DNA of 64,000 nucleotides, taken from the NCBI RefSeq assembly GCF_006346315.1, contig NZ_VDMR01000004.1, forward strand, positions 62,001 through 126,000, written 5' to 3'. Position 1 is the first letter of the stretch. Each line of letters starts with the position of its first letter. Below are positions 1-64,000 of this stretch, in pieces. A program made the translations under genes and the position numbers. Source of the DNA: Nocardioides litoris. Lineage in GTDB: Bacteria; Actinomycetota; Actinomycetes; Propionibacteriales; Nocardioidaceae. Under the pieces are notes generated by a model, which was not told where the DNA came from, did no database searches, and saw nothing but the letters and a program-made list of their open reading frames with translations.

Positions 1-1425
1 GTTGTTCGACGTCACCGAGGTGCACACGAACTCGACCGCGCCGGTGCCGCCGAGCGGGTAGTTGCCGGCGTCGTAGGGCACCTCGGCGGCCCACCCGGAG
101 TGGATGTCGCCGGTGACGAACAGCGCGTTCTGCACGTGGTGGTCCTTGATGTGGCGCAGCACCTCGGCCCGGTCGGCGGTGTAGCCGTCCCACTGGTCGA
201 CGTTGTAGGGCACGCCGTCCGCCGGCAGCAGCCCGGTGACCTCGTTGACCGCGCCGACGATCGCCGACGGCAGCTGGGCGAAGGTGACGGGTGAGATCAT
301 CACCGGGTTGCCGATGACCTTCCAGAACGGCGCGGGCCGCGACAGCGACTGCTTGAGCCAGCGCATCTGCGCGTCGCCGGTGATGGTGGCGGCGGGGTCG
401 TTGATCTCGCGTGCCGCCGTCGGCCCGCTCGGCTGCCGGGTCCGGTAGGTGCGCAGGTCGAGCATGCTGATCTCGGCCAGCCGACCGAACGTGAGCCGGC
501 GGAAGAGCCGGTCGCCGTCGCCAAGCCGTGCGGTGCCGTCCATCCGCACCGGCATCCACTCGTCGTATGCGCGGTGGGCGCGGGCCCGGCGACGGAGGTA
601 GTCGCCCTCGGCCGCCTGGTGGTTCTCCGCGCCGCCGCGCCACTGGTCGTTGGTGACCTCGTGGTCGTCCCAGGTGATCACCCACGGGTACTTCGCGTGC
701 AGCGCCTGCAGGTCGGGATCGGTCTTGTACTGCGCGTGGCGGCGGCGGTGGTCCTCGAGCGAGACCATCTCGCGGGCCGGGTCGTGGCGGCGGATGTCGC
801 GGTCGGACTGGCCGTAGCCGTACTCGCCCGGTGCGTACTCGTAGAGGTAGTCGCCCAGGTGCAGCACGGCGTGCAGGTCGTTGCGCGCGGCCAGGCCGCG
901 GTAGGCCGCGAAGTAGCCCGCCTGCCAGTTGGTGCACGACACGACCCCGAAGCGCAGGTTGGTCGGGCGGGCCTTGGCTGCCGGGGCGGTGCGGGTGCGG
1001 CCGACGCGGCTGCGGGCGCCGCGATAGGTGAAGCGGTAGTAGTACCAGGTGGCCGGCTTCAGCCCGGTCACGTCGAGCTTGACGGTATGGTCGCGGTGGG
1101 CGCCGGTGACCACCTGGCCGCGGCGGACGACGCGACGGAAGTCCTTGCGGGTCGAGACCTCCCACCGCACGCGTGCCGCGGGCCCCGTGCCGGAGCCCGG
1201 GGTGGCGGCCGCGGTCGGGGTCACCCGGGTCCACAGCACGACCCGGTCGGGCATCGGGTCGCCGGAAGCGACGCCGTGGCGGAAGAAGCGGGCGCCCGCT
1301 CCAGCGGCGTCGGCCGGCGTCGCGTCGACGGTCGTGGCGAGGGTGGTGAGGGCAGCGCCGGCCGAGCCGGTCGCGAGGACCGTACGGCGGCGTACGCCGG
1401 TGGTGGCGCCGGTGGTGGTGGTCAC
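1..1425 (-). CDS. phoD: PhoD-family alkaline phosphatase/phosphodiesterase (3' end cut by window edge)
   Basis: Secreted metallophosphatase that releases phosphate from phosphoesters. The GTG start at 1425 gives an N-terminus with a Tat-type signal (VRRRTVLATG) followed by a short Ala/Thr-rich stretch. The PhoD N-terminal domain follows, beginning HGVASGDPMPDRVVLWTRV. The metallophosphatase core shows HLGDYLYEY from about residue 189, WDDHE at about 252 and GDIHSGW at about 439; these carry the expected metal ligands. Frame stays open to base 1, where it reads TSNN, so only the C-terminal end is missing (475 of roughly 520 residues seen). It lies 97 bp downstream of lexA on the same strand, behind a hairpin, so it is probably a separate unit. 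No Pho box was recognised. Confidence 0.9.
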   Translation of the reverse strand, partial: MTTTTGATTGVRRRTVLATGSAGAALTTLATTVDATPADAAGAGARFFRHGVASGDPMPDRVVLWTRVTPTAAATPGSGTGPAARVRWEVSTRKDFRRVVRRGQVVTGAHRDHTVKLDVTGLKPATWYYYRFTYRGARSRVGRTRTAPAAKARPTNLRFGVVSCTNWQAGYFAAYRGLAARNDLHAVLHLGDYLYEYAPGEYGYGQSDRDIRRHDPAREMVSLEDHRRRHAQYKTDPDLQALHAKYPWVITWDDHEVTNDQWRGGAENHQAAEGDYLRRRARAHRAYDEWMPVRMDGTARLGDGDRLFRRLTFGRLAEISMLDLRTYRTRQPSGPTAAREINDPAATITGDAQMRWLKQSLSRPAPFWKVIGNPVMISPVTFAQLPSAIVGAVNEVTGLLPADGVPYNVDQWDGYTADRAEVLRHIKDHHVQNALFVTGDIHSGWAAEVPYDAGNYPLGGTGAVEFVCTSVTSNN

Positions 1426-1440
1426 GCCAGGCCCAACGAG

Positions 1441-1475
1441 CCGGACCGCGCCGGGTGATGCCCCGGTCGGTCCGG
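1441..1475. terminator. Hairpin between lexA and phoD
   Basis: Two nested inverted repeats can fold here: GGACCG (1443-1448) with CGGTCC (1468-1473), and CCGGG (1451-1455) with CCCGG (1462-1466). There is no U-tract. It is probably a tail-less terminator of the lexA transcript or a structure in the phoD leader. Confidence 0.45.
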
Positions 1476-1522
1476 TCGCCGACTGTTCACCCGGAGTACG
1501 CCGGAGCCGTGACCTGGGTCGC

Positions 1523-2293
1523 TCAGACCTTGCGGAGCACCGCGGTGACGACGCCGAGGATCGTGGCGTGGGTGCCGTCGATGGGGTCGAAGGCGGGGTT
1601 GTGGGGCAGCAGCCAGACCTGGCCGTCCTTGCGCTGCAGGGTCTTGACCGTCGCCTCGCCGTCGATCATGGCCGCCACGATCTCGCCGTTGCTGGCGGTC
1701 TGCTCCTGCCGGACCACGACGTAGTCGCCGTCGCAGATCGCGGCCTCGATCATCGACTCCCCGGAGACCTCGAGCAGGAACAGCTGGCCGTCGCCGACCA
1801 GCTGCTGCGGCAGCGGGAAGACGGCCTCGAGGTTCTGCTCGGCCAGGATCGGCCCACCGGCGGCGATGCGGCCGAGCAGGGGCACGTTGACCGGGGGCAC
1901 GGCGACGTCACCGATGCCGGTCTCGTCGTAGGAGGTCTCCTCGGCGCTGCTGATCGAGCGTCGGGCCGCCATCACCTCGGGCAGGAACACCTCGAGCGCG
2001 CGCGGCCGGTTGGGGTCGCGCTTGAGGTAGCCCTTCTGCTCCAGCACGCGCAGCTGGTGGGCCACGCTCGAGGTGCTGGTGAGCCCCACCGCCTCGCCGA
2101 TCTCGCGCATGCTGGGCGGGTAGCCCCGGTGCTCGATGCTGTCCTTGATGTGCGAGAGCACGCGCTGCTGGCGCGGCGTCAGGCCGGTGGCGTCGGCCGG
2201 GCCGTCGGGCAGCTCGCTGACCTTGCTGCTCGCCTTGCTGCTGGCCTTGCTGCTGGCCTGGCGGGGGGCGCGGGTGCGGGGCGTGTCTGGCAT
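1523..2293 (-). CDS. lexA: LexA repressor, SOS regulator
   Basis: Represses DNA-damage genes and inactivates itself by self-cleavage when RecA filaments form. The start is ATG 2293, not the longer open frame, because a -10 hexamer (GACCCT, 2305-2300 on the minus strand) lies 6 bases upstream. The product is 256 residues. A low-complexity [11 protein letters not shown] linker precedes the winged-helix domain ([16 protein letters not shown]; recognition helix around [20 protein letters not shown]). The S24 peptidase domain shows the Ala145-Gly146 cleavage bond in RIAAGGP, catalytic Ser180 in GESM and Lys217 in EATVK. An SOS box overlaps its -35, so autoregulation is expected. Confidence 0.97.
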
Positions 2294-2299
2294 GCGAGC

Positions 2300-2340
2300 A
2301 GGGTCGCACCACCCGCCGACGATTTCAAACACCTGTTCGA
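2300..2340 (-). promoter_or_regulatory. lexA promoter with SOS box
   Basis: Reading the minus strand, TTGAAA (2328-2323), a 17-base spacer and GACCCT (2305-2300) form a promoter, with the lexA ATG 6 bases after the -10. A 16-base SOS box, TCAAACACCTGTTCGA (2325-2340), differs by two bases from the palindrome TCGAACACATGTTCGA and covers the -35. LexA bound here would block its own transcription. Confidence 0.85.
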
Positions 2341-2379
2341 ACCGCGTGTCGCGGGAGCCCCCACTGCCACGATGGCCCG

Positions 2380-3189
2380 GTGAGCTCCTCCACCTCCCGC
2401 ACCTCCGCCGTCGTGACCGGCGCCGCCCGTGGCATCGGCCGCGCCGTCGCGGTCCGGCTCCTCGCCGCCGGCCACGACGTCGTCGTGACCGACCTCGACC
2501 CCGACGCGGTGGCCGCGACCGCCGCCGAGATCGGCGCCACCGGCGTCGCGCAGGACGTGCGCGACCCCGGGTCCCACCGCGCGGTCGCCGCCGCGGCCGT
2601 GGCGCGTGCGCCGCTGGGCGTCTGGGTCAACAACGCCGGCGTCGGCTTCGACGGCGACCTGGCCGAGCTCCCCGACGAGCAGGTCCGGGCGCTGGTGGAG
2701 GTCAACCTCCTGGGCACGCTGTGGGGCATGCGCGCCGCGCTGGCGGCGTACGCCGCGGCCCCGGGCGGGCGCGGCGAGGTCGTCAACGTCGCCTCGCTCT
2801 CCGGCCTCGGGCCGGTGCCGGGCCTGTCGGTGTACGCCGCCACCAAGGCCGCGGTCGTGTCGATCACGACCTCGGTGGCGCTCGAGGCACCCGAGGGGGT
2901 CGGGGTGCACGCGGTGCTGCCCGACGGGGTGGCAACGCCGATGGTCGAGGCCATGCACGGCGGCACGGGGCAGCGGCTGGTCGAGTCCGGCGGACGGCTG
3001 CTCACGACCGAGGAGATCGCCGAGGCCGTGCTCGGGCTGGTCGGCTCGCGCCGGGTGCTGCGCACCGTCCCGGGCTGGCGCGGGGCCGCGATGCGAGCCG
3101 GCGCGCTCGTGCCCTCGGCCGCCGGCCCGGCGATGGCGCTGTTCGAGGCGCAGGGTCGCAGGCGGGCGCAGCGGCGCTCGACGTCGTAG
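2380..3189 (+). CDS. Short-chain dehydrogenase/reductase
   Basis: Classical SDR of 269 residues. It has the Rossmann glycine motif TGAARGIG near residue 13, NNAG near 85, the catalytic serine in VASLSG and the YAATK active-site pair. The Asp in VVTDLD after beta-2 favours NAD(H). The GTG start is supported by a -10-like CACGAT ending 6 bases upstream. It is divergent from lexA (86 bp apart), and its stop codon overlaps the first of the SOS-like boxes upstream of the LysM gene. Substrate cannot be told from sequence. An Arg-rich C-terminal tail (about 15 residues) follows the fold. Confidence 0.85.
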
Positions 3190-3255
3190 AACACATGTTC
3201 GCCTAGGGGGTTGCGCTCGTTCGAACACCTGATCTAGTCTCGCTCATGTGTTCGA
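3187..3255 (+). promoter_or_regulatory. Promoter of the LysM gene with a cluster of SOS-like boxes
   Basis: Three sites resemble the palindrome TCGAACACATGTTCGA. They are TAGAACACATGTTCGC (3187-3202, strong), TCGAACACCTGATCTA (3221-3236, one perfect half) and TCGCTCATGTGTTCGA (3240-3255, one perfect half). A promoter TTGCGC (3211-3216), 18 bases, TAGTCT (3235-3240) lies among them, so LexA could cover the promoter. The first box includes the stop codon of the upstream SDR. Confidence 0.75.
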
Positions 3256-3337
3256 ACCGGCTGAGGCCGGACCCGTTCTGTCGGTGGTCACCACTAGACA
3301 TCGGGATCGACCGCTCCACTTCCCCAGGAGGCACCTC

Positions 3338-3652
3338 ATGAGCACCGCCACGCACGTCCCCGTCTACCGGCTGACCCGCCGCGGCCGCATCGTGGTGTTC
3401 CTGCTCGCCGTCCTGCTCCTCGCCGCCGCGGCGCTCGCGCTGGCCGGCGGTTCGGTCGCCACGAGCGAGGCCGAGGCCACCGAGACCGTCGTGGTGCTGC
3501 CGGGCGACACCCTGTGGTCCATCGCCAGCGACGTCGTCTCCGACCAGGGCGGCCGCGACGTGCGCGACACCGTCGACCACCTGGTGCAGCTCAACGACCT
3601 CGACACCAAGGTCCTCGCAGCCGGCCAGCACCTCGAGGTGCCCGCCGCCTGA
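3338..3652 (+). CDS. SOS-controlled LysM membrane protein (Rv2719c-like)
   Basis: A 104-residue protein with a short cytoplasmic N-terminus, one membrane span (IVVFLLAVLLLAAAALAL) and an extracytoplasmic LysM domain beginning VVVLPGDTLWSIAS, which binds peptidoglycan. ATG 3338 was chosen because AGGAGG lies 7 bases upstream; the open frame extends further 5'. In mycobacteria the lexA-neighbouring LysM gene (Rv2719c) is damage-induced and restrains cell division. The same position, size and SOS boxes suggest the same role here, which is inference. A hairpin (3702-3748) follows. Confidence 0.85.
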   Translation: MSTATHVPVYRLTRRGRIVVFLLAVLLLAAAALALAGGSVATSEAEATETVVVLPGDTLWSIASDVVSDQGGRDVRDTVDHLVQLNDLDTKVLAAGQHLEVPAA

Positions 3653-3701
3653 CCCACCGACTTCGTCCGCCGCCTCGACCCCGGCGGGCGAAACACCAAG
3701 G

Positions 3702-3748
3702 GACCGCCGGGTGCGGAGCTGAGGGAAGACAGCTCTCGCCCGGCGGTC
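3702..3748. terminator. Two-stage hairpin downstream of the LysM gene
   Basis: GACCGCCGGG (3702-3711) pairs with CCCGGCGGTC (3739-3748), and inside it GAGCT (3716-3720) pairs with AGCTC (3731-3735). No U-tract follows. It sits between convergent genes and is a likely bidirectional terminator. Confidence 0.6.
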
Positions 3749-3767
3749 TCGGCGTTCCCGGGCTCGC

Positions 3768-3813
3768 CCACGGTGGTCGAGGAGGGCCGCCTGGCGGCCC
3801 CTCGCGGGACCAC
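3768..3813. repeat. Dispersed CCACGGTGGTCGAGGA palindromic repeat, copy 1
   Basis: Starts CCACGGTGGTCGAGGAGGG, continues through a GGGCCGCC-TG-GGCGGCCC type hairpin and ends GGGACCAC. Related copies lie at 39721-39800, 47168-47239 and 50941-51200. It is intergenic, between convergent genes. Confidence 0.7.
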
Positions 3814-3842
3814 GCGACCGCAGCCGCTCAATAGGGCCTGAC

Positions 3843-4388
3843 CTACAGGTCGGACCACCAGGCGCGCAGCTCCGACAGGTCGGTCAGGTCCCGCGGGTCC
3901 TCGCCGGCGGCGGTGACGACCACGACCGCACCGATGGTCAGCACCACGGCCACGACGAGCAGCACCGCCAGCAGCACGAGGTAGTCCTGCCACGGCGCGC
4001 GCCCGGTCTGCAGCGTCACGTGCGCCCGGTGCTTGGCCCGGGCCGACCGCGCCGCCGCGGCGGCACTGCCGGACCGCACGGTCGCGGTCCAGCCGCACGC
4101 ACACCCGACGTAGCGCGACCAGCGTCGGCCGTGCGCCGTGGCGGCACTGACCGAGCGCGGGTGCCGGTAGCGGGCCGCCGCCCGGGGGCGCAGCCTCGCC
4201 GAGGGCGACTGCCGCGGGTGCGCCTGGAGCAGGTGGTCGAGCCGCTCCCGGGCGGCCTCGGCCAGTGCGAGCGGCTCGCGGTCGCCGTACGCCGTGCCCT
4301 GCCAGCCGCAGTCGCACGAGCACGTCGCGTGGAAGCCGTCGCGGTCGACGATCGCCGCGGTCACGCTCACGTCGTACTTGGTCGACAC
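3843..4388 (-). CDS. Hypothetical protein with Cys-rich motifs and a C-terminal membrane anchor
   Basis: 181 residues with no family recognised. Two short Cys clusters are spaced through the soluble part: CSCDCGW at about residue 23 and CACGWTA at about 95. They look like degenerate zinc-binding or repeat motifs. One strong membrane span follows (LVLLAVLLVVAVVLTIGAVVVV, given here only for orientation), then about 20 acidic residues. The GTG start has GGAGG 6 bases upstream. It is the last gene of a minus-strand run below nupC but is separated from it by about 110 bp. Confidence 0.6.
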   Translation of the reverse strand: MSTKYDVSVTAAIVDRDGFHATCSCDCGWQGTAYGDREPLALAEAARERLDHLLQAHPRQSPSARLRPRAAARYRHPRSVSAATAHGRRWSRYVGCACGWTATVRSGSAAAAARSARAKHRAHVTLQTGRAPWQDYLVLLAVLLVVAVVLTIGAVVVVTAAGEDPRDLTDLSELRAWWSDL

Positions 4389-4499
4389 GGGGCACCTCCG
4401 CCGGGGGCGACCGCGGCGCCTCGTCGCGCCTGGTCAGCGGCAGGATAGGACGCCGTACGCGCGCCCGTCAGCAGTTCGTCGCCGCGGTCTTGCGCAGCA

Positions 4500-4859
4500 T
4501 CAGCGCGCCGCTCGCCGCCCGCCGGGCGGCGGGGGAGGGGCGTCGCCGTCCTCGGACGGGTCCGGGGCCTGCGACGGCGGGGGTCCGGTCAGGCCGACCA
4601 CCCGGCTGATCCGGGCGATGAGGACCAGGGCGAGGAACAGGCAGACCACGGCTCCGAGGGCGGCGACGAGCAGGAACCACCACGCCGTCTCGTCGCCGTT
4701 GCGGGCCGAGCTGCCGAAGTCGATGGCCGCCCACACCAAGTAGCCCCAGGCCACGAACGAGGCGGTCACGCCGAGCGCGAGCACCAGCAAGACCGGCCGG
4801 AACCGGCGCTTCGGGCGCGACCCGGCCCGCTTGCCCGCCGATCGCTTGCCCGCTGCCAC
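4500..4859 (-). CDS. Small two-span membrane protein downstream of nupC
   Basis: 119 residues from GTG 4859. The first dozen or so residues are Lys/Arg rich (GKRSAGKRAGSRPKRR). Two membrane spans follow (about residues 18-36 and 52-72), then a Pro/Asp-rich tail ending PPPPPGGRRAAR. A -10-like GATGAT ends 6 bases before the GTG. The gene begins 38 bp after the nupC stop on the same strand. The open frame runs on upstream into nupC, so the start choice matters; the basic N-terminus and the -10 support this one. Function unknown. Confidence 0.65.
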   Translation of the reverse strand: MAAGKRSAGKRAGSRPKRRFRPVLLVLALGVTASFVAWGYLVWAAIDFGSSARNGDETAWWFLLVAALGAVVCLFLALVLIARISRVVGLTGPPPSQAPDPSEDGDAPPPPPGGRRAAR

Positions 4860-4897
4860 GGGCCCATCATCGCTGATGGACGAAGCGGAGGTGAGCG

Positions 4898-6157
4898 CTA
4901 CAAGCTGATGACGACCCCGGCGACCGCGGCGTTGGCCAGGTTGGCCAGGCTGCCGGCCAGCAGCGCGCGCAGGCCGAGCCGGGCCACCTCGGCCCGCCGC
5001 TGCGGGGCGAGGGTGCCGAGCGCGCCGATCTGGATGGCGATGGAGGAGAAGTTGGCGAACCCGGCCAGCGCGAAGGTCACCACCGCCACGGTCACGGGGG
5101 AGAGCGAGTCGACGTTCGGGCCGAAGTCGGCGTAGGCGACGAACTCGTTGAGCACCGTCTTCTGCCCGATCCAGGAGCCGGCCTCGACGGCCTCGGACCA
5201 CGGGACGCCGAGCAGCCACGCCAGCGGGGCCACGGCCCAGCCGAGGATGCGCTCGAAGGTCAGGTCGTCGACCCCGAACCACCCGCCGACCGAGCCCAGG
5301 ATGCCGTTGGCCAGCGCGATGAGGGCGACGAAGGCGATGAGCAGCGCGCCGACCGTGACGGCGATGCGTCCGCCGGCGAGGGCGCCCCGGCCGATGGCGT
5401 CGATGACGTTGGCCGATTCCTCGTCACGCACCTGCCGCACGTCGACCTCGTCGTCGCGCCCGGCCTCGTCGTCCTCGTGCTCGGAGTCGTCCGGTCCAGC
5501 ACCGTCGGGCCACATCAGCTTGGCGACCATCAGCGAGGCGGGGGCGTTCATGACGGTGGCCGCGAGCAGGTACTCCAGCGGTGCGCCGAGCAGGGAGTAG
5601 CCCACGAGCGTGGACCCGGCGGCCGCGGCGAACCCCGCGGCCATGATGGTGAACAGCTCGCTGCGGCGCAGCCGGTCGAGGTAGCCCTGGACCATCAGCG
5701 GGGCCTCGGACTGGCCCAGGAAGATCACCGTGCCGGCGTACATCGACTCCACCTTGCCGATGCCGAGCAGCCGCGCGAGCGCGCCGCCGACGAGGTAGGT
5801 CGCCCACTGCACGACGCGCAGGTAGTACAGCAGCCCGATCAGTGCGCCGAGGAAGACGATGACCGGCAGCACCTGGAGCGCGAAGATCGTCTGGTTCTCC
5901 CCACCGGCCTCCAGGAGCGGTCCGAAGAGGAACGACGTGCCCTCGTCGGCGTACCCGATGAGCGACTCCACGCGCGCCGAGACCCAGCCCAGGGCCCGCT
6001 CGCCCGGCCCCCAGCGGAGCACGAGGAGCGCGAAGCCGACCTGCAGCGCCAGGGCCACGCCGACCGTGCGCCAGGCGACGCCGCGGCGGTCGCGCGAGAC
6101 CGCCCACGCGATCAGCAGCAGGAGGGCGAGACCGAGCACGCCGCGCAGGTCGGCCAT
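4898..6157 (-). CDS. nupC: Concentrative nucleoside transporter (CNT/NupC family)
   Basis: Cation-coupled nucleoside importer of the inner membrane, 419 residues, about the usual family length. The N-terminal part carries two spans. The core shows GENQTIFALQVLPVIVFLGA and GQSEAPLMVQGYL, typical of CNT re-entrant loops, and QKTVLNEFVAY plus GFANFSSIAIQIG in the C-terminal half. ATG 6157 is preceded by CACACT at 6-base spacing, which excludes the 53-residue upstream extension of the frame. A charged acidic loop (EHEDDEAGRDDEVDVRQVRD) is an insertion near residue 225. It is divergent from the Mug-like gene; purine or pyrimidine preference cannot be told. Confidence 0.9.
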   Translation of the reverse strand: MADLRGVLGLALLLLIAWAVSRDRRGVAWRTVGVALALQVGFALLVLRWGPGERALGWVSARVESLIGYADEGTSFLFGPLLEAGGENQTIFALQVLPVIVFLGALIGLLYYLRVVQWATYLVGGALARLLGIGKVESMYAGTVIFLGQSEAPLMVQGYLDRLRRSELFTIMAAGFAAAAGSTLVGYSLLGAPLEYLLAATVMNAPASLMVAKLMWPDGAGPDDSEHEDDEAGRDDEVDVRQVRDEESANVIDAIGRGALAGGRIAVTVGALLIAFVALIALANGILGSVGGWFGVDDLTFERILGWAVAPLAWLLGVPWSEAVEAGSWIGQKTVLNEFVAYADFGPNVDSLSPVTVAVVTFALAGFANFSSIAIQIGALGTLAPQRRAEVARLGLRALLAGSLANLANAAVAGVVISL

Positions 6158-6242
6158 GGCGTGAGTGTGTCGCCGCCCCCACGAGCCGTCCCCACCTACC
6201 GGGGTGGCGGGGCGAGCCCGCCCGCCGGTGAGACTGGGCGGC

Positions 6243-6770
6243 GTGGTGGTCCTGCCCGACATCGTGGCGCCCGACCCGGTCGTCGTGTTCTGCGGCCTCG
6301 CCGGTGCGGAGAGCACGAAGGAGCGCGACCACTACTACGAGACGCCGGGCAACAGCTTCTGGGAGTCCCTGCACCTGTCCGGGTTCAGCCCGCACCTCCT
6401 GCGGCCCGAGGACGACCACCGCGTCGCCGACCTCGGCGTCGGGCTGACCGACCTGGTCGGGCACTGGGACCCGCGCTGGGTGGAGCTCGACGCGCTGGTG
6501 GCCAAGCTCGAGCAGTGGCGACCGGAGTGGCTGGCCTTCACGTCCAAGGGCGTGGCCCAGGAGGCCGCCCGGGCCGCCGGCACACGCCCGCCGCGGACGC
6601 TGGGGGCCGCTGACTGGTACCTCGCCGACGCCCAGGTCTTCGTGCTCCCGGGCGTGAGCGGGGCCAACCGCCGCAAGGACTACGACGGCCGTCCGAACCG
6701 GCTGGCCTGGTGGCGCGAGCTCGCCGCGCTCGCCGGCGTCGAACCCGCCCCGGAGCCTCCGGAGGGGTGA
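6243..6770 (+). CDS. Mug-like DNA glycosylase with an atypical active-site motif
   Basis: Likely a uracil/mismatch DNA glycosylase-fold protein of about 175 residues. The first motif reads VFCGLAGAES where Mug/TDG enzymes have GINPG, followed by TPGNSFWESLHLSGF, which matches the family. A late motif, VLPGVSGANRRKDY, matches the second active-site loop (PSG). The catalytic Asn of GINPG is absent, so it may use other chemistry (as in UDG family 6) or be non-catalytic. GTG 6243 is chosen because GAGACT ends 7 bases before it; GTG 6246 is possible. A canonical Mug is encoded at 33093-33674. Confidence 0.7.
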   Translation: MVVLPDIVAPDPVVVFCGLAGAESTKERDHYYETPGNSFWESLHLSGFSPHLLRPEDDHRVADLGVGLTDLVGHWDPRWVELDALVAKLEQWRPEWLAFTSKGVAQEAARAAGTRPPRTLGAADWYLADAQVFVLPGVSGANRRKDYDGRPNRLAWWRELAALAGVEPAPEPPEG

Positions 6771-6885
6771 GGTCCACGGGGCCGCCGACACGTCCGTCGG
6801 AGGTCGTCCCGGTCCTGCGGTCAGGCCGCTGACCTGCGGTTTCGCGGGTGGTCTGGACGGCGCCCGATCAATGTCGCTCCACAGG

Positions 6886-7032
6886 TTGCGCGCCCCTGGG
6901 CCCCCGGCGTACTGTCACCACAACATCTAGTACTTACAACGGTGTAGTTATCCACATCTAGTTCACAGCTGGAGCCGGAAGACCCACACCTCAGCGGTTG
7001 TTCTCCACAGGAAAGCCGCATTGCTCCACAGG
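6886..7032 (+). promoter_or_regulatory. nrdR-nrdJ promoter with two NrdR boxes and DnaA-box-like sites
   Basis: TTGCGC (6886-6891), 18 bases and TACTGT (6910-6915) form a promoter. Downstream, ACATCTAGT occurs at 6923-6931 and again at 6954-6962, exactly 31 bp apart (three helical turns), the known arrangement of paired NrdR boxes. TTATCCACA (6948-6956), a perfect DnaA box, overlaps the second one, and TTCTCCACA (7001-7009) is one mismatch away. CTCCACAGG occurs three times (6877, 7003, 7024). The rest of the 6771-7094 gap shows nothing else. Confidence 0.75.
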
Positions 7033-7094
7033 CCCTCCGGGGTCTCACGAGCGCGCCCTCGCCCTCTTTGCAACTGCCCCGGAAGGAGATCCTC

Positions 7095-7580
7095 GTGCAC
7101 TGCCCCTACTGCCGCAGCACCGACACGAAGGTCATCGACTCCCGGGTCGCCGACGACGGTGGCTCGATCCGCCGCCGGCGGTCCTGCCCGGCCTGCGAGA
7201 AGCGCTTCACCACCGTCGAGCTCATGCAGCTGACGGTGCTCAAGCGGTCCGGGGCCAGCGAGCCCTTCACCCGCGACAAGGCGATCGCCGGCGTCCGCAA
7301 GGCCTGCAAGGGCCGCCCGGTCACCGACGCCCAGCTGGCCTGCCTCGGCCAGGAGGTCGAGGACGCCCTGCGCCTCACCGGCGCCGCCGAGGTCAAGTCC
7401 CACGAGGTCGGGCTGGCCATCCTCGGCCCGCTGCAGCGCCTCGACGAGGTGGCCTACCTCCGCTTCGCGAGCGTCTACCGCTCCTTCGACTCGGCCGACG
7501 ACTTCATCGCCGAGATCGCGGCCATGCACGCCGACGCCCTCGCGGTCGGGCGTGCGGCCGCCCCCCAGCCCACGGGCTGA
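7095..7580 (+). CDS. nrdR: Transcriptional repressor NrdR
   Basis: ATP/dATP-sensing repressor of ribonucleotide reductase genes. 161 residues from GTG 7095, with AAGGAGA 6 bases upstream. The zinc ribbon has Cys3/Cys6 (HCPYC) and Cys31/Cys34 (SCPACEKRF), with the basic [10 protein letters not shown] segment that contacts DNA. An ATP-cone follows ([20 protein letters not shown] onward to about residue 140). The nrdJ start lies 197 bp downstream on the same strand, past a hairpin. The boxes at 6923 and 6954 predict autoregulation together with nrdJ. Confidence 0.97.
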
Positions 7581-7588
7581 CCAAGACC

Positions 7589-7622
7589 GCCCGGCAGGTA
7601 GTGGGGAAGCTGCCTGCCGGGC
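7589..7622 (+). terminator. Hairpin between nrdR and nrdJ
   Basis: GCCCGGCAGG (7589-7598) pairs perfectly with CCTGCCGGGC (7613-7622) around a 14-base loop, starting 9 bases after the nrdR stop. No U-tract. It may attenuate or process the nrdRJ transcript. The rest of the 7581-7777 gap is low-complexity C/A-rich sequence with an nrdJ ribosome site (AGAGGAGA, about 7764-7771). I see no B12-box of a cobalamin riboswitch. Confidence 0.5.
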
Positions 7623-7777
7623 GCACCACCTCCACCCCCACCGCCTCTCCCCCCACCACCACGCCCTCCCGACGTCCCGGGGGCTCCTCGCGAGCGCCCA
7701 GGGCTGTCGGTGGCGACCGCTTCACTGGACACCGGCACACCACACCCCGCCCGCGGGCCCCTCAGAGGAGACAGCAG

Positions 7778-10687
7778 ATGACCGAGACCGTCAGCTCCAG
7801 CCAGACCGGCCGCACCCCGGACGGCACCGGCCTCACCCTGGAGCGGGTCTTCAGCACCGCGGGCGTCCACCCCTACGACGAGCTGACCTGGGAGCGCCGC
7901 GACGTCGTCCAGACCAACTGGAAGACCGGCGAGGCCGTCTTCGAGCAGCGCGGCGTGGAGTACCCCACGACCTGGTCGCTCAACGCCTCGACCATCGTCA
8001 CCACGAAGTACTTCCGCGGCGCCGTCGGCACCGACGCCCGCGAGTGGAGCCTCAAGCAGCTCATCGACCGGATCGTCCACACCTACACCAAGGCCGGCGT
8101 CGACCACGGTTACTTCGCCACCGCCGCCGACGCCGAGGTCTTCGAGCACGAGCTGACCTGGCTGCTGGTCAACCAGTACTTCTCCTTCAACAGCCCCGTC
8201 TGGTTCAACGTCGGCACCGCCTCGCCGCAGCAGGTCTCGGCCTGCTTCATCCTCTCCGTCGACGACTCGATGGACTCGATCCTCAACTGGTACAAGGAGG
8301 AGGGGTTCATCTTCAAGGGCGGCTCCGGCGCCGGCCTCAACCTCTCCCGCATCCGCTCCTCCAAGGAGCTCCTCTCCTCCGGCGGCACCGCGTCCGGCCC
8401 CGTCTCCTTCATGCGCGGCGCCGACGCCTCCGCCGGCACCATCAAGTCCGGCGGCGCTACGCGCCGCGCGGCCAAGATGGTCGTCCTCGACGTCGACCAC
8501 CCCGACATCGAGGAGTTCGTCGAGACCAAGGCCAAGGAGGAGGACAAGATCCGCGCCCTGCGCGATGCCGGGTTCGACATGGACCTCGGCGGCGCCGACA
8601 TCACCTCCGTGCAGTACCAGAACGCCAACAACTCCGTGCGCGTCAGCGACGAGTTCATGCGTGCCGTCGAGGACGGCACCGACTTCGCGCTGCGCGGCCG
8701 CAAGAACGGCGAGGAGATCGAGCGCGTCGACGCCCGTGCCCTGTTCCGCAAGATCAGCGAGGCCGCGTGGGCCTGCGCCGACCCCGGCCTGCAGTACGAC
8801 GACACCATCAACGACTGGCACACCAACCCCGAGACCGGCCGCATCACCGCGTCCAACCCGTGCTCGGAGTACATGTCGCTCGACAACTCCTCGTGCAACC
8901 TGGCGTCGCTCAACCTGCTGAAGTTCCTCAAGGACGACGACACCTTCGACGCCCCGCTGTTCGCCAAGGCCGTCGAGTTCATCATCACCGCGATGGACAT
9001 CTCCATCTGCTTCGCCGACTTCCCGACCGAGCCGATCGGCCAGACCACCCGCGACTACCGCCAGCTCGGCATCGGCTACGCCAACCTCGGCGCCCTGCTC
9101 ATGGCCATGGGCCTGGGCTACGACTCCGACGGCGGCCGCGCCATGGCCGCGACCATCACCTCGCTGATGACCGGCCAGTCCTACAAGCGCTCGGCCGAGC
9201 TGGCCGCGATCGTCGGCCCCTACGCCGGGTACGCCCGCAACGCCGAGGCCCACCAGCGCGTGATGCGCAAGCACCAGGCGGCCAACGACACCATCCGCAC
9301 CCTGGCCATCGCCGACTCCGCCACCCACAAGCTGGCCACCCAGGCCTGGGCCGACGTCGTCGAGCTCGGCAAGGCCAACGGCTTCCGCAACGCCCAGGCC
9401 TCGGTGCTCGCGCCCACCGGCACCATCGGCTTCATGATGGACTGCGACACCACCGGCATCGAGCCCGACTTCTCCCTGGTGAAGTTCAAGAAGCTCGTCG
9501 GCGGCGGCTCGATGCAGATCGTCAACCAGACCATCCCGCGGGCCCTGAAGAAGCTCGGCTACCAGCCCGAGCAGGTCGAGGCGATCGTCGCCTACATCGC
9601 CGACAAGGGCCACGTCATCGACGCCCCGGGCCTGCGCACCGAGCACTACGAGGTCTTCGACACCGCCATGGGCGCCCGCGCCCTGCGCCCGATGGGCCAC
9701 GTTCGGATGATGGCCGCCTGCCAGCCCTTCCTGTCCGGCGCCATCTCCAAGACCGTCAACCTCCCCGAGACCGCCACGGTCGAGGAGATCGAGGACGTCT
9801 ACCTGCAGAGCTGGAAGCTCGGCCTCAAGGCCACCGCGGTCTACCGCGACAACTGCAAGGTCGGCCAGCCGCTCTCGGACGGCAAGGCGGAGAAGAAGGA
9901 CACCGGCGCCACCACCGAGGCCCCCGAGGCAAAGGTGATCGAGAAGGTCGTCTACGCCCCGGTCCGCAAGCGCCTGCCCAAGTCCCGCGTCTCGCGCACC
10001 ACCTCCTTCACCGTCGGTGGCGCCGAGGGCTACATGATCTCCGGCGCCCACGACGACGGCGAGCTCGGCGAGGTCTTCCTCAAGCTCGGCAAGCAGGGCT
10101 CCACCCTGGCCGGCGTCATGGACGCCTTCTCCATCGCCGTGTCGGTCGGCCTGCAGTACGGCGTCCCGCTCGAGACCTACGTCTCGAAGTTCACCAACCT
10201 GCGCTTCGAGCCCGCCGGCCTGACCGACGACCCCGACGTCCGGATGGCCCAGTCCCTCATGGACTACGTCTTCCGCCGCCTCGCGCTGGACTACCTCGAC
10301 TTCGACGCCCGCTCCATGCTCGGCATCTACTCCGCCGAGGAGCGCCAGCGCCACCTCGAGACCGGCTCCTACGAGCTCCCCGCCGAGGAGACCGGCTCCG
10401 CCGCCGAGCTCATCGACACCCCGGCCACCCCGGTGGCTGAGGTGCGAGGGACGAGCCTCGAAGCCCCCGCCGAGGCCGACGTCGAGACCAAGGACACCGA
10501 GGGCCACAACACCCGCGCCGTCCCCGCCGAGAAGACCCAGCGCGCCCACACCAGCGCCGAGCTCCTCGAGCAGCTCACCGGCACCGCCGTCGACTCGCCT
10601 CTCTGCATGACCTGCGGCACCAAGATGCGCCCCGCCGGCTCCTGCTACGTCTGCGAGGGCTGCGGCTCCACCAGCGGCTGCAGCTGA
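7778..10687 (+). CDS. nrdJ: Adenosylcobalamin-dependent ribonucleotide reductase, class II
   Basis: Makes deoxyribonucleotides using a B12-generated thiyl radical. 969 residues, usual for the actinobacterial form. ATG 7778 has AGAGGAGA upstream. Recognisable are SACFILSVDDSMDSI, the active-site NPCSEYMSLDNSSCNLAS, ASVLAPTGTIGFMMDCDTTG, and a C-terminal zinc-ribbon/thiol tail (CMTCGTKMRPAGSCYVC...CGSTSGCS). The linker before this tail (about residues 885-895, VAEVRGTSLEA) is encoded by DNA nearly identical to an intergenic palindromic repeat at 56001, so a repeat appears inserted in frame. The gene ends at a strong hairpin. Confidence 0.97.
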   Translation: MTETVSSSQTGRTPDGTGLTLERVFSTAGVHPYDELTWERRDVVQTNWKTGEAVFEQRGVEYPTTWSLNASTIVTTKYFRGAVGTDAREWSLKQLIDRIVHTYTKAGVDHGYFATAADAEVFEHELTWLLVNQYFSFNSPVWFNVGTASPQQVSACFILSVDDSMDSILNWYKEEGFIFKGGSGAGLNLSRIRSSKELLSSGGTASGPVSFMRGADASAGTIKSGGATRRAAKMVVLDVDHPDIEEFVETKAKEEDKIRALRDAGFDMDLGGADITSVQYQNANNSVRVSDEFMRAVEDGTDFALRGRKNGEEIERVDARALFRKISEAAWACADPGLQYDDTINDWHTNPETGRITASNPCSEYMSLDNSSCNLASLNLLKFLKDDDTFDAPLFAKAVEFIITAMDISICFADFPTEPIGQTTRDYRQLGIGYANLGALLMAMGLGYDSDGGRAMAATITSLMTGQSYKRSAELAAIVGPYAGYARNAEAHQRVMRKHQAANDTIRTLAIADSATHKLATQAWADVVELGKANGFRNAQASVLAPTGTIGFMMDCDTTGIEPDFSLVKFKKLVGGGSMQIVNQTIPRALKKLGYQPEQVEAIVAYIADKGHVIDAPGLRTEHYEVFDTAMGARALRPMGHVRMMAACQPFLSGAISKTVNLPETATVEEIEDVYLQSWKLGLKATAVYRDNCKVGQPLSDGKAEKKDTGATTEAPEAKVIEKVVYAPVRKRLPKSRVSRTTSFTVGGAEGYMISGAHDDGELGEVFLKLGKQGSTLAGVMDAFSIAVSVGLQYGVPLETYVSKFTNLRFEPAGLTDDPDVRMAQSLMDYVFRRLALDYLDFDARSMLGIYSAEERQRHLETGSYELPAEETGSAAELIDTPATPVAEVRGTSLEAPAEADVETKDTEGHNTRAVPAEKTQRAHTSAELLEQLTGTAVDSPLCMTCGTKMRPAGSCYVCEGCGSTSGCS
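10431..10461 (+). repeat. Palindromic-repeat sequence inside the nrdJ coding region
   Basis: CGGTGGCTGAGGTGCGAG (10431-10448) and CGAGCCTCGA (10452-10461) match 56001-56018 and 56024-56033 base for base; only the few bases between them differ. Here they are read in frame as PVAEVRGTSLE in the linker before the NrdJ C-terminal zinc ribbon. Confidence 0.7.
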
Positions 10688-10703
10688 GCACCCTGACCCC
10701 AGC

Positions 10704-10733
10704 GACGGACCCGGGCTATCGCCCGGGTCCGTC
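10704..10733 (+). terminator. Terminator-like hairpin after nrdJ
   Basis: GACGGACCCGGGC (10704-10716), loop TATC, and the perfect complement GCCCGGGTCCGTC (10721-10733): a 13-bp stem 16 bases after the nrdJ stop. There is no U-tract, as for many high-GC terminators. Confidence 0.8.
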
Positions 10734-10782
10734 AGCGTTCGCGACGACTAGCTCCGGCGAGCTGAGGTTGTGAAGCTGTGGC

Positions 10783-11343
10783 ATGCCCTCAGCCCCGCAC
10801 CACCGTTTCGTCCGTTCCGGGCTGTCCCCGGCGGAGACCGACGAAGTGGGCCACGTTGACCACCTGGCCGCCCAGCTGGCCGCCCATCTCACGGACAGCG
10901 CACCAGAGATCGCGCTCGTTCACGTGCATCGCGCTCAGAGCAAGGTGGTCCAGGACATCGTGTCGCGACTGCTCAGGGTCGAGATCGGCTTTGGCGAGGA
11001 GGTGGTCCTGAGTCCTCAAGAGGGTTTCACGACACGAGCACGGCCGGACTTCTATTTTGAGCTCGAACCAGGTCGTGGCGTGCTGGCCGAAGTGGAGCGC
11101 GGCGGGACCACGACGAACAACCACGACCTGAAAGATCTTTGGAAGACCCACATCGCTCACAACGCCCAACACCTTTTCCTCGTCGTGCCGGTTGCGAATT
11201 GGAACGAGGCTGGTCAACCGCGAGAGAGGCCCTTCAATCGGGTGGTCAGTCGGCTGGGGGCGTTCTTCGGCGACCCGCGGCGTGAGGTCGATGTGGTCAG
11301 CCTCCACGTGTTCGGCTATGGAGCCGACGTACTGGGTGGGTGA
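10783..11343 (+). CDS. Putative PD-(D/E)XK-like nuclease, unknown family
   Basis: 186 residues, no family recognised with certainty. A central segment, RARPDFYFELEPGRGVLAEVERGG, has the PD ... ExE spacing of a restriction-endonuclease-like fold (shown here in parts: ARPDFYFE, then VLAEVERG). It is followed by a helical region and a beta strand, HLFLVVPVA. Base composition is unlike its neighbours: two 60-base lines I counted have about 58-63% GC against roughly 70% or more around them. Its 3' end overlaps the convergent vsr gene by 28 bp. The pairing with Vsr and the composition suggest an acquired restriction-linked islet; no methyltransferase is present. Confidence 0.55.
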   Translation: MPSAPHHRFVRSGLSPAETDEVGHVDHLAAQLAAHLTDSAPEIALVHVHRAQSKVVQDIVSRLLRVEIGFGEEVVLSPQEGFTTRARPDFYFELEPGRGVLAEVERGGTTTNNHDLKDLWKTHIAHNAQHLFLVVPVANWNEAGQPRERPFNRVVSRLGAFFGDPRREVDVVSLHVFGYGADVLGG

Positions 11344-11771
11344 CATCTGCGCCGCCACAACTCTTCCACCCTGGCACCGGCGGACTCGACATCGTCGTGT
11401 TCCCACAGACGCACCACGGACCAACCCGCAGCGCGCAGGAGCCCGTCAGTGTCCCGGTCCCGCGCTGTGACCGTGCCGAGTTTCCAGTGCCACCAGTCGC
11501 GGTTGTTGGAAGGCAGGTGCAGGTGTTCGGGGCAGCTGTGCCAGAAGCAACCATCGACGAAGACCGCGATGCGGGCTCGGGTGAGCGCGACATCGATGGT
11601 CCGTCGCGGCGCGGGAGGCACAGGAAGGTGGACCCGGAACCGAAGACCGCGGCGGTGGAGCTCGGACCTGACGAGTAGCTCTGGTCTGGTGTCGAAGCGT
11701 CGGATGCCTCTCATGATCCTGGAACGCTCGGCGCCCGGGGCAGCGGGCGTAGGAGGGCCAGTGGTCACCAT
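11316..11771 (-). CDS. vsr: Very short patch repair endonuclease (Vsr)
   Basis: Nicks T:G mismatches that arise by deamination of 5-methylcytosine. 151 residues, near the family length (about 135-155). Typical features are the N-terminal SRIMRGIRRFDTRPELLVRS, RTIDVALTRARIAVFVDGCF with the catalytic Asp in TIDVA, WHSCPEH with the zinc/active-site His and Cys residues, RDRDTDGLLRAAGW, and VVRLWEHD. Vsr genes normally accompany a cytosine-5 methyltransferase; none lies in this window, so it is either an orphan or the enzyme is elsewhere. Convergent with the putative nuclease and within the same lower-GC islet. Confidence 0.9.
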   Translation of the reverse strand: MVTTGPPTPAAPGAERSRIMRGIRRFDTRPELLVRSELHRRGLRFRVHLPVPPAPRRTIDVALTRARIAVFVDGCFWHSCPEHLHLPSNNRDWWHWKLGTVTARDRDTDGLLRAAGWSVVRLWEHDDVESAGARVEELWRRRCHPPSTSAP

Positions 11772-11963
11772 TCCGACACTGTGGTCCTCGACGCCGACCG
11801 ATGGGTGACTCATCCACAGGTAGGAGCCAGCGTCACGAGCACTGGACCAGACCATCCGCCTGCGGGGGAGCCGTCCGGCGCGGCGTACCCGATGATGACC
11901 CGCACGGTTGAACCGGCCACAGGTGGGGAGAGTGCCCCTCGGCCCGCACCACCTGGAGAGACC

Positions 11964-12536
11964 ATGACTGAGACGCCGACCGACGGCACCCCCCACACCG
12001 CCCCCGGGGGTCTCGTCGCGACGCTGCGGCGGGTCGGCAGCGCGGTCTACTCGGTGGTCAACAGCCCCCGGCACCTCGTCTACGTCATCCTCGGCATCTG
12101 GGTGGCGTGCTCGCTGGCCTACGCCGCGCTGGAGAAGAACGGCGGCCCGATCGACGGGTTGTGGTGGGGCATCGTCACCGGCACGACGGTCGGGTACGGC
12201 GACTACTACCCCGAGACCGACGTCGGTCGGGTCATCGCGAGCATCCTCATCGTGTCGATGATCGTGCTGGTGCCGATCGCCATCGGCCACGTGATCGCGA
12301 AGTTCGTGCAGGACCGCAACCAGTTCACCCACGAGGAGCAGCTGGCGCTCGCGCACACGATGGAGGCGATGTACGACCGCGTCGAGATGCTCGAGCGGCT
12401 GCTGCTGGCCAGCCTGGCCAAGGACCACGGCGACGACTGGCTCAAGGAGCACCTCCTCAAGCTCAAGCAGCTCGAGGCCTCCGACAAGGACGTCGCCGAC
12501 CAGATGCTCGCCCTGTTCAACGATGCCGACCGGTAG
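11964..12536 (+). CDS. Two-span potassium channel (ion-channel domain)
   Basis: 190 residues. A short N-terminus leads to a first span (HLVYVILGIWVACSLAYAAL), a pore helix and the K+ selectivity filter TVGYGD at about residues 74-79. A second span follows (VIASILIVSMIVLVPIAIGH), then a long charged helix with coiled-coil character to the C-terminus. There is no RCK domain. ATG 11964 has GGAGAG 6 bases upstream; the frame is open further 5' but lacks hydrophobic sequence. It overlaps the downstream permease by 14 bp, so it heads an operon with the permease, lipoprotein, DUF350 and ATP-grasp genes. Confidence 0.85.
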   Translation: MTETPTDGTPHTAPGGLVATLRRVGSAVYSVVNSPRHLVYVILGIWVACSLAYAALEKNGGPIDGLWWGIVTGTTVGYGDYYPETDVGRVIASILIVSMIVLVPIAIGHVIAKFVQDRNQFTHEEQLALAHTMEAMYDRVEMLERLLLASLAKDHGDDWLKEHLLKLKQLEASDKDVADQMLALFNDADR

Positions 12537-13917
12537 CCGGCTGCGGGCCGGGGCCGTCGGCACCACCGTCTCGACCGTCTTCAGCCTGTCGTCCACCGCT
12601 CCGGCGTACTCGCTCGCGGTCTCGGTCGGCCTGCTCGTCGCCCTCGTGGGGGCCTGGACCCCGTGGGTGCTGGTCGTCTCGGCGCTCCCGGTCGTGCTGG
12701 TCGTGCTGTGCTTCGCCCGCCTCAACGCCGCCGAGCCCGACTGCGGCACCTGCTACGCCTGGGTCTCGCGCGCCTTCGGCCCCCGCACCGGCTGGCTGAC
12801 CGGTTGGGTCGCGATGGCCGCGTGCGTGCTGGTGATGAGCAACCTCGTGCAGGTGGCCGCGATCTACGCCCTCGACGTGGTCGGGGCGGACCACCTCGCC
12901 GACCAGCGGTGGGCGCAGGCTGTGCTCGGGCTGGCCCTCCTCGGGCTCATGGCCTGGCTCGCCCACCGGGGCATCACCATGGCCGCCCGCACCCAGGTCG
13001 TGCTGTTCACGCTCGAGGTCGTCGCGATCCTGTACTTCGCCCAGCGAGCGCTCACCGCCGACCCGCTGCCGCCGCTCGAGAGCGCCGCCGGCGCTGCCGG
13101 CACCCCGTCGTGGTCGGCGCTGAGCGCGGCCTTCCTCGTCGCGGTCTTCCTCTACTGGGGCTGGGACTCCTCCTTCGCCGTCAACGAGGAGTCCGACGAC
13201 CCGGGCCGTACGCCGGCGCGCTCCGCGCTGCTCGCGATGGCCGGGCTCGTCGTCCTGTACGCCGGGTTCACCTGGGCCGTCATCGGGTGGGCCGGCGCCG
13301 ACCGGCTGGCCGCGGTGGGGGAGGAGGACCTGTTCGTCGAGCTCGGCTCGGCCCTCGTCGCCACGCCCGCCGGCACCCTGCTCGCCGGGGCCGTGCTGCT
13401 CTCCGCCCTGGCCAGCGCGCAGACCACGATCCTGCCCTCGGCCCGGGCGGCGTTCTCGATGGCCCGGCGCGGCGACCTGCCCCAGCCGCTCGCCCGGGTC
13501 TCCGCCCAGGGCTCCCCGTCGGTCGCCACCTGGACCTTCACCGCCCTCTCGGGCTCGGTCTACGCCGTGCTCGTGCTGACCAGCGACAGCGTGCTCACCG
13601 CCTCGGTGGCGGCGACGGCGGTGCTGGTCGCGGCCTACTACGCCGTCACCTGCGCCACCGTGCCCTTCCACGACCGGGCCGCCACCCGCGCGCGCCCGGG
13701 CCGGCTGGCCGTCGTACCCGGGCTGACGGCCGCGCTCTTCATCGTCGTCCTCGTCGCCTCCCTCGGCGACGTCGAGCCCGCCTCGCTCGTGGCCGTCGCC
13801 GTCGTGGCGGTGCTCGGCCTGGCCGGCGCGCTGCGCTTCGCCCGCCCCGACCGCACCCCCACCGCCCTCCCTCCCCGCAGCACCCCGCGGACCCCCGCAG
13901 AAAGGACCCACCCATGA
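12523..13917 (+). CDS. APC-family amino acid/polyamine permease
   Basis: 464 residues and about 12 membrane spans. The N-terminal STVFSLSSTAPAYSLAV segment corresponds to the unwound substrate-binding helix of APC transporters, and CYAWVSRAFGPRTGWLTGW is the conserved loop after span 2. It starts 14 bp inside the channel gene and ends with an ATGA overlap on the lipoprotein gene, so all are co-translated. Given the adjacent glutathionylspermidine-synthase-like gene, a polyamine or amino-acid substrate is plausible; this is inference only. Confidence 0.85.
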   Translation: MPTGSRLRAGAVGTTVSTVFSLSSTAPAYSLAVSVGLLVALVGAWTPWVLVVSALPVVLVVLCFARLNAAEPDCGTCYAWVSRAFGPRTGWLTGWVAMAACVLVMSNLVQVAAIYALDVVGADHLADQRWAQAVLGLALLGLMAWLAHRGITMAARTQVVLFTLEVVAILYFAQRALTADPLPPLESAAGAAGTPSWSALSAAFLVAVFLYWGWDSSFAVNEESDDPGRTPARSALLAMAGLVVLYAGFTWAVIGWAGADRLAAVGEEDLFVELGSALVATPAGTLLAGAVLLSALASAQTTILPSARAAFSMARRGDLPQPLARVSAQGSPSVATWTFTALSGSVYAVLVLTSDSVLTASVAATAVLVAAYYAVTCATVPFHDRAATRARPGRLAVVPGLTAALFIVVLVASLGDVEPASLVAVAVVAVLGLAGALRFARPDRTPTALPPRSTPRTPAERTHP

Positions 13918-14309
13918 CCACCGCCCGCCGCCGGATGAGGTCGTCCGGCGTGGCCATCGGCGTCACCGCGCTCATGGCCGCCGGCCTCACCGGCTGCTCG
14001 TCCTCGGCCGACTACGCCGCCGTCTGCGTCGACCCCGAGACCCAAGAGCGTGTTCCCGACGACGAGTGCGACGACGCCGACGACGACTACGACGGCGACA
14101 GCGTCGGTTCCTCCGGCTTCTTCTGGTACTACCTCGCCGCCAGCCGCAGCTACCCCGGCATCGGGTCGCGGGTCTCCGGCGGCACCTTCAACGCCTCCAA
14201 GGTCTCCGGGTCCGTCCAGCGCGGCGGCCTGTCCTCCTCGGGCGGCTCGTCGGTCAAGTCCGCCACCACCAAGGGCGGGTTCGGCGGCAGCGGCCGCGGC
14301 TCCTCCTGA
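13914..14309 (+). CDS. YgiB/YjfM-like (DUF1190-like) lipoprotein
   Basis: 131 residues. The start overlaps the permease stop as ATGA, with AAAGGA about 9 bases upstream. The basic N-terminus and lipobox LTGCSS predict a lipoprotein. An acidic stretch (DDECDDADDDYDGD) is followed by FFWYYLAAS and a Gly/Ser-rich end (SGGTFNASKVSGSVQRGG ... GGFGGSGRGSS). The aromatic patch and the final GGFG motif resemble E. coli YgiB/YjfM. The neighbours are partners of those genes in other bacteria, which strengthens the assignment. Confidence 0.7.
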   Translation: MTTARRRMRSSGVAIGVTALMAAGLTGCSSSADYAAVCVDPETQERVPDDECDDADDDYDGDSVGSSGFFWYYLAASRSYPGIGSRVSGGTFNASKVSGSVQRGGLSSSGGSSVKSATTKGGFGGSGRGSS

Positions 14310-14366
14310 CCCAGCCACCCCACCCCGATCCTCCCCGACGCACGAGAACCGAAAGAGACCACGCCC

Positions 14367-14828
14367 ATGTTCAACGACCTGATCGACGCCCTCTGGCACG
14401 CCGCGGTGTACGCCGTCCTGGCCGGCGCCCTCCTCGTGCTCGCCTACTACGTGCTCGACCTGCTCACCCCCGGCCACCTCGGCAAGCACCTCCAGGGCGT
14501 CGACGAGACCGGGACGGAGTCGGTGCACCACCAGTCGCGCTCGGCCGCCCTGGTCACCTCGGCCTGGCTGGTCTCCAACGCCCTCGTGCTCTTCACCTCG
14601 ATCTGGCGCAACGGCGAGACGGCGTTCGGGTGGGCGCTCGGCTACACCTTCGCCTTCGGCCTGTTCGGCATCGCGCTGAACTCGGTGATGTTCCTCGTCA
14701 TCGAGGCCGTCACCCCCGGCAAGCTCCGCGAGATCGTCACCCAGCCCGGCCCGGTGCGGCCCCTGGCCGTGGTGGCCGCCGCCATCGCGCTCTCGGTCGG
14801 CGCCATCGTCTGCGCCAGCATCGCCTGA
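14367..14828 (+). CDS. DUF350 (YjfL-like) membrane protein
   Basis: 153 residues with four predicted spans at about 9-29, 54-78, 88-110 and 128-150. The family signature GxALxxAxxxxxxLxTPG is seen as GALLVLAYYVLDLLTPG, repeated in the second half around VIEAVTPG: two halves of two spans each. ATG 14367 has GAAAGAG upstream. It lies 57 bp after the lipoprotein gene and 3 bp before the ATP-grasp gene. In E. coli the homologue yjfL lies in a cluster with yjfM and yjfC, the same set of families as here. Confidence 0.8.
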   Translation: MFNDLIDALWHAAVYAVLAGALLVLAYYVLDLLTPGHLGKHLQGVDETGTESVHHQSRSAALVTSAWLVSNALVLFTSIWRNGETAFGWALGYTFAFGLFGIALNSVMFLVIEAVTPGKLREIVTQPGPVRPLAVVAAAIALSVGAIVCASIA

Positions 14829-14831
14829 CCC

Positions 14832-16103
14832 ATGTGGCGTCACCGGATCAAGCCCCGCGAGGACTGGGAGCGGGTCGTCACCGAGCAGGGCCTCGTCTTC
14901 CCAGTGACGAAGAAGCCCGACGGCACCTCGGTGCCGTACTGGAACGAGTCGGCCTGGTACGAGCTGACGCTCGATGAGGTCGAGACGCTGGAGGCGGCCA
15001 CCGAGGAGCTGTGGGCGATGTGCGTCGACGCCGCCGGCCACATGGCCACGACGATGACCGACCAGCGCCTCGGCCTGCCCCCCGGCTCCCTCGACGTCGT
15101 ACGACGCTCGATCGACCGCGCGGACCCGTCACTGTACGCCCGGTTCGACCTGGCCTACGGACCCGACGGGTCGATCAAGATGCTCGAGGTCAACGGCGAC
15201 ACCCCGACCGGCCTCGTCGAGACCGGGGTCGCCCAGTGGCGCTGGCTCGAGGACGTCATGCCCGACCTCGACCAGTGGAACAGCGTCCACGACCGGCTCG
15301 TCGCCGCCTGGCAGCGGCTGCGGTCGTCGGGCGGGCTCGACACCGACCAGGTGCTGTTCGTCTACGACGAGGCCGAGGGCGAGGCCTACGACGGCGGCGA
15401 GCTCGAGATGACGTGCTCCTACCTCATGGACACCGCCGTCCAGGCCGGGCTCGTCGCGATGGAGCACCCCATCGGCGAGCTCGGGTGGAACCCCGAGACT
15501 CGCGACTTCCGCAACGCCCACGACCAGCCGGTGCGCAACATCTTCAAGCTCTACCCCTGGGAGGACCTGCTCGGCGACGCGTTCGGCCGGCACGTCGTCG
15601 ACCAGGACGAGGCGCGCCCCGTCCGCTGGCTCGAGCCCGCCTGGAAGATGATGCTGTCGACCAAGGCGCTGCTGGCGGTGCTGTGGGAGCGCCACCCCGG
15701 CCACCGACTGCTGCTGCCGGCGTACTTCGACGACCCGGGCGACCTGACGGAGTGGGTCGCCAAGCCGCTGCACGGCCGGGAGGGCGACAACATCCGCATC
15801 CACCTCGACGACGGCACCCCGGACCTGGTGATGCCAGGCGAGTACGGACCCGAGGGTCTGGTCTACCAGGCCTACACCCAGCTGCCGGTCTACGAGGGCA
15901 ACCACGTGGTCATCGGCTCGTGGATCGTCGACGGTGAGTCCGCGGGCATGATTGTGCGCGAGTCGGACGGCCCGGTGACCGACTACTTCAGCCGTGTCGT
16001 GCCGCACGTCATCAGCGACGCGCTCAGCCCGGACGACGCCCAGGTGCAGGCCTGGCTGCGCGAGCGGGTCGGTCCCGACCAGCCGAGGACCCCCAACCGC
16101 TGA
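14832..16103 (+). CDS. Glutathionylspermidine synthase-like ATP-grasp amidoligase (YgiC/YjfC-like)
   Basis: 423 residues. Key segments are YGPDGSIKMLEVNGDTPTGL and QWRWLED (nucleotide/Mg site in GspS-type ATP-grasp enzymes), FKLYPWEDLLGDAFG, EPAWKMMLSTKALLAVLWE and KPLHGREGDNI (lysine and glycine-rich loop). E. coli YgiC is about 386 residues and lacks the amidase half of GspSA, as does this protein. The true substrate of such stand-alone enzymes is unknown: peptide or polyamine ligation is the family-level expectation. It starts 3 bases after the DUF350 stop. Confidence 0.85.
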   Translation: MWRHRIKPREDWERVVTEQGLVFPVTKKPDGTSVPYWNESAWYELTLDEVETLEAATEELWAMCVDAAGHMATTMTDQRLGLPPGSLDVVRRSIDRADPSLYARFDLAYGPDGSIKMLEVNGDTPTGLVETGVAQWRWLEDVMPDLDQWNSVHDRLVAAWQRLRSSGGLDTDQVLFVYDEAEGEAYDGGELEMTCSYLMDTAVQAGLVAMEHPIGELGWNPETRDFRNAHDQPVRNIFKLYPWEDLLGDAFGRHVVDQDEARPVRWLEPAWKMMLSTKALLAVLWERHPGHRLLLPAYFDDPGDLTEWVAKPLHGREGDNIRIHLDDGTPDLVMPGEYGPEGLVYQAYTQLPVYEGNHVVIGSWIVDGESAGMIVRESDGPVTDYFSRVVPHVISDALSPDDAQVQAWLRERVGPDQPRTPNR

Positions 16104-16145
16104 ATTCTCCGGACGTCCCACCCCCCGTGAGGCACAGTGGAGGGC

Positions 16146-16754
16146 GTGTCCGTCTTGCCCGCCCTCGACCTGGCCAACGCGTCGTTCGTGACGCCGCGCC
16201 TGCTCGTCGGTGGCGACCTCGACCAGTGGGACGACGCGCTGGCGCACTGCCAGCTCGGTGAGCTGGTCGGCCAGGGTGTCACCCACGTCGTCGACGTGCG
16301 CATCGAGGCCGACGACCGACGCTTCGTCGAGCGCGTCAGCGACCGGGTGACCTACCACTGGCACGGCATGCACGACCAGGGCCAGCGGGTGCCGACGGCG
16401 TGGTTCGACGAGGGCGTCCGGCTCGTGCTCGACGCGCTCGAGGACCCCGACGCGATCGTCCTGTGCCACTGCCACATGGGCATCAACCGCGGACCGTCGC
16501 TCGGGTACGCCGTGCTGCTCGCCCAGGGCTTCGACGTCGTCGAGGCCATCGACGCGATCCGCACCGCCCGGCCCATCGCCGCCGTCGCGTACGCCGAGGA
16601 CGCGCTGCGCTGGCACCACCGACGCACCGGCGCTCCGCTGACCCAGCGGCGCGAGGACCGCGCCCGGCTCAAGGCGTGGCGCCAGGAGCACCCGCTCGAC
16701 GTCGTGCGGATCATCGCCGAGCGGCGTCGCGACGAGGGTCCGGCCCAGGCCTGA
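16146..16754 (+). CDS. Dual-specificity protein phosphatase-like
   Basis: About 202 residues with the cysteine phosphatase loop HCHMGINRGPS (Cys-x5-Arg; nucleophile Cys near residue 107). An upstream Asp-bearing loop is present (HGMHDQGQRVP), so the catalytic set looks complete. GTG 16146 is preferred because CACAGT ends 7 bases upstream; GTG 16137 (three residues longer) is the alternative. It follows the ATP-grasp gene by 42 bp with its own promoter, so it may be functionally separate. Substrate unknown. Confidence 0.75.
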   Translation: MSVLPALDLANASFVTPRLLVGGDLDQWDDALAHCQLGELVGQGVTHVVDVRIEADDRRFVERVSDRVTYHWHGMHDQGQRVPTAWFDEGVRLVLDALEDPDAIVLCHCHMGINRGPSLGYAVLLAQGFDVVEAIDAIRTARPIAAVAYAEDALRWHHRRTGAPLTQRREDRARLKAWRQEHPLDVVRIIAERRRDEGPAQA

Positions 16755-16762
16755 CGCCCGGG

Positions 16763-17518
16763 TCACCGCGGCACCCCGTCGGGGACCGGCCGCAGGTGGC
16801 GACGCCGATCGGGACCGACGCCGTCGAGGAGGGCGTGCAGCGGCAGGTGTGGTCGACCGAGCAGCTGCGGGTCGACCAGGCGCGCGAGGGTGAGCAGCTC
16901 GGTGACGGCCACCCCGTGGCCCACGCACCCGACGGTGCAGGCGAGCTCGACCAGGAGCGCCGAGGTGCGGGCGTGCTCGGCCGACCCGGCCAGGTCACCG
17001 GGTCCCACGGCGACCACGTCGAGCCGCCGCGACCGCCACCGCAGTCCGATCAGGTCGCCGGTGCCCCGGTCGGGCAGCCACCCCGGAGGTCCGAGCAGCG
17101 TCGCGCCGCCCCGACCGGCGCGGGCGACCCCGCCGGAGCGGAGCTCGAGCGGCCGCGCCCCGGCCAGGCGGGCGAGCGGGTCGAGACCACCCCGCACCCG
17201 GAGCTCACGCCGTCGCGTGCTGGTGGTCGTCTCGACCCGGTGGACCAGCACGATGCCGTCGAGCAGGTCCGCCAGGTGACCGATCCGGCCGTCGGCGCGC
17301 CGGTGGAGCAGCGGCGAGCGCCGAACCGCCTCGTCGACGTGGTCCACCTGCACGCCCGGGTCGACCGTCAGCTCGCGCGCCCAGAGCACCAGGCGGGCGC
17401 GGGAGGCCGGGCCCGCGGCGTACGCGGCGCGCTCGACGGCGACCAGCCGTGCGCGGTGCACGTCGGTGTCGACGGTGGCGGTGCGCCGGACTGGTGCGTC
17501 GGAGTGGCGTGTGCTCAT
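16763..17518 (-). CDS. Hypothetical protein
   Basis: 251 residues, Arg-rich, no family recognised. ATG 17518 has GGGAGGA 6 bases upstream, which sets the start against a frame that stays open further 5'. There are no membrane spans, signal peptide or Cys clusters. The middle is rich in basic residues (ETTTSTRRRELRVRGG), and the C-terminal half is more hydrophobic (SALLVELACTVGCVGHGVAV). It is convergent with the phosphatase gene (8 bp between stops) and divergent from the TY-Chap gene. Confidence 0.55.
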   Translation of the reverse strand: MSTRHSDAPVRRTATVDTDVHRARLVAVERAAYAAGPASRARLVLWARELTVDPGVQVDHVDEAVRRSPLLHRRADGRIGHLADLLDGIVLVHRVETTTSTRRRELRVRGGLDPLARLAGARPLELRSGGVARAGRGGATLLGPPGWLPDRGTGDLIGLRWRSRRLDVVAVGPGDLAGSAEHARTSALLVELACTVGCVGHGVAVTELLTLARLVDPQLLGRPHLPLHALLDGVGPDRRRHLRPVPDGVPR

Positions 17519-17698
17519 GGGTCCTCCCGGGGTGGAGGCACAAGTCTGCGACAGGCCACGGACAGTCCTCGCCGTCCTCCACAGCCGTCCACAGGACGCC
17601 GCCGTCGGCGCCCGGATTGTGTCGGAGGTCGCCCGTAGCGTGCGGGGTGTCGGCAGGGACGACCCGCCGACGCGGGCGACGGTGAGGAGCGCACCTTG

Positions 17699-19039
17699 GT
17701 GGACGAGCAGCAGGTCGGCGGGGCCGGAGGGCACCCCGGCGAGCACGAGGAGGCCTGGACCTCGTTCTTGGTCCGGCTGGGTGACCGGCTGGCCGGGATG
17801 GGCGAGGGCGAGGTCCTCGTCCTGGCCCACCCGGCGGCGCTGGAGGCGGCCCGGGCCGTCCACGACGCCGACCCCGACGGACCGGTCGGCGCGGCGCCGT
17901 ACGTGCAGGTGCTGGCGCTCGACGAGGGCGTGCTGCGCCTAGAGGCGGTCGGGGACGCCTACCTCGACGACCACCTCGTGCTCACCGCGGAGCAGGAGGA
18001 CCTGCTGCTCGGGCTCGACTGGGACGAGCCAACCGACGACGACCTCAACTTCCACGGCTTCGCCGCCGTCGACGAGGCCGACCGGGCCGCGGCCCTGCTC
18101 GTCGCCACGATGCGAGAGGTGTGGGGCGTGCCGCACCCGGCGTTCCTCGAGGCCCGGGGGCTCGACGACGACCTCGAGACCGACGACGCCGACGAGGCAG
18201 ACGAGGTGGACGATGACGCCGACCACGCGCACGAGCTCGTCGCCGTCGTCCCGCGCACGCACCGCCACCTCCAGCAGCTGGTCGACGAGGCGATGGGGGA
18301 GGACTTCCCCGACCTCGAGCACGACGGCGACGGCGACATCCCCGTGCGCTCCGGCGCCAGCGTGGTCTTCGTCAAGGTGCTGCCCGACCGCCCCGCGGTC
18401 GAGGTGTTCGCCGAGCTCGTCATCGACCCGGTCGACGACGAGCGACTCGGCGAGGAGCTGGAGATCCTCAACCGCACGCGGTCGCTGTGGACCTTCTGGC
18501 GACGCGACCAGGTGGTCGTGGCGAGCCACGAGCTGCTCGCGGTGCCGTTCTCCGGCACCCAGCTGCGGCTGCTGGTCAAGCGTCTCGTCGACGAGGTCGA
18601 CGTGCTCGCCGGTGACCTGGTGGCGCGGGTGGGTGGTCGGCGGTTCCTCGACCCGGTGCCCGACGACGCCGTCCACGAGACCGCCGATGAGGGCGACGAC
18701 GGCGACGACGGGCTCGACGCGACCGGTGCGCTCGCCCTGGTCGGCCTGCTCGAGCTCTGCCACCTCGGACGGCCGCGCGAGGCGACGGTCGCGGGGTTGT
18801 TCGACCACGACCGGGTGGCGCTGGTGCGCCAGATCGTGCGGGTCCGCACCGGTCGAGCCGACCTCGACGGCCACCACGTCGACGACGTGCTCGGGGCGCT
18901 GCGCCGGGGGCTGCGCTGGATCGCCGACGGCAGCGGACGCACGCGGTCGGTGCCGCCGCGTCCGCGGTCGGTCCAGCCGAGCCTGCTCAGCGACGACGAC
19001 GCGGGGGAGGAGACGCTCGACCTGGGCTGGCCGGCCTGA
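17699..19039 (+). CDS. TY-Chap (T3SS-chaperone/YbjN-like) domain protein
   Basis: 446 residues, acidic, cytoplasmic. The central part (roughly 190-310) reads like the YbjN/T3SS-chaperone fold: VFVKVLPDRPAVEVFAELVI, EELEILNRTRSLWTFWRRDQ, VVASHELLAVPFSGTQL. It is flanked by an N-terminal domain that also looks chaperone-like and by an Asp/Glu-rich linker (about 158-178). The last 40 residues are basic, then acidic. Actinobacterial TY-Chap proteins are thought to bind partner peptides; no partner is evident. GTG 17699 follows GAGGAG; TTG 17696 is possible. TAGCGT at 17636-17641 is a likely -10. Confidence 0.65.
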   Translation: MDEQQVGGAGGHPGEHEEAWTSFLVRLGDRLAGMGEGEVLVLAHPAALEAARAVHDADPDGPVGAAPYVQVLALDEGVLRLEAVGDAYLDDHLVLTAEQEDLLLGLDWDEPTDDDLNFHGFAAVDEADRAAALLVATMREVWGVPHPAFLEARGLDDDLETDDADEADEVDDDADHAHELVAVVPRTHRHLQQLVDEAMGEDFPDLEHDGDGDIPVRSGASVVFVKVLPDRPAVEVFAELVIDPVDDERLGEELEILNRTRSLWTFWRRDQVVVASHELLAVPFSGTQLRLLVKRLVDEVDVLAGDLVARVGGRRFLDPVPDDAVHETADEGDDGDDGLDATGALALVGLLELCHLGRPREATVAGLFDHDRVALVRQIVRVRTGRADLDGHHVDDVLGALRRGLRWIADGSGRTRSVPPRPRSVQPSLLSDDDAGEETLDLGWPA

Positions 19040-19057
19040 CCTCCGGGGGGCGAGCCC

Positions 19058-20500
19058 TCAGACCAGGCGTACGGCGCCGGCGCGGCGCGGGTCGGCCGCG
19101 GCCGTCAGACCGCCGTCGGCCCCGCGGAGCACGGCTCCCACCCCGCCGAAGTACATCGTCGGCTCGGTCTCGACGTGCACGACCTCGTCGTCCCGACCTG
19201 CCCGGTGCACGTGCACCCGCGGGTGGTCGACGGCGTCCTGCAGATCGGCGCCGGCGACGACGCGGGCCAGCACCTGCGCGATCGCGGTCGTGATGCGGTC
19301 GGCTCCGGGCGAGCCGATGGCGATCGTGCGGCCGTCGGTGTGCCGGGCCACGGTGGGCGCCATGTTGGACAGCAGCCGCGTGCCGGGTGCGGTGCCGTGG
19401 AGGCCGCGCGGGTTGAGCTCCTGCTCGCCCAGGCAGTTGTTGAGCCAGATGCCGGTGCCGCGCGCGACCATGCCCGACCCGTAGCCGGAGGAGACCGTCA
19501 CCGCGCAGGCCAGCCCGTCGGCGTCGACCGCGGACACGTGGGCGGTCGAGCCCGACTCGACCACCTGCCGCAGGTACGCCGCCGCGTCGGCCGCGAGGTC
19601 GGGGCTCCGGTCGAGCACGGCGAGCCGGTGGCCCAGCACCTGCCGCTGGGCGGCGACCACCCGGTCGCGGGCGTCAGGTCGATCGGGCCGCCAGCCCGCC
19701 AGCCTCGCGAGCAGGGCGGTCACGACCGTGCCGCCGACCGACGGTGGCGGGGTGGTGGCGAGCGTCCACGGCCCGAGCCGCGAGGTCAGCGCCGGGCGCA
19801 CCACGGGCTGGAAGGCCGCGAGGTCGGCGGTCGAGAGCAGCCCGCCCCGCTCGACGACGTCGTGAGCAACGGCCCGCGCGAGGTCGCCCACGTGCAGGGC
19901 GCGCGGGTCGGCGGCCACCTCGAGCAGCGCGTCGGCCAGGCCGGGCACCACCACCGGATCGGTCGTGAGCCCGCCACCGGGGCCGGTCAGGGCCGCCCGG
20001 CTCACCTCGTCCCAGCCGAAGATGCTCTCGCGCACGTGGTCGAGGTAGTAGCGCGACGCGGAGCCGAGCACGAACCCGCCGCGCGCGACCGCGACGGCGG
20101 GGGCCACCACCTCCGCCCAGGGCAGCCGGCCGTCGCGGGCGTGCGCCTCGCCCAGCGCGGCCACCGACCCGTGGGTCGCCACCGAGCCGGGTCCGATGGT
20201 GATGTCCACGCCGCCGCCGTACGCGGTGTGCACGTCCCAGGTGCGGGCGGCCCGGCGGCGCTCGTCGGAGAGGCCGCGGCCGGGCACGTCCATCCAGCCG
20301 TCGACGCAGTACGCCGCGCCCTGCGTGGGCTGGACGGTCACGAACCCGCCCGAGCTCAGCGACACGATGCCCACCTCGTTGACCATCGCGACGAGGGCGG
20401 CCGCCAGGGCGGCGTCGACGGCGTTGCCCCCGGCTCTGCCCACCTCGACGGCGGCGTCCGCGGCCGGGTCGGAGGGCGCCGCGACGGCGAGGGTGACCAC
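19058..20500 (-). CDS. Gamma-glutamyltransferase family protein
   Basis: 480 residues with no signal peptide, so probably cytoplasmic. An N-terminal nucleophile hydrolase: self-cleavage before the nucleophile Thr319 in GSTAHVSAVDADG would give the two subunits. Other family motifs are GNAVDAALAAAL, GVSLSSGGFV-like (VSLSSGGFVTVQ), LNNCLGEQELNP, NMAPTV and IGSPGADRI. GTG 20500 is set by TACCGT 6 bases upstream; the longer frame to 20815 would extend into the divergent gene. It could act on glutathione-like gamma-glutamyl compounds or be a cephalosporin-acylase-like relative. Confidence 0.85.
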   Translation of the reverse strand: MVTLAVAAPSDPAADAAVEVGRAGGNAVDAALAAALVAMVNEVGIVSLSSGGFVTVQPTQGAAYCVDGWMDVPGRGLSDERRRAARTWDVHTAYGGGVDITIGPGSVATHGSVAALGEAHARDGRLPWAEVVAPAVAVARGGFVLGSASRYYLDHVRESIFGWDEVSRAALTGPGGGLTTDPVVVPGLADALLEVAADPRALHVGDLARAVAHDVVERGGLLSTADLAAFQPVVRPALTSRLGPWTLATTPPPSVGGTVVTALLARLAGWRPDRPDARDRVVAAQRQVLGHRLAVLDRSPDLAADAAAYLRQVVESGSTAHVSAVDADGLACAVTVSSGYGSGMVARGTGIWLNNCLGEQELNPRGLHGTAPGTRLLSNMAPTVARHTDGRTIAIGSPGADRITTAIAQVLARVVAGADLQDAVDHPRVHVHRAGRDDEVVHVETEPTMYFGGVGAVLRGADGGLTAAADPRRAGAVRLV

Positions 20501-20630
20501 ACCGCCACGGTAGCGAGGAGCGTCCGTCCACAGCCCGGGGTGCGCGAACGTGCAGTGGTCCCAGGCGGTCGTCCACAGGTTCGCGGACGTCGGTGGCGCG
20601 TCGTCGGTGGCGGCGGCGACGGTCTGCGGC

Positions 20631-22961
20631 ATGACTCGATCCCTGCTCCCCACGCCGTCGCCCCGCGCCGCGGTGCTCGCCCTCCTCGCCGTGCTCGCCC
20701 TCCTGACGACCTCGCTCGCGCTCGTCGTCGCCCCGCCCGGCGGCCCGCCCCCGGCCGCGGCGGCCACCCGGGTCGCCAAGGACGAGTGCCGACGCGTCGA
20801 CCCCAACCTGGTCAACGGCGTGTGCCTGCGCTACGAGACCCCGCAGGGCAGCGGCCTCACGTGGATCGGCACCTACCGCGCTCCCGACGGCCGGGTGTTC
20901 TTCTGCATCGATTTCCTCTACGACCCGCGGCTGCCGCGTCGCGCCGAACGGGTGCCGACCGACCGGCTGGTCAACCAGCTCGGCGACCGCGTCGGTGACG
21001 CCGAGGTCGCCGCCCTCAACTACGTCGTCTCGACCTGGGCCGGTCGCGGCTCGACCGGCAGCGACGACCGCGACGCGGCGATCGCGCTGCTGGTCCGCGA
21101 GGTGATGGGCGACGGACGACGCCCCGGCGGCCTCGTCGTCTACCCGGCCGGGCTGCGGGTCGGGGGCGTCGTCCGTCCCCCGGTCGGCGGCCTCGACCGG
21201 CGGGTCATGCGGCTGGCGCGGTCGATGTGGCGCGAGGCGTCCGCTCGGCGTGGACCGTGGCGGCTCTCGGTGGACCTGGTCGGCGACGGCCCGGTCCGGG
21301 TCGGGGAGGTCCGTTCCTACCGCGCTCGGCTGGTCTCCGCCGCCGGCCGCCCCGTGCCGGGCGTCCGCGTGCGGGTGGACTGCGACGGCCCCGTCGCCTG
21401 CCCCCGTACGACGACCACGACCCCGGCGGGCGCGGCCGTGCGCGTGCGGGCGACCGACGTCGGTCGGTTCCGGCTGCGGGTGCGGGCCTCGGGCCCGGCG
21501 CCGGACGGCGTGCTCTACCGCCAGCGCGGCTGGTCCACCCACGGCGGGTCGACGGCCCGGCCGGCCGGCGTCCAGCGGGGGTGGATCGCCCAGTCGACGC
21601 GGGCCCGGGCCGAGGTCGTCGAGACCTCCCGCGTGCGGGTCGCCTTCCCCACCGTCCGCACGGTCACCTCGGCCGGCGTGGTCACCCCGGGCACCCCGAT
21701 CCACGACGTCGTCACCGTCACCGGGCTCGCCCCCGGCTACGACGCGACGGTCGTCGGCGAGCTGCACGGTCCGTTCGCGGCCGCTCCCGACGCGTCCTCG
21801 TGCACGCCGGCGACGCTGGCCGGCCGGGTCACCTGGCGGCTGCGCGGCGACGGCACCTCCAGCACGCCGACGGTCACGCCGGCCGCGGTCGGGTGGTACA
21901 CCTGGGTGCAGCGGCTGCCCGGTAACACCGACACCACCGCGGTGACCACGCCCTGCGGCCTGCCGGAGGAGACGACCAGGGTCGTGCCCCGCACGCCGTC
22001 GATCGCCACCACGGTCTCCGAGCAGCGGTCGCTGGTCGGCCGCTCGCTCCACGACGTCGTGCGGATCATCGGCCTCGCCCCGAGCGACCGCACCACGCTG
22101 ACCTGGCGCCTGCACGGTCCGCTGGCGCCGCGCTCCGGCACGTCGTGCGTCGGTCTCGGGTGGAGCCGCGCCGCGGTCGCCGCGTCCGGCACGATGCCGG
22201 TGACGGGCAGCGGCACCGTCCGCACGCCGGCGGTCCGGGTGGGTGCTCCCGGCTGCTACACCTACAGCCAGTCGTTGGCCGCCACCCCCACCACCACGGC
22301 CGCCTCCTCGCCGCCCGGCCTGGTCGCCGAGACCTCGCTGGTGACCCGGCCGGTCACGCCGGTCGTGCCGGAGGTGCCGACCGGGCTCGTCGGTCGCACG
22401 GTCGCAGACCGCGCGCTGCCCGCGCCCGGCACGGTCGCGACCACGGACCCGTCGCCGTTCGTGCCGGCCCGTCGCTCGGTCCCGCGGTTCCTGGACTCCG
22501 ACTACCGCGCCGCCGCACCGGCCCGCCGGGCCTCGGGCAGCCTGGTCGTGCCTCGGGTCGGGGTGCGGGTCGGCATCGCCGAGGTGGGGCTCGACCGCGG
22601 TGCGGTGGCCGTGCCCCGGCGGCGTGACCTCGCGGGCTGGCTCCGCACGACCGCGACACCCGACGACCTGCTGGGCTCGGCCGTCATCTCCGGCCACACC
22701 TCCGCCCAGCCCGGCGAGCTCGGAGCGCTCGAGCGGGTCCGTCGCGGCGACGTCGTCCGCTGGAGCCTGGGCGCCCGCGCGGCGTCGTACACGGTCACCG
22801 CGGTGCGTCGCGTGCCCCGCTCCCGGGGGTTGCCGGCGTCGCTGTTCCGCACCGACGGGCCGGCCGTGGTGCACCTGGTCACCTGCGCCGGGCTGGTGCG
22901 CGACCGACAGGGCCGGGCGCGGTACGTCGACAACCTGGTGGTCACCGCGGTGCGACGGTGA
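20631..22961 (+). CDS. Secreted multidomain surface protein with a C-terminal class F-type sortase domain
   Basis: 776 residues. A signal peptide or anchor (about 10-45) is followed by a domain with VFFCIDFLYDP (Cys92) and DRDAAIALLVREV that resembles thioester domains, although the thioester Gln appears replaced. Then come an Ig/Cna-like region (about 200-300) and two copies of a repeat: TPIHDVVTVTGLAPGYD ... GELHGPF, and RSLHDVVRIIGLAPSDR ... RLHGPLAP. The last 130 residues are a sortase: His689 in SGHTS, Cys752 in VTCAG and Arg764 in RYVDNLVV. The ATG follows GACGGT by 7 bases. A transpeptidase fused to its own adhesin-like ectodomain is unusual. Confidence 0.75.
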   Translation: MTRSLLPTPSPRAAVLALLAVLALLTTSLALVVAPPGGPPPAAAATRVAKDECRRVDPNLVNGVCLRYETPQGSGLTWIGTYRAPDGRVFFCIDFLYDPRLPRRAERVPTDRLVNQLGDRVGDAEVAALNYVVSTWAGRGSTGSDDRDAAIALLVREVMGDGRRPGGLVVYPAGLRVGGVVRPPVGGLDRRVMRLARSMWREASARRGPWRLSVDLVGDGPVRVGEVRSYRARLVSAAGRPVPGVRVRVDCDGPVACPRTTTTTPAGAAVRVRATDVGRFRLRVRASGPAPDGVLYRQRGWSTHGGSTARPAGVQRGWIAQSTRARAEVVETSRVRVAFPTVRTVTSAGVVTPGTPIHDVVTVTGLAPGYDATVVGELHGPFAAAPDASSCTPATLAGRVTWRLRGDGTSSTPTVTPAAVGWYTWVQRLPGNTDTTAVTTPCGLPEETTRVVPRTPSIATTVSEQRSLVGRSLHDVVRIIGLAPSDRTTLTWRLHGPLAPRSGTSCVGLGWSRAAVAASGTMPVTGSGTVRTPAVRVGAPGCYTYSQSLAATPTTTAASSPPGLVAETSLVTRPVTPVVPEVPTGLVGRTVADRALPAPGTVATTDPSPFVPARRSVPRFLDSDYRAAAPARRASGSLVVPRVGVRVGIAEVGLDRGAVAVPRRRDLAGWLRTTATPDDLLGSAVISGHTSAQPGELGALERVRRGDVVRWSLGARAASYTVTAVRRVPRSRGLPASLFRTDGPAVVHLVTCAGLVRDRQGRARYVDNLVVTAVRR

Positions 22962-22997
22962 CCCCCGCGGCGAGCGGCGGCGGGGCAGACTGGCCCC

Positions 22998-23981
22998 GTG
23001 CCCGACGACTTCGTGATCGCGCGCAATCCCGACGGCGACTCGACGCTGCCCTACCTGCTCCGCGTCCCGCTGCCCGGACGGCCCGTGGTGCTGAAGGCTC
23101 GCGACACCTGGCCCCGCACCTCGAAGATCTACTGCCACCGGGTGGAGGAGTGGCCGGCCGAGCCCGAGGTCGTCGAGCGGGTGCCCGTGCGCAGCTGCGA
23201 GCGGCGGGGCGCGGCCATCGACCTCGTGCTCGACCGCGGCCGGGAGAACCGCAGCCAGCTCGTGATGACGACTGTCCGCGGCGGGCGGCAGGTGATCTTC
23301 TGGCAGTCCGCACGCACGACCAAGCAGGCGCGCCCCACGGGGGCCGTGCCCCGCGCCCGGGCGAGCGGGCTGCGCGACCTCGAGATCGTGGTCGACACCC
23401 ACGAGCGCTACGCCTGGAGGTTCTCCGAGCAGCAGGCCACCACCTCAGCCGGGGCGCTCGTCGCGGGCGACTACGGGGTCCTCCGTGACGGATCGCTGGT
23501 CGCGACGGTGGAGCGCAAGGGCCTCGACGACCTGGTGTCGTCGTTGACCAGCGGCAAGCTGCGCTACCAGCTGGCCGACCTCGCGGCTGTCCCGCGCGCA
23601 GCGGTGGTGGTCGAGGAGCGCTACTCCCGGGTGCTCACCCTCGAGCACGTCCGGCCCGCCGCGGTGCTCGAGCGGCTCGCCGAGTGCCAGGTGCGGTTCC
23701 CGCAGGTGCCGGTGATGTTCTGCGAGACCCGCAAGCTGGCCCAGGAGTGGACCTACCGGTTCCTGGCCGCCGCGCTGGTGGCCTCGGAGGAGGAGGACCA
23801 CGGGGTCGCGACGATCACCGACCTGCGCGACGCCCCGGCGCTCGAGCCGGCCCCGCCGACGCCGGCCGAGGTGCGGGCGTGGGCCGCGCTCCACGGCCAC
23901 GTCGTCTCCGACCGCGGTCGGGTGCCGCGCGCGGTCGTCGAGGCGTACGTCGCTGCGCACGCGCCGGGGGCGCCTGGCTGA
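22998..23981 (+). CDS. ERCC4-type nuclease with a C-terminal Lsr2-like DNA-binding domain
   Basis: 327 residues. The ERCC4/XPF-like nuclease core is at about 125-230: VVDTHERYAWRF, LVAGDYGVL and the signature VERKGLDDLVSSL (ERKxxxD). VVVEERYSR follows. The last 40 residues (PTPAEVRAWAALHGHVVSDR ... VVEAYVAAH) match the Lsr2 C-terminal domain that binds AT-rich minor grooves. The N-terminal 110 residues are of unknown fold. No helicase is attached. GTG 22998 is preceded by CAGACT at 6 bases. Probable role: structure-specific DNA cleavage in repair or against foreign AT-rich DNA (inference). Confidence 0.8.
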   Translation: MPDDFVIARNPDGDSTLPYLLRVPLPGRPVVLKARDTWPRTSKIYCHRVEEWPAEPEVVERVPVRSCERRGAAIDLVLDRGRENRSQLVMTTVRGGRQVIFWQSARTTKQARPTGAVPRARASGLRDLEIVVDTHERYAWRFSEQQATTSAGALVAGDYGVLRDGSLVATVERKGLDDLVSSLTSGKLRYQLADLAAVPRAAVVVEERYSRVLTLEHVRPAAVLERLAECQVRFPQVPVMFCETRKLAQEWTYRFLAAALVASEEEDHGVATITDLRDAPALEPAPPTPAEVRAWAALHGHVVSDRGRVPRAVVEAYVAAHAPGAPG

Positions 23982-24077
23982 ACATGTGGCTGACCGTTCG
24001 GCCAGCGTTCCTGGCCCGGACGGGTGGTCTGGGCGGGAGTGCCTGCGGGGGAGGGCGCGCTCGGGTGCACTGGAGGG

Positions 24078-24704
24078 GTGTACGACGCCGTCCGCCGCCG
24101 CTCCTCCCCGCCGCCCCCGCCGCCCCCGCCGCCCGCGCCCAAGGTCTGGCAGGCCGCCTGGTGGACCCGCTCGCGGGTCGCCGCCTCCAGCGGCGGCGCG
24201 GGCCTGCTGCTCGGGATGGTCCTGGGCGGCGTGGCCGGGTTCGCCGGCGCGACGGCCCCGTCGACCGCGCAGGCCGACGCCACCGGCCCCGTCCCTCCGG
24301 TCACGGTGACCGCCTCGCCGGAGCCCGGGCCGTCGGAGGCCGACGTGCAGGAGCAGGTCGACGACGCGGTCACCGAGGCCACGGCCGGCCTGCAGGACGA
24401 GCTGGAGGCGCAGGCCGCCGAGGCCGACGCCCGGCTCCGCAAGGTTCGCACCAAGGCCGCGCGCCAGCAGGCGGCCGCGGTCGACCAGGCGGTCGCGCGA
24501 GCCCTGGCCGCGGTGCCGGAGATGCCCGTCGCACCAGAGCCGGAGCCGGTCGCCGAGCCCGACCCGGCGCCGACCACCGACCCCCTGTTCGACACCTGCG
24601 GCGCGGCCAACGACGCCGGCTACGGCAACTACGTCCAGGGCGCCGACCCCGAGTACGACCACTACGACGACCGGGACGGTGACGGGGTGGTCTGCGAGAC
24701 CTGA
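24078..24704 (+). CDS. Membrane-anchored coiled-coil protein with excalibur Ca2+-binding domain
   Basis: 208 residues. A Pro-rich cytoplasmic start (PPPPPPPPP) leads to one span (GGAGLLLGMVLGGVAGFAGA). Then comes an acidic Ala/Glu/Gln-rich helix (about 75-145; likely coiled coil) and a C-terminal excalibur domain: FDTCGAANDAGYGNY ... DRDGDGVVCE, with the DxDxDGxxCE calcium loop and a Cys pair. GTG 24078 is set by TGCACT 6 bases upstream. Excalibur domains are extracellular; here it would be displayed beyond the membrane. Function unknown. Confidence 0.8.
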   Translation: MYDAVRRRSSPPPPPPPPPAPKVWQAAWWTRSRVAASSGGAGLLLGMVLGGVAGFAGATAPSTAQADATGPVPPVTVTASPEPGPSEADVQEQVDDAVTEATAGLQDELEAQAAEADARLRKVRTKAARQQAAAVDQAVARALAAVPEMPVAPEPEPVAEPDPAPTTDPLFDTCGAANDAGYGNYVQGADPEYDHYDDRDGDGVVCET

Positions 24705-24746
24705 CGGGCGCCAGGACTGTCGGCGCCCGCGGGCACACTGGTTGCC

Positions 24747-25103
24747 ATGAGCGACGACGCGGCCCCGACGCCCGCCGCGGTGGCCGCCCGCCTCGACGTC
24801 GAGCGGCGCCGTACGACGCGGAGGCTGGCCCAGCTCCGGGGCGACCTGGCGGGGTTCGTGGCGGCCTCGCGCGACACCAACGCCGACGACGAGCACGATC
24901 CGGAGGGCGCCACGATCGCCTTCGAGCGGTCGCAGGTCGATGCCCTGCGGCGGCAGGCCGAGCGCACCCTCGAGGAGGTCGAGGCGGCCCAGGCGCGCCT
25001 GCAGGAGGGCACCTACGGCACGTGCGAGGTGTGCGGCCGGCCGGTGGCGCCAGCGCGGCTGGAGGCACGCCCCACGGCCCGCACCTGTGTCAGCTGCGCG
25101 TGA
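24747..25103 (+). CDS. DksA/TraR-type C4 zinc-finger protein
   Basis: 118 residues: an N-terminal helical coiled-coil (about 10-80) and a C-terminal zinc finger CEVCGRPV ... CVSCA (C-x2-C-x17-C-x2-C). Such proteins can enter the RNA polymerase secondary channel; in actinobacteria their targets are mostly unknown. A -10-like CACACT ends 7 bases before the ATG, a clear leaderless arrangement. It overlaps the convergent papain-like gene by 14 bp. Confidence 0.85.
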   Translation: MSDDAAPTPAAVAARLDVERRRTTRRLAQLRGDLAGFVAASRDTNADDEHDPEGATIAFERSQVDALRRQAERTLEEVEAAQARLQEGTYGTCEVCGRPVAPARLEARPTARTCVSCA

Positions 25104-25722
25104 CCGGGGCGGTCGGCACCTCGACGGCGATCTCCTCGCCCAGGCGCGCCCCGCCCATCAGCTCGAGGTCGTCGCCCGACCAGAACTTCCCGGGGTCGTA
25201 GTAGTTGGTCGGCTGGCGTGCGTCGAGCAGTCCCATGTCCTGGTAGGTCGCGGCGACGACCTCGGCGCAGTAGGTCATCTCCACGCCGGCTCGGCGGCGC
25301 AGCCGGCCGCGCGCCCAGCGGCCGGCGAGGGCCGCGGTGGAGGGGAAGGGCGTGCCGTCGAGGCGGGCCACGGTCCTCAGCACCGCGTCCTCCTGCTCGC
25401 GCGTGACCGGCCGCTCCAGCTGGCGCAGCCACGCCCGCTGCTCGTAGCGACCGCACCACTGGACGACAGCATCGCGCAGGTCGTGCAGCTGCACCCCGCG
25501 GTGGTGGCCGCCGGTCCACACGTCACGCAGCCCCTTGCCGAGCTCGGCGTGCCACATCAGCGGCGGCAGGTCGTCGAGGACGACGGCCATGCCGACGTGG
25601 TTGACCGGTGCGTTGGTCAGCACCCGGATCGCGTGGTCGGCGGCCGAGCGGCCGCGGAACAGCCACAGGTCGCCGGTCCGGGTGAGGTCGACGGCCGCGT
25701 CGAGCCCGAGGCTGGTGCCCAT
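25090..25722 (-). CDS. Permuted papain-like amidase/peptidase (YiiX-like)
   Basis: 210 residues. DLWLFRGRSAADHAIRVL, then NHVGMAVVLD with the catalytic His near residue 45, and MTYCAEVVAATYQDMG with the catalytic Cys near 159. The His-before-Cys order is typical of the circularly permuted NlpC/P60-like superfamily (YiiX/C92). No signal peptide is seen, so it is probably cytoplasmic. ATG 25722 is preceded by CAGACT at 8 bases; that hexamer overlaps the -10 of the divergent gene at 25741. Confidence 0.75.
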   Translation of the reverse strand: MGTSLGLDAAVDLTRTGDLWLFRGRSAADHAIRVLTNAPVNHVGMAVVLDDLPPLMWHAELGKGLRDVWTGGHHRGVQLHDLRDAVVQWCGRYEQRAWLRQLERPVTREQEDAVLRTVARLDGTPFPSTAALAGRWARGRLRRRAGVEMTYCAEVVAATYQDMGLLDARQPTNYYDPGKFWSGDDLELMGGARLGEEIAVEVPTAPVTRS

Positions 25723-25740
25723 GGGGAGTGAGTCTGGCGC

Positions 25741-25926
25741 ATGAAGGTCTGGAAGTGGCTCGGGGTGGCCGGCGTCGCCGGGGTCGCGGCCACCGGTGCG
25801 GTGGTCGTGCGCGACCAGCGCCGGCGCGCTCAGGTGACGCCCGAGGAGGTGCGCGACCGCCTCCACGAGCGCCTCGCCGCCGCCCGGGGGCCCCACGGCC
25901 GGCCCGGGGACGACCGCCGGTCGTGA
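25741..25926 (+). CDS. Small single-span membrane protein
   Basis: 61 residues: MKVWKWLGVAGVAGVAATGA is a membrane segment, followed by a basic, helical tail (VRDQRRRAQVTPEEVRDRLH). GAGTCT ends 5 bases before the ATG. Its TGA overlaps the GTG of the next gene (GTGA), so the two are translationally coupled. Function unknown; similar short proteins are common in related genomes. Confidence 0.7.
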   Translation: MKVWKWLGVAGVAGVAATGAVVVRDQRRRAQVTPEEVRDRLHERLAAARGPHGRPGDDRRS

Positions 25927-26546
25927 GCGAGCACGCCCCGCGACTGGTGCACACCAGGAGCCCCCGCGACCCCGCCGGCCTCGTCGTCGTCCTGCACGGC
26001 GGCGCCTCCCGAGGCGACCGGATGGCCGTCAGCCCCACCCAGCTCTCGGTGGTCCGCATGATCGGTGTCGCCGGCCGCATCGCCCGCGCCGGCCGCGGCC
26101 GTCTCGCCGTCGCCCGGCTGCTGAACTCCTACCGCGGCTGGGACACCGAGCACACCCCGGTCGACGACGCCCGCTGGGCGGTCGACCAGCTGCTCGAGCG
26201 CTGGCCCGGCCGACCGGTCGCCCTGGTCGGCCACTCCCTCGGCGGCCGCGCCGCCCTCCTCGCCGCCGAGCACGAGGCCGTCACCACCGTGGTCGCGCTC
26301 AACCCCTGGGTCTACCCGACCGACGGCGTAGGGCTCCCCGGACGGTCGGTGCTCGTGGTCCACGGCGACCAGGACCGCATCGCGTCCCCCGAGCGCGCCC
26401 GCCGGGTCGCCGACCGCATCGGCCGCAGTGCCGAGGTCACGTTCCGCGTCGTCGAGGGCGGCAAGCACGCGATGCTCCGTCACGGCCGGGTCTTCGAGAC
26501 CGCCGCCTCACGCTTCGTCGTCGACCACCTCGGCCCACGCCGATGA
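25923..26546 (+). CDS. Alpha/beta hydrolase
   Basis: 207 residues. VVVLHGGASRG forms the oxyanion-hole turn, VGHSLGGRAALLAA is the nucleophile elbow (Ser near residue 104), VVHGDQDRIASP carries the catalytic Asp, and VEGGKHAMLRHG the His. It starts in a GTGA overlap and ends in an ATGA overlap with gntK, so it is the middle gene of a three- or four-gene operon. The substrate is likely a small ester or amide; dienelactone-hydrolase-like use is possible. Confidence 0.85.
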   Translation: MSEHAPRLVHTRSPRDPAGLVVVLHGGASRGDRMAVSPTQLSVVRMIGVAGRIARAGRGRLAVARLLNSYRGWDTEHTPVDDARWAVDQLLERWPGRPVALVGHSLGGRAALLAAEHEAVTTVVALNPWVYPTDGVGLPGRSVLVVHGDQDRIASPERARRVADRIGRSAEVTFRVVEGGKHAMLRHGRVFETAASRFVVDHLGPRR

Positions 26547-27037
26547 CGCGGCTCGTGGTGGCCGGCATCTCCGGCTCGGGCAAGTCGACCGTCGGGGCGG
26601 CGCTCGCCGAGCGGCTCGGCGTGCCGTTCTGCGACGGCGACGACCTCCACCCGCCCGCCAACGTCGCCAAGATGCGCTCCGGCACCCCGCTCACCGATGC
26701 CGACCGCTGGCCGTGGCTCGACGCGGTGGGGCAGTGGCTCGCGTCGTACGACGCCGGCGTGGTCGCCTGCTCGGCGCTGCGCCGCACCTACCGCGACCGG
26801 TTGCGCCACGCCGTGCCCGACCTCGTCGTCGTCCTCCTCGACGGCGACCCGGCCCTGGTCCGCGAGCGCCAGGCCACGCGGGGGCAACACTTCATGCCGA
26901 CCTCGCTGCTCGACTCCCAGCTGGCGACCTTCGAGCCGCTCGCGCCCGACGAGGGCGGCATCACCCTCGACGTGGCCGACCCCGTCGAGGTGCTGGTCGA
27001 GCAGGTCGCGTCCCGGGTTGTCGGTGGTCGCGGCTAG
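26543..27037 (+). CDS. gntK: Gluconokinase
   Basis: Phosphorylates D-gluconate to 6-phosphogluconate for the pentose-phosphate pathway. 164 residues, the normal size. The P-loop is GISGSGKST (residues about 8-16), followed by FCDGDDLHPPANVAKMRSG, which is diagnostic for GntK, then ACSALRRTYRDRLR and RGQHFMPTSLLDSQLATFEP. It starts in an ATGA overlap with the hydrolase stop. Confidence 0.95.
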   Translation: MTRLVVAGISGSGKSTVGAALAERLGVPFCDGDDLHPPANVAKMRSGTPLTDADRWPWLDAVGQWLASYDAGVVACSALRRTYRDRLRHAVPDLVVVLLDGDPALVRERQATRGQHFMPTSLLDSQLATFEPLAPDEGGITLDVADPVEVLVEQVASRVVGGRG

Positions 27038-27047
27038 CGTCGCGCCC

Positions 27048-27713
27048 GTGGACCTGCGCGACGCCTTCGCTCTGGCCGAGGACCTGCTCGCCCACCACGG
27101 CCTCGACGACTGGACGGTGGCCTACGACGGGGCCAAGCGGCGCGCCGGCATCTGCCGGTTCGGCCCGAAGGTGCTGGGGCTGTCGGCGCCCCTGACCGCG
27201 CTGCACTCCGAGGCCGACGTGCGCGACACCATCCTGCACGAGATCGCCCACGCCCTGGCCGGCCCGCGGCACGGCCACGACGAGGTGTGGCGGGCGGTCG
27301 CCGTGCGCATCGGCTGCTCCGGCGAGCGCTGCGTCTCGCCTGACGCGCCGGCGGTCGAGCCGCCGTGGCTCGGCACCTGCGCGGCCGGCCACACCACGGG
27401 CCGGCACCGTCGTCCCGAGCGCGTGGTCACCTGCGGTCGCTGCTCGCGCACCTTCGACCTCGCCCACGTGCTGACCTGGACCCACCACGGCCGCCCCGCC
27501 GTCATGCACCCCAACTACGAGGCCGAGCTCGCCCGGCTCCGCACGGGCGCCCGGCTCACCCTCCACCGCATCGGCACGCGGGTGCGCATCACCGCGCCCG
27601 GCGAGCACCGCGGGCGGGTCGGCAAGGTCGTCAAGCTCGGCCGCACCAGCTACCACCTGCGCACCGGCCGCGAGACCCTCCGCGTCCCGTTCTCCCTGGT
27701 CGAGCGTGCCTGA
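27048..27713 (+). CDS. SprT-like zinc metalloprotease
   Basis: 221 residues. The zinc site HEIAHAL (near residue 64) and the downstream HGHDEVWR supply the three ligands expected of SprT/Spartan-type proteases. A zinc-ribbon-like segment follows (CAAGH ... VTCGRCSRTFD). The C-terminal part (about 165-220) reads like a small beta-barrel that may bind nucleic acid (TRVRITAPGEHRGRVGKVVK, KOW-like). GTG 27048 is set by TAGCGT at 7 bases. A role in DNA-protein crosslink handling is the family-level guess. Confidence 0.75.
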   Translation: MDLRDAFALAEDLLAHHGLDDWTVAYDGAKRRAGICRFGPKVLGLSAPLTALHSEADVRDTILHEIAHALAGPRHGHDEVWRAVAVRIGCSGERCVSPDAPAVEPPWLGTCAAGHTTGRHRRPERVVTCGRCSRTFDLAHVLTWTHHGRPAVMHPNYEAELARLRTGARLTLHRIGTRVRITAPGEHRGRVGKVVKLGRTSYHLRTGRETLRVPFSLVERA

Positions 27714-27728
27714 AGCCCCGAAAGACCA

Positions 27729-27758
27729 CTGACCCGTCGTAGATCTACGACGGGTCAG
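27729..27758. terminator. Perfect 15-bp palindrome terminator between sprT-like gene and aspS
   Basis: CTGACCCGTCGTAGA is followed immediately by its exact complement, so up to 13 bp can pair around a 4-base loop. It lies between convergent genes (stops at 27713 and 27774). The same outer stem, CTGACCCGTCGT/ACGACGGGTCAG, recurs at 44101-44134. No U-tract. Confidence 0.8.
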
Positions 27759-27773
27759 CGGGAGAGGTGGCGA

Positions 27774-29084
27774 CTACGGGCTGAGGCGGTTGAGGTCGCG
27801 CGGGAACAGGGTGACCTGGCGGACGTTCTCGGCGCCGGTGAGGCGGGCGACGAACCGCTCGAGGCCGATGGCCCAGCCGCCGTGCGGGGGCATGCCGTGC
27901 TCGAAGGCCTGCAGGTAGTCGGCGTACGACTCGACCTTCTCGCCGCGGGCCTCGATGGCCGCGACGTAGTCGGAGTAGCGGTGCAGGCGCTGGCCGCCGG
28001 TGACGAGCTCGAGGCCCCGGAAGAGGATGTCGAAGCTGTTGGACCAGCGCGGGTCGCTCGGCTGCGGGTGGGTGTAGAAGGGGCGCTTGGCCATCGGGTA
28101 GCCCTCGACGGCGACGAAGTCGCTGCCGTGCTCGGCCTTGGCCCACTCGCCGATCGCCCGCTCGTGGGCGGGGGCGAGGTCGGGCTCGTCGGCGGGGGCG
28201 CCCGCGATCTCGAGCGCGCGGGAGAAGTGGATGACCGGGATCTCGTCGGGCACGCGCGGCAGCTCGAGCTTGAGCCGCTCGACGGCGGGGGCCGCGGTGG
28301 TCTCGATGGCGCCGACCATGCCGGCCAAGGCCTCGCGGAGCACCGCGAGCACGTCGCGGTGGTCCTCGATGAAGCCGAGCTCGGCGTCGAGGGAGACGTA
28401 CTCGGCGAGGTGGCGGGCGGTGTCGTGCGGCTCGGCGCGGAAGACCGGGCCGACCTCGAAGACGCGCTCGAAGACGCCGACCATCTGCTGCTTGTAGAAC
28501 TGCGGGCTCTGGGCCAGGAACGCCTTGCGGTCGAAGTAGTCGACCTGGAAGACGTTGGCGCCGGACTCGGTGGCCGAGCTGACGATCTTGGGGGTCTGGA
28601 TCTCGGTGAACCCGAGGTCGCTCAGCGAGGACCGGAAGCCCTGCATGGCGGCCGAGGCCAGCTCCCAGCCGGCCCGCTGCACGGGGTGGCGCCACATGAC
28701 CGGGGCGTGGTCGAGGATCGTCGGCAGGCCGGTGTTGAGCTTGGGGCGCCACAGCTCGACCGGCGGCGGGGCGGCCGGGTCGCACAGCGCTGTCAGCTCG
28801 GGGCTGACGACCTCGATGCCTCCAGGAGCGGCGTCGTTGGCCGAGGCCACGCCGCGGACGGTGAAGACGGTCTCCTCGCGCAGGTCGCCGAGCTGCTCGA
28901 ACAGCGCGTCCTCGGGCCGGACGACGACCTGGGACAGACCGGAGCGGTCGCGGATGACGAGGAAGGCCACCGAGGCCAGCACCCGCTTGCGGTGCAGCCA
29001 GCCCTGGAGGACGACCGGTGCGCCCGCCTCGAGGCCGGAGACGTCGGCGGCGAGGGTGCGCGGGGCAGAAGCGTGGTCACTCAC
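27774..29084 (-). CDS. aspS: Archaeal/eukaryotic-type aspartyl-tRNA synthetase
   Basis: Class II synthetase charging tRNA-Asp (and, if non-discriminating, tRNA-Asn for later transamidation). 436 residues, far shorter than the about 590 of bacterial AspRS, and with no GAD insertion. The OB-fold is at about 10-110 (VVLQGWLHRKRVLASVAFLV). Motif 2 is VFEVGPVFRAEPHDTARHLA and motif 3 GGWAIGLERFVARL. GTG 29084 is preceded by TAGGGT at 7 bases. AsnRS is the main alternative; the short archaeal architecture and EVGPVFRAE wording favour AspRS of the archaeal type. Whether a bacterial-type AspRS also exists cannot be seen. Confidence 0.8.
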   Translation of the reverse strand: MSDHASAPRTLAADVSGLEAGAPVVLQGWLHRKRVLASVAFLVIRDRSGLSQVVVRPEDALFEQLGDLREETVFTVRGVASANDAAPGGIEVVSPELTALCDPAAPPPVELWRPKLNTGLPTILDHAPVMWRHPVQRAGWELASAAMQGFRSSLSDLGFTEIQTPKIVSSATESGANVFQVDYFDRKAFLAQSPQFYKQQMVGVFERVFEVGPVFRAEPHDTARHLAEYVSLDAELGFIEDHRDVLAVLREALAGMVGAIETTAAPAVERLKLELPRVPDEIPVIHFSRALEIAGAPADEPDLAPAHERAIGEWAKAEHGSDFVAVEGYPMAKRPFYTHPQPSDPRWSNSFDILFRGLELVTGGQRLHRYSDYVAAIEARGEKVESYADYLQAFEHGMPPHGGWAIGLERFVARLTGAENVRQVTLFPRDLNRLSP

Positions 29085-29140
29085 ACCCCCGACCCTAGTG
29101 GCCGCCGGCCGCGCCCCCGCGATCGGCGTACGCCTCAGCA

Positions 29141-29195
29141 GTCGGTCAGCCGTCGGTCAACCGTCGGTCAGCCGTCGGTCAACCGTCGGTCAGCC
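29141..29195. repeat. Five tandem 11-bp repeats
   Basis: GTCGGTCARCC occurs five times without a break, with R alternating G, A, G, A, G, which gives a 22-bp higher-order unit. It lies between aspS and the EthD-like gene, just reaching the latter's stop codon (29190). Confidence 0.9.
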
Positions 29196-29924
29196 CGCCG
29201 CGGGCTCGCGCAGCCTGCCCAGGTCGTGCAGGTAGCGGCTGGTGGGCACCAGGTCGATCCCGCGGTCGGCCCCGATCCGGGCGACGCTGGCCATGAGCCG
29301 GGTGATGCGGTCGTCGAGCTCGGCCTGGTCGCCGCCGCTGCCGTAGAAGGCGTGCACGTCGTGCACGGCTGCCGCCGGGAACAGCTCCTCGACGACGGCG
29401 GCCACCGGCTCGACGCCGTCGGGAAGGACGCCGACCTGCTCGAGGACCACGTTCTGCAGGTAGCCGAAGGTGGCCTGGGTCGCGATCGCGACGGGGGTGT
29501 GCTCCTCCAGCCACCGCCGGCGCCACTCGGCGTGCTCGAGCTCGGGCGGGCGTCGCAGGATCGCGACGTTGGCCAGGCAGTCGGACCGGTCGCCGTCCCA
29601 GGTCTCCGGCGGGGCGAGCGGCCGCCGCTCCTCGACCCGCCAGCCGACGAGCGCCGAGGCGGCCTCCGCCAGCACCCGGCGTACGTCGAGGGCCGCGGCG
29701 TCGTCGGGCAGCCAGGTGCTCACCACGGCGCCGACGGGGGTGGGTCCGGCGGGGATGCGCAGGGCGTCGGCGACGTGCTCGTCGTCGAGGTTGACCTGCA
29801 GGTGGGTGACGCCGAGCGTGGCCAGCGCGCCGGCCAGGGCCGGGGCCCGCAGGGCCGTGTGGTCGGCTCCCCAGAGGGCCCACACGAGCTTGGTGCCTGA
29901 CGGGTCGACCACGGTCGTGCTCAC
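29190..29924 (-). CDS. EthD-like domain protein
   Basis: 244 residues, no signal peptide. The second half shows WRRRWLEEHTPVAIATQATF and HDVHAFYGSGGD, as in EthD dimeric alpha/beta-barrel (ferredoxin-like) proteins. The first half repeats the pattern more weakly (WGADHTALRAPALAGALA, THLQVNLDDEHV), so it is perhaps a fused duplicate. GTG 29924 is preceded by TAGGTT at 7 bases. The catalytic role is unknown; EthD itself assists a P450 system, and none is nearby. Confidence 0.65.
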   Translation of the reverse strand: MSTTVVDPSGTKLVWALWGADHTALRAPALAGALATLGVTHLQVNLDDEHVADALRIPAGPTPVGAVVSTWLPDDAAALDVRRVLAEAASALVGWRVEERRPLAPPETWDGDRSDCLANVAILRRPPELEHAEWRRRWLEEHTPVAIATQATFGYLQNVVLEQVGVLPDGVEPVAAVVEELFPAAAVHDVHAFYGSGGDQAELDDRITRLMASVARIGADRGIDLVPTSRYLHDLGRLREPAAG

Positions 29925-30106
29925 GAGCGACAACCTAGCCCGACGGGGTGGTGGCCGGCCCGTGAACGCGGTGGGGCGCCCTGGCATACGCCCCGCCCCC
30001 GGGGGTACGGCGTGGGCGGCGCGGGTCTTCCCCCGGGCCGTCGCACCGCCTCTGCTCGGGCTCCGGCACGCATGGGGACGGTCCCCCACGCAGGAGGCAA
30101 CCAGCG

Positions 30107-30577
30107 GTGCCCGCACGCTTCGTCGTCATCGACCCGCCCCTGGGGGAGGGTGAGGTGCGGTTCCTCGCGGCGTTCGCGGCCGACGCCGCCGTCCGGCGCG
30201 TGTGGCCCGGCCAGCCGCGACGGTGCTGCCCGTGGCGGCCGAGCGAGGACGGCCGGTTCCTGCTGCTCGTCGACGAGCTGGCCGACCAGCCCGACGACGC
30301 CGACGCGGTGGCGAGCTGGCTGCGGTTCCTGTCCCGCGAGTTCCTGGCCCCGAGCACCGAGACCTCGCTCGACGCGGCCCTGACCGCGGGGCTGCGCGGC
30401 GGGCACCGGGTGCGGGGCGAGGTCGTGGTCGGTGGCCGGAGGGTCACTATCGACGTGGGCCGGGTGACGATCGAGGACCTCGAGCCAGCCGCGGCGGACG
30501 GCCGGGACGCCGTGGTGGTCGACCTCGACACGCGGCGCGCGCAGGCGGCGCCGCCGGCGGCTCAGACCGAGCGGTAG
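30107..30577 (+). CDS. Hypothetical protein
   Basis: 156 residues, soluble, no family recognised. Features visible are GEGEVRFLAAFAADAAVRRV, WPGQPRRCCPW with adjacent cysteines, and VEVVV-like strands near the end (RGEVVVGGRRVTIDVGRVTI). GTG 30107 has AGGAGG 10 bases upstream. Its 3' end overlaps the convergent glgM by 16 bp. Confidence 0.55.
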   Translation: MPARFVVIDPPLGEGEVRFLAAFAADAAVRRVWPGQPRRCCPWRPSEDGRFLLLVDELADQPDDADAVASWLRFLSREFLAPSTETSLDAALTAGLRGGHRVRGEVVVGGRRVTIDVGRVTIEDLEPAAADGRDAVVVDLDTRRAQAAPPAAQTER

Positions 30578-31755
30578 ACCTCGACCGTGCGGCGGGCGAT
30601 GGCGTCCCAGCCGAACGACTCGACCGCGCGCGCCCGGCCGGCCCGGCCGTAGGTCGCGGCCCGGTCGGGGTCGGTCACGAGCCGGGTCAGCGCGTCGGCG
30701 AAGTCGGCGACGTACCTCTCCGGGTCGAGCGGGGTGCCGGTGCCGTCGGTGGCCTGCTCGATGGGCACGAGCACTCCGGTGGCGCCGTCGACCACCACCT
30801 CGGGGATGCCGCCGGTGGCGGTGGCGACGACCGCGGTCTCGCAGGCCATGGCCTCGAGGTTGACGATGCCGAGCGGCTCGTAGACCGACGGGCAGGCGAA
30901 CACGGTGGCCGCGGTGAGCAGCGCGACGACGTCGGCGCGGGGGAGCATGTCCTCGATCCACACCACGCCGGTGCGGGTGGCCGAGAGGCCGTCGACGAGC
31001 CCGCGCACCTCGGCCATGATCTCGGGGGTGTCGGGCGCGCCGGCGCACAGCACGACCTGCACCTCCGGCGGCAGCGCGGCGACCGCGCGCAGGAACAGCG
31101 GCAGCCCCTTCTGCCGCGTGATCCGACCGACGAAGACCACCGACGGCCGGTCGGGGTCGACGCCGATCCCACGCACCCGGTCGGGCGCCGCGGTCGGCGA
31201 CCACAGCTCGGTGTCGATGCCGTTGTGCACGACGTGCACGCGCGCCGGGTCGACCGCGGGGTAGGCGGCGAGCACGTCGTCGCGCATCGCCGCCGAGACG
31301 GCGACGACCGCCGCCGCCCCCTCGTACGCCGTCCGCTCGGCCCACGACGAGACGGCGTACCCGCCGCCGAGCTGCTCGGCCTTCCACGGCCGGAGCGGCT
31401 CGAGGGAGTGGGCGGTGACGACGTGCGGGACGCCGTGGAGCAGGCCCGCGAGGTGGCCGGCCATGTTGGCGTACCAGGTGTGGGAGTGCACGAGGTCGGT
31501 GCCGGCGCACGCGTCGGCGATGGCCAGGTCGACCCCGAGGGTGCGCAGCGCCGCGTTGGCCTGCTCGAGCCCCGCGAGGTCGGCGTACGACGTCGTGCCG
31601 GTCTCCTCGCGCGGCGCACCGAAGGCGTGGACCCGCGCGTCGACGTCGAGCTCGCCGCCGAGGCGGCGCAGGGCCCGCACCAGCTCGGCCACGTGGACCC
31701 CGGCGCCGCCGTAGATCTCGGGTGGGTACTCCTTGGACAACACGTCGACCCTCAC
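30562..31755 (-). CDS. glgM: GT4/GT5-like glycogen synthase, probable maltose-1-phosphate synthase GlgM
   Basis: 397 residues. In actinobacteria this family (Rv1212c) joins ADP-glucose to glucose-1-phosphate to make maltose-1-phosphate for the GlgE pathway. Seen are [20 protein letters not shown] at the N-terminus, [30 protein letters not shown] and the nucleotide-binding [21 protein letters not shown] 31755 is chosen over TTG 31764 because TAGGTT ends 7 bases upstream. It is divergent from glgC, which makes its ADP-glucose substrate; the starts are 43 bp apart. Older annotations call it glgA. Confidence 0.9.
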
Positions 31756-31798
31756 GCCGAGCAACCTATCCCGATGTGATCCCCACTACGGTTCCACC

Positions 31799-33037
31799 AT
31801 GAGTGCCCGCAAGAAGGTCCTGGCCATCGTGCTCGCGGGCGGGGAGGGCAAGCGCCTGATGCCGTTGACGGCCGACCGTGCGAAGCCGGCCGTGCCCTTC
31901 GCCGGCATCTACCGGCTCATCGACTACGCGCTGTCCAACGTCGTGAACTCCGGCTACCTGAAGATCGTCGTGCTCACGCAGTACAAGTCGCACAGCCTCG
32001 ACCGGCACGTCACGCAGACCTGGCGGATGTCGACGATGCTCGGCAACTACATCGCCCCGGTGCCGGCCCAGCAGCGCGTCGGCAAGCACTGGTACCTCGG
32101 CAGCGGTGACGCGATCTTCCAGTCGCTCAACCTCATCCGTGACGAGAAGCCCGACATCGTCGTCGTCGTGGGTGCCGACCACGTCTACCGCATGGACTTC
32201 TCCCAGATGGTGGCCGCGCACGTGGACTCGGGCGCGGCCTGCACGGTCGCCGCGATCCGCCAGCCGATCGGCCTGGCCGACCAGTTCGGCGTCATCGACG
32301 TGGTGCCCGACCAGCCCAGCCGCATCCGCGACTTCCTGGAGAAGCCGACCGACCCGGTCGGCCTGCCCGACTCGCCCGGCGAGGTGCTGGCCTCGATGGG
32401 CAACTACGTCTTCGACGCCGACGCGCTCGTCGAGGCCGTCACCCGCGACAGCACGACCGACGGGTCCAAGCACGACATGGGCGGCGACATCGTGCCGTCG
32501 TTCGTGCGTCGCGACCAGGCCGGCGTCTACGACTACCAGCTCAACGACGTGCCCGGCTCGACCGACCGCGACCGCGGCTACTGGCGCGACGTCGGGACGC
32601 TCGGCTCCTACTACGCCGCGCACATGGACGTCGTGTCCCCCCTCCCAGTGTTCAACCTCTACAACTTCCAGTGGCCGATCTACACCTCCTACGGACCTCA
32701 GCCGCCGGCCAAGGTCGGCGCCGCCGAGGGCCAGGCCTCCCACGTCGACGACGCCGTCCTCTCGCCCGGGGTCGTGGTCAGCGGCGGGTCGGTCGTGCGG
32801 TCGGTGCTCTCGCCCGCCGTCGGCGTCGCTCCCGGCGCGTCGGTCGAGGGGTCGGTGCTGATGAACGGCGTCCGCGTCGGCGCCGGCGCGACCGTGCGCA
32901 ACGCGATCCTCGACAAGAACGTCGTCGTCCCGCCCGGCGCCCGCATCGGCGTCGACCCCGAGGAGGACCGCGCCCGCGGGTTCGTGGTCGAGGACGGCCT
33001 CACGGTCCTCGGCAAGGACCAGCCCTTCCCGGTCTGA
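31799..33037 (+). CDS. glgC: Glucose-1-phosphate adenylyltransferase
   Basis: Makes ADP-glucose from ATP and glucose-1-phosphate. 412 residues, standard length. The nucleotidyltransferase signature [20 protein letters not shown] is followed by [28 protein letters not shown] and a left-handed beta-helix domain after about residue 300. ATG 31799 is preceded by TACGGT at 6 bases; the longer frame to 31733 lies inside the divergent glgM start region. It pairs with glgM as a divergent glycogen or alpha-glucan locus. Confidence 0.97.
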
Positions 33038-33044
33038 GCCCCAA

Positions 33045-33096
33045 CCGGGCCTGTCAGCCGGGCCTGTCAGCCGGGCCTGTCAGCCGGGCCGGTCAG
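33045..33096. repeat. Four tandem 13-bp repeats
   Basis: CCGGGCCTGTCAG occurs three times exactly and a fourth time with one change (CCGGGCCGGTCAG). The array starts 8 bases after the glgC stop and its last unit contains the stop codon of the convergent mug gene. Confidence 0.9.
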
Positions 33097-33674
33097 CCGG
33101 GACCGAGCAGTCCCGCGGCCCGCGCCGGCTCGGCGTACGCCGCGGCGAGGGTCTCGACGGTGTCGTGGGCGTTGAGGCCGCTGGGGTTGGGCACGACCCA
33201 GACCTGGGTCGTGCCCCAGTCGTCGGGCTGGCGGCCGGCCCTGGCCTTCGGTTGCCGGTACGCCGCCCGCCAGGCGGTGACGCCCGCGACGGCGACCACG
33301 GTCGGCTGCACCCGGTCGACCAGGTCGCGCAGGCGGGCGCCGCCCTCGGCGTACTCCTCGGGGGTGAGCTCGGAGGCCCTGGCCGTGGCGCGGCGCACCA
33401 CGTTGGTGATGCCGATGCCACGGGAGCGCAGGTGCTCGCGGTCGTCGTCGGTCATGCCGGTCGCGGGGTCGATGCGGCGCTCGACGATGCCGGCGCGCTG
33501 CAGCGCGGGGTAGAAGCGGTTGCCCGGCCGGGCGAAGTGGGTCTGCGTGGCCGCGGTCCACAGGCCGGGGTTGATGCCGACGAAGAGCAGCCGCAGCGGC
33601 TGCCCCGGCCCCGGCAGCAGGTCGGGCACCTCGGTGTCGCGGAACGCCTCCAGCTCGGCCTGCGTGAAACCCAC
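33093..33674 (-). CDS. mug: Mismatch-specific (G:U/T) DNA glycosylase
   Basis: Removes uracil or thymine opposite guanine. 193 residues. The active-site motif FVGINPGLW (Asn near residue 34) is canonical, followed by HFARPGNRFYPALQRAGI, GIGITNVV and the second loop VPNPSGLNAH. GTG 33674 is set by CAGGCT 6 bases upstream; the frame is open much further but would run into the divergent lipoprotein gene. Its end overlaps a tandem repeat. Confidence 0.92.
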   Translation of the reverse strand: MGFTQAELEAFRDTEVPDLLPGPGQPLRLLFVGINPGLWTAATQTHFARPGNRFYPALQRAGIVERRIDPATGMTDDDREHLRSRGIGITNVVRRATARASELTPEEYAEGGARLRDLVDRVQPTVVAVAGVTAWRAAYRQPKARAGRQPDDWGTTQVWVVPNPSGLNAHDTVETLAAAYAEPARAAGLLGPG

Positions 33675-33753
33675 GCGACCAGCCTGCCAGCACCCCACCA
33701 GCCCCCCGCCGGCACTGCCGGAACCGATCCGGGCGCAGTACCGTCGAAGGACC

Positions 33754-34347
33754 ATGCGACGACCTCTCGGTGCCCTGGCCGCCCTCGCGGCGACGTCCGC
33801 GCTGCTGCTCTCCGGCTGTGGCGACGGCGGCGACGACTCCGCCTCCGACCCCGCGCCGACCGCGCAGTCGCCGACCCCCTCGGCCCCCTCGAGCCCCTCG
33901 GCGCCCGCGCCCTCCTCGACCCCGTCGACCGGCCCGAGCGACGGTGACGAGCCGACGAAGTCGCCGCCGCTGACCCCGCCGTCGCAGCCCGACGGCGCGG
34001 AGGGGGGCGTCGTCGTCGCCCTCGAGCACGCCACCGCCGCCGGCGGCACGGTGCAGACCGAGGCCGTCCCCGTCGCGCCCGGCGAGACCGACGCGCTGCT
34101 ATCCGGCATCACCGACGAGGGCCTGCGGTCGGCCGTGGAGGAGCAGGTGCGCTCAGCGGCCGCGGCGGGCGACCGGCTCGGCGAGCTGTACGGCGCCGTG
34201 GTGTCGGTCGGCTGCGACGTACCGCCCGGGGTGTCGGTGGCCCGGGCCGGCGAGGGCTGGGTGATCACGCCGCAGAAGGTCGTCGACCCGCTGCCCAACT
34301 GCTTCGCGCCGGTGACGACCGTGGCCGTCGTGGCGGTGCTGGGCTGA
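33754..34347 (+). CDS. Secreted lipoprotein, function unknown
   Basis: 197 residues. The signal peptide ends in a lipobox, LLLSGCGDGG (Cys near 22). A Pro/Ser/Thr-rich linker (about 30-80) precedes a small domain with two cysteines (VGCDVPP ... LPNCFAP) that could form a disulfide. TACCGT lies 9 bases before the ATG, and the GAAGG between may serve as a ribosome site. Convergent with the phosphodiester glycosidase gene (33 bp). Confidence 0.7.
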   Translation: MRRPLGALAALAATSALLLSGCGDGGDDSASDPAPTAQSPTPSAPSSPSAPAPSSTPSTGPSDGDEPTKSPPLTPPSQPDGAEGGVVVALEHATAAGGTVQTEAVPVAPGETDALLSGITDEGLRSAVEEQVRSAAAAGDRLGELYGAVVSVGCDVPPGVSVARAGEGWVITPQKVVDPLPNCFAPVTTVAVVAVLG

Positions 34348-34380
34348 CCGGCTGACGTCCGACCGGTCGACCGAGAGGGC

Positions 34381-35658
34381 TCAGCGCGGGCGGTACTGGA
34401 TCGACACGCCGTTGGCGACCCGACGCTGGGCGCCGTCGGAGGGCACGTTGACGACGCCGAGGGTGGCGGAGCCGGCGCGCCGGGCGACCATCGTGGTGGA
34501 GCCGCCGCCGTCGAGGTTGAGGGCCGACTCGGCGCCGAGGTCCATCATCTTCTGGGCCAGCTCGACCATCGTGTAGCCGCGGCTGGCCTGCGAGCGGCCG
34601 TCGACGGCGAGGAAGAGCAGCGTGCCGGTGTCGCGGTCGATGCCGACGGCGGTGCGGGGGTGCATCTCGCGGTCGTCGACGACGGTGACGGTGCCGTCGA
34701 GGAGCAGGAACTTGTTGCCGGTGACCGCCATCTGCGGCTGGCCGGGGACGCGGCGCTCCAGCTTGAGCCGCATGCCGCGCTTGAACTGGCGCAGCTGCGC
34801 GGCGCCGGCGTCGCGGCCGACGAGGAGCGTCCCGCGGAACGCCGTGCCGCGCGGCAGGCGGGTGCCGGTCCACTTCACCTTGTTCTTGACGACCTGCACG
34901 ATGCGGACGCGCTTGCGCTGCCCATCGGTCCAGCGGTAGCCGGAGGTGCGGCCCCAGGCGGGCGTCCAGGCGGCGATCCGGCCCGGCAGCACCGAGGGGG
35001 AGTTGAACCCGTCGACACGCAGCTGCGGGCGCTGCTTGATGCGGACCACGGTGGGCAGCGGCCCGATCTGGGGGGTGCCGGTGCGGTCGACGTAGAACGC
35101 GGAGTTCCAGCTGTCGAGCCGTCCGTGCAGCAGGCCACGCTGGCGGTCGCGACCCACACCGAGCGGGGCGCCGGTGTCGCCGATGTCGAAGAAGTCGGCG
35201 TTGACCCCGGCCACGCCGCCGTCGCGGGCGACCATGCGGGAGACGGTGTCGACGGCCGCCACGGGCCCGGAGTTCACCTGGTCGATGCTCAGACCGGGGG
35301 TGCCCCACCGGACCGAGAGCAGCGAGAGGTGCACCGGGCCGCGGCTCGTCGCCTCGTCCCAGGTGGTGACGTCGACGCCCGGCACGACCGGCGTCGTGAC
35401 CGGGGTCCGGCGTGCGGAGCCGCGCAGCGAGGGGGCGACCTCGCGCGGCGCGGGCCCGACCACCCCGTCGCTGGTCTGGGGCTTGCGGGTGCCCTGGACG
35501 AACCCGGTGGGCCGGTCCCGGTCGCGCTGGTCGCGCTGGTCGCGCTGGTCGCGCTGCGTCCCCGCCTGGGCCGGGACGGCGGCGGGGGCGGCGGGGGCGA
35601 CGACCGGCGCCGCGAGGGCGAGCAGGCAGGTCAGGGCGGCGGCGGGGAGGGGGCGCAC
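34381..35658 (-). CDS. Secreted phosphodiester glycosidase (NAGPA-like) domain protein
   Basis: 425 residues with an N-terminal signal peptide. A tandem QRDQRDQRDQRDRDRP tract follows, coded by four 9-bp repeats (GTCGCGCTG on the plus strand, 35521-35556). The catalytic domain shows GVNADFFDIGDTGAPLG, HPRTAVGIDRDTGTLLFLAV, GYTMVELAQKMMDLGAESAL and LNLDGGGSTTMV, the hallmarks of the NAGPA family. GTG 35658 is preceded by TACCCT at 6 bases; ATG 35721 would add 21 residues ahead of the signal peptide. Likely acts on cell-wall or extracellular sugar phosphodiesters. Confidence 0.85.
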   Translation of the reverse strand: MRPLPAAALTCLLALAAPVVAPAAPAAVPAQAGTQRDQRDQRDQRDRDRPTGFVQGTRKPQTSDGVVGPAPREVAPSLRGSARRTPVTTPVVPGVDVTTWDEATSRGPVHLSLLSVRWGTPGLSIDQVNSGPVAAVDTVSRMVARDGGVAGVNADFFDIGDTGAPLGVGRDRQRGLLHGRLDSWNSAFYVDRTGTPQIGPLPTVVRIKQRPQLRVDGFNSPSVLPGRIAAWTPAWGRTSGYRWTDGQRKRVRIVQVVKNKVKWTGTRLPRGTAFRGTLLVGRDAGAAQLRQFKRGMRLKLERRVPGQPQMAVTGNKFLLLDGTVTVVDDREMHPRTAVGIDRDTGTLLFLAVDGRSQASRGYTMVELAQKMMDLGAESALNLDGGGSTTMVARRAGSATLGVVNVPSDGAQRRVANGVSIQYRPR

Positions 35659-35732
35659 CGACCCAGGGTAAACAAGAGGCGTCGCCGTGCCCATGTTTCG
35701 GGTGAGACGGATGTGACGCACACGGGGCCCGG

Positions 35733-36326
35733 TCAGGGGCCGAGCGCGGCGAGGTGCCCGTCGAGCACGGCCTCGGCCGCGGTGGGCTCGAGGTCCGCAC
35801 CGGGGCCGAGCAGGTGCAGGGCGAGGCCGTCGACGACCACCGCGAGCCGCAGCGCCTCGAGGTCGAGGTCGAGGTCGGGGCGCAGCAGGCCCGCGGCCGC
35901 GGCGAGGTCGAGGGCGGCCCGGCAGCCCTGCCGGAGGGCGTCGTCGAGGGTCGCGCGCAGCCGGACCAGCTCGGGGTGGCCGGGGGAGCCGAGCACGAGG
36001 GCGAGGTGCGTGCGCAGCTCGAGGCTGCGCTCCTCGTCGAGCGGGAGCAGCTCGGTGAGCAGGGCGAGGACGGCGGCGCGGTCGGGCACCGGACGGTCGG
36101 CGCGGGCTCGGAAGCGGGCGGCGGCCCGCTCCACCACGAGCTCCATGGCGGCGGTGAGCAGGTCGGCCTTGGTCGGGAGCACGTGGCGCAGCGACCCGGC
36201 CGAGACCCCGGCCTCGGCGGCGACGTGGCGCACCGAGACGGCCTCGAGGCCGTCGCGGGCGATGATCCGCCAGACCGCCTCGGCCAGCTCGGCGCGGCGG
36301 TGGTCGTGGTCGATGAGCCGGGGCAC
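35733..36326 (-). CDS. TetR-family transcriptional regulator
   Basis: 197 residues. The HTH is at about 12-55: RAELAEAVWRIIARDGLEAV, VRHVAAEAGVSAGSLRHVLP, TKADLL. The C-terminal ligand domain is BetI-like in its early part (MELVVERAAARFRA) but not assignable. GTG 36326 is set by TACCAT at 6 bases. It is divergent from the four-span membrane protein gene at 36404, its most likely target; CAACCGTGCT and CAGTCGTGCT form an imperfect direct repeat in the gap (about 36352-36390). Confidence 0.85.
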   Translation of the reverse strand: MPRLIDHDHRRAELAEAVWRIIARDGLEAVSVRHVAAEAGVSAGSLRHVLPTKADLLTAAMELVVERAAARFRARADRPVPDRAAVLALLTELLPLDEERSLELRTHLALVLGSPGHPELVRLRATLDDALRQGCRAALDLAAAAGLLRPDLDLDLEALRLAVVVDGLALHLLGPGADLEPTAAEAVLDGHLAALGP

Positions 36327-36403
36327 GGGACGATGGTAGTACGGCCGTGTCACAACCGTGCTAGGGTCGTTGGCAACACAGTCGTGCTGGCTTGGGAGGG
36401 GTC

Positions 36404-36946
36404 ATGATCGCGTTCGTCATCGTCGCGTGCGAGGTGGCGTTCTGGGTGGTGCTGGCCGCCGGGATGCTGCTGCGCTACCCCGCGAGCCGACCGCGGCTCG
36501 GCGCGGTGGTCCTGGCCGGGGTGCCCCTGGTCGACGTCGTGCTGCTCGTCGCGACGGGCGTCGACCTGGCGCGCGGGGCCGAGTTCCACTCCGTGCACAG
36601 CCTGGCCGCGGTCTACCTCGGCTTCTCCCTGGCCTTCGGCCACAGCCTGGTCCGCTGGGCCGACGTGCGCTTCGCGCACCGCTTCGCCGGCGGTCCGCCA
36701 CCGGCACCCAAGCCCGCCGCGGGCTCGCCGGAGCGGCGGCGTGCCCTGTGGGTCGAGTGGTTCCGGGTCGTGCTGGCGGCCACGATCGCCGTCGCGGTGC
36801 TCGGGCTGCTGTCGTTGGTGGCCGACCCCGACCAGCGCGCGGCCGTGCTCGGCTCCGCGGGTCCGCTCGGGCTGGTCGTGGTGGTCTGGCTGGTCGCCGG
36901 CCCCCTGTGGGAGTCCGGCTCACGGCGTACGGCGGAGCGGGCCTAG
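36404..36946 (+). CDS. Four-span integral membrane protein
   Basis: 180 residues with spans at about 2-25, 33-55, 64-88 and 124-165 (the last region probably two). A Pro-rich loop (GGPPPAPKPAAG) separates the two halves. GGGAGGGG lies 6 bases before ATG 36404. Its TAG stop and the stop of the convergent WS/DGAT gene share the palindrome CTAG (36943-36946). It is probably controlled by the divergent TetR. Function unknown. Confidence 0.7.
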   Translation: MIAFVIVACEVAFWVVLAAGMLLRYPASRPRLGAVVLAGVPLVDVVLLVATGVDLARGAEFHSVHSLAAVYLGFSLAFGHSLVRWADVRFAHRFAGGPPPAPKPAAGSPERRRALWVEWFRVVLAATIAVAVLGLLSLVADPDQRAAVLGSAGPLGLVVVVWLVAGPLWESGSRRTAERA

Positions 36947-38355
36947 GCGACCCCGGCGGCCTTCTCCAGGGCGGCGACCTCGTCGTCGAGGTGGGTGAGC
37001 AGCCGCTGCAGGTGGGGCACGGTGCGGCGGCAGCCCGTCAGCCCGAAGGCCATGTTGCCGTCGTAGGAGCTGCAGGTGATGTTGAGCGCCATGCCGTTGA
37101 TGGGGATCGACAGCGGGTAGGTGCCGAGGAGCTTGGCGCCGTTCCAGTAGTGCGTGCTGCGCGGGCCGGGCACGTTGCTGATGATGAGGTTGTACGGCGG
37201 CCGCACGATGCCCTGCATCTTGAGGACGGGCGTCAGGATGGCCGGCACCTGGCCGATCGCGCTCATGGCGACGATCTGCACGGGCGTCATCGACGACAGC
37301 GCGTCCTTGCCGTCCTTCATCGACTTGTGGATGGCGCCGAGGCGGCGGGCCGGGTCGGCGAGGTCGGTGGCCATCTGCACCATGACCGCGCCCACCGCGT
37401 TGCCGCCCTCGGCACTGGCCGCCTGGGACTGCTTGGCGTTCAGGCCCACCGGCACCATCGCCACGAGCGGCTTGTCGGGCAGCGCGTCGAGCTCGCCGAG
37501 GTAGGTGCGCATCGCGCCGGAGCACATGGCCAGGACGACGTCGTTGATGGTCGTGCCGGTGGCCTTGCCGATCGCGCGCAGCCGCTCGATCGGCCAGTCG
37601 TCGGCGGCGAAGCGACGCGAGCCCGTGATGTCCTGGTTGAAGATGGTGCGCGGGGCGTAGAGCGAGAGGGCGGAGGTCTCGTTCTTCAGGCCCTTGCGCA
37701 GCGTCTTGACCAGCGCGCTCGGCATGCCGGCCGCCTCGGCGGTGATGCCGAGTGCCGTGCGCAGCGCGGTCAGGGGCAGCTCGGACAGGCCACCGCCGTC
37801 CGCGGCGCGGTCGTCGTTCCTCGTACGGCGTCGGCGCGGCTGGTGGCCCCACGGCGGCGGCATGTCGCGCTCGTCGGGGTCGGTGCTCAGCACGCTGGCC
37901 AGCAGCCGCATGGCGGAGACGCCGTCGACGAGCGCGTGGTGGGTCTTGGTGTACATCGCGACGCGGCCGTCACGCAGGCCCTCGATCAGGTGGGCCTCCC
38001 ACAGCGGACGCTCCCACGCCAGGCGGGTGCTGTGCAGCCGTCCGCAGAGCTCGAGGAGCTCGCGCACGCGGCCGGGCTGGGGCAGCGCGCTGTGCCGCAC
38101 GTGGTGCTCGATGTCGAACTGGTCGTCGGGCTTCCAGACCAGCTGGGCGCCGGTGCGCACCGAGCGGTGCGGGTGCTTGAGGAACAGCGGCGCCACCTCG
38201 TCGACGTCGAGCATCGACTCGAACATCTGCCGGGTGTAGTCGCGGTCGGCGCCCTCGGGCTTCTCGAACAGCTGCAGGCCGCCCACGTGCATCGGCATGT
38301 TGCGGTTCTCGGCCAGCAGGAACGCGGTCGCTGTCGGGTCGATCGGGGTGGCCAC
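36943..38355 (-). CDS. Wax ester synthase/diacylglycerol acyltransferase (WS/DGAT)
   Basis: 470 residues. Acyl-CoA-dependent synthesis of triacylglycerol or wax esters. The catalytic motif is HHALVDG (His139/His140). Further family features are PLWEAHLIEGL, NDVVLAMCSGAMR, YNLIISNVPGP and PLSIPINGMALNITCSSYDG. GTG 38355 is set by CAGGAT 6 bases upstream; the open frame extends 79 codons further. Monocistronic and divergent from a secreted nuclease gene. Confidence 0.92.
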   Translation of the reverse strand: MATPIDPTATAFLLAENRNMPMHVGGLQLFEKPEGADRDYTRQMFESMLDVDEVAPLFLKHPHRSVRTGAQLVWKPDDQFDIEHHVRHSALPQPGRVRELLELCGRLHSTRLAWERPLWEAHLIEGLRDGRVAMYTKTHHALVDGVSAMRLLASVLSTDPDERDMPPPWGHQPRRRRTRNDDRAADGGGLSELPLTALRTALGITAEAAGMPSALVKTLRKGLKNETSALSLYAPRTIFNQDITGSRRFAADDWPIERLRAIGKATGTTINDVVLAMCSGAMRTYLGELDALPDKPLVAMVPVGLNAKQSQAASAEGGNAVGAVMVQMATDLADPARRLGAIHKSMKDGKDALSSMTPVQIVAMSAIGQVPAILTPVLKMQGIVRPPYNLIISNVPGPRSTHYWNGAKLLGTYPLSIPINGMALNITCSSYDGNMAFGLTGCRRTVPHLQRLLTHLDDEVAALEKAAGVA

Positions 38356-38554
38356 CTCGCGATCCTGTCGCGGCGTGACGGGCTCCACAAGACACCCGTC
38401 CGGGGCCGGGTCGCCGAGAGGTGGAGCAGCGTTCACCGAGGGTTCTCCCTCGACCTGCGCGCCGACGGTTGTCGTGGGGGCCCCGGGGCCGCAGGCTCGG
38501 GCCCGACCGCCACGCACACCGCCGCACACCACCACGGACACTCGGGAGTCCAGC

Positions 38555-39205
38555 ATGCGTCGTCCGCTCACCCTCGCCCTCGGGCTGCTCACGGCCTCGT
38601 CCGGCCTCCTCGCCGTGTCGCCGGCCGCGCACGCCGAGTCCTACTCCGCGCCCCTGGTCACCGCGATCGGCGACCTGGCCGGTGCCTCGGAGGTCCGCAC
38701 CGGCTACAGCCGCGACCTGTTCAACCACTGGATCGATGCCGACGGCGACGGCTGCAGCACCCGCAACGAGGTGCTGGTCTCCGAGGCCGACGACCCGGTC
38801 AGCGTGGGCTCGTCGTGCTCGTTGTCCGGGGGCCGCTGGTACTCCTACTACGACGGCGTCTCGCAGACCTCGGCCTCCGCGCTCGACATCGACCACATGG
38901 TGCCGCTCGCCGAGGCCTGGGACTCCGGCGCCCGCACCTGGTCGTCGGCGACCCGGCAGGCCTACGCCAACGACCTCGGCGACTCCCGCGCGCTCGTCGC
39001 GGTGACGTCCTCGGTCAACCGGTCCAAGAGCGACCAGGACATCGCCGAGTGGCTGCCCGCCCGCGACCGCTGCCGCTACCTGCGCGAGTACGTCGCGGTG
39101 AAGCTGCGCTGGCGGCTCTCGGTCGACTCCGCCGAGCGGTCGGCGATGTCGTCGCTGGCCTCGGGCTGCACCAACAGCACGATCACGGTGACCCGGGCCC
39201 GCTGA
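38555..39205 (+). CDS. Secreted HNH-family nuclease (DUF1524-type)
   Basis: 216 residues with a signal peptide ending near AHA-ES. The core shows DADGDGCSTRNEVL, then LDIDHMVPLAEAWDSG with the catalytic His in DIDH, and VTSSVNRSKSDQDIAEW and CRYLREYV. This is the GmrSD C-terminal/DUF1524 HNH form common in actinobacterial exonucleases. Extracellular DNA degradation for nutrient use is likely. It has no recognisable ribosome site near ATG 38555. The 199-bp gap to the divergent WS/DGAT gene shows no further element. Confidence 0.85.
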   Translation: MRRPLTLALGLLTASSGLLAVSPAAHAESYSAPLVTAIGDLAGASEVRTGYSRDLFNHWIDADGDGCSTRNEVLVSEADDPVSVGSSCSLSGGRWYSYYDGVSQTSASALDIDHMVPLAEAWDSGARTWSSATRQAYANDLGDSRALVAVTSSVNRSKSDQDIAEWLPARDRCRYLREYVAVKLRWRLSVDSAERSAMSSLASGCTNSTITVTRAR

Positions 39206-39358
39206 CCGGCCGGGCCTGTCCCGGAGTCGTCCCCAGGCCGGGCACCCGCGGCGGCTGTCCACAGGGCCCGTCGCGGTCGGGCCGCACCGTCGGCGCGCGT
39301 CCCTAGCGTCCCTCGCGTGCCACCGGACCAGCCGGTGGACGACCGAGAGGACCCTCCT

Positions 39359-39694
39359 GTGACCGCTCCGACCCGCCCCCTGCCGCTCCTGCTCGCGACC
39401 GCGGTCCTCGGGCTGCTCGCCGGCCTGCTCGCCCCGGGCGGTCCGGCCTCGGCCGCCCTGGCGACCGACCGGCCGATCATCACCCACGTCGAGGGCGACC
39501 CGGCCAACGGGTTCACCCTGACCTACGCCGACGGCTCGACCCTCAGCCCGCCCACCGACTCCGAGGCCGCGGCCGAGTGCAGCGAGTACGACACCCGCCT
39601 CGACCGCGTCCGCTGCCGGGTCGAGGTCCGCACCTGGTACCGCGACCTCGGCGACCTCCAGCGTTCCCTCGCCTGGGTCCGCGCCCACGAGTGA
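39359..39694 (+). CDS. Small secreted protein, unknown function
   Basis: 111 residues with a signal peptide (PLPLLLATAVLGLLAGLLAPG) and a mature part with two cysteines (AAECSEYDTRLDRVRCRVEV). GTG 39359 has GAGAGGA upstream. A -10-like TAGCGT (39304-39309) ends 7 bases before an earlier in-frame GTG (39317), so the message may instead start there, giving 14 more residues or a 42-base leader. Function unknown. Confidence 0.6.
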   Translation: MTAPTRPLPLLLATAVLGLLAGLLAPGGPASAALATDRPIITHVEGDPANGFTLTYADGSTLSPPTDSEAAAECSEYDTRLDRVRCRVEVRTWYRDLGDLQRSLAWVRAHE

Positions 39695-39720
39695 CCGAGC
39701 GCCAGCCGTACCCGGCTCCC

Positions 39721-39800
39721 CGGTGGTCGAGGAAGGCGGCCTGACGGCCGGGCGCCACGGTGGTCGAGGAAGGCCGCCTGGCGGCCTGTCCCGAGACCAC
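39721..39800. repeat. Dispersed CGGTGGTCGAGGAAGG repeat, two copies
   Basis: CGGTGGTCGAGGAAGG occurs at 39721-39736 and, preceded by CA, at 39756-39773. Each is followed by a GGC/GCC hairpin segment, and the second ends in CCGAGACCAC. It fills most of the gap between the small secreted protein and dinB. Confidence 0.75.
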
Positions 39801-39840
39801 GCTCGCGCACCGGTGGCCCCGGGGGTGACAGCATCACCCC

Positions 39841-40932
39841 ATGACCGTGCCGGTGCTGCACGTCGACCTCGACCAGTTCCTCGCCGCCATGGAGGTGCTG
39901 CGCCGGCCCGAGCTCGCGGGCCGACCGGTGGTGGTCGGGGGGCGCGGTGACCCGACGGAGCGGGGTGTCGTCTCGACGGCGTCGTACGAGGCGCGCGAGC
40001 ACGGGGTCCGGTCCGGGATGCCGCTGCGCACGGCGCTGAAGAAGTGCCCCGACGCGGTCTTCCTCCCGGTCGACTTCCCGACCTACGAGGGGGCCTCGGC
40101 CGCGGTGATGACCACGCTGCGCGCGGCGCGGTGGGCCGGCGACCCGGTCGACGTCGAGGTGCTGGGCTGGGACGAGGCGTTCGTCGGGCTCCGGCCGGGC
40201 CCCGACGGTGCCGAGCCTGGTGGTGGGCACGACCCGGAGGCCTTCGCCCTGCAGGTGCGGGCCGAGGTGCTGGCCGCGACCGGCCTGCACTGCTCCGTCG
40301 GCATCGGCGACAACAAGCTGCAGGCCAAGATCGCCACCGACTTCGGCAAGCCGCGGGGCGTGTTCCGCATCAGCGACGAGACCTGGTTCGCCCAGATGGG
40401 GCACCGCCCGACCCGGGCGCTGTGGGGCGTCGGCGCCAAGATCGAGAAGCGGCTCGCCGCCCTCGGCATCGAGACCGTGGCCCAGCTCGCCACCTCCGAC
40501 GTCCGGGTGCTGGCCGAGGCGATCGGCCCGACGATGGGGCCGTGGTACCACCGGCTCGGCCGCGGGGTCGACACCAGCCGGGTCGACCCCACGCCGTGGG
40601 TGCCGCGGGCGCACGGCCGGGAGGAGACGTTCCAGGTCGACCTGGCCGACGACGCCGACGTCGAGGCGGCCGTCCGCCGCATCACGGGGCGGGTGGTGGC
40701 CGACATCGCCGCCGAGGGGCGGCCGGCCTGGCGGGTGGGGCTCAAGGTGCGCGACAGCGCGTTCCAGACGGTGCAGCGCAGCCGCAAGCTGCCCGACGGG
40801 CCGACCGACGACCCGGAGGTGCTGGCCGACGCGGCCGTGTCGCTGCTGGCCCGGGTGGAGCGCCGTCGACCCGTCCGGCTGGTCGGCGTACGCCTGGAGA
40901 TGGTCGAGCCCGACGGCGGGTACGCCCGCTAG
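39841..40932 (+). CDS. dinB: Y-family DNA polymerase, DinB2-like with leucine at the steric gate
   Basis: Translesion polymerase of 363 residues. The first catalytic motif HVDLDQFLAAME has both metal-binding Asp (9 and 11), but the steric-gate position is Leu14, where most Pol IV have Phe/Tyr. Mycobacterial DinB2 has the same Leu14 and readily uses ribonucleotides. The second motif is VLGWDEAFVGL. GIGDNKLQAKIATDFGKPRG and LWGVGAKIEKRLAALGI (helix-hairpin-helix) follow, then a little-finger domain. No beta-clamp motif is obvious at the C-terminus (DGGYAR). ATG 39841 is preceded by CAGCAT at 6 bases. No SOS box was found. Confidence 0.9.
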   Translation: MTVPVLHVDLDQFLAAMEVLRRPELAGRPVVVGGRGDPTERGVVSTASYEAREHGVRSGMPLRTALKKCPDAVFLPVDFPTYEGASAAVMTTLRAARWAGDPVDVEVLGWDEAFVGLRPGPDGAEPGGGHDPEAFALQVRAEVLAATGLHCSVGIGDNKLQAKIATDFGKPRGVFRISDETWFAQMGHRPTRALWGVGAKIEKRLAALGIETVAQLATSDVRVLAEAIGPTMGPWYHRLGRGVDTSRVDPTPWVPRAHGREETFQVDLADDADVEAAVRRITGRVVADIAAEGRPAWRVGLKVRDSAFQTVQRSRKLPDGPTDDPEVLADAAVSLLARVERRRPVRLVGVRLEMVEPDGGYAR

Positions 40933-40953
40933 GCCCAGGACCCTGCGCCCGGG

Positions 40954-42138
40954 TCAGACCGAGGCGCGCAGCTCGCGGACCACGGAGTCGACGACGGCCA
41001 CCAGGTCGCCGTCGTGGGCGGCGGCGACCGCCCGCTGCCGCTGGTACGACGCCCCGCCGGCCACCACCTCGGCCACCGAGGCCAGCTCGGCGGCGCAGCC
41101 GAGCCGCTCGGCGGTCGGCTCGAGCCGCACCAGCAGGTCGGCGAGGTCGTCGGTGACGAGCCGCTCGGTGGAGGCGGCGTCGAGGATGACGATGGCGTCG
41201 AGGCCGTAGCGGGCGGCGCGCCACTTGTTCTCCTGCACGTGCCAGGGCGGCATGGTCGGCAGGGTCTCGCCGGCGGCCATCCGGGTGTCGAGGTCGACCA
41301 CGAGGCAGTGGCACAGCGCGGTCAGGGCGGCGAGGTCGCGCAGGGAGGAGACGCCGTCGCAGACGCGGTTCTCCAGCGTGCCGAGGTGCGGCGCGGGCCG
41401 CAGGTCCCAGCGGATCTCGCTGAGGTCGTCGATGACGCCGGTGGTGACCTGGTCCTGGGCGAAGGCCTCGAACTGCGCCCAGGTCTCGAACTGGAACGGC
41501 AGACCGGCGGTGGGCAGCTGCTGGAACATCAGGGCCCGGTTGGACGCGTAGCCCGTGTCGAGGCCGCCCCACACGGGCGAGGAGGCCGAGAGCGCCTGCA
41601 GGTGCGGGAAGTAGTTGAGCAGGGAGGACAGCACGGGCAGCACCCGGTCGCGCTCGGGGAGCCCGACGTGCACGTGGACGCCCCAGATCAGCATCTGCCG
41701 GCCCCACCACTGGGTGCGGTCGATCAGCTCCTCGTAGCGGTGGCCGGCGCTGAGCTGCTGGCCGGTCCAGGAGGCGAAGGGGTGCGTCCCGGCGCCGTAC
41801 AGGTCGAGGTCGAGGTCGTCGCCCGCGGCGAGCACGGGCGCGAGCGTCGCCCGCAGGTCGTCCATCGCCTCGCCGACCGTCGAGCACACGCCGGTGACCA
41901 GCTCGACGGTGTTGCGCAGCAGCTCCTGGTGCAGCCGCTCGGGGTGCGGCAGGCGGGGGCGAGCCCGGGCGAAGAGGTGCTGGGCGTCGTTGCGCAGGTC
42001 GCGGCTGCGGCGGTCGACGAGCGCCAGCTCCCACTCCACGCCGAGCGTGTAGTCGGCCGAGGCGTGGAAGTCGATCCGCACCGGGCCAGCGTTCCACAAC
42101 GGCTGGGGGGCGGCCTCTCCCGCCGGGGTGACCGACAT
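40954..42138 (-). CDS. YbdK-type carboxylate-amine ligase (GCS2 family)
   Basis: 394 residues. Glutamate-cysteine ligase family 2: LGVEWELALVDRRSRDL carries the Glu metal ligands, followed by HQELLRNTVELVTGVC, GIHVHVGL-like (WGVHVHVGLPERD), FETWAQFEAF, RPAPHLGTLENRVCD and NKWRAARYGLDA. YbdK has weak glutamate-cysteine ligase activity; its real substrate is unknown. Its 3' end lies 21 bp from the dinB stop (convergent). ATG 42138 is divergent from the ThrE gene with 50 bp between starts. Confidence 0.85.
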   Translation of the reverse strand: MSVTPAGEAAPQPLWNAGPVRIDFHASADYTLGVEWELALVDRRSRDLRNDAQHLFARARPRLPHPERLHQELLRNTVELVTGVCSTVGEAMDDLRATLAPVLAAGDDLDLDLYGAGTHPFASWTGQQLSAGHRYEELIDRTQWWGRQMLIWGVHVHVGLPERDRVLPVLSSLLNYFPHLQALSASSPVWGGLDTGYASNRALMFQQLPTAGLPFQFETWAQFEAFAQDQVTTGVIDDLSEIRWDLRPAPHLGTLENRVCDGVSSLRDLAALTALCHCLVVDLDTRMAAGETLPTMPPWHVQENKWRAARYGLDAIVILDAASTERLVTDDLADLLVRLEPTAERLGCAAELASVAEVVAGGASYQRQRAVAAAHDGDLVAVVDSVVRELRASV

Positions 42139-42188
42139 CGCTCGCCCGCTCCTTGGGTGGCCCCGGCCCCGTGCGCGACCATCGCAGG

Positions 42189-43655
42189 ATGGCTGAGCAG
42201 GACCTCCCCGCGACCCAGCAGATCCCGCTGCCCAACCGCCTCGCGCTGACCCTCGACTTCTGCCTGCGCGTGGGTGAGCTCTTGCTCTCCTCCGGCGCCG
42301 GGGCGGCCGACGTCACCGCGACGATGCTCTCGCTCGCGCGGGCGCTCGGCGCCGAGCGCGCGGAGGTCGACATCACCTTCACCTCGCTGTCGATCACCCA
42401 CCAGGACGACCCGCAGGACCCGCCGCTGATCGTCACCCGCCAGGTCGTGCAGCGCACGATCGACTACCAGGACCTGACCCGCGTCGACCACCTCGTGCGC
42501 GACGTCGTCGCCGGCCGCACGGGCCTGCGCGAGGGCCGGGCCGAGGTGCGGCGGATCGTCTCCACCGGCCATGACCGGCCGCGGTGGGCCGTCACCGGCG
42601 GGTGGGCCGCGATGGCGGCCGGCGTCGCCCTCCAGCTCGGCGGCGACGTGGTGGTCATCCTCCTCGCCGCCCTGGCCGCGGTCCTCATCGACCGGTCGCA
42701 GCTGCGCATCGCCCGGCGGCGGCTGCCGGTCTTCTACCAGCAGGTCGCGGGCGGTGCGGTGGCCACCGCGGTCGCCGTGGGGGCCGCGGCCGCCGACCGG
42801 TGGCTCGACCAGGGCCTCGACGTGTCCCTCGTCGTCACCGCCAACATCGTGATGCTGCTCGCGGGCATCGGGTTCATGGGGGCCATCCAGGACGCGCTCA
42901 CTGGCTTCTACATCACCGCCGGCGCCCGCATCACCGAGGCCATGCTCTCCACCGCGGGCATCATCGCCGGGGTCAGCGGCGGACTCAGCCTGGCCGCCGC
43001 CCTGGGGGTCGAGCTGCCGACGTACGAGCCCGGGGCGACGAGCATCCAGACCGTCGGGCTCGGGGTCGCCGGCGCGGCGGTCGCGGCCGCGGCGTTCGCG
43101 TTCGCGTCGTACTCCCCGAAGCGGGTCCTGCTGCCCATCGCCGCCGTGGCGGGCCTGGCCATGGCGATCTCGCGCACGGTCGAGGCGCCGGGCATCACGG
43201 GCGCGTGGTCGGTGGGGTTCGCGGCGCTGTTCGTCGGCCTCGTCGGGTACGCCGTCGCGCGCCGCCTCACGGTGCCGCCGCTGATCGTCGTGGTCTCGGC
43301 CGTGGTGCCGATGCTGCCCGGCATCGCGATCTACCGCGGTCTGTCGCTGCTCGGCGAGGGCAGCCGCCGCGACACCTCGCTCGGGCTGGTGGCCCTCATC
43401 GGGGCCGCGTCCGTGGCGCTGGCGGTGGCGGCGGGCGTGATCCTGGGGGAGTACCTCGCCCAGCCGTTGGCCCGCGAGGCGCGCCGGGTCGAGTCCCGGC
43501 TGGCCGGCCCCAAGCTGGTCGGTCCGGTCGGCGTGATCAGCCGCCGAGGGACGCGAGCAGGTCGAACCAGCGACGAGCGGCCACCCCGTCGAACGGCGCC
43601 GACCCCGCCGACACCGAGCCCGCCACCCACGCACACGAGGTCTCGGCGAGGCTGA
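42189..43655 (+). CDS. thrE: ThrE-like threonine/serine exporter
   Basis: 488 residues. The N-terminal domain (DUF1212-like) shows LCLRVGELLLSSGAGAADVT (seen as FCLRVGELLLSSGAGAADVT), followed by about ten spans in two blocks. ATG 42189 is preceded by GACCAT at 6 bases. The expected end is near KLVGPVG; the frame then runs on for about 40 Arg/Pro/Thr-rich residues over the antisense DUF402 gene, giving a 119-bp overlap. This tail looks non-native, suggesting that the original stop was lost. Confidence 0.85.
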   Translation: MAEQDLPATQQIPLPNRLALTLDFCLRVGELLLSSGAGAADVTATMLSLARALGAERAEVDITFTSLSITHQDDPQDPPLIVTRQVVQRTIDYQDLTRVDHLVRDVVAGRTGLREGRAEVRRIVSTGHDRPRWAVTGGWAAMAAGVALQLGGDVVVILLAALAAVLIDRSQLRIARRRLPVFYQQVAGGAVATAVAVGAAAADRWLDQGLDVSLVVTANIVMLLAGIGFMGAIQDALTGFYITAGARITEAMLSTAGIIAGVSGGLSLAAALGVELPTYEPGATSIQTVGLGVAGAAVAAAAFAFASYSPKRVLLPIAAVAGLAMAISRTVEAPGITGAWSVGFAALFVGLVGYAVARRLTVPPLIVVVSAVVPMLPGIAIYRGLSLLGEGSRRDTSLGLVALIGAASVALAVAAGVILGEYLAQPLAREARRVESRLAGPKLVGPVGVISRRGTRAGRTSDERPPRRTAPTPPTPSPPPTHTRSRRG

Positions 43656-44082
43656 CCACCTCGGGCGGGTAGCCGAGCGTCACCCGGTGCTCGGCGAACT
43701 CGTCCTCGTCGTCGACCACCACCCGCCCGTCGGGCATCTCGATGACGTCGAGGTCGAGGTCGACCGCGCGGCACGTCGGCACCGGCGCGGCGAGGTCCCA
43801 GACGGGCACGCTCGTCATGTCGACGTACGTCGCCACGACGTAGCCGGGGGCGTGGAAGGTGGCCAGCCACCCGGCGTCGGCTGGCACGAGCCCGACCTGG
43901 GCCGTCTCGGTCACCAACGACGCGCCCGGTCGCGCCATCGGCGTCCCGGACGGGATGCCGATCCAGGCGCCGTGCACGTCCGTGCCGAGCCACACCGCGT
44001 CGAAGGCCCAGTGCGGCCGGTCGCCCCACTTGGTCATCTCGACCCGCACGGAGGCGCCGGCGTCGAGGTCGGGCGACGTCAT
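43537..44082 (-). CDS. DUF402-family protein
   Basis: 181 residues. YVDMTSVPVWDL and VDLDLDVIEMPDGRVVVDDE are the conserved DUF402 core; the family includes nucleoside di/triphosphatases and an RNase-associated protein. Acidic residues in this core bind metal. ATG 44082 is set by CAGGCT 6 bases upstream. The C-terminal 39 codons overlap the convergent thrE reading frame. Confidence 0.8.
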   Translation of the reverse strand: MTSPDLDAGASVRVEMTKWGDRPHWAFDAVWLGTDVHGAWIGIPSGTPMARPGASLVTETAQVGLVPADAGWLATFHAPGYVVATYVDMTSVPVWDLAAPVPTCRAVDLDLDVIEMPDGRVVVDDEDEFAEHRVTLGYPPEVVSLAETSCAWVAGSVSAGSAPFDGVAARRWFDLLASLGG

Positions 44083-44100
44083 GCGGGCAGCCTGTCACGA

Positions 44101-44134
44101 CGCTGACCCGTCGTGCATCGACGACGGGTCAGCG
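44101..44134. terminator. Terminator-like hairpin, second copy of the 27729 stem
   Basis: CGCTGACCCGTCGT (44101-44114), loop GCATCG, and ACGACGGGTCAGCG (44121-44134). It lies 23 bp downstream of the minus-strand SDR stop and just upstream of the DUF402 promoter. The stem sequence is shared with 27729-27758. Confidence 0.8.
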
Positions 44135-44157
44135 TGGGTGGAGCGGGAGGGGCGGGG

Positions 44158-45003
44158 TCAGACGACCTTGGTCTTGGCGGGCAGCACCTTGCCGGCGCCG
44201 GCGGCGACGACGTCCTGGTAGCGGGCGCCGACGAGCTTGGCGGCGGTGTGGATGGCGTGGGCGTCGAGGCCGACGAGCACCCGGGGCTGGTTCTTCAGGA
44301 TGCCGCGGACGATGATCGCCGCGGCCTTCTCCGGGGTCATCTTGGCCAGCTTCTCGTCGAAGAACTTCGCCGTGGCGGCCTGGTCCTCCTTGGCCGAGAC
44401 GCGGGAGTTGCGGGCGATGGCGGTCTTGATGCCACCGGGGTGGACGGCGGTCACGCCGACCGGGTGCTTGGCGATGAGCATCTCCTCGCGCAGCGCCTCG
44501 GTCATGCCGCGCACGGCGTACTTCGAGGCGTTGTACATCGACTGGCCCGGCATCGAGACGAGGCCGAAGAGCGAAGAGATGTTGACGACGTGGCCGTCGC
44601 CGCTGGCGATCAGGTGGGGCAGGAACTCCTTGGTGCCGTGCACGACGCCCCAGAAGTTGATGCCCATGATCCAGTCCATGTCGGCGTACTCGAGGTCGGC
44701 GAGGTCGCCGGCGAGCGCGACGCCCGCGTTGTTGACGACCACGTTGACCCGGCCGAAGTGCTCGACCACGTCGAGGGCGTAGCGGGCGAAGGCGTCGCGG
44801 TCGGACACGTCGAGCCGGTCGCTCTTGACCTTCGTGCCCGGGGCGGCGGACTCCACGAGGCGGACGGTCTCGGCGAGGCCGGTCTCGTCGACGTCGGAGA
44901 GCGCGAGCTGCGCGCCCTTGCCGGCCAGGTCCAGGGTCAGGGCGCGGCCGATGCCGGAGCCGGCACCGGTGACGACGGCGACCTTGGCGTTGAGCGTCTT
45001 CAT
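44158..45003 (-). CDS. Short-chain dehydrogenase/reductase
   Basis: 281 residues. VVTGAGSGIG (Rossmann), LDVSDRD, NNAGVALAGD, ISSLFG and YNASKYAVRG (catalytic Tyr/Lys). The C-terminal extension KTAIARNSRV ... RGILKNQPRVLVGLD is typical of SDRs paired with flavin monooxygenases. Its ATG overlaps the BVMO stop by 4 bp, so it is co-translated. It likely oxidises an alcohol to the ketone used by the BVMO, or acts on its product; this is inference. Confidence 0.9.
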   Translation of the reverse strand: MKTLNAKVAVVTGAGSGIGRALTLDLAGKGAQLALSDVDETGLAETVRLVESAAPGTKVKSDRLDVSDRDAFARYALDVVEHFGRVNVVVNNAGVALAGDLADLEYADMDWIMGINFWGVVHGTKEFLPHLIASGDGHVVNISSLFGLVSMPGQSMYNASKYAVRGMTEALREEMLIAKHPVGVTAVHPGGIKTAIARNSRVSAKEDQAATAKFFDEKLAKMTPEKAAAIIVRGILKNQPRVLVGLDAHAIHTAAKLVGARYQDVVAAGAGKVLPAKTKVV

Positions 45004-46517
45004 GCGGGGACGACCTCTCGATCAGGGGTAGGGGCCGTGACGGCGTACGCCGCCACGTCGAAGCGCCGGGTCAGGGCCCGGAACGTGAAAGTGGCGCGGG
45101 GCCACAGGGTGGTGTTGTTGCCGTGCTTGTCGAGGTACCAGCTCGCGCAGCCGCCGGTGCTCCACACCGTGCGGCCCATCCGGCGCTGCAGGTCGGCGTT
45201 GAACGCGCGTTCGGCGGCCTCGGTCACCTCGACCGCGGCGTACCGGTGGGTGCGCATCGTGCGGATCGCGTCGACGACGTACGAGACCTGCGCCTCGATC
45301 ATGAAGACCATCGAGGAGTGCCCGAGGCCGACGTTGGGGCCGACCACGAAGAACAGGTTGGGGAAGCCCGGCACCGTCGAGCCCTTGTAGGCCGCCATGC
45401 CGCGCTCCTCGAACTGCCGCGCGAGCGTGTGGCCCTCCCGGCCGGTGATGTGCTCGGTGATCGGCAGCTCGGTGGTGTGGAAGCCGGTGGCGACGACGAT
45501 GACGTCGACGGGCCGCTCGGTCTCGGTGCCGTCGGGGGCGGTGCTGACGATGCCGGTCGGGGTGACGCGGGTGATCCGGTCGGTGACGACGTCGGCGTTG
45601 TCGGCGGCGAGCGCGGGGTAGTAGGCGTTGCTGATGAGGATGCGCTTGCAGCCCATCCGGAAGTCGGGGGTGACCTTGGCCCGCAGCCCGGGGTCGCTGA
45701 TCGCCTTGTCGATGTTGCGCTTCGCGACTTGCTGGACCGGGGCGAGGATGCCGGGCGCCTGGGTGAAGGGCAGCACGTAGGACTCCCGGCCCCAGTAGAT
45801 GGCCTCGCGGTAGACCTTCTGCAGGCCCGGCACGTGGCGCAGCGCGGCCTTCTCGATCGTGGGGTAGCGGCGGTCGTGGCGCGGCATCACCCAGGGCGCG
45901 GTGCGCTGGTAGACGTCGAGGTGGCCGACCTGCGGCTGGATGGCCGGCACGATCTGGATGGCCGAGGCGCCGGTGCCGATCACCGCGACCCGCTTGCCGG
46001 CCAGGTCGACGTCGTGGTCCCAGCGCGCGGAGTGGAACAGCTCGCCGCCGAAGCCCTCGATGCCCTCGATGTCGGGCAGGCGGGGCTCGGAGAGGCCGCC
46101 GGCGCCGCTGATGACCGTGCGGGCTGCGTACGTCGTGGGGCCGGCCGGGCCGGTGGTGCGCACGACCCAGCGCTGCTGCGCCTCGTCCCAGCGGGCGTCG
46201 TCGACGGTGGTCTCGAAGCGGAACCGGTCGAGGGTGCCGGACTCGCGGGCCACGCGCTGGATGTAGGCATGGATCTCCGGCTGGGGCGAGAACGACATCG
46301 ACCAGTCGGGGTTGGGGGCGAAGGAGAAGGAGTAGAGCTGGCTCGGGACGTCGCAGGCCGCACCGGGGTAGGTGTTGTCGCGCCAGGTGCCGCCGACGTC
46401 GGCGCCGCGCTCGACGACCACGAAGTCCGTCTCGCCCGCCTCGTCGAGCTTGATCGCCGCGCACAGGCCCGCGAAGCCGGCGCCGATGACAAGGTGGTCG
46501 ACGGTCTGCTCGGTCAT
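45000..46517 (-). CDS. Baeyer-Villiger-type flavin monooxygenase
   Basis: 505 residues. FAD motif IGAGFAGLCAAIKL at the N-terminus, GGTWRDNTYPGAACD, the BVMO fingerprint FGGELFHSARW (FxGxxxHxxxW), the NADPH motif VIGTGASAIQIVP and ATGFHTTE near the end. It converts ketones to esters or lactones with NADPH and O2. ATG 46517 is set by TAGCGT 7 bases upstream. It is divergent from a TetR gene with a palindrome in the 50-bp gap. Confidence 0.92.
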   Translation of the reverse strand: MTEQTVDHLVIGAGFAGLCAAIKLDEAGETDFVVVERGADVGGTWRDNTYPGAACDVPSQLYSFSFAPNPDWSMSFSPQPEIHAYIQRVARESGTLDRFRFETTVDDARWDEAQQRWVVRTTGPAGPTTYAARTVISGAGGLSEPRLPDIEGIEGFGGELFHSARWDHDVDLAGKRVAVIGTGASAIQIVPAIQPQVGHLDVYQRTAPWVMPRHDRRYPTIEKAALRHVPGLQKVYREAIYWGRESYVLPFTQAPGILAPVQQVAKRNIDKAISDPGLRAKVTPDFRMGCKRILISNAYYPALAADNADVVTDRITRVTPTGIVSTAPDGTETERPVDVIVVATGFHTTELPITEHITGREGHTLARQFEERGMAAYKGSTVPGFPNLFFVVGPNVGLGHSSMVFMIEAQVSYVVDAIRTMRTHRYAAVEVTEAAERAFNADLQRRMGRTVWSTGGCASWYLDKHGNNTTLWPRATFTFRALTRRFDVAAYAVTAPTPDREVVPA

Positions 46518-46524
46518 GGGGAGG

Positions 46525-46560
46525 ACGCTATTGGCGTTATTGAACAAGTGTCAATAGACT
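46525..46560. promoter_or_regulatory. Divergent promoter and TetR operator
   Basis: A perfect inverted repeat TATTGA-N7-TCAATA (46538-46556) lies between the -10 of the BVMO gene (TAGCGT, minus strand, 46530-46525) and the -10 of tetR (TAGACT, 46555-46560). It is well placed for the TetR protein to shut both promoters. Confidence 0.75.
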
Positions 46561-46567
46561 GCGGTGC

Positions 46568-47167
46568 GTGACCGCAGGCACACCCACCCGCACCCGCCTC
46601 ACCCCCGACGAGCGCCGCTCGCAGCTGCTCGACCTCGGGGTGCGGCTGCTCGCCGACCGCTCGCTCGACGAGCTGAGCATCGACCTGCTCGCCGAGGAGG
46701 CGGGCATCTCCCGTGGCCTGCTCTACCACTACTTCGGCAACAAGCACGCCTTCCACGAGGCCGTCGTGCGCCGCGCCGCCGACGACCTCGTCGCCCAGAC
46801 CGCCCCGCCACCGTCGGGCGACCCGCTCGCCCGGCTCGCGGCGTCGATGACGGCGTACGTCGACTACGTGGTGAGCAACTACGCGGGCTACCTCTCGCTG
46901 GTCAAGGGCGCCCAGGGCGGCAACGAGACCCTCCGGGCCATCTACGACGAGGCCCGCTCGGCCCTGACGGACCGGATCTTCACCGAGGACGCCCAGGGCG
47001 ACCTGATCCCCGACACCCCGGTCATCCGGCTCGTCGTGCGCGGCTGGTCGGCCATGGCCGAGGAGCTGGTGCTGTCGTGGGTCGCCGACCCCGCCGGCGT
47101 CTCCCGCGCCGAGCTCGAGCACGTGCTCGCCTCGTCCCTGCCGGCGCTGGTGGCCGCGGAGGTGTGA
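46568..47167 (+). CDS. TetR-family regulator of the SDR-BVMO operon
   Basis: 199 residues. HTH: RSQLLDLGVRLLADRSLDEL, IDLLAEEAGISRGLLYHYFG, NKHAFHEAVVRRAAD. The C-terminal domain is the all-helical ligand pocket. GTG 46568 is preceded by TAGACT at 7 bases. Divergent from the BVMO-SDR pair; presumably relieved by the ketone or a related steroid/cyclic substrate (inference). Confidence 0.88.
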   Translation: MTAGTPTRTRLTPDERRSQLLDLGVRLLADRSLDELSIDLLAEEAGISRGLLYHYFGNKHAFHEAVVRRAADDLVAQTAPPPSGDPLARLAASMTAYVDYVVSNYAGYLSLVKGAQGGNETLRAIYDEARSALTDRIFTEDAQGDLIPDTPVIRLVVRGWSAMAEELVLSWVADPAGVSRAELEHVLASSLPALVAAEV

Positions 47168-47239
47168 CCACGGTGGTCGAGGAGGTTGCGCAGCAACCGT
47201 CTCGAGACAGGCGCTGGCGCGCCTTCCTCGACCACCGTG
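47168..47239. repeat. Dispersed CCACGGTGGTCGAGGA repeat acting as an inverted repeat
   Basis: CACGGTGGTCGAGGA (47169-47183) pairs perfectly with TCCTCGACCACCGTG (47225-47239), with GTCTCGAGAC (an internal palindrome) between them. It fills the gap between the convergent tetR and nadR stops and is likely a bidirectional terminator. Confidence 0.8.
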
Positions 47240-47243
47240 TGCT

Positions 47244-48245
47244 TCAGTCTGCGTCCTCGCCCACCCTGTGGTGCAGGAAGGCCAGCGCCTGCTCGACCCG
47301 GTCGGCGACCGTGCCGTGCACCTCGACCCACGGCACGCCGTCGTCGCCGAGGGTGTCGCGGAAGCGCTGCTGCATGGCGTGCCGCACGTGCTCGCCGTCG
47401 CGCAGGCCGTCCTGCACGAACGGGATCTCGTCGCCGGTGAGGATCCGCGCCGCCGGACGCACCTGGTCGGCCGCGGCCGTGGCGACCTCGGGGGAGAGGT
47501 GGCCGACGTACCGCTCGTGCCACAGGGTCGTGGCCTGGTTGTCGGTGTCGCAGACCAGCCACGGCACCGGCGTACGACGGGCGGCGGCCTCCTCCCAGGC
47601 GCGCTGCTCGCGCACCACGTGGACGAACTCCTCGGTGCGCCAGGGCGCGTCGAGCCCGCCGGGCCGGACCTCCGACCAGTGCCGGCCGAACTCCGGCACC
47701 CACGGGCAGCCCAGCCGCTCCGCCAGCGCGGCGGCCAGGGTGGTCGAGCCCGTCGACTCGGCGCCGGTGACGACGACGCGGCGGACGTACCAGGCGCGCA
47801 CCGGCGGGGCGAGGAACGCCCAGTGGCCGCCGGGGTCGGCGCGCACGGCCGTGCCCGAGACCGGCACCTCGACCCGGCCCGGGTCGACCTGCACCCAGGT
47901 CGCGCCGAGCCGGCGGGCCAGCTCGGCGCCGTAGTCGTCGGAGGTGAAGGCCGCGTCGACCGGCTCGTCGAGCAGGCCGGTGATGACCTCCATGTGCCGG
48001 TCCCAGATGTCGGGGTCGTCGAGGTCCACCGGTGTCTCGTCGTGGGCCGCCACGAGGTGCACGTCGGGGAAGAGCTCGGCCACCCAGCCGACCCGGACGT
48101 CGAGCGGCGCGTCCTCCTCGCGACGGGCCAGCACCTGCACGGTCACCCGGTCGCAGGCGGCCCGTGCCTCCTCGACGAGGTGCTGGTGCCCGGCGTGCAG
48201 CGGCCAGAACTTGCCCAGCACCAGCCCGTGCCGGAAACGGCTCAC
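47244..48245 (-). CDS. nadR: NadR: NMN adenylyltransferase/ribosylnicotinamide kinase
   Basis: 333 residues with both enzymatic domains. The N-terminal adenylyltransferase has GLVLGKFWPLHAGHQHL (HxGH) and late VSGTAVRADP (ISxTxxR). The C-terminal nucleoside kinase has the P-loop VVTGAESTGSTTL (Ser replaces the usual Lys of GxxGxGK) and CDTDNQATTLWHERYVG. There is no N-terminal HTH, so it is enzyme only. Makes NMN from nicotinamide riboside and then NAD. GTG 48245 overlaps the pnuC stop as GTGA. Confidence 0.93.
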   Translation of the reverse strand: MSRFRHGLVLGKFWPLHAGHQHLVEEARAACDRVTVQVLARREEDAPLDVRVGWVAELFPDVHLVAAHDETPVDLDDPDIWDRHMEVITGLLDEPVDAAFTSDDYGAELARRLGATWVQVDPGRVEVPVSGTAVRADPGGHWAFLAPPVRAWYVRRVVVTGAESTGSTTLAAALAERLGCPWVPEFGRHWSEVRPGGLDAPWRTEEFVHVVREQRAWEEAAARRTPVPWLVCDTDNQATTLWHERYVGHLSPEVATAAADQVRPAARILTGDEIPFVQDGLRDGEHVRHAMQQRFRDTLGDDGVPWVEVHGTVADRVEQALAFLHHRVGEDAD

Positions 48246-48835
48246 GCGACCCCCGCTGCGACGGGCGCGTCCTGGTCGAGCGTGGTGCGCGCCCGGCGCC
48301 ACTGCACGAGCCCTGCGACGCACAGGCCGAGGAACACGACGTACAGGCCGGCGGTGAGCCAGAGGCCCTTGTGGGCGTAGAGCGGGATGTAGACCAGGTC
48401 GGCGGCGATCCAGAACCACCAGTTGGCGACCCACTTGCGCGAGAGCATGAACTGCGCGACCAGGCTGAGCGCGGTCGTCAGGGCGTCCCAGCCGGCGACC
48501 GTGGAGTCGGTCCAGGTCAGCAGCACCCACTGCAGGGTCGCGGTGATGACCGCGACGGCGACCAGGCACCCGACCAGGGCCCGGGCCGACGGGTCGTGGA
48601 CCACGACGCCGGTGCCCTGCTCGCCGCCGCGCACCCACCAGTACCACCCGAGCAGGGCGAGGCCGATGTAGACGACCTGCAGCCCGGCGTCGGCGTACAG
48701 GCCGACGGGGACGAAGAGGGCGATGAACAGCACGTTGTTGGCGATGCCGACGGCGAAGTTGGCCACGTGCTGGCGCACCACGAGGTAGACGCAGAGCAGG
48801 CCGGTGGCGAAGGCGGCGATCTCGGTCCAGTCCAT
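48242..48835 (-). CDS. pnuC: Nicotinamide riboside transporter PnuC
   Basis: 197 residues and about seven spans. Family signatures are NNVLFIALFVPVGLYAD (N-x-x-F...), GLALLGWYWWVRGG (WxxW) and NWWFWIAADLVYIPLYAHKG. ATG 48835 has GGGAGGTCC upstream. PnuC supplies nicotinamide riboside that NadR traps by phosphorylation; the 4-bp overlap couples the two. Under predicted NrtR control. Confidence 0.95.
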   Translation of the reverse strand: MDWTEIAAFATGLLCVYLVVRQHVANFAVGIANNVLFIALFVPVGLYADAGLQVVYIGLALLGWYWWVRGGEQGTGVVVHDPSARALVGCLVAVAVITATLQWVLLTWTDSTVAGWDALTTALSLVAQFMLSRKWVANWWFWIAADLVYIPLYAHKGLWLTAGLYVVFLGLCVAGLVQWRRARTTLDQDAPVAAGVA

Positions 48836-48860
48836 GACGGACCTCCCTGAGCTTGATTTG

Positions 48861-48918
48861 TTGTCGGTGTGACAAAGATGCGCTGCGGCTTGTTTCGTGT
48901 CAAGTCCACAATTAATGT
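48861..48918. promoter_or_regulatory. Predicted NrtR operators in the pnuC/nrtR gap
   Basis: TTGTC-GGTGT-GACAA (48861-48875) is a perfect inverted repeat about 25 bp upstream of pnuC. CACA-ATTAA-TGTG (48907-48919) is a second one that covers the nrtR -10 (TAATGT, 48913-48918). The two centres are about 45 bp apart. Binding by NrtR, released by ADP-ribose or NAD-related ligands, is expected from the family. Confidence 0.65.
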
Positions 48919-48924
48919 GACGGT

Positions 48925-49611
48925 GTGAGTGAGTACCCGGTCAGCTACGTCGCTGTCGACGTCGTGGCGTTCAGCATCGCCGACGGCGACCTCGCCGTGC
49001 TGCTGGTCGAGCGCGGCGTCGAGCCGTGGCGCGGGTCGCTCGCGCTGCCCGGCGGGTTCCTGCGGCCCGAGGAGGACCTGCTCGCCGCGGCCCGGCGCGA
49101 GCTGTGGGAGGAGACCGGGGTCGACGAGCCGGTGCTCGAGCAGCTGCGGTCCTACGGCGCCCCCGACCGCGACCCGCGCGCCCGCACGGTCAGCGTGGCC
49201 CACCTCGCCGTGCTGCCGGAGCCGGTGGCCCCGCTCGCCGGCACCGACGCGGCCGGCGCCGCCTGGCACCCGGTCGGCGGCGTACGGCGTGACGCGCTGG
49301 CCTTCGACCACGGCGCGGTCCTCGACGACGCGGTGGAGCGGTTGGCCTCCAAGCTGGAGTACACCGCGCTCGGCACGGCGTTCCTGCCCGAGGAGTTCAC
49401 GCTGGCCGAGCTGCGGGCGGTCTACGAGACGGTGTGGGACCGGCCGCTCGACCCGGGCAACTTCCAGCGCAAGGTGCGCGGGGCCGCGGACTGGGTGGTG
49501 CCGACCGGTGAGCAGCGCGCGGCCACGCGGGGGCGGCCCGCGGCGCTGTTCCGCGCCCGCAAGACCGGCACCGAGCCGCTCGACGCGCCGCTGGTGCGCG
49601 GCACGGTCTGA
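48925..49611 (+). CDS. nrtR: NrtR-type Nudix transcriptional regulator of NAD metabolism
   Basis: 228 residues. An N-terminal Nudix-like domain (LPGGFLRPEEDLLAAARREL, WEETGV) is followed by a winged-helix domain (FTLAELRAVYETVWDRPLDP, NFQRKV). The Nudix box is nearly complete (GGFxxxxEDxxxAARRELxEETG), so some hydrolase activity is possible. It is divergent from pnuC-nadR, the classic target. GTG 48925 is preceded by TAATGT at 6 bases (leaderless). Confidence 0.9.
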   Translation: MSEYPVSYVAVDVVAFSIADGDLAVLLVERGVEPWRGSLALPGGFLRPEEDLLAAARRELWEETGVDEPVLEQLRSYGAPDRDPRARTVSVAHLAVLPEPVAPLAGTDAAGAAWHPVGGVRRDALAFDHGAVLDDAVERLASKLEYTALGTAFLPEEFTLAELRAVYETVWDRPLDPGNFQRKVRGAADWVVPTGEQRAATRGRPAALFRARKTGTEPLDAPLVRGTV

Positions 49612-49663
49612 CGCCACCCCCGATCGTCCCCGGCGCCCGCCGGTCGTGGGGCACCATGGGCGC

Positions 49664-50917
49664 GTGCTGCTCCGACCCCGCCGACGCCCGGCCCTCGCCG
49701 GCGCCGTCGCGGCGGTCGTGCTGGCGCTCGTGGCCGGTTGTGCGGGGGCTCCCGAGGGGCCCGCCGCCCCGGCGCCGAGCACCTCGGCGCCGTCCGGACC
49801 GACCGCACCGCCCTCGGAGGCCGCACCCGGCGACCCGGCCGCGCTCGAGGACGCCGAGATCACGACCCCTCCGCCCCCGCCCGAGAGCCAGGTCGACAAC
49901 GACCTCGTGCGGCTCGCCGCGCTGGCCGAGCGCATCGCCTCGCGGCTGCCGACCCAGCAGCGCCCGGCCGAGGTCGTCGTCGACGGCGCGGGCGAGGCCT
50001 GGGTGCCGGGCTCGACGTACCGCGGCGCCTTCGCCGACCCCGACGTCGTCCGCGCCGACGGGCGCTGGTGGGCCTACGCCACCAACACCTCCGGGCGGCA
50101 CGTCCCGACCCTCGTCTCCGACGACCTGCGCACCTGGACCGCCCTCGGTCCCGACGCGCTGCCGCAGGTCGGGCCCTGGGTGCAGGGCCGCGGCGGGGGC
50201 GGCGGCCTCTGGGCGCCCGGCGTCGAGCGCATCGGCGACGGGTGGACGCTGGCCTACTCCGCGCAGTACGGCGTCGTCGGCGGCCAGCGCCACAACTGCA
50301 TCGGCCTGGCCCGCGGCACCAGCCCGGCCGGGCCGTTCACCCACCTCGGCGACCCCCTCGCCTGCGCGCCGAGCTCACGCCAGGGCGTCATCGACCCCGA
50401 CCTGTACCTCGACGCCGAGGGCCGGCCGTGGATGCTGTGGAAGTACTCCGGGGAGTACCGCAAGCGGCCCGCCGGCATCTTCAGCCGCCAGCTCAACGCC
50501 GACGGCACCGACTGGGCGCCCGGGTCGCAGACCTTCGAGATCCTCACCTTCCAGGGCGGCTGGGAGGGCGACACCATCGAGAACCCCAGCATGGTGACCT
50601 TCCGCGACGTCACCTACCTCTTCTACTCCGGCAACTACTGGACCTCCGCCGACTACGCCACCGGGTACGCGATCTGCGAGGGCCCGGCCGGACCCTGCGG
50701 CCGCCCCTCGCCGCTGCCGCTCCTCAGCACCGCCACCACCGGCCATCCCGGCCCCGGCGGCGCCACCGCGATCGTCACCCGGGACGGGCGCCGCGAGTCG
50801 CTGCGACTCGTCTACCACGCCTGGGAGCCGGGCCGGGTCGGCTCGCTGCGGCGGATGCGCGTCGCCGGCCTCTTCCAGCGCCCCGACCTCACCCTGGAGC
50901 TCGTCAACGCGGGGTGA
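49664..50917 (+). CDS. Lipoprotein glycoside hydrolase, family 43-like
   Basis: 417 residues. Lipobox LVAGCAG (Cys near 26), a Pro/Ser/Thr linker, then a five-bladed propeller. The three GH43 acids are visible: FADPDVV (base Asp), VIDPDLYL (Asp) and DTIENPSMV (acid Glu). Aromatic residues line the cleft (WWAYATN, WMLWKYSG, YLFYSGNYW). Likely an exported arabinosidase/xylosidase-type enzyme; no sugar transporter is adjacent. GTG 49664 is set by CACCAT 6 bases upstream. Confidence 0.85.
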   Translation: MLLRPRRRPALAGAVAAVVLALVAGCAGAPEGPAAPAPSTSAPSGPTAPPSEAAPGDPAALEDAEITTPPPPPESQVDNDLVRLAALAERIASRLPTQQRPAEVVVDGAGEAWVPGSTYRGAFADPDVVRADGRWWAYATNTSGRHVPTLVSDDLRTWTALGPDALPQVGPWVQGRGGGGGLWAPGVERIGDGWTLAYSAQYGVVGGQRHNCIGLARGTSPAGPFTHLGDPLACAPSSRQGVIDPDLYLDAEGRPWMLWKYSGEYRKRPAGIFSRQLNADGTDWAPGSQTFEILTFQGGWEGDTIENPSMVTFRDVTYLFYSGNYWTSADYATGYAICEGPAGPCGRPSPLPLLSTATTGHPGPGGATAIVTRDGRRESLRLVYHAWEPGRVGSLRRMRVAGLFQRPDLTLELVNAG

Positions 50918-50955
50918 GCCCACGCGCCGCAGCGGCTGACCCACGGTGGTCGAGA

Positions 50956-51165
50956 CACGGTGGTCGAGGAGGGACGGAGTCCCGTCTCGAGACCACGCGC
51001 CGCATCGGTTGAGGTGGTCTCGACCCACGGTGGTCGAGGAGGGACGGAGTCCCGTCTCGAGACCACACGCCGCATCGGTTGAGGTGGCCTCGACCCACGG
51101 TGGTCGAGGAAGGACGGAGTCCCGACTCGAGACCACACGCCGCATCGCTTGAGGTGGTCTCGAGA
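50956..51165. repeat. Three tandem 70-bp repeats of the dispersed family
   Basis: Units begin CACGGTGGTCGAGGA at 50956, 51026 and 51096, exactly 70 bp apart. Each contains ACGGAGTCCCGTCTCGAGAC, or a one-base variant, and CGCCGCATCGGTTGAGGTGG. A partial copy precedes (50941) and an inverted partial copy follows (GGCCTTCCTCGACCACCGTG, 51178-51197). Confidence 0.92.
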
Positions 51166-51191
51166 CAGGCCGCAGGCGGCCTTCCTCGACC

Positions 51192-51302
51192 ACCGTGGGG
51201 TCGGGTCGCAGGTGCGCGGCGCGCTCGACCACCGTGGGGTCGGGTCGCAGGTGCGCGGCGCGCTCGACCACCGTGGGGTCGGGTCGCAGGTGCGCGGCGC
51301 GC
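51192..51302. repeat. Three tandem 39-bp repeats
   Basis: Units begin ACCGTGGGGTCGGGTCGCAG at 51192, 51231 and 51270 and include GTGCGCGGCGCGCTCGACC; the third lacks the final bases. With the 70-bp array this fills the gap 50918-51328 between the GH43 and DUF218 genes; no gene is present there. Confidence 0.92.
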
Positions 51303-51328
51303 GGTGACACCGCGGGTCGGCGTACGAC

Positions 51329-51976
51329 CTAGGCGTCCCAGGACTCCCGGCCGTCACCGGTGATGGGGATCGACCGGCCGCCGGTGACCTCGGGCCGCAG
51401 CGTCGCCTCGCCGAGGCCGCGCACCCGGGCCAGCACCTCGCGCAGTCCGGAGCCGGTGTCGCTGACCACGAGCCCCTGGGCCTCGATGCCGGCCGCGCGG
51501 GCCAGGTCGGTGCTGCGGGCGACGTACCACTGCTGGGTCACCACGACCGCCGTGTCGACCCGGAAGACGTCGCGGGCGCGGCGCATCGTGTGCCAGGTGT
51601 TGAAGCCGGCGTAGTCGGTGAAGACGTCCTGCGGCGCGACGCCCGCGTCGAGGGCGGCCTGGCGCATCGCGTCGGGCTCGTCGTACGACGCGTCGCCGTT
51701 GTCACCGGAGAGCAGCAGCTTCTCGACCAGCCCGGCGTCGTACAGCGAGACCGCCGCGTCGAGGCGCTCGCGGACGACCGGCCCCAGCGTGCCGTCGGGT
51801 CGCACGAGGGAGCCGGGCACGATGGCGACCTGGGCCGGTCGGACCGTGGCCAGGTCGTCGGTGACGTGGTCGTCGCTGCGCAGCAGCACGACCGCGTTGG
51901 CCACCGCCACGACCGCGACCGCCAGCACCGCGCCCGCGAGGGCGGCGATCCGCACCCGTCGACCCCACCGCTCCAT
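51329..51976 (-). CDS. DUF218/SanA/YdcF-like membrane protein
   Basis: 215 residues: one N-terminal span (AALAGAVLAVAVVAVANAVV), then the DUF218 domain. Motifs are AIVPGSLVRPDG, AVSLYDAGLVEKLLLSGDNG, EPDAMRQAALDAGV and FNTWHTMRRAR, with VVTQQWYVARS later. The SanA subfamily has been linked to envelope integrity. ATG 51976 is preceded by TAGACT at 6 bases. Convergent with the repeat array and GH43. Confidence 0.85.
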   Translation of the reverse strand: MERWGRRVRIAALAGAVLAVAVVAVANAVVLLRSDDHVTDDLATVRPAQVAIVPGSLVRPDGTLGPVVRERLDAAVSLYDAGLVEKLLLSGDNGDASYDEPDAMRQAALDAGVAPQDVFTDYAGFNTWHTMRRARDVFRVDTAVVVTQQWYVARSTDLARAAGIEAQGLVVSDTGSGLREVLARVRGLGEATLRPEVTGGRSIPITGDGRESWDA

Positions 51977-52014
51977 GCGGCGAGTCTAGGAGCGCGGCCC
52001 GCCACCCGTCGGGA

Positions 52015-53931
52015 TCACGCGCTGAGGTCGTAGAGGGTGACCCCGTCGACGGTCTGGGCGGGGTAGGTGGCCGCGACCCAGGTGGCGATCTCGCCGTCGC
52101 CGCCGGGGCCGCCGCCGAAGCCTCCACCCCCGAGGCCGCCGCCCCCGGCGATGAACCAGTGGATGCGCCCCTCGGCGACGTACTGCTGGAACTCCGCCAG
52201 CGTCGGGCTCGGGTCGCTGCCGTTGAACCCGCCGATCGGCATCACCGACCGCTCGGTGGCCAGCTGGTAGCCCGCGGCCGAGTTGGACCCGACGGTTGCG
52301 GCCACCCAGTCGTAGGCGTCGGCGTCCTGCAGCAGCAGCGCGGTGACCGCGCCGGTCGAGGTGCTGCCGTCGATCAGGCCACCCACACCACCCTGGCCAC
52401 CACCTGGGCCGCCACCCGCGCCGCCACCGCGCGGCCCGGACCCGCCGGCCGTCGCCGGACCGGCCGAGGGGATGGAGCCGGTGTGCGGGGTCGCCGCCGT
52501 CGCCACGCTGGACGCCGCCGGGCCGGCCAGCGTGGTGACCAGGACCGCCGCGGCCACGAGCACCGCGGCCGGCCGGGGCAGGTGCCGCACGACCACCACG
52601 AGCATCGCGGCGGCGAACCCGACCACCACGACGGCCCAGCGCAGCCAGGGCAGCCAGTCGGGGGTGCGGTCGAGCAGCACGAACGACCAGGCCGAGGTCA
52701 GCGCGGCGCAGCAGCCGAGCACGCCCGCGGCCACGAGCGAGTCCCGGCGCTGCCACAGCGCCCAGGCGCCGAGGGCGGCACAGGCGGCGATCGCCGGGGC
52801 CAGGGCCACGGTGTAGTAGGCGTGGTAGATGCCGGCCATGAAGCTGAACGTTGCGGCGGTGACGACCAGCCACGACAGCATGCTGGTCGCGGCGGCCTTG
52901 ACCGGGCGGCGGCCGGCCCAGGTCGCGGCCACGCCGAGCACCAGCGCGGCGGGCAGCAGCCAGGCGACCTGTCCGCCGTTCTCGGTGCCGAGGAGCCGGA
53001 ACAGCCCGGTCGAGCCCCAGCCGCCACCGCCTGCGCCGCCGACCGACCCGACCTCGTCGCCGGTCAGCCGGCCGAAGCCGTTGTAGCCGAAGGTCAGCTC
53101 GAGGAAGTCGTTGGTCTGGCTGCCGCCGATCCAGGGCCGGCTCGACGCGGGCCACAGCTCCACCACGGCCACCCACCAGCCGCCGGCCACGACCATCGAG
53201 CCCAGCGCGGCCAGGAGGTGCAGCACCCGGCGCCGCCACGGCACGGTCGCGAAGACGGCGTACGTCAGCGCGAAGCCCGGCAGCACCAGGAAGGCCTGCA
53301 GGGTCTTGGTCAGGAAGGCCAGGCCGAGCAGCGCCCCGCCGAGCACCAGCCAGCGCACGGCCCGCTCGGTGCCGTCGGGCTCGAGCGCCCGCAGGGTGGC
53401 GTACGCCGCGCCGGTCATCAGCAGCACGAGCAGCGCGTCGGGGTTGTTGAAGCGGAACATCAGGGCCGCCACCGGCGTGGTCGCCAGCACCAGCCCGCCG
53501 AGCAGCCCCGCCCAGGCCGAGCCGGTCGCGCGCCGGACGGTCGCCACGACCAGGGCCACCGACGCGACGCCCATCAGGGCCTGCGGCACCAGGATGCTCC
53601 ACGACGACAGCCCGAAGACCCGCACCGAGAGCGCCATCGGCCACAGCGCCAGCGGCGGCTTGTCGACGGTGATCGACCCGGCGGCGTCGGAGGCGCCGAA
53701 GAAGAACGCCTGCCACGACTCCGATCCGGCCTGGGCCGCGGCGGAGTAGAACGAGTTGGCCCACCCCGACGCGCCCAGGCCCCAGAGGTAGAGCACCGCG
53801 GTGCCGACCAGCAGCACGGCGTACGCCGCCGACTCGGGCCGCACGCGGCGCCGCGGGGCACCCGGGGCGGGCGGTGGGGTGGCGTCGGGGGTCGGGCCGG
53901 CCCCCGGGCGGTCGTCGGTGAGCGTCGTCAT
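52015..53931 (-). CDS. ArnT/GT39-like polyprenyl-phosphate glycosyltransferase (YkcA/B-like)
   Basis: 638 residues and about 11 spans. The family core TVDKPPLALWPMALSVRVFG holds the catalytic-loop Asp. FRFNNPDALLVLLMTGAAY, SSRPWIGGSQTNDFLELTFG and the C-terminal domain (AAGYQLATERSVMPIGGFNG) match the putative mannosyltransferases of this group. A Gly-rich loop (GGAGGGPGGGQGGVGGL) and a second near the C-terminus are distinctive. ATG 53931 is set by GACCGT 7 bases upstream. It lies 48 bp downstream of a close paralogue on the same strand. Confidence 0.88.
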   Translation of the reverse strand: MTTLTDDRPGAGPTPDATPPPAPGAPRRRVRPESAAYAVLLVGTAVLYLWGLGASGWANSFYSAAAQAGSESWQAFFFGASDAAGSITVDKPPLALWPMALSVRVFGLSSWSILVPQALMGVASVALVVATVRRATGSAWAGLLGGLVLATTPVAALMFRFNNPDALLVLLMTGAAYATLRALEPDGTERAVRWLVLGGALLGLAFLTKTLQAFLVLPGFALTYAVFATVPWRRRVLHLLAALGSMVVAGGWWVAVVELWPASSRPWIGGSQTNDFLELTFGYNGFGRLTGDEVGSVGGAGGGGWGSTGLFRLLGTENGGQVAWLLPAALVLGVAATWAGRRPVKAAATSMLSWLVVTAATFSFMAGIYHAYYTVALAPAIAACAALGAWALWQRRDSLVAAGVLGCCAALTSAWSFVLLDRTPDWLPWLRWAVVVVGFAAAMLVVVVRHLPRPAAVLVAAAVLVTTLAGPAASSVATAATPHTGSIPSAGPATAGGSGPRGGGAGGGPGGGQGGVGGLIDGSTSTGAVTALLLQDADAYDWVAATVGSNSAAGYQLATERSVMPIGGFNGSDPSPTLAEFQQYVAEGRIHWFIAGGGGLGGGGFGGGPGGDGEIATWVAATYPAQTVDGVTLYDLSA

Positions 53932-53979
53932 GCCGACCACGGTCGGCGGCGCGGCTGGGGCCCGGGTCGGGCCCGGCTG

Positions 53980-55875
53980 TCAGCGCCCTGTGAGCCGGCG
54001 GGCGGGCGGGACGGTGAGGTCGTGCACGACGACGCCGTCGACCACCCGGGCCGGGAAGGTGCGGGCGACCCACCGCTCGATCCGCACGGCCGCCGAGCTG
54101 CCGGTGCGGGTGACGGCGAGGTCCTCGCCGTCCGGCTCCTCGCGCACCAGGCGCCCGCCACCGGAGACGAACCAGTGGATCCGGCCCTGGGCGACGTAGC
54201 GGCGGAACTCGGCGAACGACGGCGCCGGGTCGGTGCCGTTGAACCCGCCGAGCGGCATCACCGAGCGGTCGGTCGCGAGCTGGAAGCCGGCCGCGGAGTT
54301 GGCGCCGGTCACCGCCGCGACCCAGGTGTAGCGGTCGGCGTCGCGCGCGAGCAGCCGGGTCAGGGCGGGGGAGGACCGGCTGGCCGTCAGCAGGTCGCCG
54401 ACCGACGGGCCGTCGGGGTCGGCCGGCGTCGGCGCCGGCCCCCCGGCGTACGACGGCTCGGGGGCGGCCGGGGGACCGGCGTGGGGGACCGCGCCGGAGT
54501 GCGGGGTGGCCGCGGTCTCCACGGAGTACGCCGCCGGGCCGACCAGCCCGGCCAGGAGCGCCGCCGCGGCGAACCCGGCCCCCACCGGCACCGCGCGCCG
54601 GTGGGCGTGGGCCACCCGCCACAGGGCGACGAGCGCGAGGGCCAGCACGACCCAGGGCAGCCACGGCGACCACGACCGCTGCGGCCACAGCACCACCAGG
54701 GCCATGACGCCGGTCACCACGACGGCCGCCCCGAGGGTGCGGGTGACCACGGCCTCGCCGCGGTGGTGCCAGGCGACCCACGACCCCAGGCCCACGAGCG
54801 AGGCGACGCCGGGTGCGAGGGCGACGGTGTAGTAGTCGTGGAAGATGCCGCCCATCAGGCTGAAGACCAGCCAGGTGACGCCGGTCCAGGTCAGCCACAG
54901 CACCACGGCAGGGCGTGCGCGGTGGCCCTCGCGCGCGCCGCGGGTCAGCCACAGGGCGAGGACGCCGAGCAGCGCGGCTGCGGGGAGCAGCCACGAGGCC
55001 TGGCCGCCGGACCCCGGGTCGAGCAGGCGGAGGACGGTGTTGTGGCCCCAGCCGCGGCTGGTCGAGACCGAGCCGACCTGGTCGCCGGTGAGCCGGCCGA
55101 CACCGTTGTAGCCGAGGACGAGCTCGAGGGCGGAGTTGCGCTGGGAGCCGCCGATCCAGGGCCGGGTCGCGGCCGGCCACAGCTCGACCGCGACCAGCCA
55201 CCACGAGCCGAGGACCGTGGTGGCCGCGGCCGCACCGAGCAGGTGCAGCCAGCGGCGCAGCACCGGCGCGGAGGCGAAGAGCAGGTAGGTCAGGGCGAGC
55301 GCGGGCAGCACCAGGAAGGCCTGGAGCATCTTGGTCATGAAGGCCAGGCCGACCAGGGCGCCGGCCGCGGCCAGCTACCAGCCGGCCCGCGGCGCGTCGA
55401 GCGACCGCAGGGTCAGCACCGCCGCGCCGACCAGCAGCAGCACCAGCAGGCCGTCGGGGTTGTTGAACCGGAACATCAGCACCGCGACCGGCGTCAGCGC
55501 CATCACCGTGCCGGCGAGCAGCGCCGCGGTGGCCGACCCGGTCGCCCGTCGTACGCCGTGGTGGACGACGGCGACGGTGGCGACGCCCATGAGGGCCTGC
55601 GGCGCCAGCACCGCCCACGGCGAGAGGCCGAACAGCCGCACCGAGAGCGCCATCGGCCACAGCGCGAGGGGCGGCTTGTCGACCGTGACCGACCCGGCGG
55701 CGTCGAAGGAGCCGAAGAAGAACGCCTGCCACGACTCGCTGCCCGCCTGGACCGCGGCGGTGTAGTAGGCGTTGGCCCAGCCCGAGGCGCCCAGGCCCCA
55801 CAGGTAGAGCACCGCGGTCGCGAGGAGGAGCACCGCGAGCGGCGGGACGCGGCGCAGGCGACGGAGGTCGGGCAT
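53980..55875 (-). pseudogene. Second GT39-like glycosyltransferase, interrupted by an in-frame TAG
   Basis: Paralogue of the 52015-53931 gene, about 630 codons if read through. The first 166 residues (MPDLRRLRRVPPLAVLLLAT; TVDKPPLALWPMALSVRLFG) end at TAG 55375-55377. The frame continues unbroken on the other side (LAAAGALVGLAFMTKMLQAF ... FNGTDPAPSFAEFRRYV) to 53980. No frameshift is needed, so one base change would restore it. ATG 55338 could restart a 452-residue product without the catalytic N-terminus. ATG 55875 is preceded by CACGCT. Recent nonsense mutation, base-call error or readthrough are the options. Confidence 0.8.
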
Positions 55876-56000
55876 GGCCTCAGCGTGGACCCAGCGAACC
55901 CCGGCCGACCACGCCGCGCAGCCCCTTTCACCCCCTCGACCCGGAAGATTTCCTGGTCGTTGGGGAACGGTTCAGCCGGCGCTCAGGATGCACCCCGGAG

Positions 56001-56104
56001 CGGTGGCTGAGGTGCGAGCGGAGCGAGCCTCGATCCCCGCGGCTCGGGTGCGTCGGCTGCGGTGGCTACGAGGCTCGTCGCTGGCGCTCCTCGCACCTCA
56101 GCCG
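56001..56104. repeat. Long imperfect palindrome of the CGGTGGCTGAGGTGCGAG family
   Basis: GGCTGAGGTGCGAG (from 56005) pairs with CTCGCACCTCAGCC (to 56103), and inside these CGAGCCTCG pairs with CGAGGCTCG. The element lies between the rocD stop (56113) and the GT39 start. Its left arm is the sequence also found inside nrdJ at 10431. Nothing else is seen in 55876-56112. Confidence 0.75.
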
Positions 56105-56112
56105 GCGTGGGC

Positions 56113-57336
56113 TCAGGCCTGGCTGACGACCTCGGCGAGCTGGTCGAGGCCCCAGGAGAGGTCCTCGTCGGAGACGACCAGGGGCGGGGCGAGGCGGATG
56201 GTGGAGCCGTGGGTGTCCTTGGCCAGGACGCCGCGGGCCAGCAGCGCCTCGCAGACCTGGCGGCCCGAGCCGACGCGGGGGTCGACGTCGACGCCGGCCC
56301 ACAGGCCGCGCACCCGGACGCCGACGACGCCGCGGCCGACCAGCGACTCCAGGCGCGAGCGGACGAGGACCTCGAGGTCGGCGGCGCGGCGCTGGAAGTC
56401 GCCCGTGGCGAGGAGGTCGACGACCGCGCTGCCGACGGCGCAGGCCAGGGCGTTGCCGCCGAACGTCGAGCCGTGCTGGCCCGGCTTGAGCACGCCGAGC
56501 ACGTCGCGGTCGGCGACCACCGCCGAGACGGGCACGATGCCGCCGCCGAGCGCCTTGCCGAGCACGTAGAGGTCGGGGACGACGTCCTCGTGGTCGCAGG
56601 CGAAGGTGCGTCCGGTGCGGCCGAGGCCGGCCTGGATCTCGTCGGCAGCGAACAGCACGTTCTCGCGGGTGCACACCTCGCGGATGCCGGCCAGGTAGCC
56701 CGGCGGCGGGATGATCACGCCGCCCTCGCCCTGGATGGGCTCGACCAGCACGCCCGCGGTGCGCGGGGTGATGGCGGCCTCCAGGGCCGCGAGGTCGCCG
56801 TACGGGACGGTGGTGAAGCCGGGCGCGAACGGGCCGAAGTCGTCGCGGGCCTCGGCGTCGTCGGAGAACCCGACGATGGTGGTGGTGCGGCCGTGGAAGT
56901 TGCCGCTGGCCACGATGATCTCGGCCTGGCCGGCCGGGATGCCCTTGACCTGGTAGCCCCACTTGCGGATGACCTTGATCGCGGTCTCGACGGCCTCGGC
57001 GCCGGTGTTCATGGGCAGCACGAGGTCCTTGCCGCACAGGTCGCCGAGCTTGGCGGTGAAGTCGGCGAACTGGTCGTGCACGAACGCCCGGCTGGTCAGC
57101 GTGAGCTTGTCGAGCTGGGCGTGCGCGGCCTCGAGCAGGCGGGGGTGGGAGTGGCCGAAGTTGAGCGCGCTGTAGCCCGCGAGCAGGTCGAGGTGACGGG
57201 TGCCGTCGACGTCGGTCATCCAGGCGCCCTCGGCGTGGGCCACGACCACCGGCAGCGGGTGGTAGTTGTGCGCCGTGCGCTGCTCGGCACGGTCGAACTC
57301 GACGGCGGTGCGGCGGTCTGTGGTGGACACGGTCAT
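56113..57336 (-). CDS. rocD: Ornithine aminotransferase
   Basis: 407 residues. A PLP enzyme transferring the delta-amino group of ornithine to 2-oxoglutarate (arginine catabolism to glutamate). Typical segments are LDLLAGYSALNFGHSHPRLL, LPMNTGAEAVETAIKVIRKW, VASGNFHGRTTTIVGFS, VEPIQGEGGVIIPPPGYL, ADEIQAGLGRTG and GKALGGGIVPVSAV with the PLP lysine in LGKALGGG. ATG 57336 has GGGAGG upstream and overlaps the histidine-kinase stop (ATGA), an unusual coupling. A 15-bp operator-like palindrome lies 53 bp upstream. Confidence 0.93.
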   Translation of the reverse strand: MTVSTTDRRTAVEFDRAEQRTAHNYHPLPVVVAHAEGAWMTDVDGTRHLDLLAGYSALNFGHSHPRLLEAAHAQLDKLTLTSRAFVHDQFADFTAKLGDLCGKDLVLPMNTGAEAVETAIKVIRKWGYQVKGIPAGQAEIIVASGNFHGRTTTIVGFSDDAEARDDFGPFAPGFTTVPYGDLAALEAAITPRTAGVLVEPIQGEGGVIIPPPGYLAGIREVCTRENVLFAADEIQAGLGRTGRTFACDHEDVVPDLYVLGKALGGGIVPVSAVVADRDVLGVLKPGQHGSTFGGNALACAVGSAVVDLLATGDFQRRAADLEVLVRSRLESLVGRGVVGVRVRGLWAGVDVDPRVGSGRQVCEALLARGVLAKDTHGSTIRLAPPLVVSDEDLSWGLDQLAEVVSQA

Positions 57337-58844
57337 GTCTGGCCTCCCTCGGCCTCGGGTCTCACCCCCACTGTAGGGGCGGAGGCCAGATTGTCAGACA
57401 ATCGAGGTGGACCCAAGTCGTCGGAGAGGCGTACGTCGACGAGCGTGTCGCCCGGCTCGCTGGTGAGCACCACGGTGCCGCCGTGGGCGGTGACGATGGC
57501 CTCGACCAGCGCCAGGCCGAGGCCGACGCCGCCCTCGCGGTGGCGCGCCGCGTCGGCCCGCGCGAAGCGCTCGAACGCGTGCGGCACCAGCGCCGCCGGG
57601 AAGCCCGGTCCGTCGTCGTGCACCCGGAACCCGTCGCGGCGGGCGGTGACGGTCACCGTCGTGCCCGGCGGGGTGTACTTGCGGGCGTTGGTCAGCAGGT
57701 TGGTCACCACCTGGTGCAGCCGCTGCTCGTCGCCGTGCACCTCGACCGCCTCGTCAGGCAGGTCGAGGCGCCAGCGGTGGTCGGGGGCGACCACCCGGGC
57801 GTCGGAGAGGGCCTCGAGCAGCAGCCGGGTCAGGTCGACCGGCTCGCGCTCGAGGGGGCGTCCGGAGTCGAGGCGGGCCAGCAGCAGCAGGTCCTCGACG
57901 AGGGTCGTCATCCGGCGCGACTCGTCGGCCACCTTGGCCAGCGCGGTCGCTGCGGCCGCGGGGTCGTCGGGCCGCCGGCGGGCCAGCTCGGTGTAGCCGG
58001 CGATCGTGGTCAGGGGCGTCCGCAGCTCGTGCGAGGCGTCGGCCACGAACCGGCGCACGCGCTGCTCGCTCTCGTGCCGCGCGTCGAGCGAGGTCTCGAC
58101 GTGGGCGAGCAGGGTGTTGAGCGCGGCGCCCACCTGCCCGACCTCGGTCCGCTCGTCGGTCAGGTGACCGGGCACCCGCTCGGTCACCCCGATCTCGCCC
58201 GCGTCGAGCGGCCGGGAGGACACCGAGTGCGCGGTCGCGGCCACCTCGCGCAGCGGCCGCAGCTGGCGGCGTACGACGGCGCGAGCGGCGAGCCCGGCCG
58301 TGACGACCGCGAGCAGGCCGAGCAGCAGCTCCAGCCGGACCAGGGAGGCCACCGACTCGTCGAGGTCGGCGGTGGGCAGGCCGGTCACCACGGGACCCGG
58401 TCCGCCGTCACCGGTCGTGGCGGCGACGACCCGGTAGCTGCCGAGGGACCCCAGGTCGAGCTGGCGCACCACGCCGTCGGTCGGCACGTCGGCCAGCCGG
58501 TCGAGCACGGCGCTGTCGAGGTCGGTGGCGCCGGTGCCGGTGAGCACGACGCCCCGGTCCTGCGCCGGCAGGGCGAACAAGGTGCCGGGGGCCTGGTTGC
58601 CCAGCGGGCCGTCACCGCCGTCGACCTGGCCGCCGCCGTCGGGCCGGGGGCCCGGGGGGCGCCCGCCGTCGCCGCGGGGGCCGCGCTCGTTGGCCACCGA
58701 GGCCAGCACCCGCTGGTCCAGCTGGTCGGTCAGGCTGGCCCGCATGGCCAGGGTCGTCGCCGTGCCCAGCAGCAGGCTGACCACCGCGACCAGCAGGACC
58801 GCGGTGACGACCAGCCGCGAGGTCAGCGAGGCCGGCAGCCTCAC
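57333..58844 (-). CDS. Sensor histidine kinase (TrcS/MprB-like)
   Basis: 503 residues. Two spans (about 9-31 and 165-187) flank an extracytoplasmic sensor with a Gly/Asp/Pro-rich part. HAMP follows, then the phosphoacceptor FVADASHELRTPLTTIAGYT, N-box TNLLTNARKYTPPGTTV, DDGPGFP, and GVGLGLALVEAIV. The final 25 residues (DLGPPRLSDNLASAPTVGV) lie beyond the normal kinase end and contain an operator-like palindrome. GTG 58844 overlaps the regulator stop (GTGA), and its own stop overlaps rocD (ATGA). Confidence 0.9.
   Translation of the reverse strand: MRLPASLTSRLVVTAVLLVAVVSLLLGTATTLAMRASLTDQLDQRVLASVANERGPRGDGGRPPGPRPDGGGQVDGGDGPLGNQAPGTLFALPAQDRGVVLTGTGATDLDSAVLDRLADVPTDGVVRQLDLGSLGSYRVVAATTGDGGPGPVVTGLPTADLDESVASLVRLELLLGLLAVVTAGLAARAVVRRQLRPLREVAATAHSVSSRPLDAGEIGVTERVPGHLTDERTEVGQVGAALNTLLAHVETSLDARHESEQRVRRFVADASHELRTPLTTIAGYTELARRRPDDPAAAATALAKVADESRRMTTLVEDLLLLARLDSGRPLEREPVDLTRLLLEALSDARVVAPDHRWRLDLPDEAVEVHGDEQRLHQVVTNLLTNARKYTPPGTTVTVTARRDGFRVHDDGPGFPAALVPHAFERFARADAARHREGGVGLGLALVEAIVTAHGGTVVLTSEPGDTLVDVRLSDDLGPPRLSDNLASAPTVGVRPEAEGGQT
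57389..57403. promoter_or_regulatory. GntR-type operator-like palindrome upstream of rocD
   Basis: GATTGTC-A-GACAATC is a perfect 15-bp inverted repeat with a TTGTCAGACAA core, close to sites bound by FadR/FCD-type GntR regulators. It is inside the last codons of the histidine kinase gene (reading RLSDNL), 53 bp before the rocD start. No gntR gene is in the window. Confidence 0.55.
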
Positions 58845-59569
58845 GGGACCGGCTTGAGCACGTAGCCCGCACCGCGCATGGTGTGGATCATCGGCTCCCG
58901 GCCGGCGTCGACCTTCTTGCGCAGGTAGGAGATGTAGAGCTCGACGACGTTGGCCTGGCCGCCGAAGTCGTAGTTCCAGACCCGGTCGAGGATCTGCGCC
59001 TTGCTCAGCACCCGCCGCGGGTTGCGCATCAAGAAGCGCAGCAGCTCGAACTCCGTCGCGGTCAGGCTGATCTCCTGCCCGCCCCGGACGACCTCGTGGC
59101 TGTCCTCGTCGAGGGTGAGGTCGCCGACGGAGAGCACCGACGACGCCTGCGCCTGCTGCGCCCCGGAGCGCCGCATCAGCGCCCGCAGCCGGGCCACGAC
59201 CTCCTCGAGCGAGAACGGCTTGGTGACGTAGTCGTCGCCGCCCGCCGTCAGGCCGGCGATCCGGTCCTCGACGGCGTCGCGCGCGGTGAGGAAGAGGACC
59301 GGTACGTCGGCGTCGACCGCCCGCATCCGGCGCAGCACCTCCATCCCGTCGAAGTCGGGCAGCATCATGTCGAGCACGACGGCGTCGGGCTTGAGCTCCT
59401 TGGCGGCGGCGACGGCCTTCGACCCCGTGTGCGCCGCCGCCACCTGCCACCCCTCGTAGCGCAGGGCCATCGAGATGAGCTCGGCGATGTTGACCTCGTC
59501 GTCGACGACGAGGACCCGCACCGGCGAGCCGTCGGGACGGGTGAGCGCGGGGGCAGCAGGACCGGCCAT
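58841..59569 (-). CDS. OmpR/PhoB-family response regulator (TrcR-like)
   Basis: 242 residues. The receiver has VLVVDDEVNIAELISMALRY, phospho-Asp in VVLDMMLPDFDG (Asp near 66), FLTARD and VTKPFSLEEVVARL. The winged helix has LSLTATEFELLRFLM (seen as ISLTATEFELLRFLMRN), VLSKAQILDRVWNYDFGGQA and VELYISYLRKKVD. ATG 59569 is set by CACAGT at 6 bases. The sequence and pairing resemble mycobacterial TrcRS. First gene of the RR-HK-rocD operon. Confidence 0.92.
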   Translation of the reverse strand: MAGPAAPALTRPDGSPVRVLVVDDEVNIAELISMALRYEGWQVAAAHTGSKAVAAAKELKPDAVVLDMMLPDFDGMEVLRRMRAVDADVPVLFLTARDAVEDRIAGLTAGGDDYVTKPFSLEEVVARLRALMRRSGAQQAQASSVLSVGDLTLDEDSHEVVRGGQEISLTATEFELLRFLMRNPRRVLSKAQILDRVWNYDFGGQANVVELYISYLRKKVDAGREPMIHTMRGAGYVLKPVP

Positions 59570-59663
59570 GAGGACACTGTGGACCGGCTGTCTGTGAGCC
59601 CGCTGTGGGCCGCCCGTGAGCCTGCGGTCAGCGACTGCTGGTGGCGGCCGCGACCGGTCGGGC

Positions 59664-60239
59664 TCAGGGGGCGAAGACCTGGAAGGCCACGTCGTCCGAC
59701 GGTGACGGCTCGTCGTCACCGAGGTCGGCGACGGTGTGGATCTCGACGTCGCCGGGCTTGCACGCGTAGACCTGGGACGACCAGAGGGCGTCGATGGCGA
59801 CTCCGGCCGAGGAGGAGTAGTCGGTCGAGACCTGGATGGCGCTGCGCCGCAGGTCGACACCCTTCGACGGGGTCAGGCACCAGATGCCGGTGACCGGCTG
59901 ACCGTCGTCGAGACCCGGGCTCACCGAGGCGAACCCCACGGTGCGGTTCTTGTCGAGCACGTGGGCGATGCCGCCGGTGGGGCTGTCGACGCGGGTGACG
60001 AACGCGTAGGCCCGCCCGATGGCCGGCCGGGGGCGCAGGGACGGGTCGAGGTCGGCGGCCTTGACCCCGCCGTTGCGCAGGTCGGCGGAGGTGAGGCTGC
60101 CGTTGCGGACGTCGGCGCTGGTGACCGCGCCGTTGCGGATGTCGGCGCTGGTGACCTTGCCGCCGGCGTACCCCGCGGTGCCGGAGGCGGCGACGAGGGC
60201 GAGGGCGGCGACGGTGAGGACCGGGACGGTGGGCTTCAT
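59664..60239 (-). CDS. Secreted protein with tandem TSADxRNG repeats
   Basis: 191 residues. A signal peptide (VPVLTVAALALVAASGTAGY) is followed by four near-identical 10-residue repeats: VTSADIRNGA, VTSADVRNGS, LTSADLRNGG and VKAADLDPSL, coded by 30-bp DNA repeats (about 60060-60150). Then comes a beta-rich domain with two Cys (GIWCLTP ... VYACKPG). Such short repeats probably form a beta solenoid at the cell surface. ATG 60239 is preceded by TAGGGT at 8 bases. Confidence 0.75.
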   Translation of the reverse strand: MKPTVPVLTVAALALVAASGTAGYAGGKVTSADIRNGAVTSADVRNGSLTSADLRNGGVKAADLDPSLRPRPAIGRAYAFVTRVDSPTGGIAHVLDKNRTVGFASVSPGLDDGQPVTGIWCLTPSKGVDLRRSAIQVSTDYSSSAGVAIDALWSSQVYACKPGDVEIHTVADLGDDEPSPSDDVAFQVFAP

Positions 60240-60288
60240 GGGCGCGGACCCTAGGCCGGTGCCGGCCCGCGCGCATGACACGGAGTGA

Positions 60289-61170
60289 CTAGTCCGGCGG
60301 GACCCTCCCGGCCCGGTAGGCCCCCGGCGTCACCCCGACGAGAGCGGTGAACTCGCGACCGAAGTGGGCCTGGTCGTAGAACCCGTGGGCGACGGCCAGG
60401 TCGGCCAGCGAGCCGGTCCAGCCGGCGTCGAGCGCGGTGACCACGTCGTGCATCCGGTGGCGGGCGAGGACCCACTTGGGCCCGACGCCGACGTAGCGGG
60501 CGAACAGCCGCTCCAGCGACCGCCGCGACACCCCGTGCCGCGCGGCCACGTCGTCGACGCGGACCAGCGAGCGGTCGGCGAGCATCTCGGCCACCACCTC
60601 GATCAGCAGGGCGTACGCCGCCTCGTCGGCCCCCGGGGTGCCCGCGGCGAGGACAGACAGCGCGGCGTCGGTCGCGGCCGCGGCCGCGGCGGGCTCGACC
60701 GGGTGCGCCAGGCCGTCGAGCTCGGCGAGCGCGTCGTGCACGCCCGCGGGCAGGAGGTCGGCGCCCGGGACCGTCGCGTCGACCAGGGCCCGGGCGTCGG
60801 CGCCGGTGAGCGCCACGAGTGCGCCGGGCCGCAGCTTGGCGCCGTGCACCCACCCCCGGCCGGCCACCGCGACGTCGAAGCGCCGCGTGGTCACCCCGGT
60901 CACCAGCACGGCCGCGCCGGCGGCCTCGGGGCGGCGGGCGGTGCCCCGCTCGACGGTGACGTTGCACGTGGGGTGCGGCACCACCGCGCTGGGGAGGACC
61001 GTGCCCTCGGGCAGGTCCCACGCGAGCGTCCAGTGGTAGTCGACCCAGCGCGCGGTCGCCGGACCGGGCTCGGTGCGGTCGAGCTGCACGTGGCGCGCGA
61101 GCTCGGCCGGTCGCAGGATGCCGGCCCGGGTCGTGGTGGCCGGCGCCGTCGCGTTTGTCCTAGCAGCCAC
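60289..61170 (-). CDS. AraC-family transcriptional regulator
   Basis: 293 residues. The N-terminal domain (HPTCNVTVERG; GWVHGAKLRPGAL) resembles the DUF6597-type sensor of this family. The C-terminal double HTH has VDDVAARHGVSRRSLERLFA, YVGVGPKWVLARHRM and FYDQAHFGREFTALVGVTPG. GTG 61170 is preceded by TAGGCT at 6 bases. It is divergent from the VOC gene, with starts only 28 bp apart; that gene is the obvious target. Confidence 0.9.
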   Translation of the reverse strand: MAARTNATAPATTTRAGILRPAELARHVQLDRTEPGPATARWVDYHWTLAWDLPEGTVLPSAVVPHPTCNVTVERGTARRPEAAGAAVLVTGVTTRRFDVAVAGRGWVHGAKLRPGALVALTGADARALVDATVPGADLLPAGVHDALAELDGLAHPVEPAAAAAATDAALSVLAAGTPGADEAAYALLIEVVAEMLADRSLVRVDDVAARHGVSRRSLERLFARYVGVGPKWVLARHRMHDVVTALDAGWTGSLADLAVAHGFYDQAHFGREFTALVGVTPGAYRAGRVPPD

Positions 61171-61197
61171 CTCGCCAGCCTAGGGACGATCGGGGAC

Positions 61198-61587
61198 ATG
61201 ACGCAGACCCCCGCCGCCCCGCCCGCCGTGCTGAAGATGACGACCCTCGACTGCGGCGACGTGGCCGCCGAGTCCGCCTTCTGGGCCGGCCTCCTCGGCT
61301 GGTCGGTGGTCCACCAGCAGCAGGAGTACGCGATGCTCGCCGGTCCTGGCGACCAGCCGGCCCTCGGGCTCGGCCTCGTGGTCGACCACCAGCCGCCCGC
61401 CTGGCCCGACGAGGGCGGGCGCAAGCAGTTCCACCTCGACCTGGCCTGCGCCGACGTGGCTGCCGCCGAGGCCCGCGCGGTCGAGCTGGGTGGCGCGGTG
61501 GCCGACCCGCAGCCGGGTGAGACCTGGCGGGTCCTCCTCTCGCCCGCCGGCCACCCGTTCTGCCTGACCGACGCCGCTCGCTGGTAG
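61198..61587 (+). CDS. VOC/glyoxalase-like domain protein
   Basis: 129 residues in the paired beta-alpha-beta-beta-beta fold: TTLDCGDVAAESAFWAGLLG, FHLDLACADVAAAEARAVEL, LLSPAGHPFCLT. Metal-type ligands (His in FHLD; no clear fourth Glu) are incomplete, so it may be a binding protein (bleomycin-resistance-like) rather than an enzyme. ATG 61198 is set by GACGAT 7 bases upstream, back-to-back with the araC promoter. Confidence 0.82.
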   Translation: MTQTPAAPPAVLKMTTLDCGDVAAESAFWAGLLGWSVVHQQQEYAMLAGPGDQPALGLGLVVDHQPPAWPDEGGRKQFHLDLACADVAAAEARAVELGGAVADPQPGETWRVLLSPAGHPFCLTDAARW

Positions 61588-61602
61588 CCCGCCGGTCCGG
61601 GT

Positions 61603-62133
61603 TCAGAGGCCCTCGGCGAAGCGCAGGAAGGCGCCTTCGGCCCCCACGCCGTAGCGCGAGGCGAGGGCGTGGCCCAGCAGCGCCACCCCGGCCGGGACGG
61701 GTTGCTCCCACTGCACGGTGTACTCGGTGCGACTGCGGCTCGAGCACCAGTTGGTGCTCCCCGTCCGGCGGAAGCGGGCGAGGCGGGCCCCGTCGAGGAC
61801 CAGCTCGGCCCGCTTGGCGCCCGTGTGCCTGAGGCGGGCCGTGCGGCCCTCCCACTGCACGTACCAGTCGTCCTCGGCGCGCCGGTTCCTCGCCGTGCTC
61901 TCGACGACGTGACCGACGAGGCCGGGTGCGTGCACGGTGCGCTGGTCGTGGTGCAGCAGGAGGACTCCGAGGGCTTGGCTCTCGACCCGGTACGGCGCCG
62001 CACCGTCCTCGACGGGGGTGACGAGCACCGGCCCGTGGACCGTGTCGGCGGCCCAGCCGGGCGGCTCCACCGGGATCTGGCCCGCCTGCTTGATCACGGT
62101 GATCACACGCTTGGCCGTCCGTCGCAGGTCCAT
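61603..62133 (-). CDS. Hypothetical protein
   Basis: 176 residues, basic, no membrane spans, no family recognised. The N-terminus is DLRRTAKRVITVIKQAGQIP. Later segments include RVESQALGVLLLHHDQRTVH and STNWCSSRSRTEYTVQWEQP. Predicted all-beta in the middle. ATG 62133 is set by GATGCT 7 bases upstream rather than the longer frame. It is convergent with the VOC gene and divergent from the next. Confidence 0.55.
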   Translation of the reverse strand: MDLRRTAKRVITVIKQAGQIPVEPPGWAADTVHGPVLVTPVEDGAAPYRVESQALGVLLLHHDQRTVHAPGLVGHVVESTARNRRAEDDWYVQWEGRTARLRHTGAKRAELVLDGARLARFRRTGSTNWCSSRSRTEYTVQWEQPVPAGVALLGHALASRYGVGAEGAFLRFAEGL

Positions 62134-62212
62134 GCGGCCCAGCATCCCCGCTCGTGGGTGTCCCATGCCCGAGGCACAGCCCGCCCACAGGCCGCGTGCG
62201 CACCGTGACGGC

Positions 62213-62605
62213 ATGACCGAGACGACGCACGACCCCGCGCACCCGGCTCCTGCCGCCCGCCCCGCTCACCGCACGCTCGGCCTCAGGGCCGCCGGCGGCG
62301 TCGCGGTGGTCGCCCTCCTGCTCGGCGGTGCCGGCGGTGCGGCGCTCGGGGCCCTGTCCTCCGGCGTCGACGACGGCGGCACCGGTCCCGGCGGGGGAGG
62401 ACCGGGCGGACGGCAGGGCCAGTTCCAGGGCCCGTTCCAGGGCCCGTTCCAGGGCCAGGCCCCGGGCGGCCAGCAGCAGGCGCCGCAGGGTCAGCTCCCG
62501 GGCAGCCAGCCCGGGGTGCCGCCAGGCAGCGGCCTCCCGCCGGGGACGACCCCGCAGGACGACGTGCAGCCCGACACCGGCGCCGGCGGCACCACCTCGA
62601 CCTGA
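62213..62605 (+). CDS. Membrane-anchored Gly/Gln/Pro-rich repeat protein
   Basis: 130 residues: a soluble start, one span (GVAVVALLLGGAGGAALGAL), then low-complexity sequence with a QFQGPFQGPFQGQAPGG repeat coded by 12-bp DNA repeats. The ATG is preceded by CACCGT at 6 bases. It lies 124 bp upstream of the sigma factor gene on the same strand. Function unknown; it looks like an extracellular spacer or a histone-like/secreted linker protein. Confidence 0.6.
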   Translation: MTETTHDPAHPAPAARPAHRTLGLRAAGGVAVVALLLGGAGGAALGALSSGVDDGGTGPGGGGPGGRQGQFQGPFQGPFQGQAPGGQQQAPQGQLPGSQPGVPPGSGLPPGTTPQDDVQPDTGAGGTTST

Positions 62606-62720
62606 CGGGGCGCGCACGACCGGTCGTGGACCCCGAGCCCGCGGAGACCCAACCGATCCGGCTCGACCTGCGTCCAAGGGGGTGGAAGGGTGCCGCAGGG
62701 CACCACCTCGACCGGACGGG
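62588..62720 (+). repeat. 22-bp direct repeat flanking the sigma-gene leader
   Basis: GGCACCACCTCGACC followed by TGACGGG (62588-62609) or GGACGGG (62699-62720): one mismatch over 22 bp, 111 bp apart. The second copy ends 9 bases before the sigma factor ATG; the first contains the stop codon of the upstream gene. Confidence 0.6.
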
Positions 62721-62729
62721 CGGGACCGC

Positions 62730-63233
62730 ATGGGCAGGCGCGAGGAGCGGGAGCAGGCGTTCACCACCTACGTCGCCGAGCGGCGTCCGCACCTCCACCG
62801 CACGGCGTACCTGCTGTGCGGCGGTGACGGCCACCGGGCCGAGGACGTCGTGCAGCAGGCGCTGGCCAAGCTGTACGCCGCGTGGCCGCGGGTCGCCCGG
62901 GCCGGCTCGATCGACGCCTACGCCCGGCGGGTGCTGGTCAACGCCCACCTCGACGAGGTGCGTCGTCCCTGGCGGCGCGAGCGCCCGGTCGCCGACGGCC
63001 TCGACCGCGCCGCGCCCGCCGGGCCGACCGTGGAGGAGACCGACGCGTTGTGGACCGCGCTCGCGGCCCTGGCGCCCGGCCAGCGCCGGGTCGTGGTGCT
63101 GCGCCACTACCTCGGGCTGTCGGTCGAGGAGACCGCCGCCGACCTGGGCGTCAGCCCCGGGACGGTGAAGAGCCAGACCGCCGACGCGCTCGCCCGGCTG
63201 CGCGTCGCCCTCGCGGACGGAGCGACCCGATGA
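62730..63233 (+). CDS. ECF sigma factor, SigE-like subfamily
   Basis: 167 residues with sigma-2 (FTTYVAERRPHLHRTAYLLC, AEDVVQQALAKLYAAWPRV, DAYARRVLVNAHLDEVRRP) and sigma-4 (LAPGQRRVVVLRHYLGLSVE, ETAADLGVSPGTVKSQTADA). This fits the compact SigE-family ECF group frequent in actinobacteria. ATG 62730 is preceded by no clear ribosome site. Its stop overlaps the next start as ATGA, coupling it to the membrane partner. Confidence 0.9.
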   Translation: MGRREEREQAFTTYVAERRPHLHRTAYLLCGGDGHRAEDVVQQALAKLYAAWPRVARAGSIDAYARRVLVNAHLDEVRRPWRRERPVADGLDRAAPAGPTVEETDALWTALAALAPGQRRVVVLRHYLGLSVEETAADLGVSPGTVKSQTADALARLRVALADGATR

Positions 63234-64000
63234 CCGAGCCCACGCCCGACCCCCGCACGAGCGCGCTGCTCGAGCAGCGGCTGCACGACCTGGCCGCCCG
63301 TGCCGTGCCGCCCGCCGTGCCGGTCGCCGACGACGTCGCCCGCGGTCGTCGTCGCGTACGCCGCCGCCGCGCCGTCCTCGGCGCATCGGCGCTCGCCGCC
63401 GTGCTGGTGGTGGGCGGCGCGGCCGGGCTGGCCCGGTCGGGCCCCGACGACCGGGCCGTCGACCGCACCCCGGTGGCCACGTCGACACCCACCCCCACCC
63501 CGACCCCGACGACGGCCCCGACGACGGCCCCGACGACCTCCACGGCGCCCCCCGCCGCGCCGGCCGACCCCCGCGACGCCCAGCAGCTGCTCACCGACTG
63601 GCGCGACGTCGTCGCCTCCTACCTCGACCGGCGGGACCAGCACCTGGAGCGGGTGCCCAGCAACGTCCAGTCGGGCAGCGGGCTCGGGACCAAGCTGGGC
63701 TGGTCGCAGGCGGGCTCCGACGGGCTCGGGATGGTGCAGCTCTTCGTCAGCAGGACCTGGGCGGACCAGTGGTACATGTGGTGCGACAGCTCCCAGGACT
63801 GCCGCGACCTCACGGTCCGCGGACCCGACGGGGGCGAGGTGGCGGCCCGGGTCATGGAGGCCGACGGCGAGACCTGGGTCGGGGTGCAGCACGACGGGTT
63901 CGTCGTGGCCCTCATGGTCGACGCGCTGTTCGGCAACAACGCGGTGGTGCCGGTCGACGGGTTCGACGTCTCGGTGCGGACCCTGGCGCGGGTGGCTGCG
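63230..64000 (+). CDS. Probable membrane partner/anti-sigma protein (3' end cut)
   Basis: 257 residues seen, open to the window edge. A cytoplasmic N-terminus (about 1-45) with RGRRRVRRRRAV before one span (LGASALAAVLVVGGAAGLAR), then a Thr/Pro linker (PTPTPTPTTAPTTAPTT) and an extracytoplasmic domain with a Cys pair (YMWCDSSQDCRDL). The ATGA overlap with the sigma gene and the topology suggest an anti-sigma regulator, although no zinc-binding HxxxCxxC motif is present. Confidence 0.7.
   Translation, partial: MTEPTPDPRTSALLEQRLHDLAARAVPPAVPVADDVARGRRRVRRRRAVLGASALAAVLVVGGAAGLARSGPDDRAVDRTPVATSTPTPTPTPTTAPTTAPTTSTAPPAAPADPRDAQQLLTDWRDVVASYLDRRDQHLERVPSNVQSGSGLGTKLGWSQAGSDGLGMVQLFVSRTWADQWYMWCDSSQDCRDLTVRGPDGGEVAARVMEADGETWVGVQHDGFVVALMVDALFGNNAVVPVDGFDVSVRTLARVAA

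What the first reader, a model, noticed from the sequence alone, without database searches (positions are those of the whole stretch)
20631..22961. Surface protein fused to its own sortase
One 776-residue secreted polypeptide carries a Cys-containing N-terminal domain resembling thioester domains, Ig/Cna-like repeats (DVVTVTGLAP and DVVRIIGLAP units) and a complete C-terminal sortase with His689, Cys752 and Arg764. Sortases and their substrates are normally separate proteins. A transpeptidase tethered to an adhesin-like ectodomain could attach itself to the wall or to a partner. No LPxTG protein lies nearby.
Basis: partly seen in the sequence, partly recalled or inferred. Interest (0 to 1): 0.65.

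Follow-up and report, generated by a model that had tools for sequence, protein, structure and literature searches.

The report
Surface proteins carrying their own sortase
This gene makes a long bacterial surface protein with the enzyme that normally glues such proteins to the cell wall built into its own tail, and a conserved cutting-site-like motif between the two suggests that each molecule mounts itself.

Summary
Window 20631-22961 encodes one 776-residue protein of a Nocardioides-like genome: signal peptide, thioester-like head (Cys92, conserved Gln315), Ig-like domain, two TQ/VaFE-like repeats with a cysteine pair each, linker, C-terminal sortase barrel. It is no frameshift artefact: orthologues are single frames, and the same TQ-sortase end caps at least 88 genes in 44 of 196 genus genomes, plus genes in five genomes of other classes. 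New here: between last repeat and barrel, all 81 fusions examined have a hydrophobic-x-[T/S/G/A]-G motif (EVPTG here, a reported pilus sorting motif); 3 of 29 sortase frames without an upstream TQ domain do. In eight loci the halves are separate adjacent genes: the motif then ends the surface protein, and the sortase has its own membrane-type start. So the motif belongs to the substrate side, and these look like substrate-sortase gene fusions. Best explanation: a self-sorting surface protein, cut in its own linker and passed to a wall or partner amine. Cleavage, acceptor and cis action are inferred. Ten open-access full-text searches found no published description. New variant of a known kind.

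The parts
20631..22961 (+). whole coding sequence, 776 aa (start uncertain; GTG at 20550 is an alternative)
   Evidence: orthologues
20631..20765 (+). signal peptide, residues 1-45 (cleavage near A45 inferred by eye); the only membrane-like stretch of the protein
   Evidence: hydropathy maximum 2.75 for the 19 residues from 15 on; best such window starting after residue 50 only 1.19
20766..21254 (+). thioester-like head, first part (residues 46-208), with Lys50 (20778-20780) and Cys92 in FFCID (20904-20906)
   Evidence: invariant residues in A1; [YFL]C motif of thioester domains (PMC6194298); Lys50 is the only lysine
21255..21506 (+). Ig-like domain inserted in the head (about residues 209-292)
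   Evidence: beta strands in the model; weak profile match to 3idu/2kl6, E about 0.5; Big_1 in 1 of 11, E 0.02
21558..21605 (+). residues 310-325 with QRGWIAQ; Gln315 (21573-21575) is the candidate thioester partner of Cys92
   Evidence: Q315 invariant in 11 of 11; the Gln of QRG kept in 11 of 11 further relatives, 203-223 residues after the Cys
21642..21995 (+). TQ/VaFE-like repeat 1 (about residues 338-455), Cys391 and Cys442
   Evidence: own TQ profile; pLDDT block means 75-95; invariant cysteines
21996..22349 (+). TQ/VaFE-like repeat 2 (about residues 456-573), Cys506 and Cys542
22371..22385 (+). sorting-like motif EVPTG, residues 581-585, predicted cut between Thr584 and Gly585
   Evidence: motif of this kind in 81 of 81 fusions; identical to the sorting motif EVPTG reported for the streptococcal pilus protein Cpa (PMC7900414)
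22464..22511 (+). PxRRxxPR[FY]L..DY block (residues 612-627); a block of this kind stays with the sortase in the orthologous split versions
22530..22958 (+). sortase barrel, residues 634-776: His689 (22695-22697), Cys752 (22884-22886), universally basic residue Arg730 (22818-22820)
   Evidence: PF04203; fold; H 80 of 81, C 80 of 81, R or K at 730 in 81 of 81 fused rows

Best explanation
The gene is a fusion of a surface protein and its dedicated sortase: a self-sorting surface protein. It is exported by its N-terminal signal peptide. The head, Ig-like domain and TQ-like stalk fold outside the cell. The built-in class F-like sortase then attacks the linker motif E-V-P-T584-G585 with Cys752 (in cis, or on a sister molecule of the same kind), forms a thioester with Thr584 and hands the ectodomain to an amine: most likely the peptidoglycan cross-bridge, possibly a lysine of a neighbouring molecule. 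Because enzyme and substrate are tethered, the usual hydrophobic anchor and basic tail of a sorting signal are not needed. Each enzyme would thus serve roughly one substrate. Shown here: the architecture, its conservation, the motif, the split versions, the kept His and Cys. Inferred: cleavage, bond position, cis action, the acceptor.
For: (1) Sortase domain and fold. (2) Motif hydrophobic-x-[TSGA]-G in the linker: 80 of 81 fusions with [VIL], 81 of 81 if Phe is allowed, against 3 of 29 sortase frames without an upstream TQ domain; shuffled linkers mean 21.4, largest 38 of 81 in 1000 shuffles; after thinning to 70% sortase identity 40 of 40 against a mean of 11.1, largest 21 in 2000 shuffles. 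(3) Its Gly lies 6-24 residues beyond the end of the TQ match, 11 or 12 in 60 of 80, while the distance to the start of the sortase match ranges from 12 to 104 (from the offsets printed). (4) Split loci, 8 of 8: the surface protein ends 7-19 residues after the motif (51 in one) and the adjacent sortase gene has its own hydrophobic or lipobox-like start, read by eye. Motif EIPSG in six, DIPTG and VPAG in one each. In one (G866) EIPSG is followed by a hydrophobic stretch and RARRRR, like an ordinary sorting signal. (5) Precedents: a sortase substrate with a motif and only a three-residue tail, AbpA LPKTS-AVK, cleaved T|S by the sortase of the same locus (PMC4974636); EVPTG/VVPTG/QVPTG as pilus sorting motifs (PMC7900414); engineered sortase-LPETG-protein fusions cleave themselves (PMC2901362). 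(6) His and Cys kept in 80 of 81; the same fused end sits on different ectodomains.
Against: The motif pattern was chosen after seeing the alignment, and sequences are related: the phylogeny-corrected pair test has one pair and no power. The proline of LPxTG is not at its usual place, and the Thr position is Gly in 20 of 81. The linker is unmodelled (pLDDT under 50) in both predictions, so docking in the active site was neither seen nor excluded. One fused copy (L062, G029) has lost both His and Cys yet keeps VTTG, so cis action is not required everywhere. The catalytic Arg could not be assigned. The score for NCBI's class F model is 60 against a cut-off of 166. Deleting all four free class F sortases of Actinoplanes gave no phenotype (PMC13251363, passages).
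Confidence: 0.66

Rival explanations
1. Tethered trans-acting sortase: the ectodomain only places the enzyme at the wall or on a partner surface, and the enzyme works on other proteins such as the genome's ordinary LPxTG proteins.
For: The genome has three proteins with LPGTG/LPDTG, hydrophobic stretch and basic tail (one of them over Pfam's cut-off); no sorting-signal protein lies in the window; sortases are normally separate from substrates.
Against: The genome has four other sortase matches. The linker motif is kept in all 81 fusions examined and goes with the ectodomain, not the enzyme, in 8 of 8 split loci. Up to seven full-module genes occur in one genome (G216), which a shared enzyme would not need.
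Confidence: 0.15
2. The linker motif is a structural or regulatory element (a lid that blocks the active site, as the N-terminal lid of class C sortases does) and not a cleavage site.
For: Some class C sortases align to the model from residue 574-581 on, the stretch with the motif; lids are a known feature of pilus sortases (recalled).
Against: Those model residues have pLDDT under 50. In 8 of 8 split loci the motif is on the other polypeptide. Its distance to the barrel varies from 12 to 104 residues. Only 3 of 29 frames without an upstream TQ domain have it.
Confidence: 0.08
3. Self-assembling one-gene pilus: the acyl-enzyme is resolved by Lys50 of the next molecule, giving a head-to-tail polymer, each subunit bringing its own sortase.
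For: Lys50 is the only lysine against 99 arginines, near the mature N-terminus; it is kept in 10 of 11 A1 rows and, by eye, in two further fused orthologues (L178, L183), and is absent from five of six orthologous split proteins. EVPTG is a pilus motif.
Against: One fused orthologue (L037) lacks it. No YPK pilin motif: the similar-looking VVYPxGL has no lysine after YP in 11 of 11. Not tested in the other fused families.
Confidence: 0.09

Closest known systems
Class F sortases (Propionibacterium/Cutibacterium acnes type; free-standing in actinobacteria)
   Same: Sortase barrel, His and Cys; NF033748 is matched at E 0.01 or better by 22 of 22 module members
   Different: The window protein is below the curated cut-off (60 against 166); C-terminal to a large ectodomain with no transmembrane anchor of its own; 26 of 29 sortase frames without an upstream TQ domain lack the motif
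LPxTG-anchored TIE adhesins (thioester, isopeptide, ester domains; PMC6194298)
   Same: Secreted stalk of beta domains with a thioester-like head and a sorting-like motif after the last domain
   Different: The hydrophobic stretch and basic tail are replaced by a sortase; the repeats carry cysteine pairs, and by eye no T-Q ester glutamine
AbpA/SrtB locus of oral streptococci (PMC4974636)
   Same: Adhesin with a sorting motif and very short tail next to a dedicated sortase gene, as in the split loci here
   Different: Two genes, class B sortase, LPKTS motif; in the window protein the two are fused
Engineered sortase self-cleavage tags (BISOP, PMC2901362)
   Same: Sortase and its motif in one polypeptide; here self-cleavage is predicted, there observed
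   Different: Man-made, sortase at the N-terminus; here natural and sortase at the C-terminus
Streptococcal pilus sorting motifs EVPTG, VVPTG, QVPTG (PMC7900414)
   Same: Identical pentapeptide EVPTG
   Different: Read there by a separate pilus sortase; followed there by a classical tail (recalled)

Membership tests
Sortase superfamily (PF04203) | Profile match above the curated cut-off | tested here: met
   45.7 bits against 26.6; PF04203 matched in 11 of 11 orthologues and 21 of 22 module members at E up to 1
Sortase superfamily (PF04203) | Sortase beta-barrel | tested here: met
   VIA Z 15.2, rmsd 2.1, 118 aligned with sortase A; the model has low-confidence stretches at 651-675 and 679-695
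Sortase superfamily (PF04203) | Catalytic His and Cys | tested here: met
   H689, C752; 80 of 81 fused rows each
Sortase superfamily (PF04203) | Catalytic Arg | tested here: inconclusive
   residue 764 is Arg in 4 of 81; a basic residue at 730 is found in 81 of 81 fused and 26 of 27 other rows, but no call places it in the active site
Class F sortase (NF033748) | Score above NCBI's curated cut-off | tested here: not met
   60.3 bits against 166; so called class F-like only
Sortase superfamily (PF04203) | Transpeptidase activity | not testable with these tools
   bench test needed
Cell-wall-anchored protein with a classical sorting signal | LPxTG-like motif after the last folded domain | tested here: met
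   EVPTG at 581-585; 81 of 81 fusions with a motif of this kind; not the strict LPxTG
Cell-wall-anchored protein with a classical sorting signal | Hydrophobic stretch and basic tail after the motif | tested here: not met
   no 19-residue window starting after residue 50 above 1.19; so not filed as a classical LPxTG protein
Class II thioester domain (TED) | Bond-forming Cys in [YFL]C-hydrophobic-hydrophilic | tested here: met
   F91-C92-I93-D94, invariant; motif as given in PMC6194298
Class II thioester domain (TED) | Bond-forming Gln after an inserted beta-sandwich | tested here: inconclusive
   Q315 kept in 22 of 22 rows, 203-226 residues after the Cys, but VQRGW fits the weak published pattern only partly and the bond cannot be seen
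Class II thioester domain (TED) | Pfam PF08341 or TQxx-hydrophobic-W helix | tested here: not met
   no PF08341 up to E 10; the helix reads DDRDAAIALLV; hhalign to the TED of L063 gave probability 1%; so called thioester-like only
T-Q ester bond domain (PF18202) | Profile match | tested here: inconclusive
   2 of 11 members, best E 0.013
Sortase-assembled pilin | Nucleophilic lysine (YPK-type motif) | tested here: inconclusive
   no YPK; a single conserved Lys50 exists

The most novel reading that the evidence does not exclude
A one-gene, self-assembling surface fibre: each molecule carries substrate motif, stalk, thioester-like head and its own single-use sortase, and the sole lysine (Lys50) near the mature N-terminus accepts Thr584 of the next molecule. 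More broadly, Nocardioides and some other actinobacterial classes would have replaced the tail of the sorting signal by the sortase itself on dozens of surface proteins, a cis mode of sortase anchoring that my searches did not find described.
Probability: 0.17. Interest if true: 0.9.

Novelty: new variant of a known kind. Interest (0 to 1): 0.76.

Why it matters
If true, it breaks the rule that sortases are anchored apart from their substrates: here enzyme and substrate would be made one to one and held together by tethering instead of by a membrane tail. It gives relatives of class F sortases, whose physiological roles are reported as unknown (PMC13251363, passages), clear candidate substrates. 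It supplies natural candidate self-cleaving ligases with unusual motifs (VDTG, IETG, EVPTG), and shows that motif searches limited to the last 50 residues (as in PMC12617251, passages) would miss such wall proteins. The split and fused versions of one gene make the hypothesis directly testable.

Tried and rejected
Frameshift or assembly artefact: rejected, because orthologues from many assemblies are single frames.

Split loci as sequencing errors: rejected, because eight loci share the layout and each separate sortase has its own hydrophobic or lipobox-like start (by eye), which the fusions' linkers lack.

Arg764 as catalytic: rejected by conservation. I could not place the class F Arg: phmmer of one free-standing class F-like domain found no solved relative at E 0.01.

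Seeing the motif in the active site: both predictions leave the linker under pLDDT 50. Class C sortases aligned to the model from residue 574-581 on, but I give this no weight for that reason.

I first took the DDRDAAIAL helix as proof that no thioester can form; PMC6194298 (passages) shows that the bond-forming Gln lies elsewhere, so I dropped that argument.

Phylogeny-corrected test of motif against fusion: one independent pair, no power. dN/dS against six orthologues: head 0.29-0.45, sortase 0.42-0.86; the range says little.

VIA rows were filled by the sortase; no thioester or TQ fold appeared in the rows shown, which is not evidence of absence.

Literature: ten full-text searches listed no natural substrate-sortase fusion that I recognised; the library is open-access only, and a 2019 survey of the sortase superfamily that I recall was not seen. 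Seven papers were opened, passages only, except that the abstract and outline of PMC4974636 were also seen.

Rows dropped: one search dropped rows with identical last 200 residues; one search kept rows above 60 bits (81 fused, 27 others); one search also required 110 residues. The 29 'without TQ' frames include the two split sortases L039 and L140 and two rows under 60 bits. The counts of 88 rows and 44 genomes are my hand count, done twice, of the listing (rows at E 4.1e-68 or better); only some candidates per genome were scored there, so they are lower bounds. One search printed offsets from four residues before the TQ end to two residues past the barrel start; the distances given in this report are corrected for that.

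Scripts that failed or misled: one search used a faulty pattern and found almost nothing; one search stopped at L039; one search read some loci on the wrong strand (repeated); one search printed its tree and then failed on saving it.

Full report
What is there. Window 20631-22961 (+) is one open frame of 776 residues. The genome is of Nocardioides or close to it: the eleven loci found in the named genome collection are Nocardioides species or MAGs labelled Nocardioides, Marmoricola and Pimelobacter. The gene occurs once in its genome. From the N-terminus: a signal peptide; a head with invariant Cys53, Cys65 and Cys92; an Ig-like domain; two TQ/VaFE-like repeats with a conserved cysteine pair each (391/442 and 506/542); a linker of about 60 residues; a sortase domain at 634-776. 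PF04203 is matched over nearly its whole length, and the model's C-terminal domain aligns with sortase A at Z 15.2, rmsd 2.1, 118 residues.

Not an artefact. Of the eleven loci, ten encode the same domain order in one frame, with two or three repeats, at 50-69% identity in the alignment; the eleventh, L039, is a split version (see below). Some neighbours (phosphatase, gamma-glutamyltransferase, ERCC4-Lsr2 protein, DksA-like protein) are conserved in part of these loci, so this is a stable chromosomal gene; none of the nine neighbouring window proteins scanned looks like a sorting partner.

It is one of many. An alignment of the last repeat, linker and sortase from 22 fusions matched 166 of 196 genus genomes at E 1e-15, but those include free-standing sortases. 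By hand count, 88 rows at E 4.1e-68 or better, spanning both TQ domain and sortase, lie in 44 of the 196 genomes, in open frames of 402 to 2103 codons, up to seven in one genome (G216). In the order sample 28 of 293 genomes matched at E 1e-38, in 3 of 37 genera, all in the same family. In the phylum sample 18 of 396 matched at E 1e-30: the own genome, five genomes of other classes with the full module (frames of 636 to 1329 codons), and twelve without a TQ match. The ectodomains differ: of seven fused proteins scanned, five had recognisable ectodomain families, among them a thioester domain, DUF11/DUF7507, SdrD_B, and NHL with Big_9; a lectin-like match was below its cut-off. So a TQ-linker-sortase end has been put on many kinds of surface protein.

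The linker motif. In 81 fusions a TQ-like domain was found upstream of the barrel. In 80 the linker has [VIL]-x-[TSGA]-G, and the last one has RFETG; of 29 sortase frames without an upstream TQ domain 3 have it. Shuffled linkers give 21.4 on average and 38 at most of 81 (1000 shuffles). After thinning to 70% sortase identity it is 40 of 40 against 11.1 on average and 21 at most (2000 shuffles). At the position before Gly there is Thr in 48, Gly in 20, Ser in 10 and Ala in 3; three before Gly, Val in 48, Ile in 32 and Phe in one. In the window protein it reads P-E-V-P-T-G; Pro580, Glu581 and Gly585 are invariant in 11 orthologues while much of the rest of the linker has gaps. The five genomes of other classes have it too (IQTG, INTG, ISTG, IATG, ILTG). 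EVPTG is the reported sorting motif of the group A streptococcal pilus protein Cpa (PMC7900414, passages). Two cautions: the pattern was written after looking at the sequences, and the sequences share ancestry.

The split versions. A search of 341 genomes of the family with the full alignment matched 22 at E 1e-50. In eight loci the frame is divided: seven in the sister genus g10 (L039/L188, where the public record and G865 give the same protein ends; L140/L190; L185; L186; L187; L189; L193) and one in the own genus (L191); another g10 genome (G322) has the fused form. The surface protein ends soon after the motif, for example VPEIPSG-PASRGRR and VPEIPSG-PFSDGTR; in L187 EIPSG is followed by a hydrophobic stretch and a run of arginines, as in an ordinary sorting signal. 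The next frame, overlapping or adjacent, is the sortase with a hydrophobic or lipobox-like start of its own (by eye). In the orthologous split loci the PRYL-type block stays with the sortase. So the boundary between the genes falls between motif and enzyme, which says that the motif is part of the substrate and not a lid of the enzyme.

Tree. A tree of 116 sortase domains (83 fused, 8 split, 25 free) puts 78 fused and all 8 split rows on one side of a 100/100 branch and the five fused rows of other classes on the side of the free ones, where they form a 100/91 group; the fused label needs at least 4 changes on supported branches. The state has thus changed several times; which changes were fusions and which separations is not decided. 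The alignment is short (148 columns), and the split rows L191 and L193 have long branches.

Catalytic residues. His and Cys are kept in 80 of 81 fused rows; the exception is one copy that lost both (L062/L028). A basic residue at 730 is universal (76 Arg, 5 Lys), but its role is unknown. The score for NCBI's class F model is well under the cut-off, so I call the enzyme class F-like.

The head. FFCID matches the Cys motif of thioester domains. The invariant QRGWIAQ lies behind an Ig-like insert, 223 residues on. In class II thioester domains the Gln comes from a hairpin behind an inserted beta-sandwich, 171 and 204 residues after the Cys in two solved cases (PMC6194298, passages). The Gln of QRG is kept in 11 of 11 A1 rows and in 11 of 11 further relatives, split ones included, 203-226 residues after the Cys, whereas Gln321 is not always kept. 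No Pfam thioester hit was obtained and hhalign to one true thioester domain was negative, so this stays probable, not shown.

How it most likely works. Export by the signal peptide; folding; attack of Cys752 on Thr584-Gly585; transfer of the ectodomain to an amine. The peptidoglycan bridge is the first candidate acceptor (Nocardioides walls have an LL-diaminopimelate-glycine bridge; recalled). Lys50 is the only lysine beside 99 arginines, is found in 12 of 13 fused orthologues looked at (10 of 11 in A1, plus L178 and L183 by eye), and is missing from five of six orthologous split proteins, so a lysine-linked polymer is a serious side possibility. Precedents for the single steps exist: a short-tailed motif cut by the sortase of the same locus (AbpA, PMC4974636, abstract and passages) and man-made sortase fusions that cut themselves (PMC2901362, passages).

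Novelty. Ten searches of an open-access full-text library listed no natural substrate-sortase fusion that I recognised (see Tried and rejected). A survey of isopeptide-bonded proteins looked for sortase motifs only in the last 50 residues (PMC12617251, passages), where these motifs are not. The parts are known kinds; their fusion as a recurrent cassette, and anchoring without a tail, would be a new variant.

Noticed in passing
window 22998-23978 (+): ERCC4 nuclease domain and Lsr2 DNA-binding domain in one protein, downstream of the sortase fusion and found near it in four of eleven orthologous loci.
   Followed up: no
window 52001-56000: Strong AT skew of 0.24-0.30 over 4 kb, the highest in the window.
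   Followed up: no
L067 (G000:C13:116438-116551, minus): A classical LPGTG sorting signal ends an open frame of 8010 codons in the same genome, which may be a giant repeat surface protein.
   Followed up: no
L062 about 7465-8424 (+), G029:C21: A fused sortase with His changed to Gln and Cys to Lys that keeps the linker motif; the same genome has a fusion with His and Cys intact.
   Followed up: partly
L185, L186, L193: Split sortases that begin with a lipobox-like sequence (TACG, TACG, AGCG), so they may be lipoproteins, an unusual anchor for a sortase (by eye).
   Followed up: no
window 20778-20780: Lys50 is the sole lysine among 776 residues (99 arginines) and is conserved in fused but mostly not in split orthologues.
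   Followed up: partly
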